Assembly (NCBI GenBank): GCA_003584005.1
Contig: QXHL01000009.1
Location: 1-64,000 of the forward strand
DNA length: 64,000 bases
Direction of reading: 5' to 3'
Origin: Alicyclobacillaceae bacterium I2511
GTDB lineage: Bacteria > Bacillota > Bacilli > Alicyclobacillales > Alicyclobacillaceae
The notes under the pieces are model-generated. The model was not told where the DNA came from. It saw nothing but the letters and a program-made list of their open reading frames with translations, and did no database searches. The translations under genes and the position numbers were made by a program. Shown here piece after piece: positions 1-64,000 of the stretch (position 1 is its first letter; each line of letters starts with the position of its first letter).

Positions 1-190
1 GCCGTTTCAATACCGTCAATTGAGCAGACAAATCCTTGTAGTACAGACGTTGACCATTCTGGTAGTATGCATCTGTTTTGAGACGCAGACCCCAATTATA
101 GACATAGCGAACAGAGCCAAACGTCTTAGCGAGAATTTGTTTCTGCTCTTCTGTTGGGTAAAAACGGTATCGGTAAGCTCTTTTCTTCAT
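1..190 (-). CDS. tnpB: TnpB, IS200/IS605 family RNA-guided nuclease (N-terminus, runs off window)
   Basis: Minus-strand reading frame open to the window edge, starting at an ATG at 190. The first residues, MKKRAYRYRFYPTEEQ, followed by LAKTFGSVRYVYNWGL, are the classic N-terminus of TnpB/OrfB of IS200/IS605 elements (helix-turn-helix_OrfB_IS605 region). TnpB is an omega-RNA-guided DNA nuclease that favours retention of its element; it does not itself transpose the element. Only 63 residues are inside the window, so the RuvC-like catalytic residues and the zinc finger cannot be checked. No TnpA ORF lies upstream, so this is probably a tnpB-only (IS1341-type) copy. The element's left end lies directly upstream and interrupts a DUF2164 gene. 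Confidence 0.85.
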   Translation of the reverse strand, partial: MKKRAYRYRFYPTEEQKQILAKTFGSVRYVYNWGLRLKTDAYYQNGQRLYYKDLSAQLTVLKR

Positions 191-292
191 CATATTTACA
201 TTATAGTGCATATCGTTTAAAAATTAAAGACTTTCGCCTAACGGCGAGCGCCTTATATCCCCAGCACTGAAGTGGGGGTTTTACGGCGCGTT
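191..292 (-). mobile_element. Left end of the IS200/IS605-type element with two hairpins
   Basis: Between the TnpB start and the broken DUF2164 gene lie two short foldback structures. One at 259-278 pairs CCCC/GGGG and CACT/AGTG around a small bulge. A second at 235-246 pairs CGCC with GGCG. Subterminal imperfect hairpins rather than terminal inverted repeats are characteristic of IS200/IS605 ends, where TnpA recognises them. The exact outer boundary cannot be fixed without an empty-site comparison; the point where DUF2164 homology stops suggests about 285-292. Confidence 0.6.
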
Positions 293-447
293 TGATAAAT
301 ATAGGGAGCAATATGACTTTCTATCATATCCAGCAATCCTTCAGCTACAAGGTTACCAATATTTTCAGATCGTTCGTTCTCCAAATAAGACTGTATTTGT
401 TCAACGATTTGCAGTTTGTCTTCCCTAGGTATTTTCACCACATCCAT
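253..447 (-). pseudogene. DUF2164 family protein, C-terminus replaced by IS sequence
   Basis: Short protein with the DUF2164 pattern: a KIPREDKLQIVEQIQSYLE opening, then ENIGNLVAEGLLDMI and an APYIYQ segment. Function of the family is unknown. The family match stops at APYIYQ; the last dozen codons and the stop come from the inserted IS200/IS605 left end, whose sequence reads TRRKTPTSVLGI in this frame. The protein may still be made, since only the extreme C-terminus is altered. The ATG at 447 follows a GAGGGTGG ribosome site; an upstream in-frame GTG at 459 is less likely. Confidence 0.6.
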
Positions 448-486
448 GGAGCCACCCACCCTCTATAGGTTATAGCCTTCTCCCCA

Positions 487-1218
487 TCACAACAATAACA
501 TCTCCTCATGAAGTTCCGTGTACATGAGGGCTTCCGACGAAGCAATCCTACGTCCAACGTTCAGCATCGTTTCCAAATCACCTGTGTTAGGGTACTGTTG
601 TAGAATATCCTTGCACAGTTGGTAGTGCCTGGGCTCGTGCTCGTTAGCATGGGCCGTCCAGAACGTCAAATCCAGATTCCAATCTTGATTAAACTGGGGA
701 TGTGCGAATCCTTGAGCAATCCTACCCATGACATTTCCTGCAAAAAATTCAGAACCGAATCCGACTGCTGCCATGGCTTCCAAAGGGGTAGCCTCACGAA
801 AAAAGGCTATAAACATGTGGATGGCCTTTTCAACCGCTACAGACATTGACTCCTGCGGAATTCCGTATTTGTCCAATTGAATTTTCGGGTCCACAGAACG
901 TAAAAAAGTTCGATACAACTCTTCATGAGATTTGCCAGAAACTCCACGCCCTGCCTCATCCCACAGATTGTCTGCCAGTGGAACCCACCAAGTACCCATG
1001 GGCTCCATGGCGGCGATGGCCGCACCCAACACACGCGGAAAGTGGCGACTGTAGTAGCTGTACTGAATGGCAAAATGGCGAATTTGCTGCATCGAGTATC
1101 GGCCCTCTGTGAGGGAAACAAAAAAGGGCCCCGCAAAAAACTCCTGTTCTACCCATTGACTCATTAGCCACTCTACTGTTTTCAAATCAGTGATTGGAGA
1201 AGAAATAAAAGAACTCAT
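487..1218 (-). CDS. Haem-oxygenase-fold (TenA/PqqC-like) iron-containing redox enzyme
   Basis: About 243 residues, all-helical, related to the TenA/PqqC/CADD superfamily now called haem-oxygenase-like diiron oxidases. Visible signatures are an NLWDEAGRG..SHEELYRTFL segment, GFGSEFFAGNVMGRIAQG in the middle, and a late AHANEHEPRHYQL helix; these supply the Glu/His/Asp ligands typical of the metal-binding members. TenA-type thiaminases instead carry a catalytic Cys, which I do not see in the usual place. The substrate is unknown; family members act in p-aminobenzoate synthesis, PQQ synthesis, alkene formation or N-oxygenation. The ATG at 1218 is preferred because GAGGTG precedes it; the GTG at 1227 is an alternative. 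No neighbour suggests a pathway. Confidence 0.65.
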   Translation of the reverse strand: MSSFISSPITDLKTVEWLMSQWVEQEFFAGPFFVSLTEGRYSMQQIRHFAIQYSYYSRHFPRVLGAAIAAMEPMGTWWVPLADNLWDEAGRGVSGKSHEELYRTFLRSVDPKIQLDKYGIPQESMSVAVEKAIHMFIAFFREATPLEAMAAVGFGSEFFAGNVMGRIAQGFAHPQFNQDWNLDLTFWTAHANEHEPRHYQLCKDILQQYPNTGDLETMLNVGRRIASSEALMYTELHEEMLLL

Positions 1219-1339
1219 CAGGTTCACCTCACACTTTGGATTGTGAAAGTTATGAACACACTATCACTTTATACTTCACTCGAAAGACTACAGAACAAGT
1301 CTCGTCGCGTAAAGATAAATTTTGAAATCCGGATTCCGG

Positions 1340-2629
1340 TCAGACAGGCCTCCCCCGCCGCTTTGGGATGAGCAGGGTACCCACTACGCCGACAAAAGAA
1401 AAAAAGGCTGGCACAGCAAAAGCCAAGGTATACGCGTGCCCCACATCGGTTCCAACGGGGGAACCACCGCCGCCCGCCTGCAACAAAACACCAAACAACA
1501 CAGGCAACAAAACGGCACTAAGAAAGCCCCCAGTATTCGCAAATCCGGAGGTCACCCCCGCCCGCTGTGTCGGAACGCCATCGCGAATCACCGCAAAGGT
1601 TAAGAGGGCTCCACCTGCACCAAATCCAGTCACTGCCATCACCAACAGCCCGGCCCAATGCGAGGGCTGGCCTACCCAGACAAGGACACTTAACCAGGCC
1701 AAGGTAGAGGCAGTTTGTAACGTGAAATAAATCAGTTTGCGTTGACCGAACCTATCGGACAGTGCACCCACAATCGGTGCAGACACCAACGAACTGACCG
1801 CACCCACCAGTGTAAACACCGTCGCACCTGCGCGGGAAACGCCATAGATAGTCATAAAAAAGGGCACCGCCCACAGACTGATAAATCCCGTATAGGTCCC
1901 CACCGCGCCAAAGTGACAGGCAAAAGTGGCCCACGATAATCGATCTCTCACCACGAGGCGCAGCATTGTCCACACGGGCACCCGCTGCACACGAACGGAA
2001 CTCCTGTGTGCTGGTGGACGGCGAGCCCGCAATCCCAAGAACGGGACACCAAGAAACACCAGGGTATTCAGCACGGCCACCGCGATCGTGATGGCCCCTA
2101 AATCCAAAAACGGAGTGGCCCAATCAGATACAGAGACCCATGTCGCCAAAGGAACCGTCGCCAGCAGTCCCCCCACATTTCCCGCCGTACTGACAATTCC
2201 CAACATAGAACCAAACATTTCCGTGGAAAACCAGCGACTTAAAATAAGCACGATGTTCACCCATATCAGGGCATCCCCCAACCCGACCAAGGCCCTTCCT
2301 GTGAGCAACTCAGTCAAGCTGTGTGCAGAGCCAAACACGATGGCTCCCACCCCGTCAATGACCACACCTGCCACAAACAGTTTTTCCGGCCCCAAGCGGT
2401 CCCCAAACAGACCCACAGGAATTTGTAAAACCATGTAAAGAAAGAACTGAATGCTGGCCACCGTACCCAGAACAGCCGCTGTGATGTGAAATTGGGCCTG
2501 CAACTGGTTTCCAACCACACCCGGCGCAGTGCGCTGCATAAATGCCAGCAAATATGAAAAAGACACCAGCGCAATCACCCACAGGCTAGGGTTGGCCAAC
2601 ATTCTCTGTAAACGTCGTAATACTGCCAT
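1340..2629 (-). CDS. MFS transporter
   Basis: About 429 residues with twelve hydrophobic segments and the MFS loop motif after TM2 (PVGLFGDRLGPEKLF, a variant of GxxxDRxGRR). A basic loop (GLRARRPPAHRSS) separates the two six-helix halves, and the second half has its own loop motif (GALSDRFGQRKLIYF). Closest in style to nitrate/nitrite- or oxalate/formate-like MFS carriers; the substrate cannot be told. The ATG at 2629 has AGGGA five bases upstream; ATGs at 2644 and 2635 are alternatives. It stands alone, tail-to-head with the oxidase gene and divergent from korAB. Confidence 0.75.
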   Translation of the reverse strand: MAVLRRLQRMLANPSLWVIALVSFSYLLAFMQRTAPGVVGNQLQAQFHITAAVLGTVASIQFFLYMVLQIPVGLFGDRLGPEKLFVAGVVIDGVGAIVFGSAHSLTELLTGRALVGLGDALIWVNIVLILSRWFSTEMFGSMLGIVSTAGNVGGLLATVPLATWVSVSDWATPFLDLGAITIAVAVLNTLVFLGVPFLGLRARRPPAHRSSVRVQRVPVWTMLRLVVRDRLSWATFACHFGAVGTYTGFISLWAVPFFMTIYGVSRAGATVFTLVGAVSSLVSAPIVGALSDRFGQRKLIYFTLQTASTLAWLSVLVWVGQPSHWAGLLVMAVTGFGAGGALLTFAVIRDGVPTQRAGVTSGFANTGGFLSAVLLPVLFGVLLQAGGGGSPVGTDVGHAYTLAFAVPAFFSFVGVVGTLLIPKRRGRPV

Positions 2630-2876
2630 TTTCATCCCTGCCATTTCGAAAATACACAAGACTTATCATCGGCCCCCAAGAAGGAAGATGTCAAGACACC
2701 CTAGTGTGTTTCCTTGTAGACACATGAACTTTCAAGTAAATATTTTTCTAGCATTTCTTAACAATTGGAAAAGAAGTCTGAAATTCAAACTATGGGGTAG
2801 GCAAAGTAGTAATCAAGGGGTAAAGTTAAGACGGTAGAACGAGGGTTCGCATTTGAGATAATGCGAACTGTCCAAC

Positions 2877-2916
2877 CCACTTTTCAGCTTGGTTCACCAC
2901 TTTTCGGCTTGGTTCA
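2877..2916. repeat. Two tandem 20-bp repeats upstream of korA
   Basis: Two adjacent 20-base units differing at one position (CCACTTTTCAGCTTGGTTCA, then the same with G for A). Multiple short repeats containing CACTTTTC..C..GGTTCA resemble the internal repeats at IS21-family ends, so this may be an IS scar. It may alternatively be a duplicated regulator site for korAB, 42-81 bases before the start codon. The rest of the 329-base gap between the MFS gene and korA holds no other structure I recognise. Confidence 0.5.
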
Positions 2917-2958
2917 CAACGGGTTTCTACTTGGGCGCTCAAGGGAGGCAGAATACGG

Positions 2959-4695
2959 ATGTTAGCTTGGAAAATTGGTGGAGATCAAGGCGAAGGAATT
3001 GACTCCACTGGAGATGTATTGGCTAGGGTAGCCAATCACATGGGCTACTATGTTTACGGTTACAAGCACTTTTCGTCCCGTATTAAAGGAGGACACACCA
3101 ATTACAAAGTGCGCATTGCCACCACAAGGGTGGAAGCGACGACGCGCCATACCGATATTTTAGTGGCTTTGAATCAGGAAACGATTCATCGAAACTTTCA
3201 TGAATTAGAAAATGGTCTTTTGCTAGCAGACAGCGCCTTTAAACCGGTATTGCCGGAAAGCGCTTCGGCACATTTGTTAACCTTGCCTTTAACCGAAATG
3301 GCTAAAAGCATCGGATCGGTCATGATGAGAAACATGGTGGCCGTCGGAGCCTCAGCGGCCTTGTTACAGATGCCAGTTGCGCCCTTCATTGATTATGTCA
3401 CTGCCAAGTTCGAGAAAAAGGGTGAAGCTATCGTCGCGGCGAATCGCAAGGCGGTTGAAATAGGCTATCAACGCATTGTGGACGAATATGCCGCATTGCT
3501 GACCTTTAAACTGGAAGAACCCGTGCCTGGAGATCGCTTGGTGATTTCCGGCAGCGATGCCATCGCGTTGGGAGCCATTGCCGGTGGATGCCGACTGCTG
3601 TGTGGATACCCAATCACCCCGGCCACTGAGATTATGGAATCTCTCGCCAAATGGTTCCCATTGGTGGGCGGTGCTGTCGTGCAAATGGAAGACGAACTGG
3701 GTTCCATCACCGCCGTGATTGGGGCTGGCTTTGCCGGAGCCAGAGCGATGACCTCCACTTCTGGCCCTGGCATCTCTTTGATGCAGGAAGCCATTGGACT
3801 GGCCTCTGTGACTGAGATCCCTGCCGTCATCGTCGATACCCAACGTGGCGGACCCAGCACCGGCATGCCCACCAAGCAAGAACAGTCCGACCTGTTGGCA
3901 TTGCTCAACGGGGGCCATGGGGATACGCTTCGCGTGGTGTTAACTCCGGGATCGGTCGAGGAATCCTTCGAAGACGCAGCGGAAGCTTTCAATTTGGCTG
4001 AACAATTTCAAACCCCTGTCCTCATTGCCACTGATTTATCGCTCTCTTTATGGCAGCAAAGTGTGGAACGCTCCAGGTTAAAGGCTTCGGCGCAACCCAT
4101 CCGTCATAGCGCTACCTTCTCTCAAGAAGACCTTTTAGCGCTGGGAGAAAGTGCATTTCAACGCTACCGTCTGACCGACAATGGCGTTTCTCCTCGTTCC
4201 TTGCCGGGAGAAATCAATGGTCAATATTTGGCCACAGGGGTAGAACACGGTCCGAGTGGAAAGGTTTCGGAAGATCCAGTCAATCGCATCCAAATGATGG
4301 ATAAGCGCCTCTCAAAACTTGAAGGCATTCATCAAATGCGGGATGGTTTCAAATATGAGGGGCCGATGGAACCTGTGCTCATCTTGGTGGGCATTGGTTC
4401 CACCGTGGGCATTCTCCGCGAGGCGGCCACCCATTTGCCAGCCAAAGTGGGTGTGGCGTGGTTTCGAACCTTGTCCCCGTTCCCCACAGAACGTGTGCAA
4501 TCCGTCCTGGCCCCGGCCCGGCACATTTTGGTCGTGGAGCAAAATGCCTTAGGCCAGATTCGCCAGCTCATGACCATCCATGGAATTGCAGATTCACGTT
4601 TTGACAGCTACTTAAAATATGACGGAGTCCCCTTCTTACCGGAAGAAGTAGTGGACCGTGCTACGCCCCTGCTGAACACCCTGGAGGTGCATTGA
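2959..4695 (+). CDS. korA: 2-oxoglutarate (2-oxoacid):ferredoxin oxidoreductase, alpha (fused gamma-alpha) subunit
   Basis: 578 residues. The first ~190 form the gamma domain (AWKIGGDQGEGIDSTG, HFSSRIKGGHTNYKVR), the rest the alpha domain with the GCRLLCGYPITPATEIME pyrimidine-domain signature near residue 215 and TSTSGPGISLMQEAIGLA near 265. With KorB it performs CoA-dependent oxidative decarboxylation of a 2-oxoacid, most often 2-oxoglutarate, passing electrons to ferredoxin in the cytoplasm. Fused gamma-alpha KorA plus separate KorB is the usual two-subunit form in aerobic Bacillota, Actinobacteria and Sulfolobales. GGAGG stands upstream of the ATG. korB follows after one base, so the two are translationally coupled. 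Confidence 0.93.
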   Translation: MLAWKIGGDQGEGIDSTGDVLARVANHMGYYVYGYKHFSSRIKGGHTNYKVRIATTRVEATTRHTDILVALNQETIHRNFHELENGLLLADSAFKPVLPESASAHLLTLPLTEMAKSIGSVMMRNMVAVGASAALLQMPVAPFIDYVTAKFEKKGEAIVAANRKAVEIGYQRIVDEYAALLTFKLEEPVPGDRLVISGSDAIALGAIAGGCRLLCGYPITPATEIMESLAKWFPLVGGAVVQMEDELGSITAVIGAGFAGARAMTSTSGPGISLMQEAIGLASVTEIPAVIVDTQRGGPSTGMPTKQEQSDLLALLNGGHGDTLRVVLTPGSVEESFEDAAEAFNLAEQFQTPVLIATDLSLSLWQQSVERSRLKASAQPIRHSATFSQEDLLALGESAFQRYRLTDNGVSPRSLPGEINGQYLATGVEHGPSGKVSEDPVNRIQMMDKRLSKLEGIHQMRDGFKYEGPMEPVLILVGIGSTVGILREAATHLPAKVGVAWFRTLSPFPTERVQSVLAPARHILVVEQNALGQIRQLMTIHGIADSRFDSYLKYDGVPFLPEEVVDRATPLLNTLEVH

Positions 4696-4696
4696 G

Positions 4697-5560
4697 ATGG
4701 CGACACTGCAAGATTTCCGCACGAACGAAAATGCTTGGTGGTGTCCAGGGTGTGGTGACTTTGGCGTCTTGGCGGCCATGCAGAAGGCGTTGGTGGCAGT
4801 TCACGCCAATCCCGCAACGACGGCCATTGTGGCCGGTATCGGATGCTCTGGGAAAATCGGCAACTATATCAATTCCTACAATCTTCATGTCACACATGGT
4901 CGCACCTTGCCTGCAGCGTTAGGGATTAAATTGGCCAATCGCGACTTAATGGTTCTAGTTGCCGGGGGGGATGGCGACGGCTACGCTATTGGCATGGGCC
5001 ATTTCATGCACTCGTTGCGGCGTAATGTGAATATCACCTATGTGGTTATGGATAACCATGTCTATGGCTTGACGAAAGGCCAAACCTCACCGACATCAGA
5101 GGAAGGATTTAAGACCAAGACCACACCCCAGGGAAGTATCGAGCGACCCATTCACCCGTTGATGCTAGCCGTCTCTGCCGGAGGCACTTTTGTCGCCCAG
5201 GGTTTTTCAAGTTGGCAACCGCAATTGGCCTCGTTGATTCAAAAGGGCATTGAACATCCTGGATTTTCGCTCATCAACGTGATTTCACCGTGTGTAACCT
5301 ACAACAAAGTAAACACTTATGACTGGTACAAGAAAAATCTGCAAAACTTAGACGACGACCCCACCTATCAACCCACAGATAGGTCTCGGGCCTTGACACG
5401 GCTGCATGAGAGCGATGAAATGGTGACTGGTTTAATCTATCAAGAAGCGTCGACGCCTTATGAAGCATTAATTCCCGGATTCAGGGAAACTCCATTGGTA
5501 CACCAAGACCTCACTGTGGATGAAACAACTTGGAACAAAATCCTGTCCACATTGGAATAG
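4697..5560 (+). CDS. korB: 2-oxoglutarate (2-oxoacid):ferredoxin oxidoreductase, beta subunit
   Basis: 287 residues. Binds thiamine diphosphate and a 4Fe-4S cluster. The cluster cysteines lie in WWCPGCGDFGV near the N-terminus and GIGCSGKIGNY; the ThDP/Mg motif is GGDGDGYAIGMGH, and NHVYGLTKGQ is also conserved. A late CVTYN provides the fourth cysteine. Length is normal. It is the second gene of the two-gene korAB operon. A half copy of a mobile palindromic repeat lies 50 bases downstream. Confidence 0.93.
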   Translation: MATLQDFRTNENAWWCPGCGDFGVLAAMQKALVAVHANPATTAIVAGIGCSGKIGNYINSYNLHVTHGRTLPAALGIKLANRDLMVLVAGGDGDGYAIGMGHFMHSLRRNVNITYVVMDNHVYGLTKGQTSPTSEEGFKTKTTPQGSIERPIHPLMLAVSAGGTFVAQGFSSWQPQLASLIQKGIEHPGFSLINVISPCVTYNKVNTYDWYKKNLQNLDDDPTYQPTDRSRALTRLHESDEMVTGLIYQEASTPYEALIPGFRETPLVHQDLTVDETTWNKILSTLE

Positions 5561-5612
5561 GTACGTGAGGGAGCATTTTGGGCGACGACGCAGCAATGCG
5601 CCGGGGAGTTCT

Positions 5613-5635
5613 GACCCCTTTCCGGACAACCTCTA
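5613..5635. repeat. Half copy of the GTCCGGAAAGGGGTC palindromic repeat
   Basis: GACCCCTTTCCGGACAACC followed by TCTA. The 15-base core is identical, as reverse complement, to the arms of the palindromes at 13456-13507 and 61720-61765. Only one arm is present here, in the gap downstream of korB, as expected of a decayed MITE-like insertion or a solo IS end. Confidence 0.6.
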
Positions 5636-5678
5636 AAAATTACACCACCGCCAATATTTCTGTGCAAAGCTTCGTCCG

Positions 5679-5724
5679 GCGCAAGAATTGACACCCTGCA
5701 TCCTACGGGAGTCAATTCTTGCGC
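5679..5724. repeat. 14-bp perfect inverted repeat with 18-base loop
   Basis: GCGCAAGAATTGAC at 5679-5692 pairs perfectly with GTCAATTCTTGCGC at 5711-5724. It lies between the convergent korB and DUF1648 genes. It could halt transcription from either side but has no T-run, so an insertion footprint or RNA processing hairpin is equally possible. Confidence 0.5.
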
Positions 5725-5793
5725 TCCCACCATTGCTCCGTTCCCACCATTGCCCTTCAATCTGCCTAACCTGCCAGACCCATAAAGCCACCG

Positions 5794-6963
5794 TCACCCA
5801 CCATGCCCCAGCAAAAAAGGGATCCCACTGATGAAGACAATAAGGAGCAACAACGCCAGCCAGACCAGCGGATGGCCAAAATTCACAGTCCAGCCAATAC
5901 CAAAACGTTTAGGAACAAACCAAGCCGGGTCTTGGCGATTAAAGTATACCAGGCCCCCCCGCCAAAACCGATCATCATCTCGAGCAACGACTGGGTGGTC
6001 CTGCCCAGGATTAAGGCCCTGGCTGATCGAGCTAAAATTGTCGCTTTTCTCTAAATTTCTTCTTCCATCTCGTTGTTTTCCATCACCAGTCCGAACCGCC
6101 AAGCGACTGCCATTCTGGCCGCTCCATACGGCCGCCCCGGCCAAAACAGCCGCTCCCAGCAAAGGACCCCAAAGTACGAGGTTTGAGACATGACCCAGCA
6201 ATCCCCAGGAAGTGAAACACGAGGCAGTGAGCCCGAGGTCCATCAGCGTGACGGCCACCCCCATCGCCCGTCCCATGATTTGGCGAAACACCCGCTGTTG
6301 CGCCACGGAAACCGCGAAACGATTGGGATCCGTTCGCTGTACGGATCGTGCAATCCAGATGCTGATGGCCCAAAACAGGGCACTTGTCGCCAGTTCAATA
6401 TACAAAGGCAGAAAGGCGTGTAGAGGGGTCTTCGTCAGCCAAGCGTCCGGCTGTCCCGTGGCTCCGAAGTGAATGGCAAGCTGTGGCGGCATGCGCGGGT
6501 ATTGGTACAGACCCACCAATCCAGTGGCCACCAAGAGGACAAACGAAGGCATCAACCACAGCCAAGGCACACGTGGTGGCCGCATGCGCAAGTCGGTATC
6601 GGCCACCACCGCTTGGGATAACCCCACGTACCACTGTTCATCGACCTTCGCGCACATGATTCGTTGCCTGGCCAAGACATAGTTCACTGTCAGGACTCCC
6701 ACCAGTCCAAGGGTGCCTCCTTCAGCCACTGCGGGCCAAGCAAGCAAATGCGAAAATATTGCCATCCCCGCAACCAGGACAGCGGCCATACCCACAATGC
6801 CCCAACGATACTGGCGGATGGCCGCGTGTACCACCGGGTGAGACTGTTTATCCACTGGAATGCGCACACCCAAGGTCAGGGTAGGTTCCGTTAAGCTGGG
6901 CATCCACCAAGAAAATCCCAATATTAACAACCACAAAACAATCAGTATCCCATTTATACCCAC
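5794..6963 (-). CDS. DUF1648/DUF5808 domain integral membrane protein
   Basis: 389 residues, strongly hydrophobic. The DUF1648 signature appears around residue 185 (YPRMPPQLAIHFGATGQPD). The C-terminal part has the DUF5808 pattern (DDDRFWRGGLVYFNRQDP, then FVPKRFGIGWTVNFGHP). Such proteins are usually co-encoded with a YtrA-type GntR regulator, exactly as here; in Bacillus relatives they belong to SdpI-like immunity or envelope-stress modules, but no function is proven for this type. The start is a GTG at 6963 with GGAGG fourteen bases upstream, seven bases after the regulator's stop. Confidence 0.75.
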   Translation of the reverse strand: MGINGILIVLWLLILGFSWWMPSLTEPTLTLGVRIPVDKQSHPVVHAAIRQYRWGIVGMAAVLVAGMAIFSHLLAWPAVAEGGTLGLVGVLTVNYVLARQRIMCAKVDEQWYVGLSQAVVADTDLRMRPPRVPWLWLMPSFVLLVATGLVGLYQYPRMPPQLAIHFGATGQPDAWLTKTPLHAFLPLYIELATSALFWAISIWIARSVQRTDPNRFAVSVAQQRVFRQIMGRAMGVAVTLMDLGLTASCFTSWGLLGHVSNLVLWGPLLGAAVLAGAAVWSGQNGSRLAVRTGDGKQRDGRRNLEKSDNFSSISQGLNPGQDHPVVARDDDRFWRGGLVYFNRQDPAWFVPKRFGIGWTVNFGHPLVWLALLLLIVFISGIPFLLGHGG

Positions 6964-6969
6964 GATGAC

Positions 6970-7371
6970 TCAAACCTCCGCACCGGACCGCCCGGTGTCT
7001 ACCGGCACAAAGTCCGCCAAAATTGCCTGTACAGTCTGCGTGATGGTCTCCCTAGACATACCCTGTGTCCAGGCTTCTGCCAATCGAATGCGCAAGTTTT
7101 GCTGCCAGAGGCCCAAGTCCTTACCGGGCGAACGAGGCTGTGCCACAACTGCACCAATCCGTCGATTCAGATGAATGTAACCCTCCTGTTCCAACATTTC
7201 GTAACCCTTGTGCACAGTGTGCAAATTAATCGACAAGTCTGCCGCCAAAGCCCGAATTGGAGGCAACCCGTCCCCTGGGGAAAGATTGCCGTAAGCCAGG
7301 GCAAGAATGACTTGATTGCGAATCTGTTGGTACAAGGAATCTCCCTCGGCAATCTCCAGCACAAACCGCAT
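6970..7371 (-). CDS. GntR-family transcriptional regulator, YtrA type
   Basis: 133 residues: a winged helix-turn-helix GntR domain (SLYQQIRNQVILALAYGNL, LPPIRALAADLSINLHTV) with a short C-terminal tail and no large effector domain, as in YtrA. Such regulators repress their own transporter or membrane-protein operon. It is the first gene of a two-gene unit with the DUF1648 protein. The ATG at 7371 has GAGGGAGGAA just upstream; the longer open frame to 7464 lacks a ribosome site. Confidence 0.85.
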   Translation of the reverse strand: MRFVLEIAEGDSLYQQIRNQVILALAYGNLSPGDGLPPIRALAADLSINLHTVHKGYEMLEQEGYIHLNRRIGAVVAQPRSPGKDLGLWQQNLRIRLAEAWTQGMSRETITQTVQAILADFVPVDTGRSGAEV

Positions 7372-7503
7372 CCGTATTCCTCCCTCACATACATTCAACT
7401 GTTCTATAACTACTATAACATATAACACAATAAAAAATAAAGCTGTATCAGCTGTTGGAATCAAATTTTCATTTATATTTTATCTCTTAATTAGGGTTCT
7501 ATT

Positions 7504-8250
7504 TTAAAGTAGGGGAATCAGCATCTGTACGGCAACCCCAATCAATAAGAGACCGTAAAACCACTTGATCCAAATAGGTTTTGCTCGATTGGCCATGAAC
7601 CAAGAACCCAGTAGTGAAGCCACAATCACGGATAGAACTGTCACCATCATCAATCCTGCGTGGATAGACATGTGGGCCGTATGCGCTAAAAATCCAGATA
7701 AACTAGAAAAAGTGACAATGTAGGCCGTTGTAGCCGCAGCTTCTTTCGTTTTATAGCCAATCCACATCAGCATGGGCCCAATGATAAAGCCCCCAGCAAG
7801 TCCCAACATGCCCCCGATAAACCCAGCCAAGCCAGCCACGATACTACCAATGATGGCCCGTTTAATAACCGACAAAGTCATCTCCTTGTCTGGACGATTC
7901 GCTGCCCAAAGAGTCCGAATGGCTGCAAACAAAACCATGATGGAAAACAAAATCAGCAACAAGCGATTAGGAACGTCACGGGCCAACAGCGCGCCAATGG
8001 GTGCCATGATGAGGGCACTCAGGGCCATTGGTAAACCACCCTTCCAATCTACTAGATGCTTACGACCATACGGGATAAGGGCAATCAGAGTGGTCAAACC
8101 ATTGAGTAGCAGTGCCAATGGAATGACCACATCTTTTAAACCCAACCCCAACCAGTGAAAGATTGGCACATATAACATGCCCCCACCCAGTCCAAGCATC
8201 GAGAAAACAAAAGATACGATAAAAATTAAACTCCCAGACTCGATTAACAC
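7504..8250 (-). CDS. TSUP family (TauE/SafE) sulfite/anion exporter
   Basis: About 248 residues, eight predicted membrane helices in two repeats. The glycine-rich SMLGLGGGMLYVPIF in the first helix and GFIGGMLGLAGGFIIGPML in the middle are the duplicated TSUP signature. Family members export sulfite, sulfoacetate or other organosulfur anions; the specific substrate is unknown. The GTG at 8250 with GGGGGA seven bases upstream is preferred over a TTG at 8310 that has no ribosome site. Confidence 0.8.
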   Translation of the reverse strand: MLIESGSLIFIVSFVFSMLGLGGGMLYVPIFHWLGLGLKDVVIPLALLLNGLTTLIALIPYGRKHLVDWKGGLPMALSALIMAPIGALLARDVPNRLLLILFSIMVLFAAIRTLWAANRPDKEMTLSVIKRAIIGSIVAGLAGFIGGMLGLAGGFIIGPMLMWIGYKTKEAAATTAYIVTFSSLSGFLAHTAHMSIHAGLMMVTVLSVIVASLLGSWFMANRAKPIWIKWFYGLLLIGVAVQMLIPLL

Positions 8251-8328
8251 GAATATTCCCCCGCTTTCCGACCCTTCATAGTACCCTGTTAGAAGTTGCT
8301 CAAATCTCAAATAGCGTCCAAGTGAAAT

Positions 8329-9069
8329 TCATTCACTGCTATTGCGCACCAGACGTACCTCATATTGATAGCGATCTGCAGGGTATCTAACCTGTCCGTA
8401 CAATCGTGGAACGCCAGACCTATCCCGGGTTACTCGGTGAATCACCAGTATCGGCTGGTTCAACAACACGCGTAATTCTTGAACGTCTTGCGAAGTGGCA
8501 ATTTCGGCACGAACAAATTGAACTCCCATCCCTATCTGAATTCCCATTTTTTCCAGCAACGCATATTCGTGTTTTTCATCCGCTAACTCCGCTTCTAAAT
8601 CTGCCATTCGAATATTTGGAGGACCGTAAAAAAACGATTGTTCTACAAAGATGGGAAGTCCTTCTTGCATCGTAGCCATGCGCGTCATGAACAAGACTGG
8701 CGACCCTGCGGATATCTCTAACCTTTGCGCAGGAACTGTAGGACAGGGTACAACCTGAAACGTTTGAATTTGCACTCGAATCGATGGATATCCTCGTCGA
8801 TCCAATTCCTCTACAAATCCATAGAGAAAAGATGAGGTATAAGATACAGCCCGACCTGCTACAAAGGATCCTTTCCCTTGGCGGCGCACAATCTTGCCAG
8901 TAGCCACTAAATCTCCAATGGCCTTGCGGACTGTGGTTCGGCTTACCTGAAACTGGAGAATAAGAGCCCCCTCAGAAGGAATTTGATCTCCTTCCCCCAA
9001 ATCACCCGATTGAATATTTTTTAATATTTTATCCTTTACACGTTGATAAATCGGAGTACTTTCTTTCAT
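8329..9069 (-). CDS. GntR/HutC-family transcriptional regulator with UTRA domain
   Basis: About 246 residues. N-terminal winged helix (YQRVKDKILKNIQSGDL, ILQFQVSRTTVRKAIGDLV) and a C-terminal UTRA ligand domain (ISAGSPVLFMTRMATMQEGLPIFVEQ). HutC-type regulators sense sugars phosphates, histidine derivatives or other small metabolites and repress neighbouring uptake or catabolic genes. Here the genes upstream in the same direction are a small membrane protein and a CBS protein, and a TSUP carrier follows downstream. The ATG at 9069 lies 12 bases after the small ORF's stop codon, so translation may be coupled. Confidence 0.85.
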   Translation of the reverse strand: MKESTPIYQRVKDKILKNIQSGDLGEGDQIPSEGALILQFQVSRTTVRKAIGDLVATGKIVRRQGKGSFVAGRAVSYTSSFLYGFVEELDRRGYPSIRVQIQTFQVVPCPTVPAQRLEISAGSPVLFMTRMATMQEGLPIFVEQSFFYGPPNIRMADLEAELADEKHEYALLEKMGIQIGMGVQFVRAEIATSQDVQELRVLLNQPILVIHRVTRDRSGVPRLYGQVRYPADRYQYEVRLVRNSSE

Positions 9070-9080
9070 GATGGTAAATC

Positions 9081-9224
9081 TCACTTAGGGCAATGGGATC
9101 TAATGATAGATTTATTGCGTAAAATATTCATTTTCGCTTCAAGGCGCAAAGTCTTCCCTCGAAAAACCTTATTCATCACCCCAACTGCCAGGATAAAAAA
9201 AATCATTCCCACAATCGTCAGCAA
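9081..9224 (-). CDS. Small single-pass membrane protein, 47 residues
   Basis: A short ORF with TTG start at 9224, seven bases after AAAGGAGGGG, which is among the strongest ribosome sites in the window. The product starts with one membrane helix (LTIVGMIFFILAVGVMNKVF) followed by a basic cytoplasmic tail (RGKTLRLEAKMNILRNK). It sits 20 bases after the CBS gene and ends 12 bases before the HutC-type regulator start. I do not recognise a family. Position and ribosome site support real translation; the non-ATG start and shortness lower confidence. Confidence 0.55.
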   Translation of the reverse strand: MLTIVGMIFFILAVGVMNKVFRGKTLRLEAKMNILRNKSIIRSHCPK

Positions 9225-9244
9225 CTTCTGTCCCCTCCTTTAAT

Positions 9245-9763
9245 CTATGCAACCGATAAAAAGGTTCGCACCACCGCCCGAACGATATCTCCTCGACTGA
9301 CGATTCCAATTACCCTGTGATTCATATCTAGAACTGGAACCTTTTTGATTTTCCGTTTGGCCAAGATTTCGGATACCTCCACCAAGTCATCCTCCTCTCC
9401 GACTGTAATCACCCTCCTAACTGCTACTTCCATTACGTTTTTATGACAAAGCTCGCTCACATTTCGTTTAAACTCATCGATGGCTTCTGCTTTTTCTGTT
9501 TCAGCGAAATTCAATGCTGTGAAATCCTCAAAGTGAATCGGATAAGCCAGAGCAAAACTAAAAAATGATAGATTTGAATTTGCAGACCGGCCTAAATAAT
9601 GCATAAGGTCTCCATCACTAATGTATCCGACAATCTTCTGTCCACTATCTACAACTGGCATGCCACTGATCCGATAAGCAGCAAACTTTTCTAAGATATG
9701 ACGAACAGAATCCGTCTGATTCGCCAGGTAGACCTCTTGTATCATGACCTCTCTCACCTTCAT
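9245..9763 (-). CDS. Tandem CBS-domain protein
   Basis: 172 residues containing two CBS domains: residues ~1-60 (MIQEVYLANQTDSVRHILEK, KIVGYISDGDLMHYL) and ~110-168 (VMEVAVRRVITVGEEDDLVE, HRVIGIVSRGDIVRAVV). CBS pairs bind adenine nucleotides such as AMP, ATP or c-di-AMP and act as energy or signalling sensors. No catalytic or DNA-binding domain is attached. ATG at 9763 has GGGGGGA upstream. Head of an apparent three-gene unit with the small membrane protein and the HutC-type regulator. Confidence 0.85.
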   Translation of the reverse strand: MKVREVMIQEVYLANQTDSVRHILEKFAAYRISGMPVVDSGQKIVGYISDGDLMHYLGRSANSNLSFFSFALAYPIHFEDFTALNFAETEKAEAIDEFKRNVSELCHKNVMEVAVRRVITVGEEDDLVEVSEILAKRKIKKVPVLDMNHRVIGIVSRGDIVRAVVRTFLSVA

Positions 9764-9920
9764 AACAATCCCCCCACTTGCCAGCTCGTAGTGTCATCAT
9801 TACATGTCTGTGACCATTGAAGTATACATCCACACCCTTCGAAAAACAACGCAGACAGTGTATCTTTACGTGGCACTTACACCTAACCTTTTATTCAGAG
9901 TCTTCCCGTTAAACCCCCTG

Positions 9921-11264
9921 TCAGTCAGTTGGTAAGGCCTTCCCCTTGGTCTCCGGTGCCAGCCACCAGGTCAAAGCAAAACCAAGAAGATCGCAAATGC
10001 CAAAAACAATCAATGCTGTAGACAGCCCTACATGTGCAATGAAGAAAGGAACTACGGAAATGCCTAGCAAGGCACCAACCCGTGACATGGCAGTGGCGAA
10101 TCCGTGGCCAGATGCGCGAATAGAGGTCGGAAACACCTCCCCAGCGTAGACGTAGGTGAGTTGTCCAGGGCCCTGATCCACAACGGACAGAATGAGAAAC
10201 AGCATCAGGAACAAACCAAACGCTGGGTGACGTACGAGACCAGAAATAATAAACACAATTCCCAGTGCCAAAAATCCAATGGACTGGATCCACTTGCGTC
10301 CGACTTTGTCGACCAGCAACCAGACGATGGCAATCCCCACTAATCCGAAGGCCTGCATTGCCATGGAAGCCAAAATAGAGGATGTCATGGTAGAACCCTT
10401 CAACATTTTGAAGATTGTTGGACTAAACACGATGGTTGCGTAATTTCCAATATCAAACAGCAACCAGGCCATCGAAACAAAAAAAGTCATTGCAAAAATT
10501 TCTTTGCTGAACAGTCTAGTGAAGGAAGCCAAGCGCTTCACAGGTTGGCTGTCCAGTCCGGCATTGTTTTCCGTGTTTAAGGTCGCTCCCGCATCGACAG
10601 CGATTTTTTGCGCTACTGCCATTCCACGTTCAGCCTGTCCACTGGCCACCAACCAACGAGGAGATTCCGGAATGGAACGGCGACCCCAAATAACCAACAA
10701 AGCAGGAATTGCACCAGAGGCAAGCATCCAGCGCCATGCATCCGGACCCACGTGAATTAAGAGCAAACTGACTGCATACGAGACCAGTGCACCAATGACC
10801 CAGAAGGAAATTGTCGTCACCATCAAGATCCCCCGTTTACGTTGGGGTGCAAATTCCGCTGTAATTGTGGAAGAAATAGGGTAATCAGCGCCTAATCCAA
10901 TCCCCAGAAGAAAACGAAAAATAATGAGTTCCGCCATGTTCTGAGAGAAGGCGGCCAACACTGCAAACACTACAAAAAATGCGAGGTCAAGAAGATACAT
11001 CATCTTGCGACCAAAGCGGTCTGTCAAATTGCCAAATACCAAAGACCCAAACAACATTCCCACCACAGCAGCCGACCCTACCATGCTAAGCTCAGACGGT
11101 GAGGGATGAAACTGTGTTTTAATAAACAACAGTGCAACAGAAATAACTGTTAAATCATACCCATCTAGAAATAACCCCATGGCAGACAAGACAGTCAATC
11201 GTTTCATAAACTTATTCAGAGGCAGATCTCCAAAATTCATGGATTGCTGTGAAACTGTCTCCAT
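9921..11264 (-). CDS. MFS transporter, sugar/aromatic-acid:H+ symporter type
   Basis: 447 residues, twelve TM segments. First-half signature GLFLDGYDLTVISVALLFI and loop FGNLTDRFGRKMMYL; later IGLGADYPISSTITAEF and PESPRWLVASGQAE match the sugar porter/aromatic acid:H+ symporter families. Likely imports an organic acid or sugar with protons. ATG at 11264 follows AAAGGAGG. About 40% of positions appear shared by eye with the next carrier upstream (11640-12920), so the two are probably paralogues. No enzyme gene sits next to it to suggest the substrate. Confidence 0.82.
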   Translation of the reverse strand: METVSQQSMNFGDLPLNKFMKRLTVLSAMGLFLDGYDLTVISVALLFIKTQFHPSPSELSMVGSAAVVGMLFGSLVFGNLTDRFGRKMMYLLDLAFFVVFAVLAAFSQNMAELIIFRFLLGIGLGADYPISSTITAEFAPQRKRGILMVTTISFWVIGALVSYAVSLLLIHVGPDAWRWMLASGAIPALLVIWGRRSIPESPRWLVASGQAERGMAVAQKIAVDAGATLNTENNAGLDSQPVKRLASFTRLFSKEIFAMTFFVSMAWLLFDIGNYATIVFSPTIFKMLKGSTMTSSILASMAMQAFGLVGIAIVWLLVDKVGRKWIQSIGFLALGIVFIISGLVRHPAFGLFLMLFLILSVVDQGPGQLTYVYAGEVFPTSIRASGHGFATAMSRVGALLGISVVPFFIAHVGLSTALIVFGICDLLGFALTWWLAPETKGKALPTD

Positions 11265-11524
11265 AACAGAAAAACCTCCTTTTCTCTGCAAACTTAGCGT
11301 TTAAAGCAAGTTCCACCACCTCAACTTATCATTGATAAAACTATCGACTCCCCTGATAAGCAAGTTCCCCCATCTCGGGATGAGCAGATTTTGGTGCAGG
11401 ACCGTTAATTTTTTATTCTTTACGGTATTTTAACACAATATTCACAGTAGTTTAACACAATTTTAATGTTTATTAAGGATTATGCAATGACTAATCCCTA
11501 TAGAAGCTCTACTAGAGTACAAAA

Positions 11525-11572
11525 TCCCATGGCTTGTCCCTTCCAGCAGTTTGGAAGGGACAAGCCATGGGA
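11525..11572 (-). terminator. Intrinsic terminator with perfect 21-bp stem
   Basis: A perfect 21-base inverted repeat (11525-11545 against 11552-11572) with a six-base loop GCAGTT, followed on the minus strand by ATTTTGT. It lies 68 bases after the end of the 11640-12920 MFS gene and so terminates that transcript before the next carrier. The stem is unusually long and exact for a terminator. The rest of the 11265-11639 gap shows nothing else. Confidence 0.8.
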
Positions 11573-11639
11573 CTCTCTTCATTACCGACCCATGACCATC
11601 CTCCCTGCATTAAGTCAGAATCTATGTGTCACACTTCCG

Positions 11640-12920
11640 TTAGGAACCAATCATCTGATTCTCGTTCATTTCTTCCAACGATTGATATCTCGTTTCGGGC
11701 AGTCCCAATGTGAGGGCCGATCCAATAAGTGCCAGTATCGCGGTGAGAACTAAAATCGTCTCAATCCCATGCGCTTTTAGAACAATGGGCAATAGAAAAG
11801 CGCTAATAAAGGCTCCGATTCGGCTAATAGCCGTTCCCATTCCCATCGCCGTGCCACGCACATTCGTGGGCACTAATTCAGACACAAAAATTCCTGTGGT
11901 TTGTCCCGTCCCACCGGCATTCGCAATGTAAAATACGGCAAAACAAATACCCAGAATAAAAAGTGATGGTTTAGGATCAAGTGCAAACAATAGCAGTGTC
12001 AATCCCTGCAACAAAAAACCCCAGGCCTGCAATGGACGACGTCCCCAGCGATCGAGCAACATCATCCCCAAAAATGCACCACAAAGACCCAGAATGTCCA
12101 ATATTCCCGAACCGGTAATTGAAGCAACGTGTGTTTTCAGACCCATCCCTAAAAGCAAAATAGGTGTGTAAATTCCAATCCCATAAAAAATAATGTCGTT
12201 AATAAACCAGTTTGCATAAGATAACCAAACGCGGCGTACAAAAGGTGGCTTAAATAGAATTCCCACCGGGCTTTTCGATTTATTAGATTTCAGCCTTACA
12301 GCTTCTGTCACGGCTTTCCAACGGGGGCTTTCAGGCACTGTATGCCGCAAGATAAGCACTACAATCGCCGGAATCACACCAACCAAAAGTGTCAGACGCC
12401 ACGCCAAACCACCAGTACTCAAAAAAAGCAATCCAATAAAAATTGAAACAACAGCACCTATCCAATACGCAAATAAGCCAGCTCCCATTAACTTTCCGCG
12501 GCCTTTGATGGGTGCAAACTCACTCAAGATTGTCAAAGTTAATGCGTAGTCAGCCCCAATTCCAATTCCAAGAAGTCCTCGGGAAACTATTAATTGCCAA
12601 ATATTTTGTGAAAAAGCTGCTGTAATAGTAAAGATAATAAATATCACTAGATCCCACATATATATGCGACGCCTTCCAAATAAATCGACAAGAAATCCTG
12701 CCCCGAGACCACCCACAAACATCCCGGCCAAAGTAGCTGAACCAATAAATCCAGTCGCCACTGCGGACGGATGAAACGCAGGAACTATTGTGAGCAGGGC
12801 GACAGAAATCACTAGAAGATCAAATCCGTCTAGAAAATAGCCAGCAACAGTCAATACTGTAACTCGAACATGGGTCCTATCAATCGGCATCCTATCGCGT
12901 TCAATGAGCGATTCATCCAT
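11640..12920 (-). CDS. MFS transporter, sugar/aromatic-acid:H+ symporter type (paralogue)
   Basis: 426 residues, twelve TM segments, with GYFLDGFDLLVISVALLTI, the loop FLVDLFGRRRIYMWD, IGIGADYALTLTILSEFAP and PESPRWKAVTEA. Same architecture as the carrier at 9921-11264. ATG at 12920 is preceded by GAGGAGG; the open frame runs on to 12977 without a ribosome site. Probably a proton-coupled importer of organic acids. Ends at a strong terminator. Confidence 0.82.
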   Translation of the reverse strand: MDESLIERDRMPIDRTHVRVTVLTVAGYFLDGFDLLVISVALLTIVPAFHPSAVATGFIGSATLAGMFVGGLGAGFLVDLFGRRRIYMWDLVIFIIFTITAAFSQNIWQLIVSRGLLGIGIGADYALTLTILSEFAPIKGRGKLMGAGLFAYWIGAVVSIFIGLLFLSTGGLAWRLTLLVGVIPAIVVLILRHTVPESPRWKAVTEAVRLKSNKSKSPVGILFKPPFVRRVWLSYANWFINDIIFYGIGIYTPILLLGMGLKTHVASITGSGILDILGLCGAFLGMMLLDRWGRRPLQAWGFLLQGLTLLLFALDPKPSLFILGICFAVFYIANAGGTGQTTGIFVSELVPTNVRGTAMGMGTAISRIGAFISAFLLPIVLKAHGIETILVLTAILALIGSALTLGLPETRYQSLEEMNENQMIGS

Positions 12921-13087
12921 TTTATAAGCTTCCTCCTCGTATCCTTGATATTCGAATCGGTAGAATAAAGAAATCAAATTCCCATGAATGCGATTACACT
13001 TTGTGGGAACTTAAATCTGCATTTTATATTTTCACCCTCCCATTTAACTTGAATTTTTACAGTAGTTGAAGCGAAGAAGATAAAAAT

Positions 13088-13137
13088 AGAAACCACGATA
13101 CAGGGCTATCAATAATAGCCTTTGCATCATGGTTTCT
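13088..13137 (-). repeat. Imperfect 22-bp hairpin, terminator-like on the minus strand
   Basis: AGAAACCA..GAT..CA..GGCTAT pairs with ATAGCC..TG..ATC..TGGTTTCT across a short loop. On the minus strand it is followed by ATTTTTATC, fitting an intrinsic terminator, though no intact minus-strand gene lies upstream of it. It may mark the end of the decayed segment at 13150-13430. Confidence 0.5.
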
Positions 13138-13455
13138 CTAGGTCTCAAACCACTGTTTATAGATTTATTTTTAACACATTGAAGGATTTTTATCAACATC
13201 CAATGTTCACTCCATCGAGGACCGCCACACACCAGCCGTCGATAAATCCCCATACTGCTGCTTCAATTGCCTGAACTTCTGTGTAAACTTCGCGGCGAAA
13301 AGGATATCAGACCCAAATTAGAATCTCGGTCTCCTGTCATTTCGACAACCCCTCACGGTATTCTTTAGACTATTCCTAAATGCGCGAAGTGGGCCTCCCA
13401 CGCCCGCGATATCCCTGCCATACTCAAGTGGGAGATGTGTAGGATTCTTTTACTT

Positions 13456-13507
13456 ATAGAGGTTGTCCGGAAAGGGGTCTGGTCAGACCCCTTTCCGGAC
13501 ACACGCT
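13456..13507. repeat. Palindromic MITE-like repeat, GTCCGGAAAGGGGTC family
   Basis: Arms GTCCGGAAAGGGGTC (13465-13479) and its exact complement (13486-13500) are separated by six bases and bordered by TATAGAGGTT on the left. The same core occurs as one arm at 5613-5635 and as a perfect palindrome with a CTATAG edge at 61720-61765. This copy lies about 80 bases upstream of the 13586 gene and might affect its expression. Confidence 0.7.
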
Positions 13508-13585
13508 TGTAGTGTCATCACTACAAGATTTATTTGAAGAAACCTTCGCTCTCTCTTTCATTAAAATAAAAAGGAGTGATATTGA

Positions 13586-15001
13586 ATGAGTATGCAAGTA
13601 CAACCCAAACCCAACACCCCTGTACCCGCACGTATTGGGCCACTGTCGTGGAATCAAGCCATCTTAGGTCTTGGCATTTGGCTAGCCCTGTTTGCGATTG
13701 GGAGTTTATTCATTTCCAATCCCTTTTGGGATGAAACCAGTGCCGCTGCAACCCCCAACTACGCCCATGTGATGTATCTCCACGGATTACTAATCGGTTT
13801 GGCTGCACTGATTGTACTGGTTGCCTGTGAAGTGTTTCAACTGCATTCCAATGGTGTACGCGTATTCTCTTTAATCGCGGCACTCCTCTCCACCCTGTTA
13901 GTAAGCCTTGGCGGAATTTTTGACGCCTCATTGCAGCCAGTTCATTGGGTTTGGCTTATTTTACATGTGATTGGATTTTTCTTACTGGACGCCATTTTTA
14001 TTGCCATGCTCGTAGGATTTTTCATGGAACTCAAACATCCCTCAGAAACTACTCGTAGCCTGCCCTTTTGGCTGGCTATTCTCGCCGGGTTCTCTCTAGA
14101 ATTTGCAGCTCTGATGGGGCACCTTGCAGGATGGATTTTGAGCTTTGGGGACCATCCGGCCCTTCTTGGAGCTTGGGCCCATCTGGTGGGAGAAAAGCTG
14201 AGTGATTTTGATGGCAATCTCATCACTTCCCATTCCCATGAAATTGTAGTCGCTTTATTGGCCTTGCTCGTGGCGATAATGGCCCATCGTTTTGGATATT
14301 CCTCTCTCAAAGCAGGTGCCAAAACCTTGGCGCAAGTGGGTGGATGGTTTGTGATTGCTGGAACCATACTGATGACCGTGATATATGTCGTAGGAGGGAT
14401 TACCTCTGCGGAGCCCCCTACCTTATTCGCTTTTGGACCAGGGGGGGTGAGTGGCCTCGCCGGGGATGATTTGGTGACAGGTGTCGGTGTAATGATTGGC
14501 GGCCTTCTGCTGCTGTTGGGGCTAATCCTAAACAAATCGGAAAAAAGGGAAGCCTTGGAGTCGCAAGGAACACGGTATACCCTGGCCGCTCTCGTATGGT
14601 CGTGGTTGTTGTTAGTACTGACAATGATTGGAGCAGGGTATTACATTGAACTCCATGAGGCCTATTTTGGTGCCGGTAGTTCTTCTGCACCTGGAGCCAC
14701 GGCAGATGCTATTTTCACTTTTGCTCACCAAGACTATGCGTTTTTCATGCTCCCGGCTTTAATGGTGGTTCTCTTATTAACCAACCTCGTCATGCATAGT
14801 CGAGAAATAACCATTGCCTGGGGCTCAATGACTGGAAGTTTCATCACTTTTATTGGTGTCATGACCTACGTCTTTGCCACACCCACGATATATTCGGTGG
14901 GTTACATCCTCTGTGCCATTGGCGTAGCGGTGATGTTTATCACCCTCTTAGTGTTTTTACAAGGTTTGTGGAAGGTTAGCGTAAAAGAGGCTAAAGCGTG
15001 A
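13586..15001 (+). CDS. Polytopic membrane protein with conserved-looking histidines (possible haem-binding, oxidase-like)
   Basis: 471 residues with about twelve membrane helices and no signal peptide. Histidines fall inside or at helix ends: AHVMYLHGLLIG, PVHWVWLILHVIGFF, MGHLAGW, NLITSHSHEIVVALLALLVAIMAHRFGY, YIELHEAYFGAG and FAHQDYAFFMLPALM. Such spacing recalls haem-copper oxidase subunit I and related quinol-linked proteins, but the full Cu-binding HxxxY/HH set is not evident, so this is only a suggestion. No cytochrome partner is adjacent. GGAGTG lies upstream of the ATG. A single-gene unit with its own strong terminator. Function unknown. Confidence 0.6.
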   Translation: MSMQVQPKPNTPVPARIGPLSWNQAILGLGIWLALFAIGSLFISNPFWDETSAAATPNYAHVMYLHGLLIGLAALIVLVACEVFQLHSNGVRVFSLIAALLSTLLVSLGGIFDASLQPVHWVWLILHVIGFFLLDAIFIAMLVGFFMELKHPSETTRSLPFWLAILAGFSLEFAALMGHLAGWILSFGDHPALLGAWAHLVGEKLSDFDGNLITSHSHEIVVALLALLVAIMAHRFGYSSLKAGAKTLAQVGGWFVIAGTILMTVIYVVGGITSAEPPTLFAFGPGGVSGLAGDDLVTGVGVMIGGLLLLLGLILNKSEKREALESQGTRYTLAALVWSWLLLVLTMIGAGYYIELHEAYFGAGSSSAPGATADAIFTFAHQDYAFFMLPALMVVLLLTNLVMHSREITIAWGSMTGSFITFIGVMTYVFATPTIYSVGYILCAIGVAVMFITLLVFLQGLWKVSVKEAKA

Positions 15002-15023
15002 ATATCCTACTATAAATTTTATT

Positions 15024-15056
15024 CAGGGAGCCCAGGAGACCCTCCTGGGCTCCCTG
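15024..15056 (+). terminator. Intrinsic terminator after the 13586-15001 gene
   Basis: Perfect 14-bp stem (CAGGGAGCCCAGGA with its complement at 15043-15056), five-base loop, then ATTTTCTT. Standard rho-independent terminator, 23 bases after the stop codon. Confidence 0.9.
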
Positions 15057-15235
15057 ATTTTCTTAAGGTTGAAAATTTAAGTATCACAATTTGGTGTTTT
15101 TCCGAATGATGGAGCACCCGAAACTAAACAGGCCACAGGCTTTGAAGCCGTTTCAGTATAGGTCTGTGCTTAAGTATTTCAGCCCCTAAGGCACGTATTA
15201 TGCGGGCTCCAGTCACAAGAAATCATGGGTTACAC

Positions 15236-17308
15236 TCAGGACATGTGCTCTGGGACTGTATATGCGGACATTTGCGTCCAGTCGTGGGGAATTTCTGTAC
15301 TCGTCCACTGACTTCTGGGATAAAACTCGTGATGTTCTCTGAAGTAAGTATCCAATAATTGTCGAGTAATGGGGGCGGCCGTTTCAGCACCGTAACCCCC
15401 ACCCGGAATCATGACTGCCACAGCCACTTGCGGATGTTTATACGGTGCATAACAAATAAAAACAGAGTTTAGCACTCTCTGTCCATTCATGGTAATTTGC
15501 GCCGTACCGGTTTTACCAGCAGCCTTGTAAGGGGCCCCAACAAAAGAGGCATAAGCCAAACCGTCCGGATCATTGCATACGGCGTACATTCCTTCATGGT
15601 CCAACCTAAAGTATGCTGGACTTGCTTGGACCGTATTAAGTACTTTAGGTTTCACGACCTCCAAAGGCTTAACTTTGCTTGGCAACCGGGTATTGGGAGG
15701 AAAAACTTTGCTCAACAAGTGGGGTTCAATGCGCTTCCCATTGTCTGCCACTGTGGCCACATACTGAGCCAATTGAATCGTCGTGAATTGCTGGGATTGT
15801 CCAATGGCCCCAAAAGCCAAGTCAATAGGAGACCCATAATTCACATCCTGGCCCGTCTTTTTTAACGCATTCTCTGCAGAATGTAAGTGAAACGGGACCT
15901 TAATCCAACCACGATGGCTGTCCGAAATAAAGAATTCCCCTGGTACTTCTCCTGGTAAATCAATGCCGGTCAATGGGCCTAAGCCAAAGTTCCACTCAGT
16001 TTGAAACATCCGAGTGATGCCACGGACAAAATCCGTATTTCGCCAAGTTCGATAACTCATGCCTGCAGGTGGGCCACCCCCAGTGGTCGCAGTGGAACCC
16101 ACCCAGTGCCCCAGGTTGAGGCCTAAATGATAGAAAAAAATGTCATCCGAAATAGCAATGGCTTTAATGAGGCCCACCAAACCAGCGGCAAAGTCACCGT
16201 GCCGCATTGTTTGTCCAATTTTAATCCAGTTAGTGTCATACACTGTAGTCCTGGGAGTGATGGCCCTATACTTTAGCCCTGCAATCGTATTCGCCGCCTT
16301 CACAGTGGATCCAGGCATTTGCGCGCTTTGGATGGCGTAGTTCATTTGCGCACCAGAGGTGGCCAAGTACTTCTGGTGTTTTAGATAACCGGACCCGGTG
16401 TACCAATTGGGGTCCATATAAGGGTAACTGACCATTGCCAATACGCCACCCGTCTTAATGTTTAATACAACCGCAGATGCGCTGGTAATGGTGGATTTGT
16501 AGGGCGATGAATTAATCTCGTTCATCACATCCTGTTGTGCCTTAGCCTGCAAGTGACCCTCCAAAGTCAATTGTAAAACTTTTCCTGATACGGGTGGGGG
16601 CGAATCTCCCAGGTACTTTACAGGGTCGCCAGCAGCATTTACTGCCATCACTTGATATCCTATTTTTCCTTGCAACAAAGATTCATATTGTGCTTCCAGC
16701 CCGGTTTCCCCAATTCTCTGAGTAGGTAAATATTTTAATTTATTGACGTAGTAGTTTTTAACGGCCGAGGTAATCGGCCCTGTGTATCCAATGACTTGAC
16801 CCGCCAAATCCCCGTAAGGATAGACACGATGCGGTTGCAAAACAATACGAATGTTTGGAAACCACTGGTGATTCCCTTCGATGTACGCAATCTGGGCTTG
16901 TGTGGCATTTTGACGCAGTGTCACCTGAACGGCCGCCGGGTTTGCGGTCATAGACTTGTAAAGGACATGGGCGGATTCTTTTAGAATGGGTGCAAGTTTT
17001 TCAGCCATAGCGTGGTAGGTGTGTCGATGGGTGTTGGCAAACTGTGTTAGCACCACATCATAAGTAGGTCTGTCATAAGCCAGTAAATCGCCATGACTGT
17101 CGTAAATCCAGCCTCGAGCAGGCAAAATGGGCACCTTACTGAGCATCATGTCGTTTGCTTGAGACCGAAAGGTGGCCCCATGGACCACTTGATCCATTCC
17201 GAGACGTACCACCAATGAAACAAAAGCAAGAAATACCATGCCATAGATAACGCTGGCACGGTGAGCCCTAGTGATTCGATTCTTTTCATCCCACATGTCC
17301 TTGTTCAA
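15236..17308 (-). CDS. Penicillin-binding protein 2 (class B PBP, elongasome transpeptidase)
   Basis: About 690 residues. One N-terminal membrane anchor (SVIYGMVFLAFVSLVVRLG), a PBP dimerisation domain, and a C-terminal transpeptidase. The catalytic SxxK is GSTVK near residue 335, the SxD-type second motif is ISDDIFFYHLG, and the KTGT motif is AAGKTGTAQI. It cross-links peptidoglycan outside the membrane, with RodA/MreB during elongation; here it is not clustered with rodA or mreCD, so it may be a second copy. The TTG at 17308 has AGGGGG eight bases upstream; an ATG at 17296 is the alternative start, preceded only by AAGGAC. Confidence 0.85.
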   Translation of the reverse strand: MNKDMWDEKNRITRAHRASVIYGMVFLAFVSLVVRLGMDQVVHGATFRSQANDMMLSKVPILPARGWIYDSHGDLLAYDRPTYDVVLTQFANTHRHTYHAMAEKLAPILKESAHVLYKSMTANPAAVQVTLRQNATQAQIAYIEGNHQWFPNIRIVLQPHRVYPYGDLAGQVIGYTGPITSAVKNYYVNKLKYLPTQRIGETGLEAQYESLLQGKIGYQVMAVNAAGDPVKYLGDSPPPVSGKVLQLTLEGHLQAKAQQDVMNEINSSPYKSTITSASAVVLNIKTGGVLAMVSYPYMDPNWYTGSGYLKHQKYLATSGAQMNYAIQSAQMPGSTVKAANTIAGLKYRAITPRTTVYDTNWIKIGQTMRHGDFAAGLVGLIKAIAISDDIFFYHLGLNLGHWVGSTATTGGGPPAGMSYRTWRNTDFVRGITRMFQTEWNFGLGPLTGIDLPGEVPGEFFISDSHRGWIKVPFHLHSAENALKKTGQDVNYGSPIDLAFGAIGQSQQFTTIQLAQYVATVADNGKRIEPHLLSKVFPPNTRLPSKVKPLEVVKPKVLNTVQASPAYFRLDHEGMYAVCNDPDGLAYASFVGAPYKAAGKTGTAQITMNGQRVLNSVFICYAPYKHPQVAVAVMIPGGGYGAETAAPITRQLLDTYFREHHEFYPRSQWTSTEIPHDWTQMSAYTVPEHMS

Positions 17309-17341
17309 CAAAGCAACCCCCTTGAAGATGTAACACAACGA

Positions 17342-17397
17342 GTAAACTAGAAAATTAAACTCTCTCAAAGTGAACTGGAAAATTAAACTCTCTCAAT
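17342..17397. repeat. 28-bp tandem duplication in the PBP2 upstream region
   Basis: Two head-to-tail 28-base units (17342-17369 and 17370-17397) identical at 25 positions, sharing AAAATTAAACTCTCTCAA. They lie 34-89 bases before the PBP2 start. Each contains, on the minus strand, TTGAGA followed by an AT-rich stretch, so the duplication could double a promoter or operator. The rest of the 17309-17663 gap, between divergent genes, has nothing else I can name. Confidence 0.7.
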
Positions 17398-17663
17398 ATG
17401 CATGGATCTTATTTGAGATGAAGAAAGTTCATGCAACTTGAACCCTGTTTCCCGCAAATGGTCAGATTTGCACCAGCAGAAATTGTATCCATCCCTTGTC
17501 TGGAGAAATTCCCCACACAGGAGCGAAAAAATGTGATAAAGTGAGAGAATCAATAGACTTTTGTTCATTCCCCGCACCGGCGGAGGCGTCAAGGTACTCC
17601 TTTTCTTACCCACACCCGTCTTATTCGTCCCAGAATTCATCTGCAAAGTTGGAGGAATGATGA

Positions 17664-18251
17664 ATGAATTTGTCGGAAATGAATATTCGCCGACGAGACA
17701 TGGCCGTTTCAGATCCTGCCGTCGTCGAGCACATGCTGTTAAGCTCCCGCGTCGGATATTTGGGGTTAGTGGATGGGGATGTGCCTTATGTGGTTCCTTT
17801 AAACTTCCTCTGGCATCGCAATCGCGATGCGATTTACATTCACGGTGCACAGGATGGGCGGAAAGCGTCCCTCATGAGCATACAGCCTAAGGCAACCTTT
17901 ACAGTAAGCCAAGAACTTGGAACCATGGCCAACCCCATCCCAGCAAAAACAGACACGGCATACACCAGTGTGATGGTTTTCGGTAGAATATCCCTCATTG
18001 AAGACCTGGATGAAAAAACAGAAATTCTTGAGGCCATGCTTGCCAAATACGTCCCCGGGTATTACAGCCGTCCCCTTTCTCCCCAACATGTAATGTCGTA
18101 CATTTCCAATGCAAAGAGTTCCGTGCGGGTATGGGCCTTGTCAGCCGACCAAATCACAGCAAAGAGACATGAAGAAAGTATGTCTACCCTGTTTTACCCT
18201 GGCCGCACACAGGTGCAAGATGTACTTCAACAAACGAAGGGCAACGCCTAA
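17664..18251 (+). CDS. Pyridoxamine 5'-phosphate oxidase-related flavin-nucleotide-binding protein
   Basis: 195 residues with a split-barrel FMN-binding fold: residues ~20-50 RVGYLGLVDGDVPYVVPLNF, IYIHGAQDGRKASLM near 60 and VMVFGRISLIEDLDEKTEIL near 110. These match the PNPOx-like nitroimidazole-resistance (NimA-type) or flavin-nucleotide-binding group. True substrate unknown; relatives reduce nitro compounds or act as flavin reductases. The ATG is eight bases after GGAGG. It is divergent from PBP2 and ends at a bidirectional terminator. Confidence 0.8.
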   Translation: MNLSEMNIRRRDMAVSDPAVVEHMLLSSRVGYLGLVDGDVPYVVPLNFLWHRNRDAIYIHGAQDGRKASLMSIQPKATFTVSQELGTMANPIPAKTDTAYTSVMVFGRISLIEDLDEKTEILEAMLAKYVPGYYSRPLSPQHVMSYISNAKSSVRVWALSADQITAKRHEESMSTLFYPGRTQVQDVLQQTKGNA

Positions 18252-18272
18252 GACGCAAAAGCATCTACTCCC

Positions 18273-18322
18273 ATAGAGATGGTCCGCTGAAGTGAAGCAA
18301 CACCCCAGCGGACCATCTCTAT
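18273..18322. terminator. Bidirectional terminator, 16-bp stem
   Basis: ATAGAGATGGTCCGCT pairs perfectly with its complement at 18307-18322 over an 18-base loop. It lies between the convergent PNPOx-like gene and the MFS pseudogene. A short T-rich run follows on the plus strand (ATATTTTG). Confidence 0.75.
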
Positions 18323-18401
18323 CATCAATATTTTGCGCCATTCAAACTCTTATATAATATTCAGTAATATGTGGAGATGCTTCCCCCAATGAGTCTATTT
18401 T

Positions 18402-19653
18402 CTACCCTTGATGTGATGCGTCCAAGGTATCATAAACCGCTTTGTTTCTCATTTCACTCAAAAAGCTCACTGCAATCATGGGGACAATCAACATAACGGC
18501 GAAAATGGTGAACACCCCACCCACCCCAAAGGAAGCAAGGGTCAACCCCACAATCAGTGGCCCAACTGTCCCGCCAATGTGTCCAAAAGCGGACGCAAAT
18601 CCTTGACCTGTCGCCCGTGTCTCGGTAGGATACTGCTCCGGGGTGAAGGTGTACAGCATGGAAAACAGTCCGTTAAGTAAAAACGAAAGGATGCACCCGG
18701 TTAAAAGAATTGCCCAATCGGATTTAGCGATAGAAAATAAATAGGATGAAATTCCAGATAGGAAGAAAAATAGGATAATCGTTAACTTCCTTCCCCAACG
18801 CGTATCCTGGACCGCCGATGCAACAACACCCCCCACTAAAGCGGCGATATTCATCAGAAAAGAATATTCGAGCGACTTGACAATGGTCAAACCATGCTTT
18901 ACCAGCAGCGATGGAATCCACACTAGGAATCCATAATAAACCAGTTCAATGAAGAACCAAGTGATCCACAGGAGAACGGTCTTGCCAGCCAGCGGTCTAC
19001 TCCAAATTTTAGTAAAAGAATTGGTACGTGTCTCCCGATGCGAGTCTGTAGGACTCCCCTTGCTAAAGGGAGGAATATTCTGGACACCGACTCGTTCATA
19101 AATTTCTCTGGCCTCAGAGGATTTGTTGTGGATGGCGAGCCATCGCGGAGATTCAGGCAATCCTTTCCGTATGACCCACACATACAAGGCTGGAATACCC
19201 GCAATCACCAGGGCAATTCGCCATCCGTTGATACCGGAAGGAATCACAACCAAATTAATAAGTGAAGCAATAATCGCGCCTACGGTGAAGAACGCATCGG
19301 AAATTCCCAACAACCTTCCACGAGAGCGAATGGGCATGAGTTCTGCCAAATAGGGTGTGACAATGGCACTCTCACCCCCAACACCAATTCCGGTGATAAA
19401 CCGGAGTACCCCAAACGAGATGGAATTCCAACTTAGCGCCGCAATAATGGAAGTAATGGTGAAGGTCAGCAGGGTATACTGCATGACAAATTTTCTTCCA
19501 TACTTGTCGCCCAGCCATCCCGCCCACAATCGTCAGGTCCAGCCCTTCAAACAAAAACCCAAGTGATGCCACAATCCAGATCTTCATGTGAACCTTCTGC
19601 AGTCGTTCGGGCAACCCTTCGCTAGTTGGCACTGTCCCCCGTCCTTCTCCCAT
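18402..19653 (-). pseudogene. MFS transporter, inactivated by an internal deletion and frameshift
   Basis: The N-terminus (MGEGRGTVP..., then MKIWIVASLGFLFEGLDLTIVGG) is in one frame; at about 19515-19525 the reading passes into another frame beginning WAGWLGDKYGRKFVM, which is the loop after TM2. In intact relatives such as the carrier at 11640-12920, about forty residues (rest of TM1, the periplasmic loop and TM2) lie between these two points; they are missing here. The remaining ten helices are open for 375 codons (GIGVGGESAIVTPYLAELMP, PESPRWLAIHNKSSE). This is the last gene of the sigma-54 catabolic locus, 48 bases after the PLP lyase, and was presumably its uptake carrier. Confidence 0.75.
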
Positions 19654-19700
19654 CTTCCGAGCCCCCTCTCCAAAATTTTTTCAAATGCTTGCAAGGCATC

Positions 19701-20942
19701 TCAGGCTTGATTCTGCAATGCAAACTTCCGAATCTCCTCTATCCCCGCCTGAACATCAAGCCCCGTTTTTACTTCAATGGCCCGTCCCTCCGACTGGAGG
19801 TATTGTGGCGTTTTCAGTCCACTCCCGGTTACCATCACCACCACTGTTTCATCCGGGGTCACAAGTTGCTGTGTGATGGCCTCCTGCAACCCCGCAAAAG
19901 CCGCAGCACCTGCAGGTTCCACCCAAATCCCCCCATACTTTGCCAAAGTCTGAATGGCCGCCAGCATCCTGTCGTCGGAAACCGCCACAAAAGCCCCGTG
20001 AGATTCTCGTACATCCCGTAGTACCGCCCCACCGCTGACAGGGTTCCCCACCGCAATTCCGTCGGCCAGAGTGTGGGCCGTCACCGCCTGCACCGGTTGG
20101 TTTTGCTCCCACGATTGCTTCACAGGCTGACAGCCTGCCGCCTGCACCCCAAGAATGCGCGGCATCTTGTCTGCCAACCCACACTGAACCAGCTCTCGAA
20201 ACCCCTTTGCCAGGGCACACAGAGTGGGACCATCCCCCACAGGCGCCACCGCCACATCCGGCATCCGGCCACCTAGTTGTTCCCAAATTTCAAAGGCCAC
20301 TGTTTTTTTGGCTTCCAGAGTTACCGGATTCACTCCCGTGTTTCGGTCCATCCAACCAAATTCTTGGGCCGCTTGGCGAGACAGCCGAAACGCAGCCTCA
20401 TACCCTTCCGCAACCTTGAACACAGTGGCGCCGCCCAGCAACATAAACTGCAACTTCGCTGCACTTACCTGTTCTGGAACAAACACTACCGCCTGCAACC
20501 CGGAAGCCGCCGCGCCCATGGACAACGAGGTCGCCACATTGCCTGTGGAAGCACAGGTCACCGTCCGGATCCCCAATCGCAAGGCTTGCTCCAGCACCAG
20601 GGCTGTCGCCCTGTCCTTGTTCGATCCGGTGGGCCCACGGGTTTCATCTTTAATGAATAACCCAGGCAAATTCAACCTCCTGCGCAACTCTGGAACCTGC
20701 AACAGGGGTGTTCCGCCCACCGGCAACGGGTACAGAATGGGGCCGTCGTCCAGAGGTAAAAATCCCCTGTACCGCCACATGCCCTCGTTTATCCAATTGT
20801 GTTTGGGCCATAAATCAGAACTGTAACCATAGTTGAATTCCACTTGAATCCCCATCTGTTCTTGGGGGGCCGCCCCAAAATCCAAGTTGTATTGCGTGCT
20901 GCCATCGTTGTACACCCAATCCACAGAAGTCACCGTGCCCAT
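19701..20942 (-). CDS. Threonine synthase-like PLP-dependent lyase (fold type II)
   Basis: 413 residues from the ATG at 20942. The PLP lysine lies in RGPTGSNKDRATALV, the phosphate-binding loop is ASTGNVATSLSMGAAASG, and PVGDGPTLCALAKGF continues the fold. It resembles threonine synthase, but the start overlaps a catabolic operon and the N-terminal extension (DWVYNDGSTQYNLDFG) fits a catabolic paralogue such as a threonine, serine or diaminopropionate lyase. Reaction: beta-elimination or gamma-replacement on an amino acid or its phosphate. It begins two bases after the M20 gene's stop, so the two are co-translated; with that gene it forms the intact core of the locus. Confidence 0.8.
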   Translation of the reverse strand: MGTVTSVDWVYNDGSTQYNLDFGAAPQEQMGIQVEFNYGYSSDLWPKHNWINEGMWRYRGFLPLDDGPILYPLPVGGTPLLQVPELRRRLNLPGLFIKDETRGPTGSNKDRATALVLEQALRLGIRTVTCASTGNVATSLSMGAAASGLQAVVFVPEQVSAAKLQFMLLGGATVFKVAEGYEAAFRLSRQAAQEFGWMDRNTGVNPVTLEAKKTVAFEIWEQLGGRMPDVAVAPVGDGPTLCALAKGFRELVQCGLADKMPRILGVQAAGCQPVKQSWEQNQPVQAVTAHTLADGIAVGNPVSGGAVLRDVRESHGAFVAVSDDRMLAAIQTLAKYGGIWVEPAGAAAFAGLQEAITQQLVTPDETVVVMVTGSGLKTPQYLQSEGRAIEVKTGLDVQAGIEEIRKFALQNQA

Positions 20943-20943
20943 T

Positions 20944-22116
20944 TTAATCTCTGCCCCCCATCCATTCCCGTACCATGCCCGCATACCCCTCAGCCGCTTG
21001 CACCAGTTCCCCAATTTCCACAGACTCGTCAATCCGATGTGCCAAGGATTCATCGCCAGGACCAAATCCCAGCGTAGGAATCCCCAGTGTTCCCGCAGTC
21101 CCACTGCCATTGGTGCAAAATGCATAGTGTGCCACTTGTGGATCAATTCCTGCCTTGCGCAATCCCGTCAACGCCTGCTGGACCCCTGCATCTTCTGCCC
21201 CCACATACCACGCAGGAGCAAAGTTTGGTGCGGTCACTGCAACCCCTGTATAGGTAGAAAAATTATCCTTTGCGATCCCGACGTTCCCACGCGCCCCCGT
21301 TTTCGCAAGAACCCTGTCCACCACTTCCTGCACAGGCTGAAGGACATCTTCATCCTTTTCACCCGGAAGTGTCCGGCGGTCAAAAGTGGCCACACAATAG
21401 TCCGGAACCACAGAAAGTCCTGGATATGGACGGGAAAGAATGTCTGTGAGCACTAACACTCCCCGGCCCAACACCGGATGCTCTGGGACAGGCACCTCCC
21501 GCAATGCCTGGATGATGTCCGCCATGTGCTCCACCGCATTGATGCCCAGCTCCGGTCTGGAAGAATGCGTAGGTTTGCCATACACCTCAACACAGATTTC
21601 GGCTCTCCCTCGCTGTCCCACATTCAATTTCAATCCTGTCGCCTCACAAATGAGGACTCGGTCTGGATGATACTGTTTTGCCACATGAACCAATGCCGGC
21701 CCCTCCACAAGTTCCTCGGCCACACTGGCGGAAACCACCACTTTGCCCTGGCGTAACACATTCTTGAGGGTTGCAACCCCATAAATGGATGCCGCCAATG
21801 GGCCCTTCATATCCATCGCACCACGACCATAAATGCGGTCCCCCAAGCGTTCTCCAAAGGGGGCGTGACTCCACTGTGCAGGGTCTGTCACCCCCACCGT
21901 ATCCATGTGGGAATCCAACAACACCACAGGACCCGGGCCTGCATCAAGCACACCCGTGACATTTCCCCATTCATCCACAAAGGTTTCCATGCCGAGGCGT
22001 TCCATCTCGGCTTTCACCAATTTAGCCACCCCGCCTTCTTGCCCAGAAAGACTCTCCTGTGCAATCAGTTGCAAGGTGAAATTTACCAGACCCGCTTTAT
22101 CCACACCTGTACCCAA
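20944..22116 (-). CDS. M20-family metallopeptidase/deacylase, YgeY-like
   Basis: 390 residues. All di-zinc ligands of the M20 fold are present: LLDSHMDTV (His, Asp), GRGAMDMKGPLAAS (Asp), SVAEELVEGPAL (Glu-Glu) and a late LAHRIDESVEI His. The dimerisation domain is intact (GKPTHSSRPELGINAVEHM). Closest by pattern to YgeY-type hydrolases and acetylornithine deacetylase/succinyl-diaminopimelate desuccinylase, so it likely removes an acyl or carbamoyl group from an amino acid. The start is a TTG at 22116 with GGGAGG ten bases upstream. Second gene of the sigma-54 operon. Confidence 0.82.
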   Translation of the reverse strand: MGTGVDKAGLVNFTLQLIAQESLSGQEGGVAKLVKAEMERLGMETFVDEWGNVTGVLDAGPGPVVLLDSHMDTVGVTDPAQWSHAPFGERLGDRIYGRGAMDMKGPLAASIYGVATLKNVLRQGKVVVSASVAEELVEGPALVHVAKQYHPDRVLICEATGLKLNVGQRGRAEICVEVYGKPTHSSRPELGINAVEHMADIIQALREVPVPEHPVLGRGVLVLTDILSRPYPGLSVVPDYCVATFDRRTLPGEKDEDVLQPVQEVVDRVLAKTGARGNVGIAKDNFSTYTGVAVTAPNFAPAWYVGAEDAGVQQALTGLRKAGIDPQVAHYAFCTNGSGTAGTLGIPTLGFGPGDESLAHRIDESVEIGELVQAAEGYAGMVREWMGGRD

Positions 22117-22247
22117 CCCGCTTCAACCTCCCTTTCTATACGAAACTTTGTTTGCAAATTGCCTGAGCCACAATTTCTGCGTTCCAGATCCCTTCTGAAA
22201 CTGAATCCTTTGTCAGACCAGACAACCCCCGCAAGGATATAGGAGCC

Positions 22248-23364
22248 CTACATCCCCAAAACTCCTCCTGGTCGCGCATCGGTTCTTTTCCCGTCCTTGC
22301 GCACCACCTGGCCACCCACCCACACCATGACCACTCCGGGTGGAGTTTGCTTCGGGTCTTCATAGGAAGCTGTATCCACAAACTGTGGCAAATCCAGCAA
22401 AACTAAATCCGCCCGCAATCCGGGTTGAATTCTTCCCCTGTCCCGCAGCCCCAGTCTGTCTGCCGCTTTGGCGGTCAACCTCGCCACCGCCTGTTCCACA
22501 GATATCAGCTTTTCCCTCATCGCGTAGCGACCCAAAACTCTGGCTGCCGTTCCAAACAGCCGCGGGTGTGGATGGGCTCCAAAAATCCCATCTGTGCCCA
22601 CCAAACCTGCAGGATGCCTGAAAATCTGTCGCACCGTCTCCCCCCCAAACGTTCCGCAATTTCCGCAATGGATTGCCCAATATCTTCTTGTCGGCTGCTT
22701 CCTGCACCGGCAATGTAGATTTTTTCTGGACCACAGGCAGCGTAAAGATTCTCCCATCCCGGCAACCCATGTACCATGTCGGTTGCCATGCGCTGGCGGG
22801 TTTGCACATCCCCTAACCGACCGAGAATTTTGTCGGCCCCTCCTTCCTGTGCCCAAGGGGGCAGCAAGGCGGACAGTAGGGTGCTGCCTGCCCCATAGGG
22901 GTACTGATCAAAAGTGATATCCACCTCTCGCCGTGCCCTATCCAGCAGTTCCAACAGCGGCTCCGCCAAGTGCGCGTTGCCCACCACCTTCAGGTGGGAC
23001 AGGTGCAGTGGGGCACCAGATTTTCGCGCCACCTCCACCATTTCCGTCACTGCAGACAAGACCTGGTCCCCCTCATTGCGGACATGTGGAACCAAGGGAA
23101 CTCGAAACTCTGCTCCACCTTCGGCTCCAGCCAGGGGTTTTGGAAGGATTCCAACGCCGTGTGTGCATGCATATCAATGAAACCTGGACAAAGCGTCAAC
23201 CCTTCCCCATTCACCACCACAGCGCCGGTCACCCCCGGCAGGTGATGATCTACCGCGACAATTCGGCCATCCGCAATGGCCACATCCCCAGTAAATCCCG
23301 CTCCCTCGCCTGGCAGGATGAATGCCTGCCGAATCACAATATCCAAATTCCTACCTCTATCCAC
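22248..23364 (-). pseudogene. N-acyl-D-amino-acid deacylase (D-aminoacylase), broken by two internal deletions
   Basis: Three pieces in different frames. Piece 1 (start GTG 23364 after AGGAGG) has NLDIVIRQAFILPGEGAG and the metal motif CPGFIDMHAHTALE, ending at EPKVEQ. Piece 2 begins VPHVRNEGDQVLSAVTEMVE and includes LHLSHLKVVGN. In the family roughly 130-150 residues separate these two blocks; here they abut. Piece 3 begins about GGETVRQIFRHPAGLVGTDG and runs to GRIQPGLRADLVLLD; about thirty residues normally precede it and are absent after IAEIAERLGG. The enzyme hydrolyses N-acyl-D-amino acids. It was the first gene after the sigma-54 promoter. Deletions, not single-base errors, explain the loss, so this is a true pseudogene. 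Confidence 0.8.
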
Positions 23365-23533
23365 ATTTTCACCTCCTCTCCAAAAGAACAAGCAAGATTC
23401 GTGCCACATCTTCAAGAACACCCTGAATGTAACTCTAAAACCTCTATGATGTGGGTCCAAAAGCTCAATATTGGAGAAAACAGAGGACAACAAGTACGGA
23501 AATCATCCACACAACTCCCCCACAAAATCATTC

Positions 23534-23643
23534 AAAATGAGACGATTTTCGGAAATCTCCCTGCCATGACCCCAGGATAAATGCCCACAGCAGTGGGTAT
23601 CACACATACCCTCCCGCCTTTATCGCAAAATGAGATTTTCTCA
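23534..23643. promoter_or_regulatory. Candidate activator sites, CAAAATGAGA repeats and TGAGA palindrome
   Basis: CAAAATGAGA occurs at 23534-23543 and 23626-23635. The upstream copy belongs to a near-perfect palindrome TGAGATTTTCTCA (23631-23643) followed by another ATGAGA. This arrangement, about 65-90 bases upstream of the sigma-54 box, is where an enhancer-binding protein would bind. Nothing else is recognised in the 23365-23713 gap. Confidence 0.5.
23551..23566 (-). promoter_or_regulatory. Sigma-54 (RpoN) -24/-12 promoter
   Basis: On the minus strand TGGCAGGGAGATTTCC matches the TGGCAYR-N4-TTGCW consensus with correct GG-to-C spacing; the one notable mismatch is T for G in the -12 element. 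It lies about 190 bases upstream of the D-aminoacylase start, leaving a long leader, and just downstream of the gene for a sigma-54 activator. Confidence 0.6.
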
Positions 23644-23713
23644 TAATGAGACTGCTTCTACAAAGAAACCTCCCATGACTGCACATTCCCACAAGTTGCA
23701 CACACGCGTTCGC

Positions 23714-25504
23714 TCAATGAGAAACGGGCTCGTCTTCTGTAAATCCGTATTCCTGCATTTTTCGATACAAAGTCGCCCGGCTAATTCCAAGCAGTTTCGC
23801 AGCCTGTTCCTTTTGACCGCGATAGCCCTGCGTCTTTTTCAGTGCAATCGAGATGGCCGCTTTTTCCAAGGAAGTCAGATCAAGAAAAGGGATATCCCCC
23901 ATCTGTGCGTGCAAGGTTCGACGAATGCGATCAGGCAAATGGACCCCTTTGATGCGGTCTCCCTGGGCCATGTTGACCGCATACTCAATGGCGTTGGCCA
24001 GTTCCCGAACATTGCCGGGCCATTCGTAGTGTGTCAACATCTCATGCGCATCCAACGTGAATCCACGCAGGGGCTTGCCCATAATCATGGCGTAATGTTC
24101 CAGGTGCGCTTCCGCAATGGGAATAATATCTTCCCTCCGGTCACGCAAAGGAGGAATGTGCAAAGGAATCACGTTTAAACGATAAAACAGGTCTTCGCGA
24201 AACAATCCCTGTGAAATCCGCTCCTCAAGATTGCGGTGTGTTGCCGCAATCACGCGGACATTTACTGTTTTACCCCCTTTGCTACTGCCCACCGGCTCCA
24301 CATGCTGATCTTGTAGCGTCCGCAGAATCTTCACCTGTAAAGGAAGCGGCATATCGCCGATTTCATCAAGAAAAAGGGTCCCATTGTCCGCCTGCTCAAA
24401 TTTTCCTATCTTACCTCCCTTTCTGGCTCCGGTGAATGCCCCCTCCTCATAACCAAACAGTTCACTTTCCAGCAGGTTATCAGGAATAGAGGCACAGTTC
24501 ACCGCAATTAAGGGCCCTTGACTCCGCCGACTGGCTAAGTGAATCGCTCTGGCAAACAGTTCTTTGCCTGTACCACTTTCACCAGAAATCAGAATGGTGG
24601 AGTCACTGGTCGCCACCCTACGGGCCATTTGCTTCACATTTTGAATGGCTAGGGTGTTGCCAACGATGGTATTGAAAGGATCATCTCGGCTGTTTTTGCC
24701 AATTTGACTCACAATGTGCACCATCCGCTCCAAATCCTCAATCGTCATGACAAATCCTAAGTCCGCTTCTTTTGGAGAAACAGCTCGGAGACTCACCAGA
24801 AACTTGCGCAGGTGGTTTTGTACCTGAAGACTCACTTCCTGTGGGATGCCGTCCCGGGGCATCTGCCAGAATAACTGTTGTATCAGCACAGGAGTCACTG
24901 GATTAGAACTCAATCCTTCACCCACATGGGTAACCGCTAAGGCCTCCTTTGCTTGCACATTCAGGCGGATGACCTCCCCCGCAGAATTGACCAAAACAAC
25001 CCCCTGGTCCACATAGTCCATAACCGCAGTCAATTGGTGAAAAGTGACTTGCCGCTGCACATATAAGGCTTGTTCCTTGAATTTTGCGGCAATCATCTCA
25101 GCAATCTTCTTTAAAAAAAACATTGTGTTTTCTCTATCCGCCAGTAACCGCTGGCGTTGCGGCAAATCAAAAGCCAAGAGTCCAATGACGCCGATTCCCT
25201 GCCCATCCATCTGAATCGGGCAGCAGATTTCTCCCGTCTCAGGACAATGACCAAAGTGTCTACAAGGCTTACAAATTTCGTGAAACCCTGGATGATCAAT
25301 CACAAAGGGTTGACTGGTACGCAGAGACGACTGGTACACATAGTCTTCCCCCGCCATGGTGCGCAACAATCCCGATTGGGCCCTGCCCGTGCCAGCGATG
25401 CGAGTCAAAGTTGCATCTGCAATTTCCACTTCAACCTTCAGCACGGCCGCGATGGCTTCCGCAATTTGCTGTACCGTCTCTTGTATGGCTTCCCATTCCG
25501 TCAT
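23714..25504 (-). CDS. Sigma-54-dependent transcriptional activator (GAF-PAS-AAA+-Fis)
   Basis: 596 residues. Residues ~1-150 form a sensory domain with a cysteine-rich loop ([20 protein letters not shown]); ~150-270 a PAS-like domain ([22 protein letters not shown]); ~285-515 the AAA+ domain with Walker A GESGTGKE (308-315), the sigma-54 contact loop GAFTGA (355-360) and Walker [11 protein letters not shown]; and a Fis-type helix-turn-helix at the C-terminus ([15 protein letters not shown]). All elements needed to open sigma-54 promoters are intact. It most likely activates the promoter at 23551-23566. The cysteines may bind a metal or sense redox state. ATG is preceded by GGGGG. Confidence 0.92.
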
Positions 25505-25556
25505 TTCCGCGCACCCCCTTCCAGCCCCTGGTTATCCATGCGTTTGTTGTATCGGC

Positions 25557-26249
25557 TCAGGCCAATGCCTCATCCACCGCCGCCACCGCGTGTAAGTAAG
25601 TGGTGTCAAACACAGGCACCGCCACGTCCGGCTGCGAAATGAGCAGGCCGATTTCTGTACAGCCGAGAATGACCCCCTGCGATCCCGCTGCAACCAAACG
25701 ATGTATCGTATCCACGTACAGGTCTTTGGATGCCTGGCAAATTTTCCCTTGAACCAACTCCGAGTAGATGATGTTGTGCACAATTTCCCGGTCGCCAGGG
25801 TTGGGAATGTGAACTTCGAGGTCAAATTTTTGTTGCAATCTCCCTTTGTAAAAATTGTCTTCCATTGTAAAGCGCGTCCCCAACAGCCCCACCCGGGTCA
25901 GTCCGGCCGTACGGATAGCTTTGGCCGTGGCATCGGCAATGTGCAGCACCGACAGACCCGTACCCCGTTCAATATCATCCACCATTTTATGCATGGTGTT
26001 GGAACATATTACCACAAAATCAGCGCCTCCGGCTTTGAGTGCGCGGGCACTGGCCACCATCCTGTCGGTGAGTTCCTCCCACTTGCCCTGATGCTGAAGT
26101 TGTTCCACTTCCTCAAAATCAAAAGAGTCCATCAAACACCTTGCCGAGTGTGCCGCACCCAGTCGCCTTTGCACCGTTTCATTAATGATGCGGTAATACT
26201 CAATCGAAGATTCCCAACTCAATCCGCCAATCAACCCGATGGTCTTCAC
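25557..26249 (-). CDS. Aspartate/glutamate racemase family protein
   Basis: About 230 residues. Both catalytic cysteines of the PLP-independent two-base racemases are visible: VVICSNTMHKM near residue 80 and VILGCTEIGLLI near 190. The N-terminal glycine loop is TIGLIGGLSWESSIEYYR. It interconverts D- and L-aspartate or glutamate, or a related amino acid, in the cytoplasm. The GTG at 26249 after GGAAGGGA is chosen because homology begins exactly there; the open frame to 26330 has no ribosome site. It precedes the activator gene by 53 bases in the same direction, so it belongs with the acyl-amino-acid locus. Confidence 0.87.
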   Translation of the reverse strand: MKTIGLIGGLSWESSIEYYRIINETVQRRLGAAHSARCLMDSFDFEEVEQLQHQGKWEELTDRMVASARALKAGGADFVVICSNTMHKMVDDIERGTGLSVLHIADATAKAIRTAGLTRVGLLGTRFTMEDNFYKGRLQQKFDLEVHIPNPGDREIVHNIIYSELVQGKICQASKDLYVDTIHRLVAAGSQGVILGCTEIGLLISQPDVAVPVFDTTYLHAVAAVDEALA

Positions 26250-26343
26250 AACTCGTCCCTTCCTTTCATCCCCAGCTGATTTATCTTTTATTCCACACGG
26301 TCCCATCCGGTCCTTCACGTGGAATCTCACAAATACACTCAGT

Positions 26344-27105
26344 TCACAAAATAACCAGAGCCAAAAATACTAATGTCGCCACCGCTCCCAGACCGTGATC
26401 CAACACGCTCCCAGTTTTAACCCAGTGCACCCCTTGGCGTAAACGCCAGGGCCACAGCAACGGCACCCCTCCGGACACCATGTCTGCCAGCAAATGGAGT
26501 ACGTAACCCACGAAGAGGCCCCAAACCGCCACGGAAAAAGAAAGACCGTACCCCAGAGTACGCCCGTCCAACACCACAAACATTCCGGCGGTTAGCGCTA
26601 CTACCCCAAACAGGCTGTGGGTGAATGTGCGGTGTGCGGTAAACAGGGCGCCCGCTGTCCACAAGGCCAACAAAATCGCACCTGCCCACGGGAGGTCTCC
26701 GTGTATACCTAGACCCAAGATACCGGCGCCCAGGATACCCAAGCCAATTTTGCGGGTGTGACCGCGCGTACCCATGACAATCGCCAAGAGCATTGCAAAT
26801 CCCCAGGCGACAAGGCTTAGCTCCAAATGGAGAAAAAAAAGTAGCGCAAGCAACGCGATCAGAAGCACCCCTTGGCCCACACGTTCCACCTTTTTAGCCA
26901 TGATTGAATCGGGTTGGTCCAAATCCGGCAGCAGACTGCCCACAACAGCGGACCCCACCAAGAGCGCCTCCGCCATGAGTAAATGGGGCTGTCCCTGTCC
27001 ACCCCACGCTTGCCTCAAAGACTCCCAGTGTGCAAACCGCAATATCACAGGTGCCACCACAACAGAGCCCACTGCACCAATGGCCATATGGGTTCGGCCA
27101 AGCAT
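26344..27105 (-). CDS. Membrane-bound metal-dependent hydrolase (YdjM/LexA-binding hydrolase family)
   Basis: 253 residues with about seven membrane helices. The family signature is an N-terminal GRTHMAIG, an acidic LLPDLDQPDS loop, a HRTFTHSLFGVV segment and GYVLHLLADMVSGGVPLLWP; the His and Asp residues are the proposed metal ligands of PF04307. The biochemical role is unproven; YdjM is SOS-regulated in Escherichia coli. ATG follows GAGGAG. It appears to be a single-gene unit. Confidence 0.82.
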   Translation of the reverse strand: MLGRTHMAIGAVGSVVVAPVILRFAHWESLRQAWGGQGQPHLLMAEALLVGSAVVGSLLPDLDQPDSIMAKKVERVGQGVLLIALLALLFFLHLELSLVAWGFAMLLAIVMGTRGHTRKIGLGILGAGILGLGIHGDLPWAGAILLALWTAGALFTAHRTFTHSLFGVVALTAGMFVVLDGRTLGYGLSFSVAVWGLFVGYVLHLLADMVSGGVPLLWPWRLRQGVHWVKTGSVLDHGLGAVATLVFLALVIL

Positions 27106-27313
27106 ATAAAATCACTCCTCTATCTTACTTTAGCAGAGTTTCACCCCTTGTCGAACCCTGCCGACATTTTTTCGAGCGGCCAAAACAGTGAGTTGTGGTA
27201 AAATAATCTTCAACCAGATCCGGTAAATACAGTTTCGCGGATTTACTTCCTTACTAGTGCCGCTTTCCGCGTCATGAAGGTCTATCCTCAAGTCATATCA
27301 GGAGGTTTCACAC

Positions 27314-28291
27314 ATGGACAAAGTTAACTGGGGCATCCTCGGTACCGCACGGATTGCAGAACAGCAGTTAATTCCAGCCATGCAGTCCGCAGTAAACGCT
27401 CACTTATTGGGTGTTGCCAGCCGCAATGAGACCCAAGCGAACGCGTACGCCCAGCACAACGGGATTGAGCGGGCCTATGGGAGCTATGCGCAATTATTGG
27501 CTGATCCGGACATCGACGCGGTCTATATTCCTTTGCCTAACGACCTTCACGCAGAGTGGACCTTGCAGGCCGCGCAGGCGGGGAAGCACGTGTTGTGCGA
27601 AAAACCGGCCGCGCTCAATGCCGCGCAAGCGCGGGAAATGGTGCAGGCATGTGCAGCACACGATGTGGTATTTATGGAAGCCTTTATGTACCCCTTCCAT
27701 CCTCAGTGGGACCGTGTCCGCGAGTTGTTGAATAGCGGTGAGTTGGGAGAATTAAAAATCGTTCACGCGAATTTTTCGTACCCTTTGGAAAATCCCGCAG
27801 ACATCCGCTGGCATCCACAGATGGGTGGAGGTTCTTTGTACGATGTCGGTTGTTACTGTGTCCACGTGGCCCGCAGCCTTGCCGACAATGCCCCCACCGT
27901 GGAGGTGCAGGGAATCGCCCAGTTTATGGAAGATGGGGTGGTGGACAAGTCGTTCACTGGAGCCTTCAAATTTGCCAACGGCCTACTCGCCCACTTTGAC
28001 TGTTCCTTCGAAGCGGCAGACAGGCAATTTGTGGAAATTGTCGGATCCCGTGGGTCCATCCAAGTACTGTACCCGTTCCGACCAGATATGGGAACCCCCA
28101 CCCTGATTGTGCACGGACCCTCTGGAGAACACCGAGAGACGTTTCCCACCACGGACATGTACAAACTCCAAGTGGAACACTTCGGCGATTGCGTGCAATC
28201 CCAGCAGACACCGCGCAATACTGGGGAAGATTCCATCCGCAACATGGAGCACATTGATGCCCTTTACACCGCCGCAGGACGCCAGAGCTGA
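27314..28291 (+). CDS. Gfo/Idh/MocA-family NAD(P)-dependent oxidoreductase
   Basis: 325 residues. N-terminal Rossmann fold (NWGILGTARIAEQQLIPAM) and the family hallmark HVLCEKPAALNAAQAREM, whose Lys and Pro lie at the active site; later MGGGSLYDVGCYCVH contains the substrate-binding region, with a Cys where many relatives have a catalytic His nearby. Such enzymes oxidise sugars, inositol or trans-dihydrodiols. No partner gene is adjacent. AGGAGG stands nine bases before ATG. Confidence 0.87.
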   Translation: MDKVNWGILGTARIAEQQLIPAMQSAVNAHLLGVASRNETQANAYAQHNGIERAYGSYAQLLADPDIDAVYIPLPNDLHAEWTLQAAQAGKHVLCEKPAALNAAQAREMVQACAAHDVVFMEAFMYPFHPQWDRVRELLNSGELGELKIVHANFSYPLENPADIRWHPQMGGGSLYDVGCYCVHVARSLADNAPTVEVQGIAQFMEDGVVDKSFTGAFKFANGLLAHFDCSFEAADRQFVEIVGSRGSIQVLYPFRPDMGTPTLIVHGPSGEHRETFPTTDMYKLQVEHFGDCVQSQQTPRNTGEDSIRNMEHIDALYTAAGRQS

Positions 28292-28448
28292 CCGATTGCA
28301 TCCATTATTCCGATGTACCTGCAATGCGGACAGGCAGACCTAAAACTTCGACGTCGTGTGGCAGGTGTCTGATGTGCCAAGATGAATGTGTGAGGACAGT
28401 GCTTGATTGGACAATAATTTTACCAACCGCCTGACCCTATTTCCTACC

Positions 28449-28913
28449 CTACTGTTCTTTGAGAAGTTCATTCAACTTAGAGCCGCGATCAATTTTCAGC
28501 ATCCAAAGACCAACAATGAGCAAATACAGCCAAGCCAGCAGCGAGAACCCTCGACCAAACGAATAATGCAACACAGCCAAGTGACCGGCCAATGGTTTCG
28601 GATTGATTCCAAACGGAAGCGCTGTGAATCCTGACAGGAAAAAGACGAAAAGATTGTATGCTGTGAAGAGTACCACTGGGGTGTAAAATCGTCGAAGACC
28701 GAGCAAGTAAATGACCGAGATTAGGCTGTACGATGCCGTCTCGATGTCAATCCAATAAGAAATAATAGGTGTACCTCCGGGACTTGAAAAGAGATGTGCG
28801 GCGACATCCAGCAATGCGAAAAAAGCTAAAGACAATCGCAAAAATTGAATTCGGTGTGTAAACGCCTCGTCTGCTTCAGTGGCCATCAGTGGCTCGGATT
28901 TGTGTTTTGTCAT
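28449..28913 (-). CDS. Hypothetical four-helix membrane protein
   Basis: 154 residues with four hydrophobic segments (FLRLSLAFFALLDVAAHLF, SYSLISVIYLLGL, VVLFTAYNLFVFFL, FSLLAWLYLLIVGLWML). I do not recognise a family. The ATG at 28913 is eleven bases after AAAGGGTG. It lies 69 bases downstream-to-upstream of the H+-ATPase gene end in opposite order (same strand, upstream of the ATPase stop), so it is not obviously co-transcribed. Confidence 0.55.
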   Translation of the reverse strand: MTKHKSEPLMATEADEAFTHRIQFLRLSLAFFALLDVAAHLFSSPGGTPIISYWIDIETASYSLISVIYLLGLRRFYTPVVLFTAYNLFVFFLSGFTALPFGINPKPLAGHLAVLHYSFGRGFSLLAWLYLLIVGLWMLKIDRGSKLNELLKEQ

Positions 28914-28994
28914 AAAGTTTTTCACCCTTTCTATTCAATATACCTCGAATAATGCACTGAAAAATACGCCGAAACTGGACTCCACTGTACGCAA

Positions 28995-31478
28995 TCAGCT
29001 ACTCGATTTTTCATCAGACAACCTGTTGTGATGCATTGCCTGTGCGGAAGCTTCGGATTCCTGCGACACGTCTTCGGCATTCATGCCCGCCCATTTTCTC
29101 AATCCATCCATCAATACCATGAAGACAAGAGCCATTCCCAAAATCGCCACGGTGACATACACAGGAATCGGGGCCATGAGAATTCCCAGGCTAGCCATCA
29201 CCGACACCAGAATAATGTCAGCCACTGAGGCCATCCACAAGGGTCTGCTAGGCGCAGAATCCCAAAAGTGGCGCTGCCCACGGATGACATAGATGGTGGT
29301 TTGCCCACTGAAGACCAACATCAAAAACACCGCCGTCTGCACTTGCGACCAGGTCAATAAAAGTAGGTTGTGTGCCCCATACAGGACTAGAAAAGATTCC
29401 ACTAGCAAAGCTAGCGCCAGCACCATGGAGGAACGAACCAGTTGAGAAACGTGCCAGTGCACGGGACGTTGGCTAAAAGACACGCGGTCCGTGGCAATCG
29501 ACATGGTCACAAAGTCATTCGCAAACAACAACAACACAATCAAAGAAGGGGTAACAACAAAGTGTCGCGTGACTAAAAACCCGATGCTGAGAAATAGTGC
29601 TACCTGAATGGTTTTTGTGATTTTGTTGACCGTATAAGTTTGCATGCGGCGATAGATGCGACGGCTCGTTTCCACCGCTGTCACAATCCCCATCAAGCCT
29701 GGCGTGGTTAACACGATGCTTGCAGCCGCCTTAGCCACATCCGTGGCATTTGCCACAGCAATGCCCACCTCCGCCTGTTTCAATGAGGGGGCATCATTGA
29801 CCCCATCTCCTGTCATTCCAACAATCGCTCCAGATTTCTGCAGGGACTCCACCAAATGAAACTTGTCTTCCGGGAAAATACCGGCGACCACATCACAATC
29901 AGCCACTTCTTGGGCACTCCCCTGTGCCAAAACTGCGGCATCACAAACCTTGCCCGAAATCCCCACCTGTTGGGCAATCGCCCGTGCGGTTTGAACGGTG
30001 TCCCCTGTGAGCATTCGCAATCTTATCCCGAGCTGGTGAAGGGCTTGCACCAGCTTTAGAGAATCGGGTCTGGGTGGGTCTTGCAGCGCAATCAATCCCA
30101 CAAAACGCAAAGCCGTCTGCCCCGCTTCTTGGACCCCCACTCCAATCACCCGGTACCCGCTGGCCGCCAAGTTGTCTACATCGCTACTGACTGTTTTCAC
30201 GTCAGTGTGGGGGGCTAACTCCGCCAATGTCTGGGGCGCCCCTTTCATCACCGTGTACGTCTTTCCTTGGTATTCCACCACCGCCTCAGTACGCTTAGTG
30301 GCTGGTTCAAAGGGAGTAAAGTTTATAATTTTTGCTTCATTTACTGTTTCTGACTGTGAGAGATTGCCTGCCTGTGCTGTCTGTGCTGTCTGTACTTTCT
30401 TTTCCAAAACGGCCAGATCAATCGAATCTTGTGTGGAGGCATCCGAGGCCCAGGACGCATAACGCAACACATCCGCCAAAGTATACGGCGCATAGGCCTG
30501 CATGTTTGCAACGCTTAATTGATTCAACGTAATGGTGCCTGTTTTGTCAGTACACAGCACATCCATGCTGGCAGCCTCTTGAATGGCTGATAAACGAGAG
30601 ACCAGCGCCCCCTTTTCCGCCAATTCACGAGCGCCCAAGGTCTGTGCCAGCGTAAACGTGGCTGGCAGGGCCACTGGCACAGAGGCCACAATTAAAATCA
30701 GCGCAAACGGCAGCATGGTTAGCAACGGCACGTGTGTGAGCGAGGCATCTGTTAGAATCACCAGCACCAGCAATACATCTATCACAACTAAATTTCTAAC
30801 AATTCCTAAGATGGTACGTTCCAAGTGCGAACCAGTGACCGCCTGCTTCACTAATTCTGAGGTGCGCCCAAAGTACGTCTGTGTCCCTGTGGCTGCAACC
30901 TGTCCTGTGGCCTCTCCATGTTTGACCAAGGCTCCCGCATAGGCAGTGTCCCCCAATCCTTTGTCAACAGGCACGGATTCTCCAGTTAACGGGGACTGAT
31001 CCAACACCAGTGCCCCCTGCATCAAACTCACATCCGCAGGCATGGAGTCGCCCATACGGACATGAATCACATCTCCTGGTACCAGTTCTCTGGAGGGAAT
31101 TCGAGCCCATTCCCCATCTCTGAGCACGCGGGCTTCAATCATCAACTTCTCGCGCAGCAAGGCCAATGCTTTGTCGGCACGACTTTCCTGAAGCACGCTG
31201 ACAATCGCATTGAACACCAACAAAAAAGCGATGACGACCGCATCAACATTTTTACCCAACCACAAACTCAAAATAATGGTAGACTCCAACATCCACGGGA
31301 CAGGTGCCCAAAATTTTCGTAAAAAATGTAAAACGGGATGGGGCTTGACTTCTGCTACCTCGTTGTAGCCATACTGCTGATGAAGTTGTGCCACCTGTGC
31401 CGTCGTTAAACCCGTGAGGTTTTGCCCCTCTGTTTGCCGATCCGGTTGTACTCGGCTTTGATTTTCTATGGTCTCCAC
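28995..31478 (-). CDS. Plasma-membrane-type H+-transporting P-type ATPase (P3A)
   Basis: 827 residues, the size of archaeal and bacterial PMA1-like pumps. Features: N-terminal cation-ATPase domain, actuator TGES loop (QSPLTGESVPVDK), phosphorylation site DKTGTITLNQL, nucleotide-binding KGAPQTLAEL, hinge TGDGVNDAPSLKQAEVG, and ten TM helices, with GILMAPIP near the end. It hydrolyses ATP to expel protons and is common in acidophiles such as Thermoplasma and Alicyclobacillaceae relatives. GTG start at 31478 with GGAGGGAGGG upstream. Monocistronic. Substrate assignment rests on family resemblance. Confidence 0.85.
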   Translation of the reverse strand: METIENQSRVQPDRQTEGQNLTGLTTAQVAQLHQQYGYNEVAEVKPHPVLHFLRKFWAPVPWMLESTIILSLWLGKNVDAVVIAFLLVFNAIVSVLQESRADKALALLREKLMIEARVLRDGEWARIPSRELVPGDVIHVRMGDSMPADVSLMQGALVLDQSPLTGESVPVDKGLGDTAYAGALVKHGEATGQVAATGTQTYFGRTSELVKQAVTGSHLERTILGIVRNLVVIDVLLVLVILTDASLTHVPLLTMLPFALILIVASVPVALPATFTLAQTLGARELAEKGALVSRLSAIQEAASMDVLCTDKTGTITLNQLSVANMQAYAPYTLADVLRYASWASDASTQDSIDLAVLEKKVQTAQTAQAGNLSQSETVNEAKIINFTPFEPATKRTEAVVEYQGKTYTVMKGAPQTLAELAPHTDVKTVSSDVDNLAASGYRVIGVGVQEAGQTALRFVGLIALQDPPRPDSLKLVQALHQLGIRLRMLTGDTVQTARAIAQQVGISGKVCDAAVLAQGSAQEVADCDVVAGIFPEDKFHLVESLQKSGAIVGMTGDGVNDAPSLKQAEVGIAVANATDVAKAAASIVLTTPGLMGIVTAVETSRRIYRRMQTYTVNKITKTIQVALFLSIGFLVTRHFVVTPSLIVLLLFANDFVTMSIATDRVSFSQRPVHWHVSQLVRSSMVLALALLVESFLVLYGAHNLLLLTWSQVQTAVFLMLVFSGQTTIYVIRGQRHFWDSAPSRPLWMASVADIILVSVMASLGILMAPIPVYVTVAILGMALVFMVLMDGLRKWAGMNAEDVSQESEASAQAMHHNRLSDEKSSS

Positions 31479-32239
31479 TCCGAGGCCCTCCCTCCAGCTT
31501 TCAAGCCTAAGCAGCTTGTCATGACGTCATGATAAGTGTTCATACAGTGTATTTTAGGTCTTTCGCTTCTCAAAAGCAATGCCCCGCAATCACCTTAGTA
31601 AACTCTCACTGATGCTCAATGATGCTCACAGGGCCTTACGACCATCCCCAGGGAGGAAAATATGCACTCTCCATTTTCCGTTAGACCCTCAAAGCTGGAT
31701 CCCACAAGCTAAGCCCTTCAGGCTGGTTGACATCCTCCATTCTAGGAACATACAGGAACATACAGGGAACATATGGTCAGAGTCCCGACGGATCCTATTG
31801 GTGGAACGCCCTTACTGCCTTGTCTTCCAGAATGTGTAGGGAGTCGCGGAAATAGGCACCACAATGATGACTGTTGATACACTAGGTTTCGTAGAACATT
31901 CACATCCATATAGAGGTTTCTTCTGCAAATTATACCTTCCATCTAGAATTCTCTTGGAATCTGATTCGCCGGTCTCAAATAAGGGACCACAGGCCGCTTA
32001 TGGGCCTTTTCAAGCCACTTTTCGCATAAATAAGCGTTCGCCAGGCCCTTATTCCAGAAAATTCGGTGCAAACACGGGGGGGTAACGTGAAATAGGCGAC
32101 TTTCACGCCCTTATTTGTGTTTCATCCCTCGATATTTGATGATTTAGCGACTGGGGGACGCTTAATTCCAGAACCGTAAAAATCAATCCCCTGCACACGA
32201 AGGAGGGCCTCCCCAATCCTTCGGGCAGGTGGGGGGCAG

Positions 32240-32330
32240 ATTCCGACGAAAGTTGGCTCACCCGAAAATTAGTTGATCCCTCATCGGGTGGCGGTATAGC
32301 TTGGAACAGTTCACTAGTACTTGTTTATTC
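32240..32330 (+). mobile_element. Solo end of an ISL3-type element
   Basis: The 36 bases at 32240-32275 match the inverted repeat of the element at 50279-50980 at all but a few positions (ATTCCGACGAAAGTTGGCTC, then CCCG.AAATTAGTTG). Similarity continues inward to about 32330. No matching right end was found nearby, so this is a truncated relic. Confidence 0.75.
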
Positions 32331-32735
32331 ACGACATTTTCCATTTCACTCCCATAGGTTCTCTTACTTTAACAAAATAATAGAAGGAACCATAATCCAC
32401 ATCCCTTTGTACTTCTGGAGGATGTTCTGGAACCGTCTATGGGCCTGTGGTTTTACCTCTCAGTAAAATCTGAATATACTAAATATACGGTTCAATATGC
32501 GCAACCGAACTCTCAGTTTGCCGTGTGCCCGAGCGCCACCAGCCATCCTATTCGATGCACCGACGCTATAGGCGAACTATTGATGATTTTCTGATAGGGA
32601 TATTCTCCATTCACATTGTGCTTCAGTCTCAAATAGGGAACTGGAAAATTCTCATTGTCTTAAAGATATTGGCTGATGGTGCCTTGGAATTCCCATTTGT
32701 AAACTTGACACCCCCCACGATTGCGATGCCTCGCC

Positions 32736-32767
32736 GCTCCCTCCTCGGAGAGGAAGCGGGAGGGAGC
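32736..32767. repeat. GC-rich hairpin after the aldo/keto reductase pseudogene
   Basis: GCTCCCTCC (32736-32744) pairs with GGAGGGAGC (32759-32767). On the minus strand it follows the pseudogene stop directly and is followed by GTGGGGGGTGTCAA. It may be a terminator. The trailing GGGGTGTCAA with nearby hairpins also resembles IS200/IS605 right ends, which end in a tetranucleotide such as TCAA. Confidence 0.45.
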
Positions 32768-32775
32768 CCCCCAAC

Positions 32776-33640
32776 TCAGTGAGAAATGGTGCGCATCCCA
32801 GACTCCGCATAGCGATCTCCGACCGCAACCCCCAATGGAGCCAGTTCATCGGTTCGCTGCAAATCTGCAGTGTTCAGCTGAACCTTTGACACACCAATGT
32901 TCTCCTCCAAATACGAACGGCGCTTTGTCCCAGGAATGGGTACAAAATCCTCACCTTGAGCAAGTAACCAAGCGAGGGCCAGTTGTGAGGGGGTGCAATG
33001 TTTTTCTTGTGCCATCTGTTCCACTCGTGTCACCAATTGGAGATTCTTCACAAAGTTCTGGCCCTGAAAGCGAGGAGAGCTCCGTCGATAATCGTCTTCT
33101 GCCAAATCCTCATACTTCTTGATTTGACCTGTTAAAAAACCGTGACCCAGAGGACTATAGAGAACAAACCCAATGCCTAGTTCACGACATGTGGGAAGTA
33201 TATCATCCTCGACATCTCGGCTCCACAGTGAATACTCCGTTTGCAAAGCCGAAATTGGATGAACCCGATGCACGCGCCGCGTAATCTACGCGCAAACGCT
33301 GCAAACTGGCTTCACAGGCAGACTGGCCGTATTCAGGTCGTCCATTGATCCCTAAAAAAGTCCCGTCGGAAGATCGCACATTGCCGAATTTCGTAGCCAA
33401 AATCACTCAGTCACGATGCTCTTGCAGTGCTTTACCGACCAGTTCTTCATTTCGCCCGACGCCATACATATCTGCAATGTCGAAAAAGGTTATTTCGAGA
33501 TCGAACGCCCGATGAATCGCCGCAATCGATTCTGCATCATCACAGGGACAATAGAAATCGGACATGCCCATACAGACTAATCCGAGTTCTGACACCATAA
33601 ATCCTTGTTGTCCCAGTTCCTTTTTTCGCAGGACACCCAT
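32776..33640 (-). pseudogene. Aldo/keto reductase (Tas/YajO-like), stop codon plus internal deletion
   Basis: The N-terminus ([40 protein letters not shown]) carries the catalytic Asp and Tyr of the aldo/keto reductase fold. At 33404-33406 a TGA replaces an expected Arg codon in EHRD(stop)VILATKFG. The frame then runs to [10 protein letters not shown], after which about 45-50 residues, containing the catalytic His region (usually DLYYQHRVD...), are missing and the frame shifts to [19 protein letters not shown]. The C-terminal half is otherwise intact to the stop. Two independent lesions show it is not functional. Confidence 0.8.
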
Positions 33641-33784
33641 ATGTGCATTTCGTGTCCATTAACCCATCACGCTTTTGCGATCCTATTCAATGACTATATC
33701 CCTTCAATAAATATATTGGCCCCTTTTGGTTATTACATAAGTTTGCATAGAATGTAATGAGCCAAATTTTAGCCTCGTCGCTAT

Positions 33785-34564
33785 TTATTCCATATCAAAC
33801 TGAGACGTGGCTTCAATTACAGGGCAAATTGCAAAACAGCGAGCGGGAAAACCAGCTGAATTTTTAACTTTAGGAAAAGTACAGAATATAATGGAGCCCA
33901 CAGGTGTAACCTTATCAAGGTTACTCATGACTTCAATTTGAATTTTATCTTGTTCCAAAACATATTTTTCCCCCATAAAACCAATCTGTGGCTGACGAGC
34001 TGGCGGATCCGTATCTAAAGTTTCATGCCCTACCGAGCCAACGTTGCGTACTTCAAAAAGAAATTTCAGTGCCTCAATATCCCAACCCGGATAATGTGAA
34101 TCACCATTTTCGTCGCGGTTTAAAAACCTAGCCTGATCAGGCCAACGTTTATGCCAATCTGATCTCATTGCCACAAATGCCCCTTCAGGAATTTGACCAT
34201 ATTTTGCTTCAAATTCATTTACGTCTGCAATTGTCAACGCATAATCATGGTCTTCTTCCACCTTTTCATGGACATCAATCACACAAAGTGGATATGAAAA
34301 TTCTGTAATTTTAATCTCATCAAGAAGACGTGCATTGGTCACAAAATGTGCAGGCGCATCCACGTGAGTTCCATACTGACCTGGAAATTTGTACTCAACA
34401 ACCTTCATAGGTGCCACATCAAAATCAAAAAGCACATTATATTCCATGGGCTCAAATCCGGGCCAATGCGGAGTGTCTGGGCCAAACTCATGTGTCAAAT
34501 CAACCCAATCATATTTTAACGATTTCAGATCCTTTAGTTGTTCCCATAATGGATATGTTATCAA
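33785..34564 (-). CDS. Cyclase-family (KynB-like) metal-dependent hydrolase
   Basis: 259 residues of the PF04199 fold shared by N-formylkynurenine formamidase and isatin hydrolase. The metal motif reads GQYGTHVDAPAHF: the first His of the usual HxGTHxDxPxH is Gln, as in a subfamily whose members also have a PEGAFVAMRSDWHKRWPD block and GHETLDTDPPA, both present here. Reaction unknown; relatives hydrolyse amide or lactam bonds using Mn or Zn. TTG start at 34564 with AGGGA seven bases upstream. Last gene of the six-gene operon that starts with the P-protein-like pair. Confidence 0.82.
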   Translation of the reverse strand: MITYPLWEQLKDLKSLKYDWVDLTHEFGPDTPHWPGFEPMEYNVLFDFDVAPMKVVEYKFPGQYGTHVDAPAHFVTNARLLDEIKITEFSYPLCVIDVHEKVEEDHDYALTIADVNEFEAKYGQIPEGAFVAMRSDWHKRWPDQARFLNRDENGDSHYPGWDIEALKFLFEVRNVGSVGHETLDTDPPARQPQIGFMGEKYVLEQDKIQIEVMSNLDKVTPVGSIIFCTFPKVKNSAGFPARCFAICPVIEATSQFDME

Positions 34565-34659
34565 ATAAGTCCCTACCTTCTATACTTGAATTTGTACTTG
34601 TGATAAGATGCTTAAAATCAAATAATTTATTCTATCACATTTAAAAATAAGCACGATGT

Positions 34660-35274
34660 TCAGCCTTTCTTCTCTTGCCACTTCACTACCTCTTCCCTTG
34701 AGTACTTTGCCCTAGTTCCGCCAATTAACTTTGGTCTTGCTCTTATCATACTTAAGTGAGCCTGTCCAATACTCTTGACCTGACTTCTGACAACCACCCC
34801 CACCGGTTTCATGTGCATCCCAATAAACACATCTCCAATATCCATCCCTGCGCTGGCTTGAGATTTAACGTTTTCCACAACCACTGGATTTTCCAAACGG
34901 TTCATGGCTACAGCGGCAAGTCCTCCACCCGCTTTTATATATGGGAATACATGGACGATCTCCAGCTCATACTGTTTCGCACATTTTTCTTCCACCACCA
35001 GTGCTCGATTTATATGTTCGCAACCCTGAATAGCAATGTATAATCCTAACTCTCGAATTTGCGGTAACATCCCATCCAATATCGCCTCTGCAACTTCTAA
35101 ATTTGTGGATGAACCGATTTTTTCCCCAACCACCTCACTCGTGCTACCACCTAAAACCACGACCTGTCTGGCCCTCAAATTGGAAATCTGTAATAGATCA
35201 TGGAGTGCCATGCCAGTTTGCTTTACAATCTCATTGAGATCTAATGGTTGCTGTTCTAAGCTCACATTATCCAT
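34660..35274 (-). CDS. YwlG/TIGR01440 family protein (DUF436)
   Basis: 204 residues, cytoplasmic, with LRARQVVVLGGSTSEVVGEKIG and IQGCEHINRALVVEEKCAKQ, then GDVFIGMHMKPVGVVVRSQ, all characteristic of the YwlG family found across Bacillota. Function unknown. In Bacillus ywlG sits next to glyA (serine hydroxymethyltransferase), so the association here with glycine-decarboxylase-like proteins is suggestive. A longer N-terminus (QQPLDLNEIVKQTGMALHDLL) than many relatives. AGGAG precedes the ATG. Fifth gene of the operon. Confidence 0.85.
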   Translation of the reverse strand: MDNVSLEQQPLDLNEIVKQTGMALHDLLQISNLRARQVVVLGGSTSEVVGEKIGSSTNLEVAEAILDGMLPQIRELGLYIAIQGCEHINRALVVEEKCAKQYELEIVHVFPYIKAGGGLAAVAMNRLENPVVVENVKSQASAGMDIGDVFIGMHMKPVGVVVRSQVKSIGQAHLSMIRARPKLIGGTRAKYSREEVVKWQEKKG

Positions 35275-35450
35275 ATTTTAACTCCTTTCTGTGCAATCGG
35301 GTTTTACTCGAAGACATCCCCCGTCGTAGCTTGCACATCAGCAGCAAGTAACCTTCCAAATTACACTACCAGTATTCCTCTGAATCAACGAAATTCCTTA
35401 GATCTCCATCAAGTGGAATCTTTGAATAGTTAAAGTTCCAATTGATTAAA

Positions 35451-36875
35451 TTAGAGTTCTAATTGAGGTGGCAACTCTCTGAATCCCTTAGTTTTGATTG
35501 CTAAATAAATAATTCCAATAATGAGCCAGGTGGTGCCAACTTTCAAAGCGTTCTTATCTAAACTGCTAAATACCCACAAAACAACGATTACGCCAAGTGC
35601 TGGAGCCAGTCCATATCGGATGAAACCCCATAGCCCAGCTGGTTTCCAATTTTCTGGTTCCCCTAGAGACATTGGTCCCACGCCCTTTTTCTTTACATAA
35701 TAGAGCCAAATCACGCCCAAATTTAGCGCTGCAAAACCGCCTAATGCCCCATAATTAATTAAATTTGTAATGCTTTCTACAGTTAAGGTGATTCCCAGGA
35801 CGTATTCAATGACCACAATGAGAATGATATTCCAATGCGGGGTTTTCCATCGCTGATTGATTGCTGCAAAAATTGACTTTGGAATCAAATTGTCACGTCC
35901 CATACCATAAAGGAGACGGGCACCAGCAGCTGTTGCCACAACATTAAAAACTCCCATTGCTACCAAATAACCTGCCGTGTAGAAAGCAGCAAATCCTTGC
36001 CCGCCTGCTATTTTAGAAACTTGCATCAGAGCGGTGGCTAACCAATTCGCGTTGTTCACATATTGTTGCCAGTTTGGAATAACCAACATACCAAGATAAC
36101 CAGTCAAGACCATAGTGAACGCACCAATGAGAATTGACCCGTAAATTGCTCTGGGCACGTCACGTTTTGGATGGTTCGTTTCCTCTGCAAGTGTGGTAAT
36201 TGCATCAAATCCGAGATAACTAAGTACACAAACAGAAGTTGCTGACATTAGTGCACTGAAACTACTGAAACGGAATGGTTCTATGCTTAAGAGAGTACCC
36301 GTCCCACCATGGCGAACAGCAACATAATATGCCCAGACACCGAAAGCCAGAAAAATCACGACTTCGCCTATGACCACCATCCAGAGACCCAACTTGGCCA
36401 TTAATTCTACCCCAAAGAGATTTAGTAGTCCCATAGCTCCAGCAAAAATAAGCAACCATATGGCATATGGAATTTGGGGATAAAATTGTTCAATATAGAG
36501 GGAGGCACTCATCGCCGTGACCGTCGGTATTAAGATATAGTCAAGAATAAGAACCCAACCTGCAAGAAACCCCACGTGCCGTTGGATGCCTCGCCCAACA
36601 TAATTATAAATAGAACCTGCCAGTGGATAGTTTCTCACCATGACAGCATAGCTCATAGCGGTGAACATCATGGCAACTCCAGCTAAAGCATAGGGAAGTG
36701 CCACCGTACCTCCTGAAATTTGAAAAATAAATCCGAAGATAATTGCGGGTGCAATGGGAATCATGTAGTTAATCCCAAACGCGGTCAATTCCCATACATT
36801 TAATGATCGTTTCAGTTCTTGTTTGTATCCAAATTTTTCTAATTCCATTTCTTCTGCTGATTTACTTTCTGCCAT
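35451..36875 (-). CDS. APC-superfamily amino acid permease
   Basis: 474 residues, twelve membrane helices. N-terminal LKRSLNVWELTAFGINYMIP, then GGTVALPYALAGVAMMFTAM and YPLAGSIYNYVGRGIQRHVG, match the amino acid-polyamine-organocation family (PuuP/YkbA-like). It probably imports the amino acid or amine handled by the surrounding enzymes. GAGGAGG precedes the ATG. Fourth gene of the operon. Confidence 0.87.
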   Translation of the reverse strand: MAESKSAEEMELEKFGYKQELKRSLNVWELTAFGINYMIPIAPAIIFGFIFQISGGTVALPYALAGVAMMFTAMSYAVMVRNYPLAGSIYNYVGRGIQRHVGFLAGWVLILDYILIPTVTAMSASLYIEQFYPQIPYAIWLLIFAGAMGLLNLFGVELMAKLGLWMVVIGEVVIFLAFGVWAYYVAVRHGGTGTLLSIEPFRFSSFSALMSATSVCVLSYLGFDAITTLAEETNHPKRDVPRAIYGSILIGAFTMVLTGYLGMLVIPNWQQYVNNANWLATALMQVSKIAGGQGFAAFYTAGYLVAMGVFNVVATAAGARLLYGMGRDNLIPKSIFAAINQRWKTPHWNIILIVVIEYVLGITLTVESITNLINYGALGGFAALNLGVIWLYYVKKKGVGPMSLGEPENWKPAGLWGFIRYGLAPALGVIVVLWVFSSLDKNALKVGTTWLIIGIIYLAIKTKGFRELPPQLEL

Positions 36876-37005
36876 GTGTATCCTCCTCGTAGCCTAATTT
36901 ACAATGTCTCGTTATTGTTGAAACAAAATTATTTCTCGTTATATAAAAAGTTTGAAAACTTTCACCTAAAAACGGTGAATATTTGCACTATATAGTTTAT
37001 GACAA

Positions 37006-38130
37006 TCAACTATCCACCCTGTAAATCATTTGTTCGTGATACCCGGTAGTGACTCGCACATACCCACTTAGTTTTTTGTTAGTCTCACTATCCCCCGTAT
37101 CCACTAAAAAAGGATTCCCCTTTAGGGAAATGACTTTGTTTTTTGTTGCGATAATCATTATATTATCGACACCAATTTTCTTAATAACGCGTGGGCTGAT
37201 CTGTTGATTTCCCCTACCAAAAATATACCCCTGACCGCCAATCACAGTGATTACAATTTTCGCTTTTTTATTCTCAAGTAAATTTAACAACTGTGTCTCT
37301 GTCACGTCATTAGCCACCACCTGCTTATTACATAAAACATCAACCCCTAACAGTGTGTTTTGTACCCCTAACTTCTCTAAGATGGTTCTAGTGGTGGTCC
37401 CTGGCCCAATAATGTACAGATAATCTACGTGTTCTTCCATTGCTTCAATGATATGTTCGGCAATACCACTCAGGGCTACTTCTTCTCCCACACCTCTGCC
37501 AGATTTCAAACTCTGAACATACCTCTTGTCATAAGGCACCTGGAGATACCCGTACAACTTAGCTGTAACACGTCCTTCTCTGAACCCATCTTCATCAATA
37601 TCCATGACTTCCGCTTCATGCACGTCTATTCTATTCCCTTGAAGCACCAGTTTAACTAGTTCCCCAGCATTGTGTGGATTAGTTGCATAAACTGCAGAAT
37701 GTATTTTCACTCCCGCTGGTATTCCTAGTGTGGGTAATTCACCTCCAATGGCATCATAAATATTTCGTGCTGTCCCATCTCCACCAGCAAACAGGAGAAG
37801 TTCTACTTTTAGATCAGCCATTTCGCGAGCAGCATGGATCGTATCCAGCGACGTAGTTTTGCCCTCTTCGATCGTTCCAATTACCTGAGGCTCGAAACCC
37901 GCTTCTCGGGCTTCGTTTTCCCCCATCTCCCCAGGATAAGTGACAATTTCCACTTCATTTCGAAGTCCAGTAAGAACCTTCAGTGTTTCCGTTGTACGCA
38001 AAGGGGATTCTGGTTTAGCACCTAATTCTCTGGCCCTTTCAAGAATTTCAACACCATCGCTACCTTTGAGACCTACCCTTCCACCCATTCCCGCCACAGG
38101 GTTGACAATTAGACCCAGAGTTTTTTTCAT
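37006..38130 (-). CDS. ATP-NAD/AcoX kinase family protein
   Basis: 374 residues. LIVNPVAGMGGRVGLKGSDG at the N-terminus and the nucleotide-binding LLFAGGDGTARNIYDAIG around residue 110 define the COG3199 group of NAD-kinase-like proteins; IPAGVKIHSAVYATNP and IIGPGTTTRTILEKLG follow. AcoX, the best known relative, is encoded in acetoin catabolic operons without a proven reaction. Here it lies directly after the P-protein-like genes. No strong ribosome site is visible, only GAGTGG at a long distance. May phosphorylate NAD or a small metabolite. Confidence 0.82.
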   Translation of the reverse strand: MKKTLGLIVNPVAGMGGRVGLKGSDGVEILERARELGAKPESPLRTTETLKVLTGLRNEVEIVTYPGEMGENEAREAGFEPQVIGTIEEGKTTSLDTIHAAREMADLKVELLLFAGGDGTARNIYDAIGGELPTLGIPAGVKIHSAVYATNPHNAGELVKLVLQGNRIDVHEAEVMDIDEDGFREGRVTAKLYGYLQVPYDKRYVQSLKSGRGVGEEVALSGIAEHIIEAMEEHVDYLYIIGPGTTTRTILEKLGVQNTLLGVDVLCNKQVVANDVTETQLLNLLENKKAKIVITVIGGQGYIFGRGNQQISPRVIKKIGVDNIMIIATKNKVISLKGNPFLVDTGDSETNKKLSGYVRVTTGYHEQMIYRVDS

Positions 38131-38222
38131 CTGCTATGCACCACTCGTTTCCAGCCTAATTCATCGTTTGCCTATGTTTCCCGCACCCAGATGAGATACG
38201 GGAAACATGTCGCACCGATTCA

Positions 38223-39785
38223 CTATTTCAGATGTTTGATCTTTTTTTCATAGGCCCTCCAAGTAAGCGCCCATTTGTCCGGATCGTCCAATGCGGCTTC
38301 ATCATTCCGCCGATGAGAAGCACTCTTATGGGGAGCTTCTTTGACAAGCTCAGGAGTCTCATATGCTTCCTTAGAAATCTGCTTGACAACGGCGGCATAC
38401 TCATCAATATCATCTACTGAATAGGTTTCACAAGGTTCAAGAGTCATTGGCTCTGGAATGACCCATGGGTGATGACTGGTCCAATAGTGTTCTATCCCAT
38501 AATCAGCGATGCGCCGATTGACATCATCAGTCCCTACACCTGTGTCTTCCTTAAGCTGCTCCCACGTGTAGCGAACCTGTTCTTGTCTACGCAGCCCATT
38601 ATCAGGAAAACAGTAGTTTAATCCAGGAGTGCCCTCTAACTGTTTCATCAAATAGTTATTATTGATCACGGAGATATCCGCAGTTTCCCTTAAGCCCTCC
38701 GCCCCCATCATGATCGTCCAAGCGTAAGCCCTCAATATTACGCCAGCAGTCCCCATAAATTCTCTAACCTTACCAATGCTGTCTGGATGATCAAAGTTTA
38801 AAAAATACTTCTTCCCGTCATACTCCACCGAAGGTGAAGGCAAGTACTTAGCCAAATTTTCTGTACAACAAAAGGCGCCGTTAGCAGGGCCTGAAGAGCC
38901 ATGAGGGGCACCAAAAGTCTTATGCACATTGAAATGACACATGTCAAATCCCGTTTCACGCGCCCTTGTAACACCGAGAAAGGCGTTAGCATTGGCCTGA
39001 TCATAGAAACACAAACCGCCAACATCATGCACAAGTTTAACAAACTGATCCACTTGTGGATTATAAAGACCTATGTCTTCGGGGTTTGTCATGAAAATGG
39101 CCGCTGTATGATGAGATACTGCTTTCTTCAAAGCCTCAATGTCTGGAAGCCCCTGCTCATCAGGATACAACGTAATCACTTTAAAACCTGCCGTACTCGG
39201 TGCAGCTGCATCACAAGGGTGAGAGAAAATCGTTGTTATAACTTCGTTTCGCTCTTCTAACTTACCCCGTTCTGCCCAATAGGCCCTAACCAAGGAAGCT
39301 GCAGTATACACCGCGTGGTTCCCACCGCCAGGTTGGAAGGTGACCTTGTCCATCCCTGAAACTTCCTTAATGATTTGTTCAAATTTATAATAAATCTCCA
39401 AAATCCCTTGAACGGTATCTTCATCCTGACCTGGATGTAACTCCGAGAAACGCGGGTCTGCTACTAACACTTCGTTAACACGAGGATTATACTTCATAGT
39501 GCAAGTTCCTTCGCTGATATCGTTTGTAATGTTTGAACCAAGGGTTTCCTGTGACAGATGTAAATAATGTGCTAATACATGTTTTTGTGATAGCTCAGGA
39601 AGCCTTGGCAAATCCTTACGTTGCATAACCGTCGGCAAGACATTTAGGGGATTTTTGATTCTCTCTTTTATTTCTTTGCCTGGATCAGGAACCAATATTC
39701 CCCTTGATCCTGGGATCGACATTTCATATATAATAGGTTCATCCCAATGAGCTTGTTGGAAATTTTTTCGTACCTTGGCAACCAT
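38223..39785 (-). CDS. Glycine dehydrogenase (P-protein) subunit 2-like, strongly diverged GcvPB homologue
   Basis: 520 residues, the length of GcvPB. The PLP lysine is kept in FNVHKTFGAPHGSSGP, yet motifs invariant in true GcvPB are changed: family SAHGTNPA is here SHPCDAAAP, QPAAGAHGE is QPGGGNHAV, YDGANLNAI is YDQANANAF and PHGGGGPG is PHGSSGPA. Order of motifs is normal (CTMKYNPRVNEVL, EDTVQGILEIYYKFEQII). True P-protein decarboxylates glycine and passes aminomethyl to lipoyl-H-protein. With no gcvH or gcvT nearby and changed active-site loops, another amino acid or a plain PLP decarboxylase is likely. AAGGAGGG precedes ATG. Forms a complex with the subunit 1-like product, 45 bases upstream. 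Confidence 0.85.
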   Translation of the reverse strand: MVAKVRKNFQQAHWDEPIIYEMSIPGSRGILVPDPGKEIKERIKNPLNVLPTVMQRKDLPRLPELSQKHVLAHYLHLSQETLGSNITNDISEGTCTMKYNPRVNEVLVADPRFSELHPGQDEDTVQGILEIYYKFEQIIKEVSGMDKVTFQPGGGNHAVYTAASLVRAYWAERGKLEERNEVITTIFSHPCDAAAPSTAGFKVITLYPDEQGLPDIEALKKAVSHHTAAIFMTNPEDIGLYNPQVDQFVKLVHDVGGLCFYDQANANAFLGVTRARETGFDMCHFNVHKTFGAPHGSSGPANGAFCCTENLAKYLPSPSVEYDGKKYFLNFDHPDSIGKVREFMGTAGVILRAYAWTIMMGAEGLRETADISVINNNYLMKQLEGTPGLNYCFPDNGLRRQEQVRYTWEQLKEDTGVGTDDVNRRIADYGIEHYWTSHHPWVIPEPMTLEPCETYSVDDIDEYAAVVKQISKEAYETPELVKEAPHKSASHRRNDEAALDDPDKWALTWRAYEKKIKHLK

Positions 39786-39829
39786 ACGGCGCCCTCCTTA
39801 CCTAAATTTACGTTATGTTCCCTTAAAAA

Positions 39830-41221
39830 CTAATTGTTAATTACTTTATCTAAGGCTACAGCCAGTCTTTTGATATCATCTTTTGTATGAATTTCGGTAA
39901 TACAAAAAAGAGAACTATTCCCGTATACCGGGAATTCACAGCTGATATCTTTTCCCCCAAAAATATTCTGCGCCAGCAGGTCTCGATTGATCTCAGTGAC
40001 CGTCTTCCCTGCATCGTCAAAATTCACAATGAACTCTTTAAAACATGGCGACTTAATTAATGGAACTTTAACACCCTTAATCTCAGAGAGTATTTCCATG
40101 GCATACTGAGAGCGTTGCATGATCCCTATGCCGAGATCTCTCATCCCTTGAGGGCCCATAAGCGCCATGTAAACTCCTGCTGCGATGCCATATAGAGCCG
40201 TAGTTGTGCCAATAAAATCTTTACCATTTTCTCTGGAAGCATAAGACGTTCTTTCATAATAAACTTCACCAAAACCATATTCGCCCTCTTGTATAGTTGT
40301 GGTGATTCCAAACATCAGAGAAGGATATTCGGCAACATATTTTTTCTCGTCCCTGGTAGCAATAAAGCCTGAGAGTCCCCCCCCCCATTGCATATGAATA
40401 CCAAGTGGCTGCAATTCACCACACACAATATCAGCACCATACTGAGCAGGAGGTGTCAGAACTCCTAAAGAAGTAGGATCGACACCAACAATGACCTCAG
40501 CACCTATGTCATGTACAATTTTGGAAATCAGTTCACCCTGGATTTCCACGAAGCCAAGATAGGATGGATTCTCGAAATACACTGCGGACACATCTTCAGA
40601 CACTTTATTTTTGAGATCATTAAGATCTACCAATCCTGTTTCAGAATCATACTTAAGTAATTCCACCGTAAGATCGGGCTTACAGTAATTGTCGACCACT
40701 GCCAACCGGCCTGGACTGATTGTCCCTACTAAAAGCACCTTTCTTCGTCCATTTATTCTAGCAGCCATCCGACAGGAGATAGCAATTGCGTTTGCCCAAT
40801 CATAAGTAGGGGTATTCACCACATCCATATCTACAAGTTCACCAATCATGCTCGCTGTTTCGAACAACGCCTGGAACTTTCCGTGATCTGCAAAAGAGTC
40901 TCCCACATAAGCAGTCAAAAATTCATCTCGTCCCGCAATGGTATCCACCACTGCGGGTATATAGTGTTGCCAAGTACCCCCGCCCAGAAAGTTAAGATAA
41001 TCGCTACAGGACTTGTTTTTGGACAGGAGTCCTTCCACATGTCTTTTCAACTCATACTCAGACAAATAGGGTCCGGGAATATTCATTTTCCCCTTAAATC
41101 TTAGATGCTCTGGAATTTCTTTAAAAATATCTTCAGAACTTTCAATACCTATTTTTTTCAATAAACGTTCCTTTATTTCGGGTACTGAATTAGCAATGTA
41201 TGGATATACTATTTTGCTCAT
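39830..41221 (-). CDS. Glycine dehydrogenase (P-protein) subunit 1-like, strongly diverged GcvPA homologue
   Basis: 463 residues from the ATG at 41221 (GGAGGT ten bases upstream). Starts like GcvPA (YPYIANSVPEIKERLLKKIG, LNFLGGGTWQHYIPAVV), but the usual TAYTPYQPEISQG is TAYVGDSFADHGKF, MYDGATA is TYDWANA and the REQHIRREKATSNICTNQ block is replaced by YERTSYASRENGKDFIGTT. GELQPLGIHMQWGGGLSG and VGVDPTSLGVLTPPAQYGAD remain. In the real enzyme this subunit completes the glycine and H-protein sites. First gene of the operon. I see no glycine riboswitch in its leader. Confidence 0.85.
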   Translation of the reverse strand: MSKIVYPYIANSVPEIKERLLKKIGIESSEDIFKEIPEHLRFKGKMNIPGPYLSEYELKRHVEGLLSKNKSCSDYLNFLGGGTWQHYIPAVVDTIAGRDEFLTAYVGDSFADHGKFQALFETASMIGELVDMDVVNTPTYDWANAIAISCRMAARINGRRKVLLVGTISPGRLAVVDNYCKPDLTVELLKYDSETGLVDLNDLKNKVSEDVSAVYFENPSYLGFVEIQGELISKIVHDIGAEVIVGVDPTSLGVLTPPAQYGADIVCGELQPLGIHMQWGGGLSGFIATRDEKKYVAEYPSLMFGITTTIQEGEYGFGEVYYERTSYASRENGKDFIGTTTALYGIAAGVYMALMGPQGMRDLGIGIMQRSQYAMEILSEIKGVKVPLIKSPCFKEFIVNFDDAGKTVTEINRDLLAQNIFGGKDISCEFPVYGNSSLFCITEIHTKDDIKRLAVALDKVINN

Positions 41222-41444
41222 TCTTTGTACCTCCATTTACTTTTTTTAAAGATCCGTATTTATGCTTTCTCCATCTATTAACAACGGAAAATTAGTGCTT
41301 ACTCTGCATTTCAAGACTTTCAACATTAAATAAAGGTCATTTTTTTTAAAAGCATTATACAATTTACCCATAATAAATTGTCTACTGCCCATCCCTGTCA
41401 ATTGTAATCATTAATACTTTAAATAATCGAAATATAGATCACCC

Positions 41445-41540
41445 CCTAATAATGATTAGGAGCAGGTCATAACCATAGAACATGTTCTTGTTAACGTTCT
41501 AGTTAGCATTATTATACTTCTTATATATAAATGCAATCAA
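41445..41540 (-). promoter_or_regulatory. Promoter and palindromic operator candidates for the P-protein-like operon
   Basis: On the minus strand TTGATT (41535-41540), an 18-base spacer and TATAAT (41511-41516) form a good sigma-A promoter. Just downstream are a perfect 12-base palindrome AGAACATGTTCT (41477-41488), with another AACGTTCT half site beside it, and CCTAATAATGATTAGG (41445-41460). Location inside the leader fits repressor operators. The leader to 41221 is about 280 bases. Confidence 0.5.
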
Positions 41541-42184
41541 TGTGAACTATCAGAAATTTACTTGTAGAAGATGCTACTACATTATTTTGATTCCGTGAAA
41601 TGAAGGATAATGAATAGTAAAATATGTGAAGTCGGTAAAAAAAGCGGCGCTCGTCTGTAGATCGAACACCGACTCTGCATATTTTGCTTGGACTGGACCG
41701 CGTTCGTCAGTCGCTATGGGGAATCAATCTTCGCCAATCTTCGCGAAAAGGTGTCTTAAGAAGGACTTTTTGGGAAAGCCCTGGAATAGTATGGGCTCAG
41801 ATACCGCTTCTGCGCGGTCTATGCGCATACCTTCCCTATCCCCATTTCACGGGTCGATCATCCAACGCTGTGCACTTTTGGAGATAAGAGTCGCCCACAT
41901 CAGGTGCCCCATCCCGTAACTGGGACACGCCGAGAAACACTTGCCTATAAACTAGCGAAACAGTTCAACCGCAGTCAGTTTTAAACTAGTATTCATTTGC
42001 TCCTTATCAATGCCCGGCAAATAAACAGCTTCGTCTTTTTGTTTCGAGGACTGAGCACTCCGTAATGCCGGATTCTCGTAAACCCCTTGGGCAAAACATG
42101 CACTAAGAATCTGCGGATATACTCGTCGCGTAAATGTTAGAGGATCCATGAAACTCAATTGTTGTGCGAGAGCACCTTGACAGG
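41541..42184. other. Gene-free region between the P-protein-like operon and the IS graveyard
   Basis: Short ORFs occur on both strands (for example around 41626-41919 and 41952-42158), none with a recognised family and each interrupted soon in every frame. Composition is closer to the flanking IS remnants than to the operon leader. Most likely decayed transposon sequence. Confidence 0.4.
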
Positions 42185-42385
42185 GAAGAAGAATTTCTTA
42201 CGGGAATTGCGTCATTGTCAATAGAGAGTTAGCCCGACTCCCGGAATAATACAGTGCAGGTGCGGGTGGAGCATGTGGTTCTTTCCCATGTATGAAGGAC
42301 GGCGTTAAAACCTCTCTGCGCCCCCAAATAGGTATGGTCCGCCGCTAACTCTGTTAAGGTTCCCGAGGTGTAGTTGGCCACACCG
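42185..42385 (-). pseudogene. IS91-family transposase fragment
   Basis: Two segments of the catalytic region of an IS91-type (HUH, Y2) transposase: TLTELAADHTYLGAQRGF..AVLHTW, then after a one-base shift GKNHMLHPHLHCIIPGVGL, which holds the HUH histidines (HPHLHC), and further on KFFFPVKVLS. The C-terminal tyrosine region is missing. It adjoins the IS110 remnant directly, so one element probably inserted next to or into the other. Confidence 0.75.
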
Positions 42386-42394
42386 GAATCTTCC

Positions 42395-43409
42395 CCTCGA
42401 GATATCATTTTAAAATATTTGCGATGCAATCGATCTTGCGCCTTCCAAGCGATCATCTGTGCTTGTGGGTTCTGCCCCTCTTGCCGTTTACGCAATGCTC
42501 CTTTGAAAGCAGGCTTGTAGCGATAGCTCCAAGCCGATTCAACTACCGCGAAAAGCAAATGCGTGTTGCCTGTCTTAGTAATCCCGCCTTGCCAGCGACT
42601 ACTGCCACTGGATTATTCCCGTGGAACGAGCCCCGCATAAGCCATGAGCTGTTTGGGACTTCGGAATCGAGAAAATTTCCCGACTTCTGCGACGAGTGTA
42701 ACCGTCGTAACTTCGGCTACGCCGCGCAACGTCTGCAAAGCTTGAATTACCGGTGCATGCGAGCTTTCTGTCGCCTGTGTATGCATTTCTTGTTCCAATT
42801 GCTTGATTCGCTCTTCGATTTCGTCGATTTGATGCCAGTATTCTTAAAAAGCAATCTGCTACGCACGATGCTCCCACTTCAGCGTGTTCAGCCAATGTTG
42901 GTGTTTGGTACACCAATTACGTACACCTGATGGCGCACATAGACCATTGCGTAACAAGAACTTCGATAGTCTGTGCCGGGCCCGTAACAGATCTTTCTTG
43001 GCATCTTGTCTGGCCCGCACCAAATCTCGCAGGGCTTCGTCGTCTTCCCCAGGAACCCACACCGTGGTAAGTTCGCCTGAACGCAAGAGTTGTGCCAGTC
43101 GCAAGGCATCACGTCGATCCGTCTTGACGCGATCCCCTTGTCGTTTCGGAATCAGAGACGGCGCAATCACCATACAAGAGATACCCATCTCTTTCAGTTG
43201 GCGATAGATCCCGTATCCGGTTGGACCCGCCTCATAGCAAACCTCCAGATCTGCGTTGTTCCCGATTTTCTTCATCAATTTGCGAATCGCTTCCGGTGTA
43301 TTTTCAATGTTGCCCAGTGACCGGGGGCTCCTCGACCCGGATCCGCCACCGCAACTGCAATCATCTCCTTGGATACGTCTAATCCAACATATTTTGTGGT
43401 ATTCAGCAT
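42395..43409 (-). pseudogene. IS110/IS1111-family transposase, inactivated
   Basis: Starts at ATG 43409 after GGAGC with TTKYVGLDVSKEMIAVAVAD, the DEDD-transposase N-terminus. A one-base loss in a C-run near 43325 shifts frame; then GNNADLEVCYEAGPTGYGIYR, DRVKTDRRDALRLAQLLRSG and the later LMAYAGLVPRE with SRWQGGITKTGNTHLLFAVVE follow in one frame but with three nonsense codons (at about 42859, 42847 and 42611). Similarity stops at KYFKMISRGE, short of the normal C-terminus, where IS91 sequence begins. Confidence 0.82.
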
Positions 43410-43508
43410 AGTATCAGCTCCTTTCGTATTGTGGCTCTGTACTGGTTTTCATATCTCCAGTGTAACCCACGTGACTACGACTTAAGGAGCCGGCCTCGTT
43501 CATTATGA

Positions 43509-44162
43509 CTAGTCTTGTTTGACCTCTCGGGCCTCAGCAACTTTTTTCTTTAGTTCTCTCCCTAGTTCGACCCCTGCATGAAAGTCCTTTAGTATAAGTT
43601 GGGTTAGCATGCTCCCAACACCAACAGCCACAGCACCAGCAGAAATCCATTCAGTCACGTTTGCTACACTAACGCCGCCAGTCGGCATGAATTGAGCATA
43701 TGGAAATGGACCTCTGATAGACTTTATAAATCTCGGTCCTAAGAGCTCACCGGGGAATATTTTAACTACCTGGGTCCCACACTCTAAGCACTCTTTTATT
43801 TCCTTAACCGTCATAGCTCCAGGCAAGTATGGGACAGCATAACGATTACACAGATTTGCCGTACCCACATCTAAGCATGGAGCTACAATAAATTGAGCCC
43901 CTGAGAGAATTGCTACACGTGCGGTTTCACTGTCAAGAACCGTACCAGCTCCAACTATAACTTTTCTCCCAAACATGTCGGTAAGTCGCCTTAATATATC
44001 ATGAGCATTGGGCACGGTAAAAGTAATTTCAATAGCATGGATACCTGCCTCCATACAGCCTTGCACTATTGACAACGTTTCTTCTTCACTTGACGCTCTT
44101 ACAACAGCAACAATTCCCTCTTGGCACAACTTATCAATCACTGATCCCACCGGCTTTTTCAC
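43509..44162 (-). CDS. eda: KDPG/KHG aldolase (2-dehydro-3-deoxy-6-phosphogluconate / 4-hydroxy-2-oxoglutarate aldolase)
   Basis: 217 residues, a class I aldolase TIM barrel. The Schiff-base lysine lies in TQVVKIFPGELLGP and the catalytic Glu in HAIEITFTVPNA; the phosphate/carboxylate site is FMPTGGVSV. It cleaves KDPG to pyruvate and glyceraldehyde 3-phosphate, or KHG to pyruvate and glyoxylate. No Entner-Doudoroff dehydratase is present; beside a D-amino-acid locus, cleavage of a 4-hydroxy-2-oxoacid is as likely as sugar-acid use. GTG start at 44162; the ribosome site is weak (TTGGAG) and a GTG at 44150 is an alternative. Confidence 0.85.
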   Translation of the reverse strand: MKKPVGSVIDKLCQEGIVAVVRASSEEETLSIVQGCMEAGIHAIEITFTVPNAHDILRRLTDMFGRKVIVGAGTVLDSETARVAILSGAQFIVAPCLDVGTANLCNRYAVPYLPGAMTVKEIKECLECGTQVVKIFPGELLGPRFIKSIRGPFPYAQFMPTGGVSVANVTEWISAGAVAVGVGSMLTQLILKDFHAGVELGRELKKKVAEAREVKQD

Positions 44163-44201
44163 TCCAATTTATTTGATTTTTAACTATTAAATTGAATTAT
44201 G

Positions 44202-44483
44202 TTAGGCTATGAATTACAAAACCCGCACCAGCCTCGAACAATTCATTTGGTGCAAACGAAGTGGCCATCTTACAAACACTCTTGCCAGCTGTCGTGCCTA
44301 CGATTGAAGATGGAGTATCGTCAATTATCAAACATTTTTCGACCAACACCCTAGTTTCCTATCTGTATTTTAATATTCAAATATTTTTCCTTATCTAACC
44401 CTTCGTCCCAAGCACTTACAACCGTCTCAAAGCAATTATCAACATCAAACAATCCCAAAATGAGGTTTTTATAAGGTAAGCAG
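44202..44483 (-). pseudogene. HAD-family phosphatase (beta-phosphoglucomutase-like) remnant
   Basis: Minus-strand translation gives LILGLFDVDNCFETVVSAWD, then after a break in frame near 44360 EKCLIIDDTPSSIVGTTAGK and FEAGAGFVIHSLT followed by a stop. These are the C-terminal motifs of HAD hydrolases (the lysine region and the Asp-Asp motif III). The N-terminal nucleophile motif and cap domain are missing. It lies between ridA and the aldolase gene, in the same direction, and must have been part of that operon. Confidence 0.7.
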
Positions 44484-44645
44484 ACGTTTTGTTAATGGGA
44501 CCCCACCTGAGCCTATTCGACTCAGATGAGGTTTCTGTATTCATCGACAAATTTTTGCTAAGCGCGTTCTCTCCGACACAGGTACATAGAATATCCTCTG
44601 ACAATAACATAAATAATCCAAGTCTAAACAACACCCGATGAACTT

Positions 44646-45017
44646 TCACCCTATTTCTGCAATCACATCGATCTCCACTAATATGTTATTCAGTCCTGAT
44701 TCTACCGTGGTACGAACTGGAAAGGGATCTCGGAAAAATTCAGCGTACGCTCTATTAAATTCTTCAAAATCATTAAAATTCACTAGATGGGCGGTTACTT
44801 TGACTACGTCATCTATCCGTGCACCTGCAGCACTAAGGATTTCCTGAATATTCATCAGTACTTGTCTCGTTTGCGCATATACGCCTGAAGGCATTTCGCC
44901 AGTTGATACGTCGACCGGACCTTGACCCGCTATATAGATGCGATTATTTATTTTGATTCCTTGTGAATACGGTCCCGACGGATTTGGTGCCTTGTTTGTT
45001 GTAATTTTTTCCTTCAT
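44646..45017 (-). CDS. ridA: RidA family reactive imine/enamine deaminase
   Basis: 123 residues from ATG 45017, nine bases after GGGAG. Typical YjgF/YER057c pattern: ITTNKAPNPSGPYSQGIKIN, IYIAGQGPVDVSTGEM, LSAAGARIDDVVKVTAHL and FPVRTTVESGLNNILVEIDV. In canonical RidA an Arg (usually CVEA.LP.. RVE) binds the substrate; here TTVESG replaces it, so the enzyme may belong to an Rid subgroup without proven deaminase activity. RidA hydrolyses 2-aminoacrylate formed by PLP serine/threonine dehydratases, which fits the D-serine/threonine-type enzyme encoded upstream. Confidence 0.85.
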   Translation of the reverse strand: MKEKITTNKAPNPSGPYSQGIKINNRIYIAGQGPVDVSTGEMPSGVYAQTRQVLMNIQEILSAAGARIDDVVKVTAHLVNFNDFEEFNRAYAEFFRDPFPVRTTVESGLNNILVEIDVIAEIG

Positions 45018-45030
45018 ATTGTTCATCTCC

Positions 45031-45762
45031 CTAGTTTTTTTGAAGTATCGAACGGAGAAAACTTTGTGTACGCTCTTCCCGTGGATTTGTGAAAATTGTC
45101 TCCGGTGTCCCCTCTTCAAGAATCCGTCCATCCACCATCACAATAACGCGGTCAGCTACTTCTCTTGCGAACTTCATCTCGTGTGTCACGCAAACCATTG
45201 TCATGCCGTCTTTTGCAAGGTCGCGCATGACGTTTAATACTTCACCAACGAGTTCCGGGTCAAGCGCGGATGTCGGTTCGTCAAAAAGCATAGCTTTTGG
45301 TTGCATTGCAAGTGCACGGGCAATCGCGATTCGCTGCTGTTGACCCCCAGATAGTTGTCCCGGATAGGACATTTTTTTCTCCAATAACCCAACTTTAAAA
45401 AGTATATCATCGACAATTTTATCTATATTTGCTTTACCTTGCTTCAGTGTATATGTCGGACCAAGAGCTATATTGTCCCGCGCCGTTAGATGGGGAAACA
45501 AATTAAATTGCTGAAACACCATTCCAACTTCTGCGCGTAGTTTCCGGATTTGTTTCTTATCTCTGGTCAATCTCTCACCGTCGATGACAATTTCTCCAGA
45601 ATCGATATCTTCAAGTTTATTGATACAACGAAGAAGTGTTGATTTACCGGCACCAGAAGGACCGATAATCACAACGACTTCCCCTTTTTTGACGGAGAGG
45701 GAGACATTATGGAGAATAGTTTGTTTCCCAAAGGATTTAACTATGTTTGAGAGTTCAATCAT
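45031..45762 (-). CDS. Polar amino acid ABC transporter ATP-binding protein (GlnQ type)
   Basis: 243 residues. Walker [13 protein letters not shown]-loop [12 protein letters not shown], signature [15 protein letters not shown], Walker [16 protein letters not shown] and H-loop CVTHEMKFA are all intact. Energises the two permeases encoded just upstream. Its ATG overlaps the permease stop (ATGA). Fourteen bases separate its stop from ridA. Confidence 0.93.
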
Positions 45763-46406
45763 GCGTATGCACGCCTCCTTTCCATCCAATCAACAAACTT
45801 CGATAGTGGGTACGAAATAATAAAGTACAGTGCAGCGACGGTTAAATATACTTCAAACGGTCGGTCAGTCATGTTAATGACATTTTGGCCTTGGAATACC
45901 ATTTCTGTGTACCCGATGACAGAAGCAATCGACGTATCTTTGAGTAAACTGATATACCATCCAAATAATGGTGGAAGAATTACACGCAACGCTTGAGGTA
46001 AAATGATTTTACGCATCATCTGCGAATAGGTCAGCCCAATCGTCATCGCGGCTTCACGTTGACCGTTTGATATAGACTCAATGCCAGCTCGGACAATTTC
46101 CGCAATATAAGCACCTGAATAAAGTGTAAAGACAAGTAAGACGGCATTAAACATGCTGATCGACACGCCGAGATATGGCAATCCAAAATAGACCATAAAC
46201 AGCTGAATCAAAACCGGACTACCACGAAAAATTTCAACATACGCAATAATTGGCGAAATGAGCCATTTATGCTTACTCGTTTTCAAAAGGCCGGCAATGA
46301 GACCGACTATCGTACTTGTGACAATCGTCATAGCTGAAATTTCTACCGTCACCAAAAAACCTTGGAGAATCAGGTGGCGATATACCCAGACAATATGAAA
46401 ATCCAC
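45759..46406 (-). CDS. Polar amino acid ABC transporter permease (second)
   Basis: About 215 residues of the HisM/GlnP type with five membrane helices. The conserved EAA loop is [19 protein letters not shown] followed by [12 protein letters not shown]. Forms a heterodimer with the other permease. GTG at 46406 has AAGGAG eight bases upstream; a GTG at 46415 directly behind the site is less likely. Confidence 0.9.
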
Positions 46407-46418
46407 ATTCTCCACTCC

Positions 46419-47084
46419 TTACCCTTTTTGGACAGACGGAAAATATCTACGATTGACCCACTTAAGAAAAAACGAGACAAAGATTGAGACAACATAATAG
46501 AGTAACGTGACAAATACAAAAATCGGCATTGATTGGAATGTTTGTGAATTTAAAATGTTTGCACGATCCATCAATTCGCGAACATCAAGAACTGATAAAA
46601 GACTCGTGCCATAAATGATCGCAATAAATTGGTTCGCAATGGCAGGAAACGTATTTCGAATCGCCTGCGGGAATATCACTCGATAAAGAATTTGCCATGT
46701 GCTAAGACCGAGCGTAGATGCTGCCTCCCACTGCCCGTTCTGGACTGCAACTATACCGGCACGGATGATTTCAGATAGATATGCCGCATTGTTAATCGCA
46801 AGTGCAAGAATACCGGCGACAACGGCGATCAAGTGAATGCCAAATTCAGCGAGTCCAAAATAAATCAAATAGATTTGTACTAGCACTGGCGTATTGCGAA
46901 TAACTTCCACATAAATTGTAGAGAGTGTGTAAGTTGACTTGATATTTTTATAGTAGCGCGCCGTGGCTAAGAGACTCCCAAAAAGAAACGACAAGACAAA
47001 CGATACGACCGTAATCCAAAATGTATTAACAGTTCCCATGAACAAGAACCCAAAATTATCGATCGGCGTAAACCAGTTCATCAT
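46419..47084 (-). CDS. Polar amino acid ABC transporter permease (first)
   Basis: 221 residues, HisQ/GltJ type. EAA loop QWEAASTLGLSTWQILYRVI then FPQAIRNTFPAIANQ; five helices. The ATG at 47084 follows AGGGGAT; the upstream TTG at 47102 is unlikely. A hairpin separates it from the binding-protein gene upstream. Confidence 0.9.
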   Translation of the reverse strand: MMNWFTPIDNFGFLFMGTVNTFWITVVSFVLSFLFGSLLATARYYKNIKSTYTLSTIYVEVIRNTPVLVQIYLIYFGLAEFGIHLIAVVAGILALAINNAAYLSEIIRAGIVAVQNGQWEAASTLGLSTWQILYRVIFPQAIRNTFPAIANQFIAIIYGTSLLSVLDVRELMDRANILNSQTFQSMPIFVFVTLLYYVVSIFVSFFLKWVNRRYFPSVQKG

Positions 47085-47104
47085 AAGACTATCCCCTATC
47101 AAAA

Positions 47105-47131
47105 AGTTCGTCCGCTCGCGGCGGACGAACT
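47105..47131 (-). terminator. Intercistronic hairpin between binding-protein and permease genes
   Basis: AGTTCGTCCGC (47105-47115) pairs perfectly with GCGGACGAACT (47121-47131); on the minus strand TTTT follows. It begins two bases after the binding protein stop. Leaky terminators or 3' stabilising hairpins in this position raise the level of binding protein over permease. Confidence 0.75.
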
Positions 47132-47132
47132 A

Positions 47133-48035
47133 TCATGAGGTTGGTGCCAGTGAAGAAACCATTGGCATGGTTGGATTGACCGGATACGGAGGATACACAC
47201 CAAACCATTTCTTATAGAGGGCAGCGTTTTCACCGCTCGAGTTCATATCAAAAATAAAAAAGTTTAGGTAGTTCAGCCAATTTTGATCACCTTTTTTTAT
47301 ACCGAATGAATTATATTCAAGTGGTACCAGTGAACCTCCGACGACTTCCAGCGATGGGTTCATTTTTGCTTGATATTGAAGAAAATTTGAATCCTCAATA
47401 AACGCGTCGACAATGCCGCTTTTCACCCCTTGAATCGCATCTGCCGACGTATTGAAATAATGAACCTTTGCACCAGGGGCGACTTGCTTCACAATCTGAT
47501 CATCGGTCGAACCTGTTGTCACGCCGACCGTCTTTCCGTTCAAGTCGGAAAGTTTGTTAATACCACTACCTTTTTTTACGATGAGGCGTTCTCCAGCCAC
47601 GACATACGGATTAGTAAAATCAACCGACTGCCAGCGAGCTGTCGTTTGCGTAAAGTTACCGATGACAACATCCACTTTGCCCGTCTGCAAATCAGGAATT
47701 CTCGCCTGCGCAGTTACGTCCATGATATGCAGGTTTTGTGGAGGCACGTTTAGACTTTTTGCAAGCGCTTTTGCCATATCCACATCGTAACCTTCCGGTT
47801 GCCCATTAGGCGATTCCAAACCAAACGGTGGAAAAGAAAGGATACAACCAACAGTTAACGTTCGAGTAGACATCACTTTCTGTAACACGTCTGTATTTCC
47901 TGTTGAGGGTGATCCGATAGCTGCAGAATTTGATTGCCCGTTTGATCCTCCAAATGCAGCACACCCGGCGACGCCCCCCAAAACAAGCAGCGCCACCAAC
48001 GTGCCAGTAACACCTTTCATCTTTTTTGAGTTCAT
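47133..48035 (-). CDS. Amino acid ABC transporter substrate-binding lipoprotein
   Basis: 300 residues. Lipoprotein signal peptide (TLVALLVLGGVAGCAAFG, lipobox VAGC). The family 3 solute-binding fold is clear: RTLTVGCILSFPPFGLES, GYDVDMAKALAKSLNV, DVVIGNFTQTTARWQSVDFT and LNGKTVGVTTGSTDDQIV. Binds a polar amino acid outside the membrane. Third gene of the operon, 17 bases after the aldolase-type enzyme. Confidence 0.92.
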   Translation of the reverse strand: MNSKKMKGVTGTLVALLVLGGVAGCAAFGGSNGQSNSAAIGSPSTGNTDVLQKVMSTRTLTVGCILSFPPFGLESPNGQPEGYDVDMAKALAKSLNVPPQNLHIMDVTAQARIPDLQTGKVDVVIGNFTQTTARWQSVDFTNPYVVAGERLIVKKGSGINKLSDLNGKTVGVTTGSTDDQIVKQVAPGAKVHYFNTSADAIQGVKSGIVDAFIEDSNFLQYQAKMNPSLEVVGGSLVPLEYNSFGIKKGDQNWLNYLNFFIFDMNSSGENAALYKKWFGVYPPYPVNPTMPMVSSLAPTS

Positions 48036-48052
48036 TCTTCGTACACCCCTTT

Positions 48053-49138
48053 TTAGACGTTTTTCCCACGCGCATCCACGCGAATATGTGTAACCACCTT
48101 TTCCCCACGCACGCCAATTAGTTCATCGCAAAGATTTGGCAATACGCAGGAATGGTTGGGGATTACCGTTAACCTATCTCCCACTGACAACTCGAATAAC
48201 GTTGGAAAGCGGAGATATCCATGCTCCTCGTTTAGTTTAAAAATTTCTATTTCTGGATGTTCAATCACATACCCGTACCCAGTCCCAAAATGAACCGAAT
48301 CGCTACTTAACGTCTTCGACCCCGCATCAATGATTGCCCGTCCAGGTTCTGTTGCGCTCACAACCGTAACAACTACGCGCAAAGCACAATCATTGACTGT
48401 TACAAGCCCAGTGGATAACTGGGCCCGATCATGAAAAATATAATTGCCAGCGCGAACTTCAGTGACCTCCCCCATCTCTTCTGCAAACTTACTAGAGATG
48501 GATGAACCCCCACTCACAACAGAGATAGAAAATTCATGTTCACGAAGTAATTTTGCAGTTTCAACGAGAAGTCTTGCTTCGGTACGCGCACTTTCTCGCA
48601 TCAAATCTTTCTCGCCTATGTCATAGATTTGTCCGGCGTATGAAAGAACCCCCACAATATCAATCCCCGGCAAATCTTTGATTTGGTATGCATACGCAAG
48701 TGCATCATCACCGGGTTGTCTGCCGCAACGATGAATTCCTCCGTCTAGTTCAATCAAAAAAGGAATCTTTTGTTCGAGACGGATTCCAATATCGCTTATT
48801 CCTTTTGCAACTTCTAAAGAATCACCTACAACCGAAACTTTTATTTTTTTAGCTAGCTCATAGAGGCGTTCAAGTTTATCTCTCCCTACAAGTGGAAACG
48901 CAATAAGAATGTCGTTGAATCCATGTTCAGCGAACACTTCCGCTTCAGAGATTTTTGCACATGTAATACCTTTTGCACCGCCAAGCTCCTGTTGCAGTTT
49001 GGCAAAGTATACAGATTTGTGTGTTTTAATGTGAGGCCTGTGGGAAATTTTTACGGAATTTAGTTTCTCCGCCATTGACTTGATATTCCGTTCGACAATA
49101 TCAAGGTCAACAACGACGCATGGGGTCGATACGTTCAT
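48053..49138 (-). CDS. D-threonine aldolase / D-serine dehydratase-like PLP enzyme (alanine racemase N-terminal fold)
   Basis: 361 residues of fold type III. PLP lysine region VKISHRPHIKTHKSVYFAKLQ; glycine-rich phosphate site VVSGGSSISSKFAEEMGEVT; metal site near the C-terminus VIPNHSCVLPNLCDE, with the His-x-Cys pair of the DSD1/D-threonine aldolase group. These enzymes act on D-threonine, D-serine or 3-hydroxy-D-aspartate, giving aldehyde plus glycine or ammonia plus an oxoacid. Beside an amino acid importer and RidA, a dehydratase or aldolase role in D-amino-acid use is coherent. AGGAGGAG precedes the ATG. Confidence 0.87.
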   Translation of the reverse strand: MNVSTPCVVVDLDIVERNIKSMAEKLNSVKISHRPHIKTHKSVYFAKLQQELGGAKGITCAKISEAEVFAEHGFNDILIAFPLVGRDKLERLYELAKKIKVSVVGDSLEVAKGISDIGIRLEQKIPFLIELDGGIHRCGRQPGDDALAYAYQIKDLPGIDIVGVLSYAGQIYDIGEKDLMRESARTEARLLVETAKLLREHEFSISVVSGGSSISSKFAEEMGEVTEVRAGNYIFHDRAQLSTGLVTVNDCALRVVVTVVSATEPGRAIIDAGSKTLSSDSVHFGTGYGYVIEHPEIEIFKLNEEHGYLRFPTLFELSVGDRLTVIPNHSCVLPNLCDELIGVRGEKVVTHIRVDARGKNV

Positions 49139-49150
49139 AATGATCTCCTC

Positions 49151-49804
49151 CTACATACCCGGACTTGTTCGCTCTTTCGTTGCACGAATTTCATCCAAAT
49201 AATTGTAAATTGTAAATTTTGATACATCAAAAAACTGAGCAACGCGTTCCATGGCGCGCTTTACAGTAAAAAAGCCCTTCTCGTCAAGAAACTCAATCGC
49301 TTTCAACTTATCTTCCTTTTGCATATAAGCGACGGGTTTGCCAACAATTTTGACCGCTTCATCGAGCATTTGTTCGATAATGTCACTGATATCGCTGACA
49401 TATGACTCTTCGACATTTTCTCCTGTTTTTGTAAATTCATTAATTACATTTGCTGCCATCAAAAAATCCGTGATGTTGTAGTTGATACATATCGAACCTA
49501 TCGCCAGTCCCTCATCATTTCGTATATATATGGATGAAGACCGTAACGTCTTTCCGTCTTTTGTACGAGACATATAGTTGTAAATGTCACTTTCTTGAGC
49601 TTTTTTACGCAGTGCTTCTAGACCGAGATTAGTACTTGAATCCCCAATCTTCCGACCAGTGATATGACCATTTTCAATTGCCACAATCGAATGTTCAATG
49701 TCATACAGATCGTGCAATACAACTTCGCAATTGTTTCCCAACGCGGCTGCAAGTGCCTTTACGAGTGGCTTCAAAAATCCGTGTGCCTCTTCTAACAATT
49801 TCAT
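49151..49804 (-). CDS. YheO/DauR-type PAS-HTH transcriptional regulator
   Basis: 217 residues: an N-terminal YheO-like PAS domain (NNCEVVLHDLYDIEHSIVAI, GRKIGDSSTNLGLEAL, GSICINYNITDFL) and a C-terminal helix-turn-helix (FFTVKRAMERVAQFFDVSKF..IYNYLDEIR). DauR, a member, represses D-arginine catabolism in Pseudomonas. It heads the D-amino-acid operon, 12 bases before the PLP enzyme gene, and presumably controls it. AGGAGTGA precedes the ATG. Confidence 0.87.
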   Translation of the reverse strand: MKLLEEAHGFLKPLVKALAAALGNNCEVVLHDLYDIEHSIVAIENGHITGRKIGDSSTNLGLEALRKKAQESDIYNYMSRTKDGKTLRSSSIYIRNDEGLAIGSICINYNITDFLMAANVINEFTKTGENVEESYVSDISDIIEQMLDEAVKIVGKPVAYMQKEDKLKAIEFLDEKGFFTVKRAMERVAQFFDVSKFTIYNYLDEIRATKERTSPGM

Positions 49805-49872
49805 TCATCATTCACTCCTATTAAAATATTAGTACAATAACAAAAAAACATCAAGGTATAATTAAAAAAAAA

Positions 49873-49889
49873 TTGTAATACTACTACAA
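49873..49889. promoter_or_regulatory. Palindromic operator candidate upstream of the D-amino-acid operon
   Basis: TTGTA and TACAA flank a seven-base centre, 70-85 bases before the regulator start, in a very A+T-rich stretch. Possible autoregulatory site. The surrounding gap 49805-50278 holds no gene; a 21-codon plus-strand ORF at 50077 (MVRKSQQKDQLQYMICV) may be a transposase N-terminal relic but is too short to name. Confidence 0.35.
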
Positions 49890-50278
49890 AAAATATCGAA
49901 ACATGGTTAATTCAAGATGCATATTAATTATACACTCAAGTTTCGCACCGTAAAAACCAAGCAATCCATTAGCTTCACTAAGACTATAGTACATTGAAAA
50001 TTAAAAACATACCCGCTTTTAATAGACTGATATTGCCGAGACAACAACCTACATAAAAAGTGAGAGTGTTTGTTTCATGGTACGTAAATCCCAACAAAAA
50101 GATCAACTCCAATATATGATTTGTGTCAAGTTCTTTTCATGAGCATGGTATTGCTTTTCTATTGAAGCAATTCAACGTCCGTTAAGAAGATGGCACCCTC
50201 ATTCTGAAGGTGTTTCAGTTGCGTTTTCAATTCGCCTTTCTTGGACACAGTCTGAGTAGAGTACTGAATGAGCTGCAT

Positions 50279-50980
50279 ATTCCGATGAAAGTTGGCTCAC
50301 CCGCAAATTAGTTGCTCCCTCATCATGTGGAAGTTTAGCCCAGAACACTTCACCAGCACATGGTTCGGCAACAGGTAACCCAGTGGCTGGAAAGAGACTC
50401 CTCTGTAGCGCAGGCTTTCTCAATGACTCAAGAATTTCTTAAGGCCATTCATCGACATAAACCTGCACGATTGCAACAATGGCTGGCGGAGGCAGAGCAA
50501 GGTGCGATTCCAAAATTTCATTCCGTAGCCCGAGGACTACGCAGGGATGAAGCCGCCGTGATGGAAGCTTTACAGTGGCCATACAGCAACGGACCCACGG
50601 AGGCAGCCGTTAACAGCCTGAAGACCGTCAAGCGTCAGATGTTGGGCCGGGGGAAATTGGATCTGCTACGAAAACGCTACTTGGCCCTGGCAGAACGTCG
50701 TCATTGGTACAAACGAACCCAACAACCGTCCTCAGAGCTCGTGCAGGTTTTAAGCGAGGTCCCGTGACGAATTAGCCAGCAGAAGGCCTTGTCCGTCGAC
50801 TAGAATCGAGTTCGTTATTTTTGGCCTGTACAGACCCAAATGAAAACAATAAGTAAATTATCATAATTAAAGGATATTATAAGATTAGGCAAAAGAGTAT
50901 TAAACCCATTTAATGGGCTTGTTTTGTAGTGAGGAGTTTGTCATCAACTAATTTGCGGGAGAGCCAACTTTCGTTGGAAT
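50279..50980 (+). mobile_element. Internally deleted ISL3-type element (702 bp) with matched inverted repeats
   Basis: Left end 50279-50314 and right end 50945-50980 are inverted repeats matching at 33 of 36 bases (GAAAGTTGGCTC and CCCGCAAATTAGTTG blocks). Only the C-terminal third of a transposase lies between them, so the element has lost its N-terminal and central parts while keeping both ends. A solo copy of the same end is at 32240-32275. It could be mobilised by a full-length relative elsewhere. Confidence 0.8.
50360..50767 (+). pseudogene. ISL3-family transposase, C-terminal fragment
   Basis: 136 residues open from 50360, with LRRDEAAVMEALQWPYSNGP and TEAAVNSLKTVKRQMLGRGK then LDLLRKRYLAL, matching the C-terminal DDE_Tnp_ISL3 segment that holds the last catalytic Glu (here in NGPTEAAV). 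The N-terminal zinc ribbon, HTH and the two catalytic Asp residues are missing. It lies inside the 702-bp element. Followed by 180 bases without features up to the right repeat. Confidence 0.8.
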
Positions 50981-51099
50981 CTGCAACTGTTTGAGGCTTA
51001 CGTACTTCAGTTGGGCACGCGAGATGTCCATCTTCGCCATTGCACACTAGGTTGGTGAACGGGATAAACGTATATCATGCGTATCATTCAGCACTAGGT

Positions 51100-51862
51100 T
51101 GGCCAAGCCCGTGCTAAAGAAGACTTCTCTGACATCAGTCGTGTCTCCATTGATGAAACCGCAGTTACGCGCGGGCACAAGTATGTCACCGTAGTCACTG
51201 ATGTAGGCAAGAGAAAGGTTCTTTTTGTTATACCAGGCAAGGACGCTACCACTGTTGAAGCGTTTGCCCAAGATTTTGGTAGAACATAACGGAAACCCAG
51301 AACAGATCAAAACAGTTTCCTTCGACATGTCCCCAGCTTTTATTGCTGGTACAAATAAATAGTTTCCGAAAGCCACGATTACCTTTGACAAATTTCACGT
51401 TGTCAAAGTGCTTTCCGAGGCGGTCGACGCGGTTCGCAGGGAGGAAAAACGGAAGTACCCAGAGCACAAACTCACTCGTTATGTATGGCTAAAAGCCCTA
51501 CCAACTTAACAGCAAATCAACGTGAGCAACTGTCCACGTTGAGCCAAGAAAACCTGAAGACTGTAAGGGCGTATCACTTACAAATGAATTTCAAAAAACT
51601 CTAGGAGCAGCCAAATGTGTTAGCCAACTTATTTTTAGATAAATGGTATTTCTGGGCAACACACTGTCGCATGAAACCGATGATTGAAGCAGCAAAAACG
51701 ATTCGAAGGCATCAAGACGGCATTCTATCCTGGTTCGATACACACGTCACCAATGCCATGGTAGAGAGTCTCAATAACCTCATTCAGGATGCCAAACGAA
51801 GAGTGAAAGGTTACCGTAACACAGAGAACTTCATTACTATTATCTATGTTACTGTTAAGTAA
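51100..51862 (+). pseudogene. Second ISL3-type transposase remnant, frameshifted
   Basis: A different ISL3-type transposase from the preceding one. Pieces: SIDETAVTRGHKYVTVVTDV with KRKVLFVIPGKDATTVEAF (first Asp region), a stop near 51290, then in another frame HNGNPEQIKTVSFDMSPAFI and ATITFDKFHVVKVLSEAVD (second Asp region), further stops near 51508, and finally WFDTHVTNAMVESLNNLIQD with AKRRVKGYRNTENFITIIYV to 51862. The N-terminal quarter was not found. Several lesions, no function. Confidence 0.8.
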
Positions 51863-52009
51863 GCTAAAGCTGGAGCTAACCATTTAAAGTGACGAAGAAG
51901 CACCAGAATAGACACGTTCCACCCATATCAATTTCGCTAGTGCCGAAAATGATTGTCTAGACAAACGGGTCCGCCTTAGAGTCTCACTCTAGCCTATTAC
52001 TATGAGGCT

Positions 52010-52747
52010 CTACCTTTTCTTCCCCGGCAACACCCGAGCACTTGCCTCATCTAGAACAATGGTCACGTCCCGATGCAACTGAACTATACTTGCCGGGATG
52101 TCAGTACGTACCTCACCTTGAATCGCCCTTGCCACAATATCTGCTTTTTCCTCACCGAACGCCATCAGAACAATTTGTTTGGCTTGCAGAATCGCCTGAA
52201 CACCCATGGTGATGGCCGACTTCGGAACCTCTTCCAAGCTAGGAAAGAACTTTGCGTTATGAGCGATGGTATCAGGAGTCAGATTGACCACATGCGTTTT
52301 CGACTGAAGCAAGTCATTCGGCTCATTAAATCCGACGTGCCCATTGACGCCGATTCCGAGCAATTGAAAATCAATCGGATAACGGCTGAGGATGTCATCA
52401 TACCTGGCGCACTCGACAACTAGATTGCTGGCTGCGCCATTCGGGATGTGAATGTGTGACGCGGGTATATCAACGTGACGAAACAAGTGCTCATGCATAA
52501 ACCGATGATAACTCTGTGGGTGGTCCGCTTCCAGGCCGATGTATTCATCGAGGTTAATCGTGATAGACCGGGATAAGTCAAGTCCACAGTGTTCCAATCG
52601 TACCAGCGCCTCATAGAATGGCAAGACGGTCCGCCCGGTCGCTAGCCCGAGGACGGGACGCTCGGTCTGCTGAACCACCCGCTCCACGAGTGCCGCTACA
52701 TATAACCCTGCATCATATTCTGACTCAAAGACACGGATTTTCAACAT
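52010..52747 (-). CDS. nagB: Glucosamine-6-phosphate deaminase
   Basis: 245 residues. Catalytic motifs of NagB present: LGLATGRTVLPFYEAL (phosphate site), ITINLDEYIGL (general-base Asp) and GIGVNGHVGFNEPND (with the His). Converts glucosamine 6-phosphate to fructose 6-phosphate and ammonia. AGGAGG lies five bases from the ATG. Last gene of the amino-sugar locus, 125 bases after its paralogue. Confidence 0.9.
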   Translation of the reverse strand: MLKIRVFESEYDAGLYVAALVERVVQQTERPVLGLATGRTVLPFYEALVRLEHCGLDLSRSITINLDEYIGLEADHPQSYHRFMHEHLFRHVDIPASHIHIPNGAASNLVVECARYDDILSRYPIDFQLLGIGVNGHVGFNEPNDLLQSKTHVVNLTPDTIAHNAKFFPSLEEVPKSAITMGVQAILQAKQIVLMAFGEEKADIVARAIQGEVRTDIPASIVQLHRDVTIVLDEASARVLPGKKR

Positions 52748-52872
52748 TCATACCTCCTGAGAACGGGATCGAAAGTTCGTTGATATCTGACACACGGTCC
52801 CGCTGTCCCGAGTCGGGTCCCACGTGATGATCCGCGGCGCGAGGAGTGCAAGCGTATTCTCCGCTCAGCGAC

Positions 52873-53595
52873 TCACTTCTTCAACAACTGTGCAGCCGCT
52901 TCATCTAGAAGCAGTGTGCAATTTGGATGACGTCGCATTAAACTAGATGGTACGTCTGATGTTTCTGGTCCGTTTACGGTGAGATGGACGATTTCTGCCT
53001 TGTGAGCACCCGTGGCCAAAATAAGAATTTCCTTCGATTCAAGCAGTGTCGCTAATCCAAGAGTCACTCCCCAGGATGGAGTCTTATCAAAACCATACTT
53101 TTGACTGACGTTGAGGGTACGATCGGCAAGTTGAATTTTCCGGGTCCTAACTGTCGCCTTCGATCCAGGCTCGTTAAACCCGATATGACCATTTATCCCA
53201 ATGCCGAGAATACTCAGTGTGAGCCCTCCCATATCGGCAATCCTCTTGTCGTACGCCTCACAGTGTACGTCAAGATCATCGGTGTTGGGTTCCAGATAGT
53301 AAATTTGCTCGACAGGAATGTCCGTTTCACTATACAGCTGAGTCTTCATGCGCGAGATGCAGCGGATCGGATGGCCGGGTTCCAACTCGCCCCATTCGTC
53401 GAGTCCAAATGCCTGCACGTTGGCAAGACTCAGCTTTCCGTGTTGATAGCGATTGACGAGTTCGCGATACAGGGGGAGCGGTGAATCTCCGGTGGGAAAC
53501 GTGATGTTCGGAGCCTCTGTATTTTCAGTCACTCGTTGGACAATGTCGGCAGCGGTGTTTCCAAACTTTTCAGGAGATACGACGACGATGTTCAA
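52873..53595 (-). CDS. NagB-like glucosamine/galactosamine-6-phosphate isomerase family protein
   Basis: 241 residues, same fold as the neighbour but clearly diverged: FPTGDSPLPLYRELVN, FGLDEWGELEPGHP (Trp for the Tyr after DE) and GIGINGHIGFNEPGSKA. The active-site Asp and His remain. It probably handles a different amino sugar phosphate such as galactosamine 6-phosphate, or an epimer. TTG at 53595 eight bases after GGAG is favoured over a GTG at 53604 inside that site; the choice is uncertain. Confidence 0.82.
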   Translation of the reverse strand: MNIVVVSPEKFGNTAADIVQRVTENTEAPNITFPTGDSPLPLYRELVNRYQHGKLSLANVQAFGLDEWGELEPGHPIRCISRMKTQLYSETDIPVEQIYYLEPNTDDLDVHCEAYDKRIADMGGLTLSILGIGINGHIGFNEPGSKATVRTRKIQLADRTLNVSQKYGFDKTPSWGVTLGLATLLESKEILILATGAHKAEIVHLTVNGPETSDVPSSLMRRHPNCTLLLDEAAAQLLKK

Positions 53596-53737
53596 ATTTT
53601 TCACTCCTCTAGTTGAGCTTGCGCGCCCGTGCTTAGCGAAACTGATGCCCGATGGGCCAGCACTTAGGGAGACTTGATGTCAGTCTAGTGCTAGGCGTCA
53701 GCCGTAGCGCCCCAGGTCGACGCATGTGGAATTGAGA

Positions 53738-54604
53738 TTAACCTTTTACGCTGCCCGCCGTCATTCCGCCCACGATGAAGCGTTGGAACAAGAGGGCGAA
53801 GATAGTCGGCGGAAGGGCGGCCAGGACACCGCCTGTCGCGATCATGCCAAAGTCGGCCACATTCTTGCCGACGAAGGAGGCGATAGTGACCGAAATCGTC
53901 TGAGCGTGAATCGTGGAGGTCAAGATTAAGGCGTACAGGAATTCGTCCCAAGCGAGGAGCAGGGCGAAGACGGCAGTAGCGATAATCGCCGGGATCACGA
54001 CCGGTACGATGACGCGAATGATTGCCCCGAAGTAGGTGCAGCCATCCACCCGTGCGGCTTCCTCCAATTCTCCCGGCACACTGACCAGGTACCCCTGAAG
54101 CACCCACACAGTGTACGGCAGAACAAAGCTCGAATACACCAGCATCAGCGTGAACTTTGAGTCCAGCATGCCCGCTCTACTAAAGATGATGTAGAGTGGC
54201 ATGACGAGCGAGATCGAAGGAACCATGTACGTAAATAGGAAGGAAAACAGCAGAGATCGCTTGAATCGGAAGTTGAGCCGAGCAAAGGCATAGGCCGCGA
54301 AAAATCCGACGATCAAGCAGACCACCGTGACCACGATGGCGATCTCAATCGAGTTCCCCATTGCGTGCCGGAACACGTAGGCGGGTGAGTTCGGATCGCT
54401 GCTTTGGAAGATTTGCGCGTACCGACTGAATGAAAAATCTCGCAGTCGAATCACGACCGGTACGGAATAAAGGTCCTGTGTCGGTTCGAGGCTTGAAATG
54501 ATGAGCCACAGGAAGGGGGCCGCAGTGCAGAACACGACAATCAACGCAAACACATATTTCACCGTGGACCACATGGTGCGAGACGCTCTGCTCTCGACAA
54601 TCAT
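53738..54604 (-). CDS. Carbohydrate ABC transporter permease (MalG type)
   Basis: 288 residues, six helices, EAA loop ELEEAARVDGCTYFGAIIRV followed by IVPVVIPAIIATAVF. Forms the channel with the adjacent permease. Its ATG overlaps the preceding stop (ATGA) with GGAGGA upstream. Ends 133 bases before the NagB-like gene. Confidence 0.92.
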   Translation of the reverse strand: MIVESRASRTMWSTVKYVFALIVVFCTAAPFLWLIISSLEPTQDLYSVPVVIRLRDFSFSRYAQIFQSSDPNSPAYVFRHAMGNSIEIAIVVTVVCLIVGFFAAYAFARLNFRFKRSLLFSFLFTYMVPSISLVMPLYIIFSRAGMLDSKFTLMLVYSSFVLPYTVWVLQGYLVSVPGELEEAARVDGCTYFGAIIRVIVPVVIPAIIATAVFALLLAWDEFLYALILTSTIHAQTISVTIASFVGKNVADFGMIATGGVLAALPPTIFALLFQRFIVGGMTAGSVKG

Positions 54605-55497
54605 TTGGATTCCTCCTCTGTCTTCAAGAGCCGTGAGTAGACAATCGTGAAGATGAGGGTCAGCATGGCAATGAGGTAGGCAGCGGCAGCCCCACGCGAG
54701 ATGAACAATTGGTTAAACGTTGCGTCGTACGCATAGTACGCAACAGGCATCGTACTGTTTGCAGGGCCCCCACCTGTCATGGCGTAGATGATGTCGAAAA
54801 CCTTGATGGCATCGATCGTGCGAATGACAAGAACCACGAGAATGACGTTTTTTAAATAAGGAAGGGTGATGCTAAAGAACGATCGGATCCGGCCAGCACC
54901 ATCCACAGCTACCGCCTCGTAGACATCTTCCGGAATCAATTGCAGTGCGGCCAGAACCAGCATAGCAACCAACGGGATCATCTTCCACGCATCGGCGATA
55001 ACAACCATATTCATGGCTGTCGCTGGGCTCCCTAGCCACTGATGATACGTCTTTGTGAGATGTAGCCACACCAGAAAGTTATTCAGGGCTCCATAGCTCG
55101 GATTGTAAATCCACCGCCACATCGCGCCGTTCACAATGGTCGGTATGGCCCACGGAATAACGATGAGCCCTCGCAACAGCCACTGACCGTGAAACTTGGC
55201 ATGGAGCAACATCGCGATTGCCACGCCAAGGATGAACTCAATCACGAGTGACAAAATGGTAAAGTGCAAAGTGCGGCCTAGCGAACCCCAGAAACCTGGA
55301 TCACTGAGCAATTTGGCGTAGTTTTGAAGACCAACGAACGGGGTCCCCCCCGACATGTCCAGCAAATTGTAATGCTTGAGACTGTCCGCGAACGTCATGA
55401 TCAAAGGGATGAGCACGACGACCACCACAATCAGGAACGCTGGAAACAGGAGCACGTACGCGAGCCTCTGTTCACCTTTATTGGCTGGGGTTTTCAT
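54601..55497 (-). CDS. Carbohydrate ABC transporter permease (MalF/UgpA type)
   Basis: About 298 residues, six helices, EAA loop DVYEAVAVDGAGRIRSFFSI with TLPYLKNVILVVLVIR. ATG at 55497 is twelve bases after GAGGTG; the GTG within that site (55512) is the alternative start. No ATPase gene is in the cluster, so a shared MsmX-type ATPase encoded elsewhere is needed. Confidence 0.92.
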   Translation of the reverse strand: MKTPANKGEQRLAYVLLFPAFLIVVVVVLIPLIMTFADSLKHYNLLDMSGGTPFVGLQNYAKLLSDPGFWGSLGRTLHFTILSLVIEFILGVAIAMLLHAKFHGQWLLRGLIVIPWAIPTIVNGAMWRWIYNPSYGALNNFLVWLHLTKTYHQWLGSPATAMNMVVIADAWKMIPLVAMLVLAALQLIPEDVYEAVAVDGAGRIRSFFSITLPYLKNVILVVLVIRTIDAIKVFDIIYAMTGGGPANSTMPVAYYAYDATFNQLFISRGAAAAYLIAMLTLIFTIVYSRLLKTEEESK

Positions 55498-55579
55498 AAT
55501 GTCTGTATTCACCTCTTATACACGTAGGTATCAACCTGGCAAGTCACACGCCCGCCAGGCTGACCCACCAAAACCCATG

Positions 55580-56878
55580 TTACTGGTTCTGCTGCGAGTT
55601 CCATTGACTGACCGCATTATTCATCGCCTGTTGCGGTGATTCCTGCCCGAGCAGTGCCTTTTGAATCTGCACCTGAAGGATCTGAGATAGGGTTTGATAC
55701 TTCACAACCGATGGGCGGTTTATCATGTCGTTAAATTGAACCGATGCGGCCTTCACCATCGCCGGTTCAGTATTGATGACAGTTTGTTTCTTGAGCGAAG
55801 ACTTATAGAACGGCAGGGAAAGTGCCGCATACTTTTCCTCTACCTGACGAGAGGACAGGTAATCAATGTATTCCAGGGCTTGCACTGGGTATTTCGTATT
55901 CTGCGCGATGGCAAGGCCCATCGCCCCGTTCACGGATGGAGCCGGATACGGTACGGTCGAGGTTCCCGGCAACGGTTCCACATCCACTTGCCCGGCCACT
56001 TTCGACTGGGTCTTGTCGTTTTCCAGCGCATATGCATACGTCCAGTTCAACATAAACGCTGCTTGTCCCTGGGACATGACTTTACGAACATCGTCTTCAA
56101 CTGATTGGGTGGAAGCAGGGTTAGACAGTCCATCCTTTAGACTATTCACCATGAAGTTCAGGGCCTGCATGGCACCACCTTGATTTACCACCAACTTACC
56201 ATTCGAATTCACGATTTGACCGCCGAAGTCGGCGACAAGCGCGGCGTAGTCACAAACGAGTGCTTCGTTTTGCGACCAGCTCCAATCAAGCGGGTATTTC
56301 ACGATGCCCTTTTGCTTCAGGATTTTCGCGTCAGACATCACCTGATTCCACGTCGTCGGTTGAGACGTGATTCCGGCCTGCTGCAGCATGTGCTGATTGT
56401 AGTAAAAGTACTTCGTATCCATAATCCATGGCAACCCAAAGTATTGGCCGTTGTAACTGACTGTGTTCAATGCCGCTTGATACGCGTCCGAATTCACACT
56501 GGCCGGAATGTCTTTGGTGATATTCATGAGGAATCCGGCCTTCGAAAATTCCGGACCCCAGATGGTATCCGTCAAAACCGTGTCGTACCCAGCTCCACCC
56601 GTAGCGAGCGCAGTGACGATCTTGTCATGCAGCGATTCATACGGGACAAACGTCAGATTGACCTTGATGTTCGGATGAAACTTCTCGAATGCCTTGGTCA
56701 TATCTTCAATGTTTTGCTGGCTGTAACCTGCTTGCTGCATAAACAAAGAATTCAATGTCACCGTTTGGTTCGTTGCCGGTGTGGTGTTATTCGTTGGTAT
56801 GGGCTGTCCGCAACCTGCCACTACCAGGGATAAGCCTGCTCCAGCAGAAAGAATGGTTGTGAGTTTTTTCATTTTCAT
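55580..56878 (-). CDS. Carbohydrate ABC transporter substrate-binding lipoprotein
   Basis: 432 residues. Lipoprotein signal MKKLTTILSAGAGLSLVVAGC. Family 1 solute-binding pattern: AFEKFHPNIKVNLTFVPYES, YDTVLTDTIWGPEFSKAGFL and GLPWIMDTKYFYYN. Likely binds an oligosaccharide containing amino sugars, judged from the NagB neighbours. GGAGGAGG precedes the ATG. First structural gene after the ROK regulator. Confidence 0.92.
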   Translation of the reverse strand: MKMKKLTTILSAGAGLSLVVAGCGQPIPTNNTTPATNQTVTLNSLFMQQAGYSQQNIEDMTKAFEKFHPNIKVNLTFVPYESLHDKIVTALATGGAGYDTVLTDTIWGPEFSKAGFLMNITKDIPASVNSDAYQAALNTVSYNGQYFGLPWIMDTKYFYYNQHMLQQAGITSQPTTWNQVMSDAKILKQKGIVKYPLDWSWSQNEALVCDYAALVADFGGQIVNSNGKLVVNQGGAMQALNFMVNSLKDGLSNPASTQSVEDDVRKVMSQGQAAFMLNWTYAYALENDKTQSKVAGQVDVEPLPGTSTVPYPAPSVNGAMGLAIAQNTKYPVQALEYIDYLSSRQVEEKYAALSLPFYKSSLKKQTVINTEPAMVKAASVQFNDMINRPSVVKYQTLSQILQVQIQKALLGQESPQQAMNNAVSQWNSQQNQ

Positions 56879-56945
56879 AGAAATACCTCCTCCTTTAGTC
56901 TTTTATCACTTTGAAGCTCAATAATAACCAGGAACCACCGTGAGG

Positions 56946-58136
56946 TTACGAACTGAAAAGTTGCATGTTCCCAGTTGCCAATAAGGCAGTTGCTGCAGCT
57001 CCATAGGCCGATGCGTCTTCACCAAGTCCGGCTGGTACGAGTTCAAAGTCGACTGGAATTAATTTGTGAACCCGAGATTCAATACGATGAAGAAAATCCT
57101 CACCAGCCTGTGCAACACCTCCTCCAATGATGATGCGTTGCGGATTCAGAATGGAAATAATGTTAGAAATCGCGAAGGCTAAGTACTTCACCATGTTATC
57201 AACCAGGTCTTGCGCAAGCTCGTCACCATTTCGCATAGCCGCAAAAATGCCCTCTGCCGTCGTTGTACACGTTAATACCGTATCTGGATAACGATCCAGA
57301 AATGTTGGAATTAGCTTCTCTATTCCTCTGCCGGATGCCATTGTCTCGAGAGGGCCAAAATGTGATACTTCGATGGTCTTGTCTTCAAGCGGATTGACCT
57401 GCAAATACCCAATTTCACCCGCGAATCCTGTAGCTCCGCGGTACACTTGTCCATTAATGACAATTCCCGCTCCAATCCCAGTACCAATGGCAAGTAACGT
57501 TACATTGGAGAATCCTGTTCCGTTTCCACGCCAACATTCTCCGATTACCCCCATATTTACGTCGTTATCGACAAATATGGGATTAGGCAGTTGCTCTTTA
57601 AAGAAGTTCCGAACATTAATTTGTTCCTGAAATAACCCAGGAGCAGAAATAATCTCCCCGGTCTTGTAGTCCGTAATTGCTGGAACCCCAATACCCGTTG
57701 CTACAATTTTTTCCTGCTGGACGTTGCTTTCCACTAAAAATTTCGTTATTTCATTGCGGATATTCTCCAATGCACCCAACCCTTCGCGATGCGAAGAGAA
57801 CTTAAGCCGTTGGACAACGTTGCCTTTTAAGTCTGCCAAGAGTGCGATTGTTTTGGTACCGCCAATATCTATCCCAAGTGCGTACTTGGCATTGGCAACG
57901 AAGCGTAGATGAACGGGCTTTCTTCCACCCTGTGAGGTGGATTCACCCGTTCCTTCTTCGCGAAGCAATCCTTCATCAATTAGTGATTCGACGATGTCCG
58001 AAATGTTGGACCGACTCATTCTTAGGACTTTTGCAATTTTCGCCCGCGACACAGGCTCATGTTCTTTCACAATTTCCAGAATGTTGATTCGGTTTGTGTT
58101 CCGAATGCCGGCCAAGGTCCCTTTTTCCAATTTCAA
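56946..58136 (-). CDS. ROK-family transcriptional regulator (NagC/XylR type) lacking the zinc motif
   Basis: 396 residues: N-terminal winged helix (RINILEIVKEHEPVSRAKIA, MSRSNISDIVESLIDEGLL) and a C-terminal ROK sugar-kinase-like domain (YALGIDIGGTKTIALLADLK, NDVNMGVIGECWRGNG). The usual GEIGH...CxCGxxGCxE zinc signature is replaced by AGEIGYLQVNP...HFGPLETMASG: the His and all Cys are gone. It probably represses the sugar operon that starts 68 bases downstream, responding to an amino sugar or its phosphate. Confidence 0.88.
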   Translation of the reverse strand: MKLEKGTLAGIRNTNRINILEIVKEHEPVSRAKIAKVLRMSRSNISDIVESLIDEGLLREEGTGESTSQGGRKPVHLRFVANAKYALGIDIGGTKTIALLADLKGNVVQRLKFSSHREGLGALENIRNEITKFLVESNVQQEKIVATGIGVPAITDYKTGEIISAPGLFQEQINVRNFFKEQLPNPIFVDNDVNMGVIGECWRGNGTGFSNVTLLAIGTGIGAGIVINGQVYRGATGFAGEIGYLQVNPLEDKTIEVSHFGPLETMASGRGIEKLIPTFLDRYPDTVLTCTTTAEGIFAAMRNGDELAQDLVDNMVKYLAFAISNIISILNPQRIIIGGGVAQAGEDFLHRIESRVHKLIPVDFELVPAGLGEDASAYGAAATALLATGNMQLFSS

Positions 58137-58376
58137 TTTTATGTCTCCTCAAACGTTGAACTTTGATAACTCTACCCTTGATGAACTAAGCAAGTGCCTA
58201 ACCTCTTCGGCGACGAACTATCATGCTAACTTTATGTTAGTTTGTATTGAGACCGAACTAATTGATCTTCATGATAGAGCAAATCTATCTATGTTGCAAC
58301 CCCTTTTTTAGAACAAGAACTATTGACTATATGTTGATAAAGGCTCTTCGCCATTCTGAAAGTTGAGTCCGTATAA

Positions 58377-58735
58377 GAGGACCTTCGACTGCGAGGGTTG
58401 TCACCGAACACCATCGTCGCCTATATACGAACCGTCTGAATTTTTCTCGAGTTTTGCGGACGCCCAGCGGATCAACTAGATGTCCAAGAGGTTCGTCAGT
58501 TCCTGTTGTACCACATCCACGAGAAAAAGCGGTCTGCGATAACGGTCAACGTCTACAATGCGGCGATCCGGTTTCTCTTTGTAGTCACTTTGAATCGTAC
58601 CTTCAATCCCTTGCAAATTCCGCGCCAAAAAATGCCCAAAACCCTTCCGCAGGTGTTGAGCCGCCCAAAATTGCATCCATTCTGGAGTATTGCCACAACC
58701 TGAAGCACAAGTCTCGGGTATTCTATTGCCAAAAG
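58377..58735 (+). pseudogene. Tyrosine recombinase/integrase remnant, N-terminal part
   Basis: Plus-strand translation EDLRLRGLSPNTIVAYIRTV, then a nonsense codon, then FLEFCGRPADQLDVQEVRQF and LLYHIHEKKRSAITVNVYNA, IPRQKMPKTLPQVLSR, with a frameshift near 58665 before IASILEYCHNLKHK. This is the SAM-like core-binding domain of integrases that travel with IS91-type elements. The catalytic domain is missing; thiolase coding sequence starts at 58777. The 293 bases before it, up to the ROK gene, hold no gene. Confidence 0.75.
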
Positions 58736-58776
58736 CCGAGACACCAGGCCCCCAATCTCGAAAGGGGGCCGCCCTC

Positions 58777-59964
58777 TTACCCCCGCTCGACAATCATCGC
58801 CACACCCTGGCCCCCACCGATGCACAAAGTGGCCAGTCCCCGCTGCAAGTCCCGCTTTTCCATTTCGTACAACAGTGTCACCAATATCCGTGAACCGCTG
58901 GCCCCAATGGGATGCCCCAGGGCCACCGCACCCCCGTTGACATTCACGCGCTCTTGGTTCAGTCCCAACTCTTTAAGAACCACAATCGATTGACTGGCAA
59001 ATGCCTCATTGACCTCTACCAAGTCGATTTGACTCAAGTCCAGATTCGCCTTGCGCAGCGCTTTGCGGGTGGCCTCTATAGGCCCCAAACCCATGTACGC
59101 CGGGTCCAAACCGACGCTGGCATAACTGACAATTCGCGCCATTGGCCGCAGCCCCAACGTCCGTGCCCGCTCTCCACTACACAGCATCAGGGCGGCCGCC
59201 CCATCATTAATCCCCGAGGCGTTGCCGGCCGTCACCGTCCCCCCCTGCTTGAACGCTGGACGCAACTTCGCCAACACCTCTGCAGTGGTCCCAGCTCTCG
59301 GGAACTCATCTGTATCCACCCACTTCGGGTCCCCCTTTTTCTGGGGGATGGAGACCGGCACAATCTCCTCCTTAAAACGTCCGCTTGCAATCGCCTGTAG
59401 GGCTTTTTCCTGACTCAACGCGGAAAACTCGTCTTGCTCTTGGCGACTGACGTGAAACTTCTCCGCCACGTTTTCCGCAGTGATTCCCATGTGGGCATCC
59501 ACAAAGGCGCACCACAGGCCGTCTTTAATCAGGACGTCCTCGACCGTTTGTGGGCCCATGCGGTACCCTTGCCTGGCCTTTTGCAACAGGTACGGGGCAT
59601 TGGACATGCTCTCCATCCCGCCAGCCAGCACCACCCCATTCTCCCCGGCACGAATGGACAAATCTGCCAACATCACGGCCTTTAACCCCGATCCGCAAAC
59701 CATGTTCACCGTGGTGTCCGGAATACTTTGGTCTAGGCCCGCCTTCATGGCCGCCTGACGGGCCGGGTTTTGCCCCAACCCTGCCTGGAGCACGTTGCCC
59801 AAAAACACCTCGCCAATTTCACCAGGGTCCACCCCTGAGCGTTGCACCGCAGCGGAAATCGCAATGGACCCGAGTTCCGCTGCAGACAGGGAAGACAATC
59901 CCCCTAAAAAGTTACCAATTGCAGTCCGTGCTGCTCCCACAATCACCACATCATTGTCCGTCAT
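58777..59964 (-). CDS. Acetyl-CoA acetyltransferase (thiolase)
   Basis: 395 residues. Catalytic Cys in [15 protein letters not shown] (residue ~88), [15 protein letters not shown] (His) and late [12 protein letters not shown] (Cys) are all present, as is [10 protein letters not shown]. Cleaves acetoacetyl-CoA to two acetyl-CoA, or the reverse. ATG at 59964 with AAGGAG upstream; the open frame to 59985 lacks a ribosome site. With the two CoA-transferase subunits it forms an acetoacetate utilisation operon. Confidence 0.92.
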
Positions 59965-60016
59965 TCCATCTTCTCTCCTTCGCATTGCTCATCTTTTTCA
60001 AGTGCGCGTCCGACAC

Positions 60017-60670
60017 TCACGCCATAACCTTCAGCCGGGGGGACACCCGCAGCTTGGGCTCTGTCGCAGCCTGCACCTGCTCCACCGTCAAGCCGGGAGC
60101 AATTTCCACCAACACCAGCCCGTCTGCCGTCACATCCAGCACCGCCATCTCCGTGATAATTCGGTGCACTACCCCCTTGCCGGTCAGGGGGAGCGAACAC
60201 TGGCGGACAATCTTCGCATCCCCATTTTTCGAGACGTGCTCCATCGTGACAATCAACCGCTTGGCCCCGTGGACCAAGTCCATGGCTCCCCCCATGCCCT
60301 TGACCATTTTCCCTGGAATCATCCAGTTGGCCAAATCTCCCGTTTCCGAAACCTGCATCGCACCGAGAAAAGCCACATCAATGTGGCCCCCGCGAATCAT
60401 GCCAAAAGACTCCGCAGAATTGAAGTAAGCCCCCCCAGACAGCAGCGTCACCGTTTCCTTGCCTGCGTTAATCAGGTCCGGGTCCACCTCGCTGTCCAAT
60501 GGGTAGGGTCCAATCCCCAGCATCCCGTTTTCAGAATGCAAAATGGCCTCCGTTCCCTCCGGAATCTCGTTGGCAATCAGCGTCGGCATACCAATTCCTA
60601 AATTCACATAGTTGCCATTTTCAATCTCCTTGGCAGCCCGTCGAATAATTCTATCCCTGCTGTTGTCCAT
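60017..60670 (-). CDS. 3-oxoacid CoA-transferase subunit B
   Basis: 217 residues. Catalytic Glu in [33 protein letters not shown] and [19 protein letters not shown] are typical of AtoA/ScoB. It transfers CoA from succinyl-CoA or acetyl-CoA to acetoacetate. GGAGGAG precedes the ATG. Fifty-three bases before the thiolase start. Confidence 0.92.
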
Positions 60671-60706
60671 GGTTCACACTCCTCCACACTTGGACGTACC
60701 TCTGCA

Positions 60707-60753
60707 CCCTCTGATGAATCCCCCGCTTGATGAATAGCCCCCTCTGATGAATC
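60707..60753. repeat. Short repeats between CoA-transferase genes
   Basis: CCCTCTGATGAATC occurs at 60707-60720 and 60740-60753, with degenerate copies (CGCTTGATGAAT, CGCCTGATTCAAT) between and after. The 98-base gap between the two subunit genes consists mostly of these, so it probably grew by slippage. Confidence 0.6.
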
Positions 60754-60768
60754 CACCGCCTGATTCAA

Positions 60769-61461
60769 TTACCCCCGCGTAGTCCGCCGCTCAATCCGCC
60801 GTTCGTAGTGAGCCCCTTTCACCACCCGCTGCACATAGATGCCGGGGGTGTGCACAAACTGGGGGTCCAGCTCGCCCACGCCGACGATTTCCTCCACCTC
60901 GACAATGGTGATTCTTCCCGCAGCCGCCATCATCGGGTTGAAGTTTTGGGCCGTTTCTCGGTAAATCACATTGCCCATAGGGTCCGCCTTCCAGCCCTTA
61001 ATCAAGGCGTAATCGCCCACAATGGCGTGTTCCAATAGGTACTCGCGACCCGCAAAGGTACGCGTCTCCTTGCCTTCCGCCACGGGCGTTCCCACCCCTG
61101 CTGGCGTATAAAAAGCGGGAATCCCTGACCCACCGGCCCGCACCCGCTCCGCCAAAGTTCCCTGGGGCACCAGTTCCACCTCCAACTCGCCGCTGAGAAA
61201 CTGCCGCTCAAAAGTCTTATTTTCGCCCACGTATGAAGAGGTCATCTGACGAATCTGGTGATTTTGCAACAGAATTCCCAGTCCCCAGTCGTCCACACCA
61301 CAGTTGTTGCTGACACATGACAGGTCTTTAATGCCCAAATCCCGTAAGGCTGCAATCAGGTTTTCTGGAATTCCCACCAAGCCAAACCCACCTACCAGCA
61401 AGGTGGCCCCATTGGGAATGTCGCTAACAGCCTCTTTTGCAGAAAGGTAAACCTTGTCCAT
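60769..61461 (-). CDS. 3-oxoacid CoA-transferase subunit A
   Basis: 230 residues from ATG 61461 (GGAG ten bases upstream). CoA-binding glycine motif [19 protein letters not shown] near residue 20, then [18 protein letters not shown] and [19 protein letters not shown], as in AtoD/ScoA. Pairs with subunit B. The open frame to 61509 is not preceded by a ribosome site. First gene of the acetoacetate operon. Confidence 0.92.
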
Positions 61462-61719
61462 CCTCTGTGTCTCCTTTCCTGTGCCCCATAAAACGCTTTC
61501 AATTCGCATACCTTACTACTTTACCATGACTGTGCCTTCATTTCAGCAATATCAACAGTTACCGTTTTTCTGGTAAGATGGTAAATAGCCTTTTTTCAAA
61601 CAAAAGATTTAGGAGAGATCCAATGATAATCTCCCCTAAATCACTCTATCCGTAGTGTTGGTGTAGTACATCCATTGTAAGGCCCAGTGTCTATGTGTCC
61701 GACACGAATTGATTTAAAC
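61462..61719. other. Upstream region of the CoA-transferase operon
   Basis: A+T-rich leader with a run of GAAAAAAGG-like sequence. A weak inverted pair AGGAGA/TCTCC around 61612-61635 (TTAGGAGAGATC..AATCTCCCCTAA) could act as terminator or operator. No gene. Confidence 0.4.
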
Positions 61720-61765
61720 CTATAGGGTGCGTGTCCGGACCCCTTTCCGGACACGCACCCTATAG
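61720..61765. repeat. Perfect 20-bp palindromic repeat, GTCCGGA family with CTATAG ends
   Basis: Arms at 61720-61739 and 61746-61765 are exact complements with a six-base loop CCCCTT. The central GTCCGGA..CCCCTTTCCGGAC core is shared with 5613-5635 and 13456-13507. CTATAG at both outer ends may be the terminal sequence or a duplicated target. Located between the CoA-transferase operon and the alcohol dehydrogenase fragment. Confidence 0.75.
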
Positions 61766-61776
61766 AAAGTCTTTTT

Positions 61777-61928
61777 AAAAAGCTTTTTGAACGATTTGAA
61801 CCACGCCCACATCCTCCGGAGTCCGTGGAATTTCACCCATGTCAGAATGAGCACAAGCAAGTTTAGCAATCCCCTTTGCACAGTCAATAACGCTCCCACC
61901 GCCAACGGCAATAATGAGGTCAATTCCC
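61777..61928 (-). pseudogene. Iron-containing alcohol dehydrogenase fragment
   Basis: IDLIIAVGGGSVIDCAKGIA followed by KLACAHSDMGEIP and VGVVQIV is the NAD-binding GGGS segment of group III iron alcohol dehydrogenases. About 50 residues only; both the start and the metal-binding C-terminal domain are missing. Lies after the ribulokinase gene in the same direction. Confidence 0.75.
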
Positions 61929-61974
61929 TCTCATGATTTGATGAAAGGAATCCATTCCTCCGCTCCTCCTCTAT

Positions 61975-63669
61975 TTAGGGTTCCGACAAGCCATCATCGT
62001 GCCATTTGCGCAGTTGGTCGCCTCGCAAATGTTTCAAATTGTGTAAAATATCTCTCTGTTCTTCCCCAAACCACGAGTATAGTAACTTATACATGGAGTA
62101 CAAATGACGATAAGTTTCTACAGCCTCACGTCTGGGGGTATATTGTTTCAGCAGGGGAGGTCGAAGTTTCTCCGAAGCTTCTTCAATTGTGGCAAATCCC
62201 CCATCATTTTTACCGGCTGCCACCGCCCCAAAGAGAGCCGCACCTCTGCCAGGAACCTCTTCCGAATCATAAACAGTGACAGGTAACCCACACACGTCCG
62301 CATAAATTTGCATGAGTAACGGGCTTTTCCAGGCTAGTCCCCCAGTAGCCACAAGTTCCTCTATTGGAACTCCGTGCTCCAAAAAGTTATCAATAATTCT
62401 CTTAGTCCCAAACGCAATGGATTCGAGAAGTGCTCGATAGATCTCTACTGGTGTCGTACTAAGTGTCAGCCCAATTAACACCCCTGATAAGTTGGCATCC
62501 CCCAAAATACTCCGATTTCCATTCCACCAGTCTAATACAAGCAAACCGCTTGCACCAGGATACAATTTTGTAGCGTGTTTTTCTAAATATTCATAAATTG
62601 ATATATTATTCTTTTTTGCAGCATCAAGGTAGGTTGTCGGCACTGCGTGCTCCACATACCAGGCAAGCATATCTCCTACAGCCGCTTGTCCAGCCTCATA
62701 TCCGAAGTAGCCAGGCAAGACTCCGTCTTTCACAATACCGGTAATTCCCGGTAGACGAATCTCCTGTTCAGTCACTGTTAAGTGACAAATTGATGTCCCC
62801 ACTACCATAACCAATGCACCTGGTGCATTCACTCCAACCCCGGGGACGCTTACATGTGCATCTATGTTCCCAACTGCAATTGCAACCCCCGGATGAAGCC
62901 CAAGAGAATCAGCAAGCTCCGCTCTTAAATAACCAGCACGAGTTCCCATGCGGTAAAACGTTTTTCCTAACTTTTCTGCCGGGTTTGTAAACTGAGAATT
63001 CAACCGTTCAAAAAAGTATTCTGGAGGGAGACCCTCTCGTTCGTCCCAGAAAGCTTTGTATCCTGCTGTACAGGAATTTCGCTTTTCTTGTCCGGTCAAA
63101 TACCAAACAATCCAGTCTGCCGCCTCCACAAAAGCATCTGTAGCACAATAAACATCAGGGTCCTCTTCGAAGACCTCGAGCAGTTTTGGAAAATACCATT
63201 CTGGAGATATTCTATCCCCATATCTTGAAAGGAAAGAAGCCCCCATCTCCCTCGCAACTGTATTCATTCTTTCCGCTATAGGTGTCGCAGCATGATGTTT
63301 CCAAAGCTTTACCCACGCATGTGGATGCATACGAAACTCTGGCAAATGACACAAGGGAATTCCATCCCGGTTAACTGGCAACACCGTACAAGAGGTAAAA
63401 TCCACTCCAAGTCCAATGACCTCTTGACGGTTTATCCCAGATTCCAGTAATACCTTAGGAATCCCTTCTTGAAGCACATAAAGATAGTCCTCAGGGTCCT
63501 GTAGTGCCCAATCTGGTGATAAATTCTGACCAGAAATATGAAGGGTTCTATCCATGACCCCGTGAGGATAACGTACGATTGTCTTCGCCAACTCTCTTCC
63601 ATCCTGCAGATCCAATAGGAGTACCCTTCCAGATTCGGTACCAAAATCGATTCCTAAGGAATAACTCAT
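61975..63669 (-). CDS. araB: Ribulokinase (FGGY carbohydrate kinase)
   Basis: 564 residues, normal AraB length. N-terminal ATPase motif YSLGIDFGTESGRVLLLDL, GLGVDFTSCTVLPVNRDGIP with the catalytic-side Asp, DWWNGNRSILGDANLSGVLI and ELVATGGLAWKSPLLMQIYA. Phosphorylates L-ribulose (also D-ribulose or ribitol in relatives) in arabinose use. No araA or araD is in the window; the next fragments upstream are aldehyde dehydrogenase debris. It ends with ALFGAVAAGKNDG and a long helical tail. Confidence 0.9.
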   Translation of the reverse strand: MSYSLGIDFGTESGRVLLLDLQDGRELAKTIVRYPHGVMDRTLHISGQNLSPDWALQDPEDYLYVLQEGIPKVLLESGINRQEVIGLGVDFTSCTVLPVNRDGIPLCHLPEFRMHPHAWVKLWKHHAATPIAERMNTVAREMGASFLSRYGDRISPEWYFPKLLEVFEEDPDVYCATDAFVEAADWIVWYLTGQEKRNSCTAGYKAFWDEREGLPPEYFFERLNSQFTNPAEKLGKTFYRMGTRAGYLRAELADSLGLHPGVAIAVGNIDAHVSVPGVGVNAPGALVMVVGTSICHLTVTEQEIRLPGITGIVKDGVLPGYFGYEAGQAAVGDMLAWYVEHAVPTTYLDAAKKNNISIYEYLEKHATKLYPGASGLLVLDWWNGNRSILGDANLSGVLIGLTLSTTPVEIYRALLESIAFGTKRIIDNFLEHGVPIEELVATGGLAWKSPLLMQIYADVCGLPVTVYDSEEVPGRGAALFGAVAAGKNDGGFATIEEASEKLRPPLLKQYTPRREAVETYRHLYSMYKLLYSWFGEEQRDILHNLKHLRGDQLRKWHDDGLSEP

Positions 63670-63720
63670 AAAACATTCTCCCTCGTTTCAGCGCGCTGTT
63701 GGACGCTACAGCAACATCTA

Positions 63721-63860
63721 CTGGATATTGGCTAAGTCAATGGCCTCATCCAAGCCCTTAAATGTCATGACGGGCAGAACGGGCCCAAAAATTTCTCGGC
63801 CACTCGCACATGCACGTACGCCCGTTCTGCCTTAGTTAATCCATAATATAGGAAACCATC
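63721..63860 (-). pseudogene. Aldehyde dehydrogenase C-terminal fragment
   Basis: EIFGPVLPVMTFKGLDEAID then LANIQ and a stop, preceded in another frame by ALVNP and VHVRVA. EEIFGPV is the hallmark late ALDH motif. Only some 30-40 residues survive, with a frameshift. The remaining 140 bases to the window end read HVQMDEMKAKLGTYGLSNGL on the minus strand, which I do not recognise. Confidence 0.65.
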
Positions 63861-64000
63861 AAAGTAGTTGATTCCTATCCTCATTCCATTTCTGTGCCAT
63901 AAAATCAAATAACCGACATTAGCCTTCGTCTGCAAGGGCCAGCCCATTCGACAGCCCATACGTTCCAAGTTTCGCCTTCATTTCATCCATTTGCACATGG

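Follow-up and report, generated by a model that had tools for sequence, protein, structure and literature searches.

A predicted haem-copper-oxidase-fold membrane protein with an invariant H-x-H in its middle four-helix unit, from an unnamed bacterial family

The window analysed here, a 64-kb stretch of the genome of Alicyclobacillaceae bacterium I2511, carries on its + strand at 13586..15001 an open reading frame (ORF), supported by its codon-position pattern, for a 471-aa protein that we predict, from an AF2 model and structure matches, to have twelve transmembrane helices (TM1 to TM12) in the fold of haem-copper oxidases (HCOs). The ATG start is preceded by a Shine-Dalgarno-like AAGGAG (13571..13576, +), and a terminator scan placed an intrinsic terminator, a 16-pair stem followed by TTTTCTT, at 15023..15057 (+), which confirms the strong terminator proposed in the initial annotation. 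The promoter region that the same annotation gave the gene was not borne out, as the + strand from 13400 up to the ATG holds no sigma-70-like match. Both flanking genes lie on the opposite strand and, by eye, are MFS-transporter-like (11640-12977, -) and penicillin-binding-protein-like (15236-17368, -); there is no cytochrome or cupredoxin neighbour, so the lack of a cytochrome partner noted initially stands within the window. Upstream of the gene, a repeat search also found a perfect 18-bp inverted repeat with a 2-nt loop (13464..13501, no strand assigned), here taken as a candidate element. Single-mismatch copies of its half-site lie at 5611-5627 and 61736-61752, and because the window holds four matches to it against 0.01 expected, the repeat may be a dispersed element.

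Two further copies of the gene (81% and 74% identity) occur in the same genome (3.48 Mb, 232 contigs), so that the term orphan, first applied to it, is only partly apt. The window gene and the copy on contig C161 differ by 85, 34 and 238 changes at codon positions 1, 2 and 3, respectively (187 synonymous and 90 non-synonymous codons), and this concentration at the third position indicates, at the level of sequence, purifying selection on the gene copies. The TAA in the C161 copy falls at the end of the query, and the ORF is otherwise open. Near that paralogue (L066, G000:C161, 2379-10952) lie moaA and a molybdopterin oxidoreductase/NrfD/4Fe-4S operon, which perhaps encodes a respiratory reductase.

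A scan of genome contigs returned 23 loci, distributed among one Bacillota MAG, Peptococcaceae bacterium CEB3, one MAG labelled Micrarchaeota and, for the remainder, Chloroflexi, Ktedonobacteria and Actinobacteria/Actinomycetes MAGs. Alignment A1 contained the main group only (16 of the 23 loci plus two own-genome copies), and alignment A2 contained 22 of the 23 (L016 left out), three own-genome copies and six distant rows. A 36-row set added L057, L119, L122, L123 and L124 and omitted L051 (truncated at the edge of its contig), L055, L117, L118, L120 (the same gene as L122) and duplicates; it comprises 25 main-group, three group B, five group C and three group D (L122-L124) homologues, with 14-81% identity to the window protein. 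Group D matched the 31-row A2 profile over 335 columns (93.5%, E 2.3e-7), as against just 64 columns (23%) of the main-only A1 profile. Two candidates were dropped: L028 (E 6e-4), whose ORF of 155 aa is not long enough to belong, and L121, by eye a sugar-transferase-like ORF.

Taxonomically, the family spans several bacterial phyla, and a single genome may hold as many as four members. It was found in one of 199 genomes of the window genome's own phylum, three of 59 of its own order (one being the discarded L028), 14 of 400 in the phylum of one Chloroflexi MAG (distant forms counted) and five of 396 in the phylum of an Actinobacteria MAG (the false match L121 among them), and a group-D protein used as query found three among 326 genomes of the latter phylum. 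According to PMC8982180, CEB3 belongs to the sulfate-reducing genus Acididesulfobacillus and was obtained from reactors that treated acid mine water at pH ~2.5, and many of the other carrier MAGs can be read, from their isolate codes, as coming from acid sites. One main-group copy of ~50% identity (L006) sits on a 20.9-kb contig of the MAG labelled Candidatus Micrarchaeota LL2.bin4, likely through mis-binning.

Sequence searches assigned the protein to no family. No Pfam family exceeded its cut-off (NDUF_B12 alone appeared, at E 0.3), neither NCBIfam models nor PDB sequences gave a match, and Pfam COX1 matched neither the window protein (E<=10) nor nine relatives (E<=1). An 18-row profile did not return the COX1 and qNOR of its own genome at E<=10, and the 31-row profile run against PDB sequences returned no HCO and three chance rows (E ~0.5), so a direct profile match to HCOs was rejected. 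Keyword searches of open-licence papers found none describing such a family by title or abstract, which is weak evidence of absence.

Structurally, the AF2 model built from the 31 rows (pLDDT 87.7, pTM 0.90) contains twelve long helices (22-43, 59-83, 89-115, 121-149, 159-187, 205-235, 243-272, 293-314, 327-356, 371-402, 404-430 and 438-470), the number initially proposed, against 11 segments from hydropathy alone. The first nine rows of a Foldseek search of the PDB were HCO/NO reductase (NOR) chains at probability 1.00 (best E 1.1e-2, 1ehk; no row at E<=0.001); a MATE transporter ranked tenth (probability 0.33), and low-probability transporters and receptors were mixed into the lower ranks. 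With VIA-align, the model matched CcoN of cbb3 (8smr; Z 23.6, rmsd 4.0, 388 aligned residues, 12% identity), cNOR (4xyd; Z 22.0) and aa3 (3om3; Z 21.8), and the best 50 matches listed were all HCO/NOR by title (Z 19-24, 374-410 residues), at 6-14% identity in the structural alignments. The early guess at the fold, which was to be checked against haem-copper oxidases and NorB, therefore holds, because HCO and NO-reductase catalytic subunits are the best matches of the model. By prediction, then, the product is a membrane protein of twelve helices built on the HCO/NO reductase scaffold, the modelled fold being that of the 12-TM catalytic subunit of the haem-copper oxidase superfamily (PF00115).

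The protein has 15 His, of which five (H66, H179, H216, H218 and H381) were invariant in the 18-row alignment. Across the 36 rows, H66 (TM2; codon 13781..13783, +) and both His of the H216-S-H218 motif (TM6; 14231..14239, +) are present in every sequence, and at 14-81% identity this invariance is far from a chance scatter. H381, in the H381-Q-D383 motif of TM10 (14726..14734, +), is kept in 34 of 36, with Q in the subgroup-B members L048 and L050. Two residues are confined to the main group, namely H179 (TM5; 14120..14122, +; 25/25) and D113 (end of TM3; 13922..13924, +; D in 24 of 25). Position 383 varies by group, being D in the main group (25/25), M in B, L in C and H in D, which gives the TM10 variants H-x-D, H/Q-x-M, H-x-L and H-x-H (H-W-H in group D), and D294, D295 and D374 are conserved carboxylates. 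Thus the second helix of each four-helix unit (TM2, TM6 and TM10) bears H66, H216/H218 and H381, respectively, and the invariance of the TM6 motif puts an invariant H-x-H in the middle unit. The intramembrane-His pattern noted initially accordingly survives at H66 (YLHGLLIG) and H216/H218 (SHSHEIVV) and fails at H127 (LILHVIGFF), which in the 18-row alignment is His only in own-genus copies and L006 and mostly Q elsewhere. An unrelated fold with unconserved histidines is the reverse of what was found, as HCO and NorB chains are the best matches and the key His are invariant.

HCOs carry six invariant His, a TM2 H, a TM6 H, a TM7 HH and a TM10 H-x-H, as is also seen in the COX/NOR set compared here. 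Of this superfamily (PF00115) set, the window family has the TM2 H, an H-x-H on TM6 and, in 25/25 main rows, H-x-D on TM10, and the TM7 His-His pair that holds CuB or FeB is absent from all 36 rows, in keeping with the initial remark that copper ligands were not obvious. An HH dipeptide occurs elsewhere in three rows (towards the N-terminus in L119, towards the C-terminus in L012 and at the TM3 end in L057), and all five group-C rows have a His at the TM3 end, one of them as His-His (GYGTLHHV). Like the catalytic subunits CcoN, COX1 and NorB (PF00115), the family combines a 12-TM three-unit scaffold with a single His on two pseudo-equivalent helices and H-x-H on the third; unlike them, it places that H-x-H on TM6 instead of TM10, lacks the TM7 HH, reaches 6-14% structural-alignment identity to them, and has no recognised partner subunits and no PF00115 match.

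NnrS (PF05940), a haem/copper membrane protein of NO metabolism with ~12 TM, has an H-x-H-E-M motif near its N-terminus, whereas the motif of the window family lies on TM6. Pfam NnrS did not match the window protein (the positive control, L125, matched at 1.9e-113), and hhalign paired the family with NnrS over 15 columns only, around H-x-H-E-M (P 0.013). Separately, a 645-aa ORF at L089 (1060-2994; G262:C135, ~14.9-16.2 kb) has three separate Pfam COX1 matches, all to approximately the TM9-12 part, the motifs H-T-H, H-A-H and H-A-Q, and a COX1-like gene nearby; it looks like a tandem three-unit HCO-homology protein, and was rejected as kin of the family's units for want of detectable kinship. 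Pei and colleagues (2014, Protein Sci 23:1220), whose work is the closest published framework, reportedly described HCOs as three homologous four-helix units and defined 'HCO homology' (HCOH) families, NnrS included, and most 12-TM HCOH proteins, on the same account, could bind one haem. Compared by that description, the window family resembles the 12-TM HCOH proteins in its three four-helix units, between which there is a weak repeat signal (e.g., unit 1 versus unit 3, P 5e-4), and in having fewer His than HCOs, places its ligand His on the second helix of the units as the HCOH definition has it, and departs from them in conserving four to five His against the usual two. The work of Pei, Li, Kinch and Grishin (2014) is cited in sections of PMC10927120, PMC11218638 and PMC12329440.

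Genomic context in relatives, a check suggested at the outset, yielded haem-O-synthase-type neighbours in subgroups B and C and hemerythrin-type neighbours in part of the main group. In a crude ORF comparison, neighbour families were shared by three main-group loci at most; its one five-locus cluster consisted of ORFs antisense to the family gene, and a candidate ORF family with no Pfam match recurs in three main-group loci (L008, L012 and L016). This comparison missed the hemerythrin-type ORFs that a directed search later located ~<=1 kb from the gene in five of the 25 main-group loci (L008, L009, L012, L015 and L016), all Chloroflexi MAGs and not independent. Pfam confirms the hemerythrin domain in a further ORF of L009 (9644-10165), and at L062 in G664 a hemerythrin-type ORF is located 6 kb away from the group-B gene; no neighbour of this type accompanies the window's own copy. 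These ORFs could represent a possible NO/O2 link. No electron-donor partner (subunit II or cytochrome c) was recognised beside the window gene, or as recurring across loci in the crude ORF comparison. Directly after two of the three group-D members lies a small membrane-like ORF of 130-132 aa (L139 2781-3170; L140 10519-10914), one with a sub-cut-off DUF4064 match, which is a possible partner.

In eight of nine subgroup B/C genomes searched (G259, G664, G403, G418, G541, G646, G410 and G387, and not G938; the subgroup-C genome G505 was left out), a haem-O-synthase-type gene directly adjoins the family gene. An NCBIfam scan of four of these adjoining genes put two over the TIGR01473 cut-off and two below. 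Seven of the eight genomes carry another gene of this type at a separate place (in pieces only in G541); in G664 the adjoining gene is the only strong match, and that MAG shows no COX1. All three group-D genomes have ctaB elsewhere. In the main group, a ctaB match over cut-off is present in seven of 16 genomes, most of the rest being possibly incomplete MAGs, and CEB3 (G257, 5.3 Mb) has only weak UbiA-level matches, none near the ctaB cut-off. No ctaB recurs beside main-group copies, the ctaB-type ORF at L015 flanking a subgroup-B gene. PF00115 genes occur in ten of 16 family-carrying genomes (nine over cut-off), and the window's genome has two elsewhere that are, by eye, COX1 and qNOR; in G403 a ctaA-like sequence adjoins COX1 (by eye).

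Functionally, our main reading, to which we give about an even chance, is that of an HCO-scaffold haem b protein with its site at the middle-unit H-x-H, engaged in small-gas binding or reduction. Judging from its anatomy, the protein would bind haem b, and the middle-unit H-x-H would act like the H-x-H of oxidase TM10: H218 and H381 of the next unit would clamp a low-spin haem as a bis-His pair, and H216 would ligate a second haem on its proximal side, the open face of that haem being turned towards H66 of the preceding unit, where oxidases hold CuB. The absence of the HH pair argues against a normal CuB, and in the window's subgroup H179 together with D113/D383 might add a different metal site, such as a non-haem iron held by His and carboxylate. 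The protein would then serve as a single-subunit protective protein that binds or reduces a small gas of two atoms, either NO or, at low flux, O2, and not in proton-pumping respiration. Such a gas-handling protective role seems likeliest by analogy with NOR and NnrS and given the hemerythrin-type neighbours in some loci, and haem b rather than haem O or A is suggested for the main group because G257 carries the gene without a near-cut-off ctaB match. The haem-O-synthase-type gene beside subgroup B/C members counts for this main reading as a haem link, and the Q at the H381 position in L048 and L050 counts against it.

Whether the family's units match those of HCOs in order or rotated by one unit bears on where the site would lie. 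In hhalign, the 36-row profile paired its TM1-7 with NOR TM5-11 at 38.1 (P 8e-4, hhalign's own) and, when started at TM9, scored 40.3 (P 4e-4) over 281 columns, against 22-23 for a reversed NOR control. A rotation scan against a joint HCO profile peaked at 42.5 over 355 columns with the profile start in TM9 or at TM10, compared with scores of 37.1 for the natural order and 26-27 when the query was reversed; the highest reversed-template control of the full set was 29.1. All whole-set alignments to NOR or joint HCO exceeding 200 columns were in the rotated register. Likewise, the TM5-8 block fitted NOR TM9-12 best (29.1, versus 13.4 for TM5-8), block-score sums against NOR were 42 in order, 60 for a one-unit and 39 for a two-unit rotation, and a TM1-8 fragment with its own AF2 model took, on both cNOR matches, residues 152-458, which we read from the ranges as TM5-12 (15% identity). 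Forced global mode gave 33.0 rotated versus 28.6 natural for joint HCO; with NOR alone the rotated profile failed (4.2 versus 19.1 natural).

Several comparisons count against the main reading. The true HCO pair NOR versus COX scores 125-137 in hhalign, far above the family's scores; off-register units within HCOs reach 25-45 from internal repeats, so that pseudo-repeats alone can yield such rotated-register scores; and the top local alignment to COX by itself, a weak one (28.2, P 0.019), matches TM10-12 in order. Single subgroup profiles score little above reversed controls (best, main group versus COX, 31.1; reversed maximum 27.5). Block-score sums against COX were 46.5 in order, 50.6 for one-unit and 53.5 for two-unit rotation. 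On qNOR matches the TM1-8 fragment lay in order in some (271-584) and across odd ranges in others (3-747), and in Foldseek it returned weak rows only, MAPEG-type four-helix proteins among them. The NO reductase comparison mildly favours a site rotated by one unit, the oxidase comparison does not, and we hold the rotated site to be somewhat more likely than the in-order one. Read in the rotated register, the group-C GYGTLHHV at the TM3 end resembles, by eye, the GHH of NOR TM7.

The in-order assignment of ligands is nonetheless a real possibility, at less than even odds. It would have H66 bind a low-spin haem and H381 a high-spin haem, D383 (or M/H) stand in for the latter His of H-x-H, and a CuB-like three-His site be formed by H179 together with H216/H218, thus drawn from TM5/TM6, not TM6/TM7. 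Supporting it, VIA-align aligned the whole model in order over residues 8-471 and the TM1-8 fragment in order on the oxidase/CcoN matches listed (7o37, Z 15.8; 9g83, rmsd 3.7); the TM9-12 block fitted COX TM9-12 best (21.9, P 0.0098), and the best local COX match is in order; and group D offers both its TM10 H-W-H and a result in its favour from a block test that was otherwise ambiguous. The rotated long alignments to NOR and joint HCO, the preference of the TM5-8 block for NOR TM9-12 and the placement of the fragment on both cNOR matches tell against it. As this alternative concerns ligand assignment and the other alternatives concern function, their likelihoods do not add up to certainty. 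In a bolder form of the rotated site, which we consider unlikely, the protein would be a catalytic subunit of HCO type in which the cofactor site has moved round the pseudo-threefold scaffold by one third of a turn, either by circular permutation (TM1-8 corresponding to NOR TM5-12 and TM9-12 to NOR TM1-4) or by migration of H-x-H to the middle unit, with CuB replaced by a His-plus-carboxylate site (H66, H179 and D113). If true, this would be a previously unknown class of haem/non-haem-iron membrane enzyme.

Among the functional alternatives, reuse of the scaffold for a non-redox task, whether transport or a site for metal or protons, appears improbable: the conserved carboxylates D294, D295 and D374 and the several copies in the window's own genome would suit it, and the conservation of His on three pseudo-equivalent helices argues the other way. 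That the protein is a genuine NO reductase or terminal oxidase whose CuB ligands are unusual, as first hinted, is decidedly improbable; the HCO fold would suit it, as would the presence in the same genome of COX1 and, by eye, qNOR, so that such chemistry occurs there, but the absence of a TM7 HH, of a Pfam COX1 match and of a recognised subunit II or cytochrome c neighbour speaks against it, as does a copy in CEB3, of a sulfate-reducing genus. The initial likeness to an oxidase or quinol-linked haem protein hence stands for the fold and not for the ligand set, the Pfam COX1 match or a partner subunit, and with no TM7 HH, no Pfam COX1 match and no recognisable adjoining partner subunit that identity is unproven. 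Least probable is a role in haem processing alongside haem O synthase, for instance as an alternative haem A maker or haem O carrier. The ctaB-type gene (usually a second copy) that adjoins subgroup B/C members would suit it; against it, no ctaB recurs beside main-group copies, nine of 16 main-group genomes, G257 included, lack an over-cut-off ctaB (most being possibly incomplete MAGs), and a ctaA-like sequence lies beside COX1 in G403 (by eye).

Evolutionarily, what we describe looks like a real, conserved, unnamed family on the HCO scaffold with redistributed ligands, rather than a working oxidase. A gene family recognised here by no Pfam or NCBIfam model can now be named as such, and is tied to a haem O synthase gene in two subgroups and to a hemerythrin-type gene in some Chloroflexi. 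Aerobic respiration is driven by HCOs, whose three-unit scaffold and metal site are of unsettled origin; the four subgroups that differ at position 383 (D, M, L and H) offer natural intermediates with which to test that history.
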